Origin: Flavobacteriaceae bacterium
Lineage (GTDB): Bacteria; Bacteroidota; Bacteroidia; Flavobacteriales; Flavobacteriaceae
Reading direction: 5' to 3'
DNA length: 15,686 nucleotides
NCBI GenBank assembly: GCA_002702405.1
Contig: NZZH01000025.1
Location: forward strand, 894 to 16,579
Position numbers and translations under genes: made by a program. Of the stretch, positions 1 through 15,686 are shown piece after piece; position 1 is the stretch's first letter; the number at the start of each line of letters is the position of its first letter. The notes under the pieces are model-generated. The model was not told the DNA's origin. It did not search any database and saw only the letters and a program-made list of their open reading frames with translations.

Positions 1-698
1 GTTAAAGGATCTCCCGAAAATTTTTGAGTTTTAAGGCTACCTCTTTGAATAGTACTTTCATTGTAATAGGGTCCTTCTGGATATACTAAACCCTTAGTGA
101 ACCCACTATCTTTTGGATCAGTATAAATAATTAACCCAATTGCTCCATTTTCTTGAGCAAACTTTGCTTTATAACCTCTAAAATTTCCACCATATCGAGC
201 AATAACAATTTTATCTTTTATACTTACGCCAAGAGTGTTTAATTTTTCAAAATCTTCTTTTCTTCCATAATTGGCATAAACTATTTCAGCAGTTACATCT
301 CCACTTCCTGAATAAGCATTCCAACCTTTCCATAATCCTGGATCATTTGAATAAGGGTCTTCTTTTAAAATATCTTCTTGTTGATTTAAAGGTTCTCTTG
401 ATGGAAGAACTATTTCCACTAATGATTTACCTGGCTTTTTACTCATATAAACATCATAAGGATAAAGTTTAGCCTCTAAACCTGCATTAGACATAGTTTT
501 TTTAATATAGTTTTGTACTTCTTTGCTAGCTAAACTACCACTAACATGAGGCTTTTTTGTAAGTTCTTTCAAATGAGATTTAAAGGAATCTGGGTTAACT
601 AAATTGAGAAATAATTTTTCAACTTCTTTTTCTTCTATATTATTTTGAGAAAAAAGACAAAAATTTACTATTAATGTTAATAAAATAAAAATTCTCAT
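1..698 (-). CDS. M28 peptidase, glutamate carboxypeptidase II-like (3' end outside window)
   Basis: The reverse strand reads an open frame from ATG at 698 to the window edge, giving 232 residues of a longer protein. It starts with a short signal peptide (MRIFILLTLIVNFCLFSQ). The next part resembles the glutamate carboxypeptidase II / transferrin-receptor family: a protease-associated (PA) domain with IARYGGNFRGYKAKFAQ, then GAIGLIIYTDP, and near the edge QRGS followed by GDPL, the family's hallmark junction between the PA domain and the zinc peptidase domain. Family members are about 700 residues, so the metal-binding catalytic part lies outside the window and cannot be judged. It is probably a secreted or periplasmic zinc exopeptidase that releases C-terminal residues from peptides. 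It diverges from mmsA. No clear SD and no perfect TAnnTTTG element precede it. Confidence 0.85.
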   Translation of the reverse strand, partial: MRIFILLTLIVNFCLFSQNNIEEKEVEKLFLNLVNPDSFKSHLKELTKKPHVSGSLASKEVQNYIKKTMSNAGLEAKLYPYDVYMSKKPGKSLVEIVLPSREPLNQQEDILKEDPYSNDPGLWKGWNAYSGSGDVTAEIVYANYGRKEDFEKLNTLGVSIKDKIVIARYGGNFRGYKAKFAQENGAIGLIIYTDPKDSGFTKGLVYPEGPYYNESTIQRGSLKTQKFSGDPL

Positions 699-795
699 AG
701 GGCAATTTTAAAAAGTTATATCTTATTTAAAACTATCAAAAATTTATTGCTAAATAAAATAATTATAATAAAAAGATAATACTTAAAATTATTAT

Positions 796-803
796 TACTT
801 TTG
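796..803 (+). promoter_or_regulatory. Bacteroidota -7 promoter element of mmsA
   Basis: TACTTTTG fits the Bacteroidota -7 consensus TAnnTTTG exactly. It would place transcription start around 810, about 18 nt before the mmsA ATG. I see no good TTG at the expected -33 distance, so the call rests on one element and its position. Confidence 0.5.
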
Positions 804-827
804 AAATCAAAATTCATTTGACATAAA

Positions 828-2300
828 ATGGAAAATATTGCACCTATTTTTATTGATGGTAAATGGGAAAAAATTAAAACTGATAATTTTAATAAAGTAT
901 ACAATCCTGCATCAGAAGAAGTTATTTCGATGACACCTATTTGTGGCAAAAATGAAGTTGAAAGAGCAGTTGAATCTTCATTAAAAGCTTTTAAGGTTTG
1001 GTCAAAATTTTCTTATGTAAAAAGGGCTGAAATTTTATTTAATTATCGAGAGCTTATAAAAATTAATAAGGAAAAAATAGCAAAAATAATTTCTCTTGAA
1101 AATGGAAAAACTTTACCCGAAGCTAGAGGTGATATTCAAAGAGGCTTTGAAGTAGTTGATTTTGCTTGTGGAATTCTTCATTTAGCAAAAGGAGAGAGTC
1201 TTCCAGAAATAGCCCCTAATATTGACTCTAGGACAAACCTCGAACCTTTAGGGGTTTGTGCAGGAATAAGCCCTTTTAATTTCCCTGCAATGGTTCCAAT
1301 GTGGATGTTTCCTATTGCTATTGCATGTGGAAATTCTTTTATTTTAAAACCAAGTGAAAAGGTTCCATTAACTGCGCTTAAACTTGCTGAATTATTTCAA
1401 GAAGCTGGATTACCTAATGGAGTATTAAATATTATCCATGGTGGAAAAGAGGTTGTAGATTCTTTGTGCATCCATCCAAAGATTTCTGCTATAAGCTTTG
1501 TAGGGTCATCTCACATAGCAAAACATGTTTATACTTTGGGAGCAAAGCATGGAAAAAGAGTCCAAGCAGGAGGAGCTGCAAAAAATGCACTTGTTGTAAT
1601 GCCAGATGCTGAACCAAAATCAACTATGAATTCAATTATGAGTTCTGCCTTTGGATGTGCTGGACAAAGATGTATGGCAGGATCTTTATTAGTCGGAGTT
1701 GGAAAAAACATTGATTCTTTAAAACAAACCCTTATAGATAGAAGTAATAATTTAGTTGTTGGAGATCCTATAAAAAACACCAGTACAGAAATGGGTCCAG
1801 TTATAGATGGAAATTCAAAAGAAAGAATATTTAATATTATAGATGGATTAGGAGGAACAGGCGCTAAAGTTATAAGAGACGGTAGAGAAATTAAAAATAA
1901 AGAAGGGTTTTTTGTTGGGCCGACCCTAGTTGATAATGTTGATTCTAATCAGCCTATTTTTAGTCAAGAAATTTTTGGACCAGTACTTTCAATTTTAAAT
2001 CCAAAAGACATTGAGGAAACAGTTGAGATTTTAAATAAATTAAACTATGGGAATGGTGCTACTCTTTTTACTAGTAGTGGAAATACTGCAAGATTCTTTT
2101 CAGAAAACATTAAATGTGGAATGGTGGGAATAAATGTAGGAGTTCCAGCACCTATGTCTATATATCCCTTTACTGGATGGAATGATTCTTTTTATGGAGA
2201 CCTTCATATGCAAGGAAAAGAAGGAGTCCAGTTTTATACCAGACAAAAAGTTATTTTATCTCGATGGGACAATCTTTATGAATATAAATCGGGTTGGTAA
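828..2300 (+). CDS. mmsA: CoA-acylating methylmalonate-semialdehyde dehydrogenase
   Basis: The 490-residue protein is an aldehyde dehydrogenase of the methylmalonate-semialdehyde type. It would oxidise (methyl)malonate semialdehyde with NAD+ and CoA to propionyl- or acetyl-CoA in valine or inositol breakdown, in the cytoplasm. Family motifs are present: PFNFPAMVPMWMFP (residues 149-162), the nucleotide-site Lys in LKPSEK (about 174), FGCAGQRCMA with catalytic Cys282, EIFGPVL, and the typical C-terminus PFTGWNDSFYGDLHMQGKEG. The catalytic Glu of ordinary aldehyde dehydrogenases is absent, as in this CoA-dependent subfamily. The usual GAKNH stretch reads GAAKNA here. Length is normal for the family. 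It stands alone, with its own promoter element and divergent from the M28 peptidase, so it is probably monocistronic. Confidence 0.95.
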   Translation: MENIAPIFIDGKWEKIKTDNFNKVYNPASEEVISMTPICGKNEVERAVESSLKAFKVWSKFSYVKRAEILFNYRELIKINKEKIAKIISLENGKTLPEARGDIQRGFEVVDFACGILHLAKGESLPEIAPNIDSRTNLEPLGVCAGISPFNFPAMVPMWMFPIAIACGNSFILKPSEKVPLTALKLAELFQEAGLPNGVLNIIHGGKEVVDSLCIHPKISAISFVGSSHIAKHVYTLGAKHGKRVQAGGAAKNALVVMPDAEPKSTMNSIMSSAFGCAGQRCMAGSLLVGVGKNIDSLKQTLIDRSNNLVVGDPIKNTSTEMGPVIDGNSKERIFNIIDGLGGTGAKVIRDGREIKNKEGFFVGPTLVDNVDSNQPIFSQEIFGPVLSILNPKDIEETVEILNKLNYGNGATLFTSSGNTARFFSENIKCGMVGINVGVPAPMSIYPFTGWNDSFYGDLHMQGKEGVQFYTRQKVILSRWDNLYEYKSGW

Positions 2301-2337
2301 GATTTAAACTTTAATAAATTCGATTTTAGTATTAGGA

Positions 2338-2366
2338 TTAATTTAAAATTAACATTTTGTTTTTTT
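2338..2366 (+). terminator. Possible weak terminator after mmsA
   Basis: A perfect 7-bp inverted repeat (TTAATTT, one A, AAATTAA at 2338-2352) is followed by a T-rich run CATTTTGTTTTTTT. The stem has only A:T pairs, so termination would be weak. In DNA this AT-rich such a palindrome can also arise by chance. Confidence 0.3.
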
Positions 2367-2458
2367 GATAATAACTATATTAATAATTAGATTTTTACTT
2401 TATTTTTTTAATTTGAATAATTTGTAATTTAGACTAGTACTAATTAAGTAGTTATATA

Positions 2459-2869
2459 ATGACCATTTTAAATTATTTCTACATTTTTTTCTTAACATTA
2501 TTAGTAGAAAAATCAGCTCAATCAGAACAATGGATAACCTATAATGAAAATGAAAATTTTTTAATTTCTTATAAATTAAAAAGGTGTAATGATATTAAAA
2601 ATGGATTTGATTTTAATGTTTATTTAATTAAGTTAACTAATAAAACAGGTAAAACTTTAGTTGTTGACTTTGTTTTAGGAGACCCTTTAAATCCTAGACA
2701 AAGAGAAGAGGATAAAGTAATTGTTATTCTTGGTAAAAGAGAATCTAAAGAAGGAACTTGCTGGGGTTATGATAATTTATCACTAACTCATTCCAGTAAT
2801 ATGACTCAAAAAAAGTCAATACCAAAAGAATTTAAATTATCAAGTATAAATTTTGTTGAGATCAAATAG
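2459..2869 (+). CDS. Small secreted protein of unknown function
   Basis: I do not recognise this 136-residue protein. It begins with a hydrophobic segment (about residues 4-16) ending in KSAQSEQ, which looks like a signal peptide cleaved near residue 20-22. The mature part is polar, with two cysteines (43 and 101) that could form a disulphide, and predicted strands such as KTLVVDFVLGD and KVIVILGK that suggest a small beta-rich fold. Its 3' end overlaps the start of the large surface protein by up to 17 nt, so the two are probably cotranscribed and may be translationally coupled. No SD is present before the ATG and no perfect promoter element was found. It could be an accessory of the T9SS substrate, but nothing in its own sequence proves that. 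Confidence 0.7.
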   Translation: MTILNYFYIFFLTLLVEKSAQSEQWITYNENENFLISYKLKRCNDIKNGFDFNVYLIKLTNKTGKTLVVDFVLGDPLNPRQREEDKVIVILGKRESKEGTCWGYDNLSLTHSSNMTQKKSIPKEFKLSSINFVEIK

Positions 2870-5800
2870 TTTAACATTTATTTTTTTATTTCTTGCAAAT
2901 TTTTCTTTTGCACAGACTCTTACTGTTACAGCAACTCTTTCTCCGGCAACATGTAGTGGAACCCTAGTAAGTTTTAATTTAGAATATATACCTACTGCTT
3001 CAGTTGCAACAACTTTTGACTTTAATTCTGGTGATTTACCAGGGGGTTGGGATTCGACGCCATATATAGTTGGCACTCCTTGTGATGCAGAATCAACACC
3101 TCCAGCTAGCTATCAAGATGGGTCCAATTATTTTTGGGCTACAGTATACAATGATGGTAATGCTACTGCTAATAATAATGCTAATCCTAAAGTTAGATAT
3201 GTTGAAACTAATTCCTTAAATGTTTTAAATGGTGGAACTATAAATTTTTTAATACGTTATGGAGCAGATGATCCATATTTAGGATCAGGGTTTGTAAATG
3301 GTCAACCAAGGAATAATTGCGAAGATCCTGATGAAGCAAGGGAACAAGTATATCTTCAGTACTCAATTGATGATGGAGCAACTTGGAATGTAACTCCACC
3401 AGGAGATAATTATAACGCACAACCTTTATTAAATGGTGTTACTTGGACAACTGGAGCTGTAGTTACTGATACATGGGACACTACTGGAGGCTATGCAAAA
3501 CCATGGTATAGATGGTATCCAAATAATATTGAAATACCTAATGCAGCTAAATCGACAAACACAAAATTTAGGTGGTATCAGCCTAAATCATCTAATTATT
3601 ATTATGATAATTGGGGTTTAGATGATGTTACGGTTAGTAGATTTCCCGCAGCTTCTTCTTCATGGACTATTGATTTTGGAGATGGAGAAATCAGACAAAT
3701 AGGTAAAGAAACAGAGTTTGATTGGCAAGGTTTTGGAGGCTCGGGAACAGGGATTTTAAATATAAATGGAGTGCAGTTTTCTACTGGAAATGTTATCAAC
3801 CCTGGAATTGCAAGACAAGTTTTAACTGATTTAATAAACACATCAACAGACATTAGAATTAATGGAAAAGTATCAGCAAGTGTTGGTTTAAATGGTAAAA
3901 TGACAGTGACAGGTTTAAATTCGGAAGCCTTTACTTATTTTGCAGAAGCTCTTGGATTTGGAGATTTTGTTATAATAACAGAGCAAAACCCATTATCTTC
4001 TACATTAAGTTTAACTTACCTTTATCTTCCGTCTAATCAGGATTATTCAAAAACATTGTCCTTAACAACGATTTTATCTGATGGAGAAACTGTTTCAATT
4101 TCTCCTACTATTTTTGTCCCTGCAAGTGATACAACTCCTCCAATAGCTTCTGCACCTGTTAGTTTTACAGCAGATACTGATCCAGGAGATTGTTTTGCAA
4201 CTATAACAGATATAGGTTCTCCCACATTTAGTGACAATTGTTTGATTGGAAATATTACAAATAACAAACCTTTAAATAATCAATATCCTAAAGGAGTAAC
4301 AAGTATTACTTGGTATATTACAGACCATGTATCTAATGTTACAACCGTTACTCAAACGATTATAGTAATTGATAATGAATTTCCTAATTTAACAATTCCT
4401 GCAAATGTTAATTCTAGTAATTGTAGTTTGGCTCTTTTGGCAGCAAATACAGCTGATAATTGTGGGCCCGCTCCAACAATTACAAAAAGTATTCCCGATG
4501 GTTATATTTTCCCCTCGGGTCAAACAGCTGTTATATGGCAAGCAGAAGACTCTTCTAGTAATATTACATCAAAAACACAATTAATAACTATTACAGATAA
4601 TACTCCTCCAACGGCAACTGTAACTCCTATAACACTTGAAACTAATGTTGGCGAATGTTATAAAACTGTTAATCGCAGTATCTTATTGCAATATGCAGCA
4701 GACCCGACAGATAATTGTCAATCATCTATAAATATAACTGATAATATACCTGCTCAATTTAATTTGGGTGTACATTCTGTAACCTATATATTTTCAGATG
4801 ATACAGGAAATCAAACTACCTTAGTTCAGTCAGTTACGATTGTTGATTTATCGGCTCCTGCAATCACACCACCTGCTGATATTAACTCAGATTCTTGTGT
4901 TATTGTTCTAGGAGATCCAACAATAAATGATAATTGCACTTATACAATTTCTAATAATGCACCTGCTACTTTTCCTGCTGGAAATACTGTTGTAACATGG
5001 ACCGTTAGTGATTCATCAGGAAATATATCTACAGCCACTCAAAATATTTTCTTTAATGACAATACTGATCCTACCATTTTAATTGACTCTAATCCTATAG
5101 TTGGTGTTGACCCTGGATTATGCACTGCTTCTGTTGTTGATTTAGGAACGGAAATCACAAATGATGATTGTAGTGTTACCTCAGTTACAAATGATGCTCC
5201 TGATACTTTTCAGATTGGCGTAACAACTGTAACTTGGACTGTTGAAGACTCTTCTGGTAATATTGCAACTGCAACACAAACAGTTACTGTTGTTGATGAT
5301 GAGAAACCTGTTGCCAAAGGAAGAGATATAGTTATTGAGCTAGATGCTAACGGAATAGCTACTGTAACAAAAGATCAAATAAATAATGGGAGTTCTGACA
5401 ACTGTTTATTAGAATCTTTTGGAATTAGTAAGTCATTTAATAATCGAACTCAAAACCCTGAAAATCCGAACAACCCTAATAATCCTGTTAATTTATCTGC
5501 TAAAAGATATTCTAAAGCCTTTATGAAAAGTGGAGCACTTACTTTTAGTTGTAATGATGTTGGTGTAAAACAAGTTAAATTATTAGCAACTGATAGTTCA
5601 GGAAATACCGATGAAGTTACAGTTAACGTTACTATTTTAGCATCTTCTTTTTGTTCTACTTCAACTACAAGCACTCCTTCGGCAGATATAGATTCAGATG
5701 GTGATGGGTTTTTAGATAGTAATGATGCATTTCCAAATGATCCTTTGGAATGGATAGATACTGATGGAGATAATATTGGAAATAATTCTGATACTGATGA

Positions 5801-6977
5801 TGATAATGATGGTTTTTCAGATGATATAGAAATTATTAATAATAGTGATCCTTTAGATGATAATAGTATTCCATTAGATATAGATGGAGATGGTCTTATA
5901 AATCCCGAAGATTTAGATGATGATGGAGATGGATTTTCAGATATTATTGAAGATTTAGTTGGCACATCACCTACAGACAATAATGATTTTCCTTTAGATA
6001 CAGATAATGATGGAATAATTAATTTTTATGATGATGACGATGATAATGATGGTCAATTAGATGAGTATGAAAATATATGTGGTTCAGATCCACTTAATTT
6101 CATGTCTTTTTCAACTGATACGGATTTAGATGGATTACCAGATTGTATTGATTTAGATGATGATAATGATGGTTTTTCAGATGAGGAAGAAATTTTTGAA
6201 GGGACATTACCAAAGGATAAAAAGAGCTTTCCACAAGATTATGATGGAGATGGAATTGCTGGAAAAAGAGATAATTGTTTTAATGTTTTTAACCCTGATC
6301 AATTGGATACTGATCAGGATACTTTTGGAGACGCATGTGATAATTGTATAAATGTTTTTAACCCCGATCAAAGAGATTATGATCTAGATTTAATTGGTAA
6401 TGCCTGTGATGATGATGATGATAATGATGGCCAATCCGATTTAGTGGAAATTGAATGTAAGTCAGATCCGCTTGATGAAAATTCAATGAGTCCTGATTAT
6501 GATAAAGATGGATTACCAGATTGTATTGATTTAGATGATGATAATGATACTCAAAGCGATATAGCTGAAATAAATTGTGGGTCAAATCCATTAGATGAAA
6601 ATTCAAAAAGCCCTGATTATGATGGAGATGGAATTTTAGATTGCGAGGACAATGATAAGGATAATGATGGAATTTTAGATTTGATTGATTTAAATCCATA
6701 TGATTATGATGAAATACTAATTTCAGAGTTTATATCTCCAAATGGAGATGGGATTAATGATAATTGGGAAATTATTCCAATTGAAAGATTTCCAAATAAT
6801 GAGGTTTGGATTTATTCTAGAGCAGGAAACCTTCTCTTAAATAAAAAACAATATAATAATGATTGGAATGGTTATTATAAAGGTAATCCGGCTCCTGAAT
6901 CAAGTTATTTATATATGATTGATTTAAATGGAGACAAAGTTATTGATTATAAAGGATGGTTTTATTTAACAAAGTAA
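2853..6977 (+). CDS. Modular cell-surface protein: Reelin-like, HYR and TSP3 repeats, T9SS type-B sorting domain
   Basis: This 1374-residue protein is built from modules. Residues 1-20 are a signal peptide ending FANFSFA-type (cut before Q21). Residues about 50-265 contain an Asp-box (YSIDDGATW, 170-178) and YYYDNWGLDDV (249-259), resembling Reelin-type repeats. Residues about 427-815 hold five HYR repeats with the recurring pattern DNC, then V.W...D.SGN, then VTVVD. A sixth, degenerate one (816-930) contains an Asn/Pro-rich insert (PENPNNPNNP). Residues 945-1284 are Asp-rich thrombospondin-3-like calcium-binding repeats (DGDG, DDDNDGFSD, DNCxNVFNPDQ). Residues 1289-1374 are the type-B T9SS C-terminal domain (SEFISPNGDGINDNW to the final FYLTK). 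The start must be TTG (2853 or 2856): a stop lies just upstream in frame and no early ATG exists. It is inferred to be an exported adhesin or gliding-associated protein, paired with the following PorP/SprF gene. Confidence 0.93.
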   Translation: MLRSNSLTFIFLFLANFSFAQTLTVTATLSPATCSGTLVSFNLEYIPTASVATTFDFNSGDLPGGWDSTPYIVGTPCDAESTPPASYQDGSNYFWATVYNDGNATANNNANPKVRYVETNSLNVLNGGTINFLIRYGADDPYLGSGFVNGQPRNNCEDPDEAREQVYLQYSIDDGATWNVTPPGDNYNAQPLLNGVTWTTGAVVTDTWDTTGGYAKPWYRWYPNNIEIPNAAKSTNTKFRWYQPKSSNYYYDNWGLDDVTVSRFPAASSSWTIDFGDGEIRQIGKETEFDWQGFGGSGTGILNINGVQFSTGNVINPGIARQVLTDLINTSTDIRINGKVSASVGLNGKMTVTGLNSEAFTYFAEALGFGDFVIITEQNPLSSTLSLTYLYLPSNQDYSKTLSLTTILSDGETVSISPTIFVPASDTTPPIASAPVSFTADTDPGDCFATITDIGSPTFSDNCLIGNITNNKPLNNQYPKGVTSITWYITDHVSNVTTVTQTIIVIDNEFPNLTIPANVNSSNCSLALLAANTADNCGPAPTITKSIPDGYIFPSGQTAVIWQAEDSSSNITSKTQLITITDNTPPTATVTPITLETNVGECYKTVNRSILLQYAADPTDNCQSSINITDNIPAQFNLGVHSVTYIFSDDTGNQTTLVQSVTIVDLSAPAITPPADINSDSCVIVLGDPTINDNCTYTISNNAPATFPAGNTVVTWTVSDSSGNISTATQNIFFNDNTDPTILIDSNPIVGVDPGLCTASVVDLGTEITNDDCSVTSVTNDAPDTFQIGVTTVTWTVEDSSGNIATATQTVTVVDDEKPVAKGRDIVIELDANGIATVTKDQINNGSSDNCLLESFGISKSFNNRTQNPENPNNPNNPVNLSAKRYSKAFMKSGALTFSCNDVGVKQVKLLATDSSGNTDEVTVNVTILASSFCSTSTTSTPSADIDSDGDGFLDSNDAFPNDPLEWIDTDGDNIGNNSDTDDDNDGFSDDIEIINNSDPLDDNSIPLDIDGDGLINPEDLDDDGDGFSDIIEDLVGTSPTDNNDFPLDTDNDGIINFYDDDDDNDGQLDEYENICGSDPLNFMSFSTDTDLDGLPDCIDLDDDNDGFSDEEEIFEGTLPKDKKSFPQDYDGDGIAGKRDNCFNVFNPDQLDTDQDTFGDACDNCINVFNPDQRDYDLDLIGNACDDDDDNDGQSDLVEIECKSDPLDENSMSPDYDKDGLPDCIDLDDDNDTQSDIAEINCGSNPLDENSKSPDYDGDGILDCEDNDKDNDGILDLIDLNPYDYDEILISEFISPNGDGINDNWEIIPIERFPNNEVWIYSRAGNLLLNKKQYNNDWNGYYKGNPAPESSYLYMIDLNGDKVIDYKGWFYLTK
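4131..5642 (+). repeat. Tandem HYR (hyalin-type) domain array within the surface protein
   Basis: Five units of about 71-83 residues plus one divergent sixth unit follow each other. Each carries a Cys early in the unit, a (D/N)NC or DDC motif in the middle, a strand like TTVTWTVEDSSGN, and a closing strand like TQTVTVVDD followed by PP or xP of the next unit. The HYR domain is an immunoglobulin-like beta fold used as a spacer in adhesive proteins. DNA identity between units is low, so this is an old protein-level repeat, not a recent duplication. Confidence 0.85.
6129..6170 (+). repeat. 42-bp perfect direct repeat, copy 1
   Basis: This 42-bp stretch, encoding DGLPDCIDLDDDND, is identical at every base to 6507-6548. 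The offset is 378 bp (126 codons), equal to one 40- plus one 86-residue repeat unit. The identity suggests recent duplication or gene conversion within the repeat region. Confidence 0.9.
6507..6548 (+). repeat. 42-bp perfect direct repeat, copy 2
   Basis: Second copy of the repeat at 6129-6170, in the same reading frame and encoding the same 14 residues. Just after it the motif changes (NDT instead of NDG), so identity ends abruptly. Confidence 0.9.
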
Positions 6978-6980
6978 TTA

Positions 6981-7916
6981 ATGAATAGACTTTTTAAAAT
7001 CATAATTATTTTTCTGCCTATGTTGATTTACTCTCAACAGCAATCATATTTGACTTTATATAGATATCAAATGAATATTATTAATCCAGCTTATGCTGGA
7101 ACAGAAGGAAAAGATGTTTTATCGTTAACATCAAGAAATCAGTGGATGAATATTGATAATGCTCCAAGAACTTTAGTTATGTCTTTTTCATCTGAAAGAA
7201 AGAAAAATGTTGGACTAGGAATTTCTGTTGAGTCTGATAAAGTTTTCATCGAAAAGCAGACTTTTATGTATATAGACTTTTCTTATAAATTACAAATTAA
7301 TGAAACTACTAAACTTTTTCTTGGACTTAAAGCAGGCGGAAATTTTTATAAAGCAGATACTGAAGAATTAATTTCTACAAGCAGTAATTTAGATCCTTCT
7401 CAAATTAGTTTAAGTCGTATTAATCCAAATTTTGGAGCAGGTTTATATTTAAAGGGAGAAAAGTTATGGTTATCACTTTCAATTCCGAGATTTTTTAAGG
7501 TAAAAAGAGATAAGGATATGATGATAAGTGCTAAAGAAAGAATTCATAATTATTTAGGGATAGGCTATTCCTTTAAAATATCAAAGGATTTTGAAATGAA
7601 ACCTGGAATCATGTTTAGAAAAGTAAAAGGATTACCTCTAAATACTGAAATAAATAATTTTTTTGCATATAAAAATAAATATGAGATTGGAGCTTCTTTA
7701 GTTTCTAATTCATCACTTTCAATTATGTCATTAATTAATATTTCAAAGGGCATAGATTTGGGATATGCTTATCAAACACCTAGTGGAAATAAACTTTCAG
7801 GATTAAATCTTAAAACTCATGAAGTAGTTTTAAGAATTAAATTTGAGAATTTAGTTAAGGAATCTGATTCAGAAATTGAAGAGGATAATCAAGAAAGCAA
7901 AAAAGAATCTAACTAA
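6981..7916 (+). CDS. PorP/SprF-family T9SS outer-membrane protein
   Basis: This 311-residue protein has a signal peptide (MNRLFKIIIIFLPMLIYSQQ). The family's N-terminal signature follows: LYRYQMNIINPAYAGTEG at about residues 26-43, then SRNQWMNIDNAPRTLVMSFSS. The remainder alternates amphipathic strands with glycine-rich turns (NVGLGIS, FGAGLYL, IGASLVS), as expected of an outer-membrane beta barrel, and ends in a charged tail. PorP/SprF proteins act with the type IX secretion machinery. In Flavobacterium johnsoniae, SprF lies next to the adhesin SprB and is needed for its export. Here the gene starts 3 bp after the stop of a type-B T9SS substrate, so the pair is very likely one operon and this is the dedicated partner. 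No SD is present. Confidence 0.92.
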   Translation: MNRLFKIIIIFLPMLIYSQQQSYLTLYRYQMNIINPAYAGTEGKDVLSLTSRNQWMNIDNAPRTLVMSFSSERKKNVGLGISVESDKVFIEKQTFMYIDFSYKLQINETTKLFLGLKAGGNFYKADTEELISTSSNLDPSQISLSRINPNFGAGLYLKGEKLWLSLSIPRFFKVKRDKDMMISAKERIHNYLGIGYSFKISKDFEMKPGIMFRKVKGLPLNTEINNFFAYKNKYEIGASLVSNSSLSIMSLINISKGIDLGYAYQTPSGNKLSGLNLKTHEVVLRIKFENLVKESDSEIEEDNQESKKESN

Positions 7917-7956
7917 AAAAATATTCAGATAATACTCTTTTTAATAATCTAAAGTT

Positions 7957-7964
7957 TATTTTTG
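7957..7964 (+). promoter_or_regulatory. Bacteroidota -7 element before the lipoprotein pair
   Basis: TATTTTTG matches TAnnTTTG and predicts a start of transcription near 7971. That would make the ATG at 7982 a better start than the ATG at 7973. There is no convincing -33 TTG. Confidence 0.4.
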
Positions 7965-7981
7965 ATTAATTTATGTATATA

Positions 7982-8437
7982 ATGGTAAGACAAATATTTA
8001 AACAAACAGTATATTTTCTTTTAATATTCAGCCTTATATTAGGATGTAAAAAGGATGAAGTGTCACCTCCAGATCCAATTCTTGGTAATTGGCAAGTAAA
8101 GTCAGTTTCTGGTGCTGGAGAAACTATTGTTTGGGATGATCTTAAGGAGACTTTAATTGCTTTAATTCCTGAATATGAATGTATGGCTTGGACAGTTTCT
8201 ATAACGGAAGAATTAGTTACTACAAATATTGTATTACCTGATTATGATTCTAATTCATGCGACCCTGCTGAGGTTACTATATGGACTTGGGAAAGAACTA
8301 AAGATTCAAACGAGTACACTTTTACAAAAGGATTGATTGAAGTTAGTATATATAATATTACTGTTTCTGGAAATCAAATGACTTGGACTGATCAGTTTGA
8401 TGGTTCAGTAACAGTTTGGTCTAAATTAGAAGAGTAA
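7982..8437 (+). CDS. Lipocalin-like lipoprotein
   Basis: From the chosen ATG the protein has 151 residues. It starts with a lipoprotein signal peptide whose lipobox SLILGC places the lipidated Cys at residue 22, followed by KKDE. After a short linker comes ILGNWQVKSVSG, the typical opening strand of small lipocalin-like domains in Bacteroidota (GxW motif). Several beta strands rich in Thr and Trp follow. No ligand can be inferred. An in-frame ATG at 7973 would add three residues (MYI). I prefer 7982 because the promoter element at 7957-7964 would leave almost no leader for 7973, and because the signal peptide then begins MVRQIFKQ. The next lipoprotein follows after 9 bp, so the two are probably cotranscribed. 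Confidence 0.8.
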   Translation: MVRQIFKQTVYFLLIFSLILGCKKDEVSPPDPILGNWQVKSVSGAGETIVWDDLKETLIALIPEYECMAWTVSITEELVTTNIVLPDYDSNSCDPAEVTIWTWERTKDSNEYTFTKGLIEVSIYNITVSGNQMTWTDQFDGSVTVWSKLEE

Positions 8438-8446
8438 ATTAATTAA

Positions 8447-8809
8447 ATGAAAAAATTACTTTTTTTAATTGTTTTAGTTTTCACTTTTTCTTGTGGGATT
8501 AATAAAAATATTAATTCAGATCCTTATGTTGGAAATTATAACATGACAATTTTTGATGTAGATCAAATTGGAGATATTTTTCTTGAGCTGTCTATTTCAA
8601 AAACTAATGCTGGGTATGAATCTTCTTTTAATTTTCCTGAAGGGGAGGAGTCTATTGAAGTTGTTTCATCAAGAGTTAATAATGGATTTTTTGAAATTGA
8701 ATCTACATATCAACAGTATGAACTTTTTATGGAATTAGAAATCAATAAAAATAAATTGACAGGAACTTTTATGGGAATGTTTGACATTGAAGGTAAGAGA
8801 ATAAAATAA
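8447..8809 (+). CDS. Small lipoprotein of unknown function
   Basis: I do not recognise this 120-residue protein beyond its class. It opens with MKKLLFLIVLVFTFSCGIN, a lipoprotein signal peptide with Cys16 in the lipobox. The mature part begins SDPYVGNYNMTIFDV and consists of alternating short strands (GDIFLELSISK, YELFMELEINKNKLTGTFMG). This resembles a small beta-barrel or clam fold that begins, like its neighbour, with a G-N-Y/W strand. It starts 9 bp after the upstream lipocalin-like gene and probably shares its transcript. The two proteins may be related in fold, although sequence similarity is low. Confidence 0.75.
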   Translation: MKKLLFLIVLVFTFSCGINKNINSDPYVGNYNMTIFDVDQIGDIFLELSISKTNAGYESSFNFPEGEESIEVVSSRVNNGFFEIESTYQQYELFMELEINKNKLTGTFMGMFDIEGKRIK

Positions 8810-8905
8810 TTACTTTTTTTTCATCTCTCTTATAGCTAAATATAATATAAGAACAAGTACTATAATAATACTATAAACTATAATATTTCTTAAAAAATAA
8901 GTCAA
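8810..8905 (-). CDS. Candidate 31-residue single-pass membrane protein
   Basis: Reading from TTG at 8905, a short frame begins with TYFLRNIIVYS, continues with a run of Ile/Val/Leu (IIIVLVLILYLAI) and ends REMKKK before TAA. A hydrophobic helix of about 20 residues followed by a basic tail is what a small bitopic membrane protein looks like. The frame lies directly against the stop of the convergent lipoprotein gene. It is in the same frame as the upstream 28-codon ORF and only nine bases beyond its stop. The start codon is not ATG and no SD is present. In AT-rich DNA hydrophobic short frames arise easily, so this is only a candidate. Confidence 0.3.
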   Translation of the reverse strand: MTYFLRNIIVYSIIIVLVLILYLAIREMKKK

Positions 8906-8914
8906 ATTAATAAA

Positions 8915-9001
8915 TTACAGATACCTTTCTTTTATTTCTATAATAATTGCAATGATCAAGCATAAAACTAAACTTCCAATTACTGTTCCTCCAACGCCCA
9001 T
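8915..9001 (-). CDS. Candidate 28-residue single-pass membrane protein
   Basis: From ATG at 9001 the frame begins MGVGGTVIGSLVLCL, followed by IIAIIIEIKERYL and TAA. It looks like a glycine-containing transmembrane helix of about 20 residues with a charged C-terminal tail (EIKERYL). A near-match to the -7 element (TATTTTTA, seven of eight) lies on the minus strand at 9012-9019. The position between two plus-strand genes, and the second membrane-like frame right after it, make a small membrane-protein pair possible. I do not recognise a family. Confidence 0.35.
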   Translation of the reverse strand: MGVGGTVIGSLVLCLIIAIIIEIKERYL

Positions 9002-9093
9002 TTTTTTTGTTTAAAAATAGTTAATTTAATATAAAGATTTGATAACTATTAATTAATAAAATATTTTTTTTAAGTTAAAAAGTATTTTAATTA

Positions 9094-9101
9094 TAATTTT
9101 G
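9094..9101 (+). promoter_or_regulatory. Bacteroidota -7 element of the nucleotidyltransferase operon
   Basis: TAATTTTG matches TAnnTTTG and lies 16 bp before the ATG at 9118. Transcription would start near 9108, giving a leader of about 10 nt. No clear -33 TTG. Confidence 0.45.
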
Positions 9102-9117
9102 AAATTAAATTTTTTTT

Positions 9118-9954
9118 ATGAAAAGTGATAATTTAATTATTATGGCTGCTGGAGCTTCTAGCAGAATGAAAAGATCTTTAAACAGGGAAATAGTTGATAG
9201 CAATGTATATGAAATAGCGAATAATTCTCATAAAAGTTTAATTCCTTTGGGGAGACACGGTAGACCTTTAATTTATTATCTTATTAAGAATGCGATTAAA
9301 GCTAATTATAGTAATATATATATAATTACTGGTGAAGACAATAATGATTTTAAGCAATTTATAATTTCACAATCATTCAAGAATATTAATATTCAATTTG
9401 TAAAACAATATATACCTAAAGGAAGAGAAAAGCCTCTTGGAACATCAGATGCCGTTGTTCAAGCATTAGATCAATTTCCAGAGCTTAAAACAAACATTTT
9501 TACTGTTTGCAATGGGGATAATCTTTATTCAGTAAATACTCTTAATTTACTTAAAGAAAAAAGGAATAATCCTCATGCATTAATAAGTTATAGTTGGTCA
9601 GCTTTTAATTATGAAAAAGAAAGAATTTCAAAATTTGCTGTAATTTCAATGGATTCTAACAATAATTTAAAAGATATCGTAGAAAAGCCAGATATGGATA
9701 TTGTTGATAATTACAAAGATAAGTCAGGAGAGATAGGTTTAAGCATGAATATTTTTAGTTTTACAGGCTCCATGATTTATTCATATGTAAAAAATTGCCC
9801 TATAAATGAGAAAAGAAACGAGAAGGAATTGCCAGAAGCGGTTAGGGTTTTAATTCGAGAAAATCCAAATTCAATGTTTTGTTATAAAGTATTTGAACAT
9901 CTTCCAGATCTTACAAATTCATCAGATATTGAGAATTTCAAGAATATGGAATAA
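9118..9954 (+). CDS. Sugar-nucleotidyltransferase-like protein
   Basis: The 278-residue protein has the nucleotidyltransferase (NTP_transferase) Rossmann-type fold. MAAGASSRMK (residues 9-18) is the nucleotide-binding loop. Lys39 in SHKSLIPLG follows after an insert. GTSDAV (108-113) and the metal-binding Asp of VCNGDN (130-135) come next, then DIVEKPD (186-192), typical of enzymes that join an NTP to a sugar phosphate. The substrate cannot be read from the sequence; the insert between RMK and the second Lys sets it apart from classical RmlA or GalU. I recall similar stand-alone proteins in other Flavobacteriia. A lipoprotein serine hydrolase follows after 10 bp, so the two probably form an operon, perhaps linked to cell-envelope or wall metabolism (inference). 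Confidence 0.82.
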   Translation: MKSDNLIIMAAGASSRMKRSLNREIVDSNVYEIANNSHKSLIPLGRHGRPLIYYLIKNAIKANYSNIYIITGEDNNDFKQFIISQSFKNINIQFVKQYIPKGREKPLGTSDAVVQALDQFPELKTNIFTVCNGDNLYSVNTLNLLKEKRNNPHALISYSWSAFNYEKERISKFAVISMDSNNNLKDIVEKPDMDIVDNYKDKSGEIGLSMNIFSFTGSMIYSYVKNCPINEKRNEKELPEAVRVLIRENPNSMFCYKVFEHLPDLTNSSDIENFKNME

Positions 9955-9964
9955 TTTTATTAGA

Positions 9965-11146
9965 GTGAAAAGAATTTTAGTTCTTTTAATAATAATTTTT
10001 GGATGTAAAAAATCAGAGAATCCTTTTGATTTCATTTTAAATTCTAAAATACCTGAGATAAGAAAAATAAAAAATAATTTATCTAATCATGAGGTTCAAA
10101 TTTTATATTCGTCAATACAAAGAGATTCTCTAGGAAAACCATTATTTGAGGAGTTTAGTTATAATCTTGATAAAAACTATTATTATTATCCAGCAAGTAC
10201 TGTTAAACTTCCAATTTCAATTTTAGCAATTCAAAAAATAAATTATTTGAAAGACAAAGGGTTTGAGATTTCTATAAACACCCCTTTTATTGTTATTGAT
10301 TCAAAGAATGATTTAATTAGTATTAATAATGACTCTAATTACGAAAACGAAGTTTTATCAGTTGCTAATTGTATTAAAAAAATATTTTTATATAGTGATA
10401 ATGATTGTTATAATTATCTTTTTGATTTTTTAGGAAAGGATGAAATTAATCATCAATTACAGAAAAAAGGCTTAAAGAATACTCAAATTTATCATAAATT
10501 TTTAAAGAATTCTGATAATTTAAATTCATGGAGATTTTTATTTATTTCTAATCGAGATACTATTTATAATCAAAACTCAATAAAAAGTATTTTAAACAAT
10601 TCAAATAAAAATTTAAAGTCAGTTATAAAAGGAAATAAGTTTATTTATAATAATCAATTAATAAAGGGTCCCTTTGATTTTAATTATAAAAATCAAATTT
10701 CAATAAGAGATTTGAATGATATTTTAAAAAGAATAATTTTTCCTGAAAATTTTCAAAAGAATGAACGTTTTGATTTACAAGAAAGTGATTATAACTTTTT
10801 AAAATATTGGATGAGTAGGACTTCTATTGAGGATAACAATATCAATATGATAAATAAAAATAAATATTGGGATAGCTATTCCAAATTTTTCATATATGGA
10901 GATAAAAAAGGTGAAATGAATGATGCTATTAGAATATCAAATAAAGTGGGAATGGCTTATGGAACATTAACAGATGTTGCATATGTAAGAGATAAAATTA
11001 ATAACATTGAATTTATGCTTACTGCTACAATTTTAGTTAATGATAATGATACTTTTAATGATGACATTTATGAATATGATTCAAAAGGAATCCCTTTTCT
11101 ATCTGCATTGGGTAGGCAAGTATTAAAATATGAAAGAAAAAATTAA
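9965..11146 (+). CDS. Lipoprotein serine hydrolase, class A beta-lactamase-like
   Basis: The chosen GTG start gives 393 residues and a clean lipoprotein signal peptide, VKRILVLLIIIFGCKK, with the lipidated Cys at residue 14. The three penicillin-recognising motifs appear in order: YYPASTVKLP with Ser78 and Lys81 (SxxK), YSDND with Ser144-Asn146 (SDN), and SNKVGMAYG with Lys327-Gly329 (KxG). This marks a serine hydrolase of the beta-lactamase / PBP-like superfamily. The class A-like spacing is stretched by inserts, and the mature protein, about 380 residues, is longer than typical class A enzymes (about 260-270). Whether it cleaves beta-lactams, peptidoglycan or another ester or amide is open. 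A longer frame from TTG at 9893 would overlap the upstream gene and bury the signal peptide, so I rejected that start. It ends convergently on the oxygenase. Confidence 0.83.
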   Translation: MKRILVLLIIIFGCKKSENPFDFILNSKIPEIRKIKNNLSNHEVQILYSSIQRDSLGKPLFEEFSYNLDKNYYYYPASTVKLPISILAIQKINYLKDKGFEISINTPFIVIDSKNDLISINNDSNYENEVLSVANCIKKIFLYSDNDCYNYLFDFLGKDEINHQLQKKGLKNTQIYHKFLKNSDNLNSWRFLFISNRDTIYNQNSIKSILNNSNKNLKSVIKGNKFIYNNQLIKGPFDFNYKNQISIRDLNDILKRIIFPENFQKNERFDLQESDYNFLKYWMSRTSIEDNNINMINKNKYWDSYSKFFIYGDKKGEMNDAIRISNKVGMAYGTLTDVAYVRDKINNIEFMLTATILVNDNDTFNDDIYEYDSKGIPFLSALGRQVLKYERKN

Positions 11147-12090
11147 CTTTTAATTAAACCAATCTCTATTAATCTTTCATTTAGAAATTCTCCAGCATTA
11201 ATATCATCATAGTATTTAGGATTGGTTTGATTTATGCAAGAATATAGACAATTAAGAGGCATTTCATTAACAGGATGCATAAAAAAAGGGATTGAAAATC
11301 TTGATTTATCCCACATTTTTTTTGGTGGATTTATAACTCGATGTATAGTTGATTTTAATTTATTATTTGTTAACCTTGATAACATATCACCAATATTAAT
11401 CATAAGCTCATCAGTTTCTGCAATCGCATCTATCCATGAACCATCATTAGTTTTTAATTGAAGACCTTTACCTTGAGCTCCCATAAGTAAAGTTATTAGA
11501 TTAATATCTCCATGAGCAGCTGCCCTTTCAGCATTTTTAGGCTTAATTTTTATAGGGGGATAGTGGATAGCTCTTAAAATAGAATTTCCATTTAGAATAT
11601 ATTTATCAAAATAAAATTCATTTAAATTTAAGTAAATTGCCAATGCTCTTAAAATTTCTCTCCCAGTTTTTTCAAGCATTTTATATGAAATCATTCCAAT
11701 TTCATTAAACATAGGAATTTCATGAACCTTAATATTAGAAGGATATTTTTTTACAGATATATTTTTATTTACATCTTGTCCAAAATGCCAAAATTCTTTT
11801 AAATCTCCAACTTTTCTTCCTTTAGCATGTTCTTTTCCAAAAGAGGTATAGCCTCTTTGACCATTTAGTCCTTTAATTTCGTATTTTAATTTTATTGCAA
11901 GGGGTAAATTGAAAAATGAATTAACTTCTGTATAAAGATTATTAATCAAACTTTTATCTAAAAAGTGTCCTTTTAGAGAAACAAATCCAATTTTTTCAAA
12001 TGCTAGACCTATATCTTTAATGAATTTATTTTTTTCCTTTTTAGATCCTGAGATAAAATTTTTCAGGTTAACATTTGGAACTTTAATCAT
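11143..12090 (-). CDS. 2-oxoglutarate/Fe(II) dioxygenase, isopenicillin N synthase family
   Basis: The 315-residue protein shows the N-terminal DIOX_N-like part (DIGLAFEKIGFVSLKGH, about residues 26-42) and the C-terminal double-stranded beta helix. Iron ligands are His193 and Asp195 (AAHGDINLITLL) and His250 (KSTIHRV). Arg264 and Ser266 (RFSIPFF) form the RxS pair that binds 2-oxoglutarate. IHYPP (175-179) and GDLKEFWHFGQ (95-105) are typical of the family. The substrate cannot be predicted; relatives hydroxylate or desaturate small molecules. It starts 12 nt after the base of a terminator-like hairpin and lies behind a possible leader ORF, so expression may be controlled by attenuation. Its stop shares TTAA with that of the convergent serine hydrolase gene. 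Confidence 0.9.
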   Translation of the reverse strand: MIKVPNVNLKNFISGSKKEKNKFIKDIGLAFEKIGFVSLKGHFLDKSLINNLYTEVNSFFNLPLAIKLKYEIKGLNGQRGYTSFGKEHAKGRKVGDLKEFWHFGQDVNKNISVKKYPSNIKVHEIPMFNEIGMISYKMLEKTGREILRALAIYLNLNEFYFDKYILNGNSILRAIHYPPIKIKPKNAERAAAHGDINLITLLMGAQGKGLQLKTNDGSWIDAIAETDELMINIGDMLSRLTNNKLKSTIHRVINPPKKMWDKSRFSIPFFMHPVNEMPLNCLYSCINQTNPKYYDDINAGEFLNERLIEIGLIKS

Positions 12091-12102
12091 GATATTTTAA
12101 TT

Positions 12103-12130
12103 AAAAAGCGAGCCCATCGACTCGCTTTTT
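12103..12130 (-). terminator. Perfect intrinsic-terminator hairpin upstream of the oxygenase
   Basis: AAAAAGCGAG (12103-12112), an 8-nt spacer and CTCGCTTTTT (12121-12130) form a perfect 10-bp inverted repeat with a GC-containing core and an A5/T5 base. Read on the minus strand it is a GCGAG/CTCGC stem followed by five U. The symmetry would let it work in either direction. It is by far the best terminator in this AT-rich window. It lies between the 20-codon ORF and the oxygenase ATG at 12090, which argues for a regulated (attenuator) terminator, or for the end of a separate small RNA. Confidence 0.7.
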
Positions 12131-12135
12131 ATGAT

Positions 12136-12173
12136 AGATAAGGATTTACAGAAGAGCACTTATCTGCCTCTTC
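12136..12173 (-). ncRNA. Possible H-type pseudoknot in the oxygenase leader
   Basis: On the minus strand, GAAGAG (12173-12168) can pair with CTCTTC (12156-12151). AGATAAG (12165-12159), in the loop between them, can pair with CTTATCT (12142-12136). Both stems are perfect (6 and 7 bp). The connecting loops are 2, 2 and 8 nt, which suits a classical H-type pseudoknot: a short loop across the deep groove and a longer A/U-containing loop across the shallow groove. The stop codon of the 20-codon ORF lies in the last loop, so a translating ribosome would open both stems. The folding is drawn by eye, with no energy calculation. Confidence 0.45.
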
Positions 12174-12208
12174 AGTTTATAATTCCTCAAATAAATTTTA
12201 TAAAACAT
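12146..12208 (-). CDS. Candidate 20-residue leader peptide with a strong SD
   Basis: The minus strand reads ATG at 12208, 20 codons (MFYKIYLRNYKLKRQISALL) and TAA at 12148-12146. An extended SD complementary to the 3' end of 16S rRNA lies at the right distance. The peptide is basic, with three Tyr and three Lys, and has no run of one amino acid as in classical amino-acid attenuators. Its second half overlaps both strands of the first stem of the possible pseudoknot. The terminator hairpin follows after about 15 nt, and then the oxygenase gene. I infer a leader peptide that couples translation to readthrough; alternatively it is a short ORF inside a free-standing small RNA. No homolog is known to me. 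Confidence 0.45.
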   Translation of the reverse strand: MFYKIYLRNYKLKRQISALL

Positions 12209-12212
12209 AAGA

Positions 12213-12224
12213 CACCTCCTCTCT
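12213..12224 (-). promoter_or_regulatory. Extended Shine-Dalgarno sequence of the leader ORF
   Basis: The minus-strand sequence AGAGAGGAGGTG can pair over 12 consecutive bases (one G:U) with the usual 16S rRNA tail CACCUCCUUUCU, and is followed by TCTT and ATG. No other gene in the window has a comparable SD. Bacteroidota normally ignore SD sequences because bS21, bS18 and bS6 cover the anti-SD on the 30S subunit. Confidence 0.6.
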
Positions 12225-12241
12225 ATATTAGTTATACAATA

Positions 12242-12255
12242 TCTGTTGTCACAGA
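12242..12255. promoter_or_regulatory. Inverted repeat upstream of the leader ORF
   Basis: TCTGT, TGTC, ACAGA form a perfect 5-bp inverted repeat with a 4-base centre, about 34 bp before the leader ATG. It could be a dimeric-repressor site or a small hairpin at the 5' end of the leader RNA. No TAnnTTTG promoter element is visible between here and the antiporter gene. Confidence 0.3.
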
Positions 12256-12298
12256 CCTAAATACTCAATAGGTAAATTTAAAAAAATGTTTTATTATT

Positions 12299-13570
12299 TT
12301 ATTCTTTAATAAGCTTTTTTATTGTTAAACCTTGGCCTAAAATTGTAAACAGAACGACCGCATAAGTTAAAAAGAGAATCAACGATTTACCTTCTCCAAT
12401 TGAATCAGGTAAATTTAGAGCTAAAGCAACACTCAATCCACCTCTTAAACCACCCCAAGTAATTATTAAGGCAGTATTTTTTTCAAAAGATTTTTTAATT
12501 GAAAGAAGTAAAATTGGAAGTTTTACTCCAACAAATCTTGATAAAACACAAATTATTATAATTAAAATTGAAATAAATAAATATGAAATATCAAATGATT
12601 CAAAAATCAAAATAATTTCTAAACCAATTAAGATAAAGAGTATTGCATTTAAAGTTTCATCTAATAGGTGCCAAAATTTATATACATAATCCCCCATTGC
12701 TTTTTGAAGGCCTTCTTTTTCATGATCTGAATCGATATTTTGGTTAAGGAATAATCCTAAAATAACTACAGCTATCGGTCCTGAAAGATGATATTTAAAG
12801 GCAATTAAAGAAACAACTAATACTAGCGATAATGTAATTAAAACTTCAAGTTCAACATATTCATTTTCAATATATTTAAGCAATTTTAGTCCGAAGTAGC
12901 CAAAAAAGACTCCTAGAATAATACCCCCTAAAACTTCTTTTACAAATAATGTTCCAACACTTATTGCAGTAACATTTTCAAATCCCTCTAGTTTAACATT
13001 TAGAAGAGTTAAAAATATAACTACTCCAATACCATCATTAAATAAGGATTCACCTGCAATTACAGTTTTAGTTTTAGATGAAAGGTTCATGTTTTTTAAA
13101 AGGGCAAGTACAGCTATAGGATCAGTTGGAGCAATTAGTGCTCCAAAGAGAAGACAATCTACAAAACTTAAACCAATTTCATTTAGTCCAAAAACAGGTT
13201 GTTGAACTACCCAGAATAAACCACTTCCAACAACAAAGGTTGAAAAAAAGACTCCAAAAGTTGCTAGAAGCAGAATAGTTAATTTATCCTCAAGAAGATC
13301 TTGAAGGTTAATGCTTATAGCTCCTGCAAATAAAAGGAAAGGTAACATAACATTAATTAGTACAAGGCTAAAGTCAAATTCCTTAGTTAATTGTGAGACA
13401 GTTTCAAATACATTAGGAAACACAATTCCAACAGCTGTAACAAGTATTGAAAGAATAAGAGCAAGAATCATAAGACCAATAGTCTGAGGCATTTTGAGTA
13501 ATCTTAAGTTTATAATTGAAAATACCGATGCTAAAGAAAGTAGAATTGTAGTTAATTCAAGAATGTCCAT
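12299..13570 (-). CDS. Cation/proton antiporter, CPA1 (NhaP-like) family
   Basis: The 423-residue protein is almost entirely hydrophobic, with about 11-13 membrane segments, and belongs to the CPA1 sodium(potassium)/proton exchangers of the inner membrane. Family motifs are present: LFGALIAPTDPIAVLALLK (about residues 141-159), the ion-binding Asn-Asp pair at 178-179 in GESLFNDGIGVVIF, GPIAVVILGLFLNQ (264-277), and WGGLRGGLSVALAL (372-385). The C-terminus stops just after the last helix, without the cytoplasmic regulatory tail of some relatives. It would export Na+ (or K+) using the proton gradient, fitting a marine lifestyle. Only 33 bp separate it from ribE on the same strand, so readthrough from ribE is likely. 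Transcription leaving it runs toward the oxygenase leader. Confidence 0.93.
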   Translation of the reverse strand: MDILELTTILLSLASVFSIINLRLLKMPQTIGLMILALILSILVTAVGIVFPNVFETVSQLTKEFDFSLVLINVMLPFLLFAGAISINLQDLLEDKLTILLLATFGVFFSTFVVGSGLFWVVQQPVFGLNEIGLSFVDCLLFGALIAPTDPIAVLALLKNMNLSSKTKTVIAGESLFNDGIGVVIFLTLLNVKLEGFENVTAISVGTLFVKEVLGGIILGVFFGYFGLKLLKYIENEYVELEVLITLSLVLVVSLIAFKYHLSGPIAVVILGLFLNQNIDSDHEKEGLQKAMGDYVYKFWHLLDETLNAILFILIGLEIILIFESFDISYLFISILIIIICVLSRFVGVKLPILLLSIKKSFEKNTALIITWGGLRGGLSVALALNLPDSIGEGKSLILFLTYAVVLFTILGQGLTIKKLIKE

Positions 13571-13603
13571 TTTTTCTTTTCAATATAATAAATTAAATAT
13601 AAA

Positions 13604-14194
13604 TTATTTGTTAATGTCATAGAGCTTTGAAATGTATTTTCCTATAATGTCAAACTCTAGATTAACAATTGATCCTTTTGTAATTTTATGAAAATTAGTG
13701 TTATTAAAAGTGTAAGGAATAATAGCAACCGAAAATGAATTTTTTTTTGAATTTATGACTGTTAAACTAACACCATTAATTGTTATAGATCCTTTTTCTA
13801 TAGTAATATTATTCTTTATTAAATCATATTGAAAATTATATACCCAGCTACCATTTAATTTTTCATAAGAAGTACATTCTGCAGTTTGGTCAATATGACC
13901 TTGAACTATATGCCCATCAAGTCTTGTGTTTAATTTCATAGCTCTTTCTAGGTTTATTAAATCATTTTTCTTTATATATTTTAGATTGGTTTTATTTAAA
14001 GTTTCATTTATTGCAGTTACAGTATGGTTTTTATTATTACAATCTATAACTGTAAGGCATACTCCATTGTGAGAGATACTTTGATCAACTTTTAATTTAG
14101 ATGAAATAGGACTATTTATTGTTAAGTTTAGGTTTTCTTTATCTTTATGAATTGACTCTACCTTTCCAAAAGCTTCTATAATTCCTGTAAACAT
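13604..14194 (-). CDS. ribE: Riboflavin synthase, alpha subunit
   Basis: The 196-residue enzyme converts two 6,7-dimethyl-8-ribityllumazines to riboflavin, the last step of the pathway, and acts as a cytoplasmic trimer. The two internally repeated lumazine-binding halves are visible: MFTGIIEAFGKVESI with NGVCLTVIDC in the first, LERAMKLNTRLDGHIVQGHID at the junction, and GSITINGVSLTVIN in the second. I chose the ATG at 14194 because MFTGIIE is the invariant N-terminus of this family. The frame extends 17 codons further to 14245, but that part would contain the promoter region shared with pdxA. It diverges from pdxA, and the antiporter follows 33 bp downstream. No FMN riboswitch is visible. 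Confidence 0.95.
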   Translation of the reverse strand: MFTGIIEAFGKVESIHKDKENLNLTINSPISSKLKVDQSISHNGVCLTVIDCNNKNHTVTAINETLNKTNLKYIKKNDLINLERAMKLNTRLDGHIVQGHIDQTAECTSYEKLNGSWVYNFQYDLIKNNITIEKGSITINGVSLTVINSKKNSFSVAIIPYTFNNTNFHKITKGSIVNLEFDIIGKYISKLYDINK

Positions 14195-14206
14195 GGACTT
14201 TTTAAT

Positions 14207-14214
14207 TACATTTG
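14207..14214 (+). promoter_or_regulatory. Bacteroidota -7 element of pdxA
   Basis: TACATTTG matches TAnnTTTG. Transcription would start near 14221, about 25 nt before the pdxA ATG. It overlaps the zone of the opposite ribE promoter. Confidence 0.5.
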
Positions 14215-14219
14215 TATGC

Positions 14220-14227
14220 CAAAAATA
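14220..14227 (-). promoter_or_regulatory. Bacteroidota -7 element of ribE
   Basis: On the minus strand TATTTTTG matches TAnnTTTG, with a predicted start near 14213, about 19 nt before the ribE ATG. Only 5 bp separate it from the -7 element of pdxA on the other strand. Confidence 0.45.
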
Positions 14228-14245
14228 AGAATTATTAATCTTCAT

Positions 14246-15256
14246 ATGGAAAAACCTAAAAAAATTAAAGTTGGCATTACAATTGGAGATCCAAATGGTA
14301 TAGGTGTTGAGTTAATTCTGAAAACTTTTGAATATAAAAATATTTTTAAATATTTTATTCCCATAGTTTTTGGTAACACTAAACTTTTATTACAACAGAA
14401 AAAGCACTTTAATTTAAAAACTGAAATTAAAAAAATTAAAGAGATAAAAAATTTTCATGATTTTAATATAAATGTTTTTAATTGCTGGGATGAAGAATAT
14501 GAAATTAATTATGGTTTATTAAGTAAAAAGAGTGGAGAGTTATCAGTTAAATCAATATTATTTGCTTCTGAATATTTAAAAAAAAATAAGATTGACACAC
14601 TTGTAACTCTACCAATTAATAAAAGTGCAATTCAATCTGAAATTTTTAAATTTAAAGGACATACTGATTTTTTTTCTAAAAAGTTTTCAGGAGAAACTCT
14701 TATGTTTATGATTAATGATAAACTAAAGCTAGCTTTAGTTACTGACCATATTCCGGTTAGTTCAATTAGTAAGACTTTAACTAATTCTTTGCTTAATAAA
14801 AAAATTGAACTGTTAATTGAATCTCTAAAAAAAGATTTTTTAATCAAAAAACCTAAAATTGCTGTATTAGGATGTGATCCTCATTGTGGAGATGATGGTG
14901 TAATTGGAAATAAAGATCAAAAAGTCATTGTTCCAGTTATAAAAAGAAATTTTGATAAAGGAACATTAATTTATGGACCATTTTCATCTGATGGATTTTT
15001 TGGTAATAAAGAATATAAAAGATTTGATGCCATAATTTCTATTTATCATGATCAAGGGCTAGTTCCTTTTAAATTGTTATCTTTTGGTGAAGGGGTAAAT
15101 TTTACTGCAGGACTTGATTATGTTAGAACTTCTCCTGATCATGGAACAGCTTTTGATATTGCAGGAAAAGGTTTAGCTAAAATAAATTCATTTAAAGAGG
15201 CTTTATTTAAATCAAGGGAAATTTATTTAAATAGAAATAAAAAATTAAATAAATAA
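14246..15256 (+). CDS. pdxA: 4-hydroxythreonine-4-phosphate dehydrogenase
   Basis: The 336-residue enzyme oxidises 4-phosphohydroxy-L-threonine with NAD+ in the DXP-dependent pathway to pyridoxal phosphate (vitamin B6), in the cytoplasm. Recognisable are GITIGDPNGIGVEL near the N-terminus (residues 10-23), the substrate-site motif GHTDFF with His139, TDHIP with His168, GCDPHCGDDG with His213, and SIYHDQGLVPFKL with His268. The last three are the metal ligands of the family. TSPDHGTAFDIAG (295-307) is the C-terminal signature. An upstream in-frame ATG at 14216 would add MPKIRIINLH, but it lies at the predicted transcription start, so 14246 is preferred. The next gene is DUF177, after 45 bp with its own promoter element. 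Confidence 0.95.
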   Translation: MEKPKKIKVGITIGDPNGIGVELILKTFEYKNIFKYFIPIVFGNTKLLLQQKKHFNLKTEIKKIKEIKNFHDFNINVFNCWDEEYEINYGLLSKKSGELSVKSILFASEYLKKNKIDTLVTLPINKSAIQSEIFKFKGHTDFFSKKFSGETLMFMINDKLKLALVTDHIPVSSISKTLTNSLLNKKIELLIESLKKDFLIKKPKIAVLGCDPHCGDDGVIGNKDQKVIVPVIKRNFDKGTLIYGPFSSDGFFGNKEYKRFDAIISIYHDQGLVPFKLLSFGEGVNFTAGLDYVRTSPDHGTAFDIAGKGLAKINSFKEALFKSREIYLNRNKKLNK

Positions 15257-15274
15257 TACCTGTTAATTTTTTTA

Positions 15275-15282
15275 TAAATTTG
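15275..15282 (+). promoter_or_regulatory. Bacteroidota -7 element of the DUF177 gene
   Basis: TAAATTTG matches TAnnTTTG, 19 bp before the ATG at 15302. The predicted start is near 15289, giving a leader of about 13 nt. Confidence 0.5.
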
Positions 15283-15301
15283 CCGCTCAAAATATTGGAC
15301 T

Positions 15302-15686
15302 ATGAAAAGTAAAGATTTTTTTATAATTCCATTTGCTGGATTAAAACAAGGTAAGCATAACTTTTCTTTTTCAATTGAAAATAAGTTCTTTAAAAGTTTA
15401 GGTTATAACGAATTTAATGATGTAAAATTAATTGCTCAAGTTGAACTTCTGAAAAAAACAACTTTCCTTGAGTTGAGTTTTTTTATTACTGGAAAAGTTA
15501 ATGTTTTTTGTGATATTTCTATTGAGCCTTTTGATTTACAAATAAATTCTGAATCAAAGTTTATTGTAAAATTCTGTAACTCTAGTGAAAATTTATCAGA
15601 TGAAATAATTTTTTTACCAATTGGATCACATGAAATTGATGTAACTAATCATTTATATGAAACAATCATTTTATCTTTACCAATAA
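15302..15686 (+). CDS. yceD: DUF177/YceD-family protein (3' end outside window)
   Basis: The frame from ATG runs to the window edge, giving 128 residues. It begins MKSKDFFIIPFAGLKQGKH, continues with KLIAQVELLKKTTFLELSFFITGKVNVFCDISIEPFDLQI, and later has LPIGSHEIDVTNHLYETIILSLP. The G.V...CD....P segment and the late D(V/L)T..LYE..ILSLP are typical of DUF177 (YceD). Bacterial relatives usually end with a CxxC-like motif and precede rpmF (ribosomal protein bL32); both would lie beyond the edge. In Escherichia coli YceD is linked to 23S rRNA accumulation. From memory of Flavobacteriia gene order I expect rpmF, then fatty-acid synthesis genes (fabH, accB, accC). Confidence 0.87.
   Translation, partial: MKSKDFFIIPFAGLKQGKHNFSFSIENKFFKSLGYNEFNDVKLIAQVELLKKTTFLELSFFITGKVNVFCDISIEPFDLQINSESKFIVKFCNSSENLSDEIIFLPIGSHEIDVTNHLYETIILSLPI

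Follow-up and report, generated by a model that had tools for sequence, protein, structure and literature searches.

A candidate self-closing mini-mRNA of Flavobacteriales with an extended Shine–Dalgarno sequence and an internal copy of the 16S rRNA tail

What is the role of a 20-codon reading frame that carries a strong Shine–Dalgarno sequence (SD) and its own terminator hairpin, immediately ahead of an oxygenase gene? The question is raised by a 15,686-nt stretch of a Flavobacteriaceae contig, called the window here in its entirety. The first-pass annotation proposed an attenuation leader, in which translation of the short ORF decides whether polymerase passes through the hairpin into the oxygenase gene. 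We favor a different reading, with a probability of roughly 55%: the RNA may be a self-closing mini-mRNA that is opened by ribosomes with an exposed anti-SD, such as those lacking bS21, and would serve as their sensor or decoy.

The SD, the 20-codon ORF, the hairpin and the spacing to the oxygenase ATG were all found on the minus strand where the annotation had placed them. The intergenic stretch is bordered by the end of a Na+/H+ exchanger gene at 12299 and by the oxygenase ATG at 12090. Flavobacterial promoters have a −7 consensus of TAnnTTTG, and a −7-like box, TAAATTTA (12273..12280), matches TAnnTTYR, placing the probable transcript start near 12268. A 5′ hairpin, TCTGTGACAACAGA (12242..12255), has its stem around GACA in the 71-sequence alignment described below. 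It is followed by the SD core GAGAGGAGGTG (12223-12213), which belongs to the extended SD TAGAGAGGAGGTGT (12212..12225), and by the ORF MFYKIYLRNYKLKRQISALL (12146..12208, ATG to TAA). An ORF segment at 12165..12177 could base-pair with GGUGUCUUAUGUUU (12216-12203) at the start site, while an ORF-end hairpin, GAAGAG...CTCTTC (12151..12173), appears in single-sequence folds as the rival of that helix. After the stop codon lies TCCTTATCTA (12135..12144), which resembles the 16S tail and is able to pair with the SD. The terminator hairpin (12103..12130) has a perfect 10-bp stem and an 8-nt loop, TCGATGGG, with symmetric A/T ends, and the oxygenase ATG stands 12 nt past it. All of these features are on the minus strand.

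The 180 nt from 12265 to 12086 fold at −46.5 kcal/mol (z −4.14), a value equaled by none of 200 shuffles. A simple terminator scan did not list the hairpin of the element, whose T run sits within the stem; it found three others, fewer than in shuffles. The Rfam search that the annotation had proposed returned no family: Rfam 15 gave no match in the window, and at E-values up to 10 all 15 matches to 12310-12060 fell below the cut-off, the best at E 0.37. No earlier description of the RNA was recognized in the open-licence literature, mostly at listing level, and its novelty is thus relative to Rfam 15 and that literature. The adjoining 2OG-Fe(II) oxygenase gene (11143..12090, minus; Pfam DIOX_N and 2OG-FeII_Oxy) is a neighbor and not a conserved part of the unit. 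It converges with a β-lactamase-family gene (plus, 9893-11146), the two overlapping by four bases (11143-11146), and an oxygenase homologue in another genome (L025 in G022, about 1501-2436) contains one in-frame TAA. Elsewhere in the window, the stretch 2853-7916 holds a gene for a large repeat-rich surface protein and, after it, a gene that we take to resemble PorP/SprF of type IX secretion.

The element recurs in relatives. A 206-base BLAST query found matches in 26 of 397 Flavobacteriaceae genomes; the element is carried by 13 of these 26, from eight genera, with one match per genome. Two genomes of the same genus have the stretch at 91% identity, ahead of the same oxygenase; in seven further genera of the family it is found at 70–81% DNA identity, which places the recurrence beyond chance. 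The remaining BLAST-matched genomes had short matches to terminators, to an rpsU start (L053), or by chance. A pattern scan using one genome per species yielded 79 element loci, titled Flavobacteriaceae, Flavobacteriales, Crocinitomicaceae, Cryomorphaceae, Ca. Arcticimaribacter or Bacteroidetes. Their titles describe metagenome-assembled genomes, uncultured isolates or a single-cell genome, with no cultivated strain recognized among them, and isolate names suggest a seawater origin for many. The scan pattern contained TGTGACAACR and GARAGGAGGTGTC, so the presence of both in these 79 loci follows from how the loci were selected; among the 13 BLAST-found carriers both are present in 12, and the remaining locus (L043) differs in each. 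The 93 loci collected comprise 74 distinct elements after removal of 13 duplicates, two with N and four that were cut off. Our alignment (A5) holds 71 of the 74, leaving out L073, whose ATG reads AGG, as well as L108 and L123, which are close to L080 and L130, respectively.

Broader searches were also performed. Of the 397 Flavobacteriaceae genomes, 13 matched a looser pattern; the element is present in 12 of these, and the other match (L197) is due to chance. With the pattern reversed, no Flavobacteriaceae genome was among the matches listed. Viral carriage was considered and rejected, as the unit was present in none of nine viral_contigs matches to the looser pattern. Genomes matched by a covariance model (R1) numbered 13 of 395 in the order and 2 of 296 in the phylum. 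Only the match in G001 was strong; 12 other loci (L139-L150) are terminators of other genes. This search applied strict filters, scored few candidates per genome (seven or nine among the matches listed) and gave rough E-values, so its negatives cannot prove absence elsewhere. Two loci each were found in two assemblies, DQCR01 (L108, L111) and CAJWGK01 (L118, L133), which we take for mixed bins.

Gene neighborhoods were compared across 81 loci (the window, L043 and L059-L137). In 36 of them the next gene is a same-strand oxygenase, often within 40 nt of the element; 20 have a different gene on the same strand there, and 19 have a convergent one. Four pieces end before a next gene and two have none near. 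The preceding gene is a same-strand Na+/H+ exchanger in 60, riboflavin synthase in seven, a divergent gene in eight and another same-strand gene in three, with none in the piece in the last three. The seven riboflavin synthase loci lack the exchanger and keep the element, and in eight loci the element sits between a divergent gene before it and a convergent gene after it. Other identified neighbors are a glycosyltransferase family 2, a divergent Na+/Ca2+ exchanger and an electron transfer flavoprotein alpha. The Na+/Ca2+ exchanger lies beside the element in L075 and other Crocinitomicaceae loci, while in Flavobacteriaceae the element comes after the Na+/H+ exchanger; the exchanger neighbors in both families are either a coincidence or a link to ion transport.

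These neighborhoods bear directly on attenuation. The annotation saw no promoter element between hairpin and oxygenase, and its observation extends to all 36 tandem loci, window included: none has a TAnnTTYG box in that gap, so the oxygenase may still be expressed by read-through there. The tandem arrangement, seen in 36 of 81 loci, speaks for attenuation. Against it, the unit stands without an oxygenase next in at least 39 of the 81, namely the 20 with another same-strand gene and the 19 with a convergent one. Conservation is not linked to the oxygenase either, as the oxygenase is present in 42 of 60 relatives and the full-length element in only two (four element matches in all). A conserved antiterminator was not found among 26 representatives (mean z +0.14, three below −2, against shuffles preserving single-base content only), and the terminator has a probability near 1 in nearly all folds. 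Leaders of the trp and erm type also combine an SD, a short ORF, competing helices and a terminator, but the element lacks their conserved downstream gene and antiterminator. Given the varied neighbors and the many oxygenases without an element, attenuation of the oxygenase is not supported as a conserved function, and we rank it the least probable of the readings weighed here. A TAnnTTYR box lies upstream of every one of the 74 elements, and 69 of these boxes fall within five adjacent positions (a raw count, taken without a shuffled control). With the changing neighbors, this promoter-like box and the terminator make the autonomy of the element, as an RNA gene of ~165 nt (near 12268 to 12103), well supported, box and terminator being judged by sequence.

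The RNA structure drawn for the 71 sequences consists of the 5′ hairpin, a helix between the SD and the post-stop TCCTTATCTA, a start-site helix and the terminator. It is paired in 97.0% of 2400 cells, compared with 42–54% for slid partners; the start-site helix had been proposed by RNAalifold on this same alignment, and the structure is to that extent chosen there. By part, 99.7% of cells are paired in the 5′ hairpin, 99.5% in the terminator, 96.7% and 93.0% in the two start-site helices, and 95.4% in the SD helix, where conservation of the SD letters is partly built in by the search pattern. Two-sided change was counted in 13 pairs versus 6.5 in shuffles: six in the terminator, three in the SD helix, two in the 5′ hairpin, two in the inner start-site helix and none in the outer. 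The pseudoknot that the annotation drew across the ORF end, AGATAAG (12165-12159) with CTTATCT (12142-12136), is not part of this conserved structure. In the window the pairing is feasible, but of 74 elements only the window's own contains AGATAAG, which is missing from the two relatives of its genus (91% identity here). In the alignment of 71 sequences, the SD has TCCTTATCTA as its partner.

The helices that would hide the start site are conserved, though weakest in the window itself, which forms four of six and four of five pairs; most relatives form them in full. Their SD side is held by the match to rRNA. On the ORF side, G-R-Y-R-C-C is retained in 58 of 71 sequences, so that pairing with GGUGUC is preserved. 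At column 66, a U faces an A in column 100 in eight sequences from three groups (the window's genus, the L036 group and L131), and the 10 other sequences with U66 have G (four), C (five) or U (one) there. The competing ORF-end hairpin was judged by folds of individual sequences and not on the fixed alignment: its mean z is −2.4, with 20 of 26 representatives below −1.5 and the window at −2.26. On the fixed alignment, 61.6% of its cells are paired, and two of five measures are not above shuffles.

Folding at different lengths suggests an order of events. In RNA cut before the right arm of the ORF-end hairpin, the start-site helix has a mean probability of 0.85 over the 71 sequences. Across 26 representatives, the start site is unpaired at 0.21 versus 0.39 with shuffled ORFs, and in 13 of them no more than three of 60 shuffles are as low, while the window shows 0.34 versus 0.36; these shuffles preserved single-base content only. 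At full length, the ORF-end hairpin beats the start-site helix by a median of 4.6 kcal/mol at equilibrium (24 sequences), and mean pairing is 0.65 for the ORF-end hairpin, 0.37 for the SD/post-stop helix and 0.08 for the start-site helix. The cost of the forced SD helix is inflated for the Crocinitomicaceae loci L075, L090 and L107, where its columns are out of register. The SD/post-stop duplex has a mean z of −1.39 in the 26 representatives, four of them positive and the window at −0.88, again relative to shuffles of single-base content. The post-stop copy begins 1–8 nt past the stop in 63 of 74 elements, those that match simply.

The annotation's unit of SD, short ORF and terminator is conserved. 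The ORF has 20 codons in 46 elements, 21 in 25, 25 in one (L064) and seven in one (L131), so that 71 of 74 have 20–21, and an ATG is present in 73. The stops are TAA in 50, TAG in 18 and TGA in five, and the two other frames are open over 19 codons in five and none of 73. This raises the possibility that the element encodes a functional peptide of 20 residues, produced by exposed-anti-SD ribosomes, the folds only regulating its synthesis. Over 30 independent pairs, pN/pS is 0.69 for codons 2–10 and 0.51 for the rest, values that leave room for a working peptide, and Q-[VIA]-P recurs in the peptides of many families. However, the peptides diverge strongly between families, and the V/I/A-P codons also supply bases for the pairing to the start site. 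The fixed translated length is better preserved than the product, and a peptide gene is unlikely, while a peptide is the main alternative to the sensing or sequestering of subunits as the output.

In the window, the extended SD complements the 16S 3′ tail ACACCTCCTTTCTA, with a single G:U among the 14 pairs. The end of the 16S gene was found in 11 of 27 genomes, two of which (G323 and G1025) are apparently one assembly, and it reads GGAACACCTCCTTTCTAGAG in these; over a length of 14 nt, the TAGAAAGGAGGTGT of the element is exactly complementary to it. In another search the 16S end was found in none of 22 genomes, the window's genus included, and the SD of that genus, GAGAGGAGG, predicts either a G:U pair or an altered 16S tail. 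The longest exact SD match is 14 nt in 51 elements, 12 in 18, nine in four and less than eight in one. Nine or more consecutive pairs, as in rpsU-type control, are therefore present in 73 of 74 and 12–14 in 69, and the SD of the element is as strong as that of rpsU. In Bacteroidia, according to PMC9976891, bS21, bS18 and bS6 hold the 16S tail, and rpsU, with 9–13 pairs to that tail, is better translated by ribosomes lacking bS21. The paper presents rpsU as the one gene with a strong SD that Flavobacteriales typically have, reports a screen of the genes of 200 Flavobacteriales from which the authors suggest that SD-dependent control is limited to rpsU, and describes F. johnsoniae strains mutated in or depleted of bS21.

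The comparison with rpsU shows both likeness and difference. Both have an extended SD with 9–14 pairs to the 16S tail and a short transcript of their own, and both occur in the same bacterial order (PMC9976891); the start-site letters of rpsU in L053 are nearly identical to those of the element. A search of the 13 carriers for GARAGGAGGT-N2-9-ATG returned 29 sites, 12 of them in the element, 11 at rpsU (10 genomes) and six others, compared with 12 sites in a reversed control. Unlike rpsU, the element does not code for bS21: its frames have 20–21 codons of loosely kept sequence, and rpsU is located elsewhere in all 13 carriers. The element also has an rRNA-tail copy after its stop and a terminator, and its dependence on bS21 would be by analogy. 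At full length, its SD is unpaired at 0.27, versus 0.38–0.73 in 10 rpsU leaders. The rpsU copies of the window's genus (G001, G002; L155, L159, L164) have an ATG without an SD, unlike 10 of the 13 carriers, and rpsU of G077 has a weakened SD. Because rpsU lacks an SD in these two relatives, the bS21 link is uncertain in the window's own genus.

An autonomous small transcript could also be a base-pairing RNA that acts on other mRNAs through invariant loops, the ORF governing its stability. The promoter-like box and terminator fit such an RNA at the level of sequence, as does the terminator loop CGATGG, found in 72 of 73 elements examined. However, the 5′ loop letters were part of the search pattern, and unrelated terminators in Flavobacteriales (L140, L144) have the CGATGG loop as well; we consider this reading quite improbable. 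Many terminators of the order (L047, L048, L052, L057, L140, L144) are shaped AAAAAGCGAGCC-N4-GGCTCGCTTTTT. SgrS is a dual-function small RNA with a tiny ORF. The same holds for yfr6/Downstream-peptide (PMC2864571). The element shares with both its autonomy as a small RNA and a short ORF that is apparently translated, but it differs in a start site that matches the whole rRNA tail and is mirrored by an internal anti-SD, and in having no known target.

In the favored reading of a self-closing mini-mRNA, the nascent RNA would shut its own start site by pairing the start codon with codons about 11–16. Once the RNA is completed, the ORF-end hairpin would take over and the SD would pair with the internal rRNA-tail copy. 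By extension from the rpsU system (PMC9976891), ordinary Bacteroidia ribosomes would sequester the 16S tail and disregard SDs. The internal helices would yield only to ribosomes whose anti-SD is exposed, for instance those without bS21, which would then translate the ORF, and a ribosome terminating 1–8 nt before the post-stop copy would cover it, so that the SD stays free. The element could in this way act as a decoy or reporter of ribosome composition. We infer both the bS21 link and the output; least certain is that the element would serve to sense or capture 30S subunits of this kind, its output being neither the peptide nor expression of the gene that follows.

Taken as a whole, the element may represent a new RNA family of mostly pelagic Flavobacteriales. 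As an autonomous mini-mRNA it would sense or trap exposed-anti-SD ribosomes through competition among SD, tail copy and rRNA tail, and it would be a second SD-controlled gene after rpsU. We hold this fuller claim tentatively, at somewhat under an even chance. If true, specialized ribosomes with an exposed anti-SD would gain a second client beside rpsU, and the built-in rRNA-tail copy would be a natural reporter of ribosome composition. A strong-SD gene in several families contrasts with the restriction of SD control to rpsU suggested in PMC9976891. A mode of control hitherto described for a single gene may have a second user in this element.
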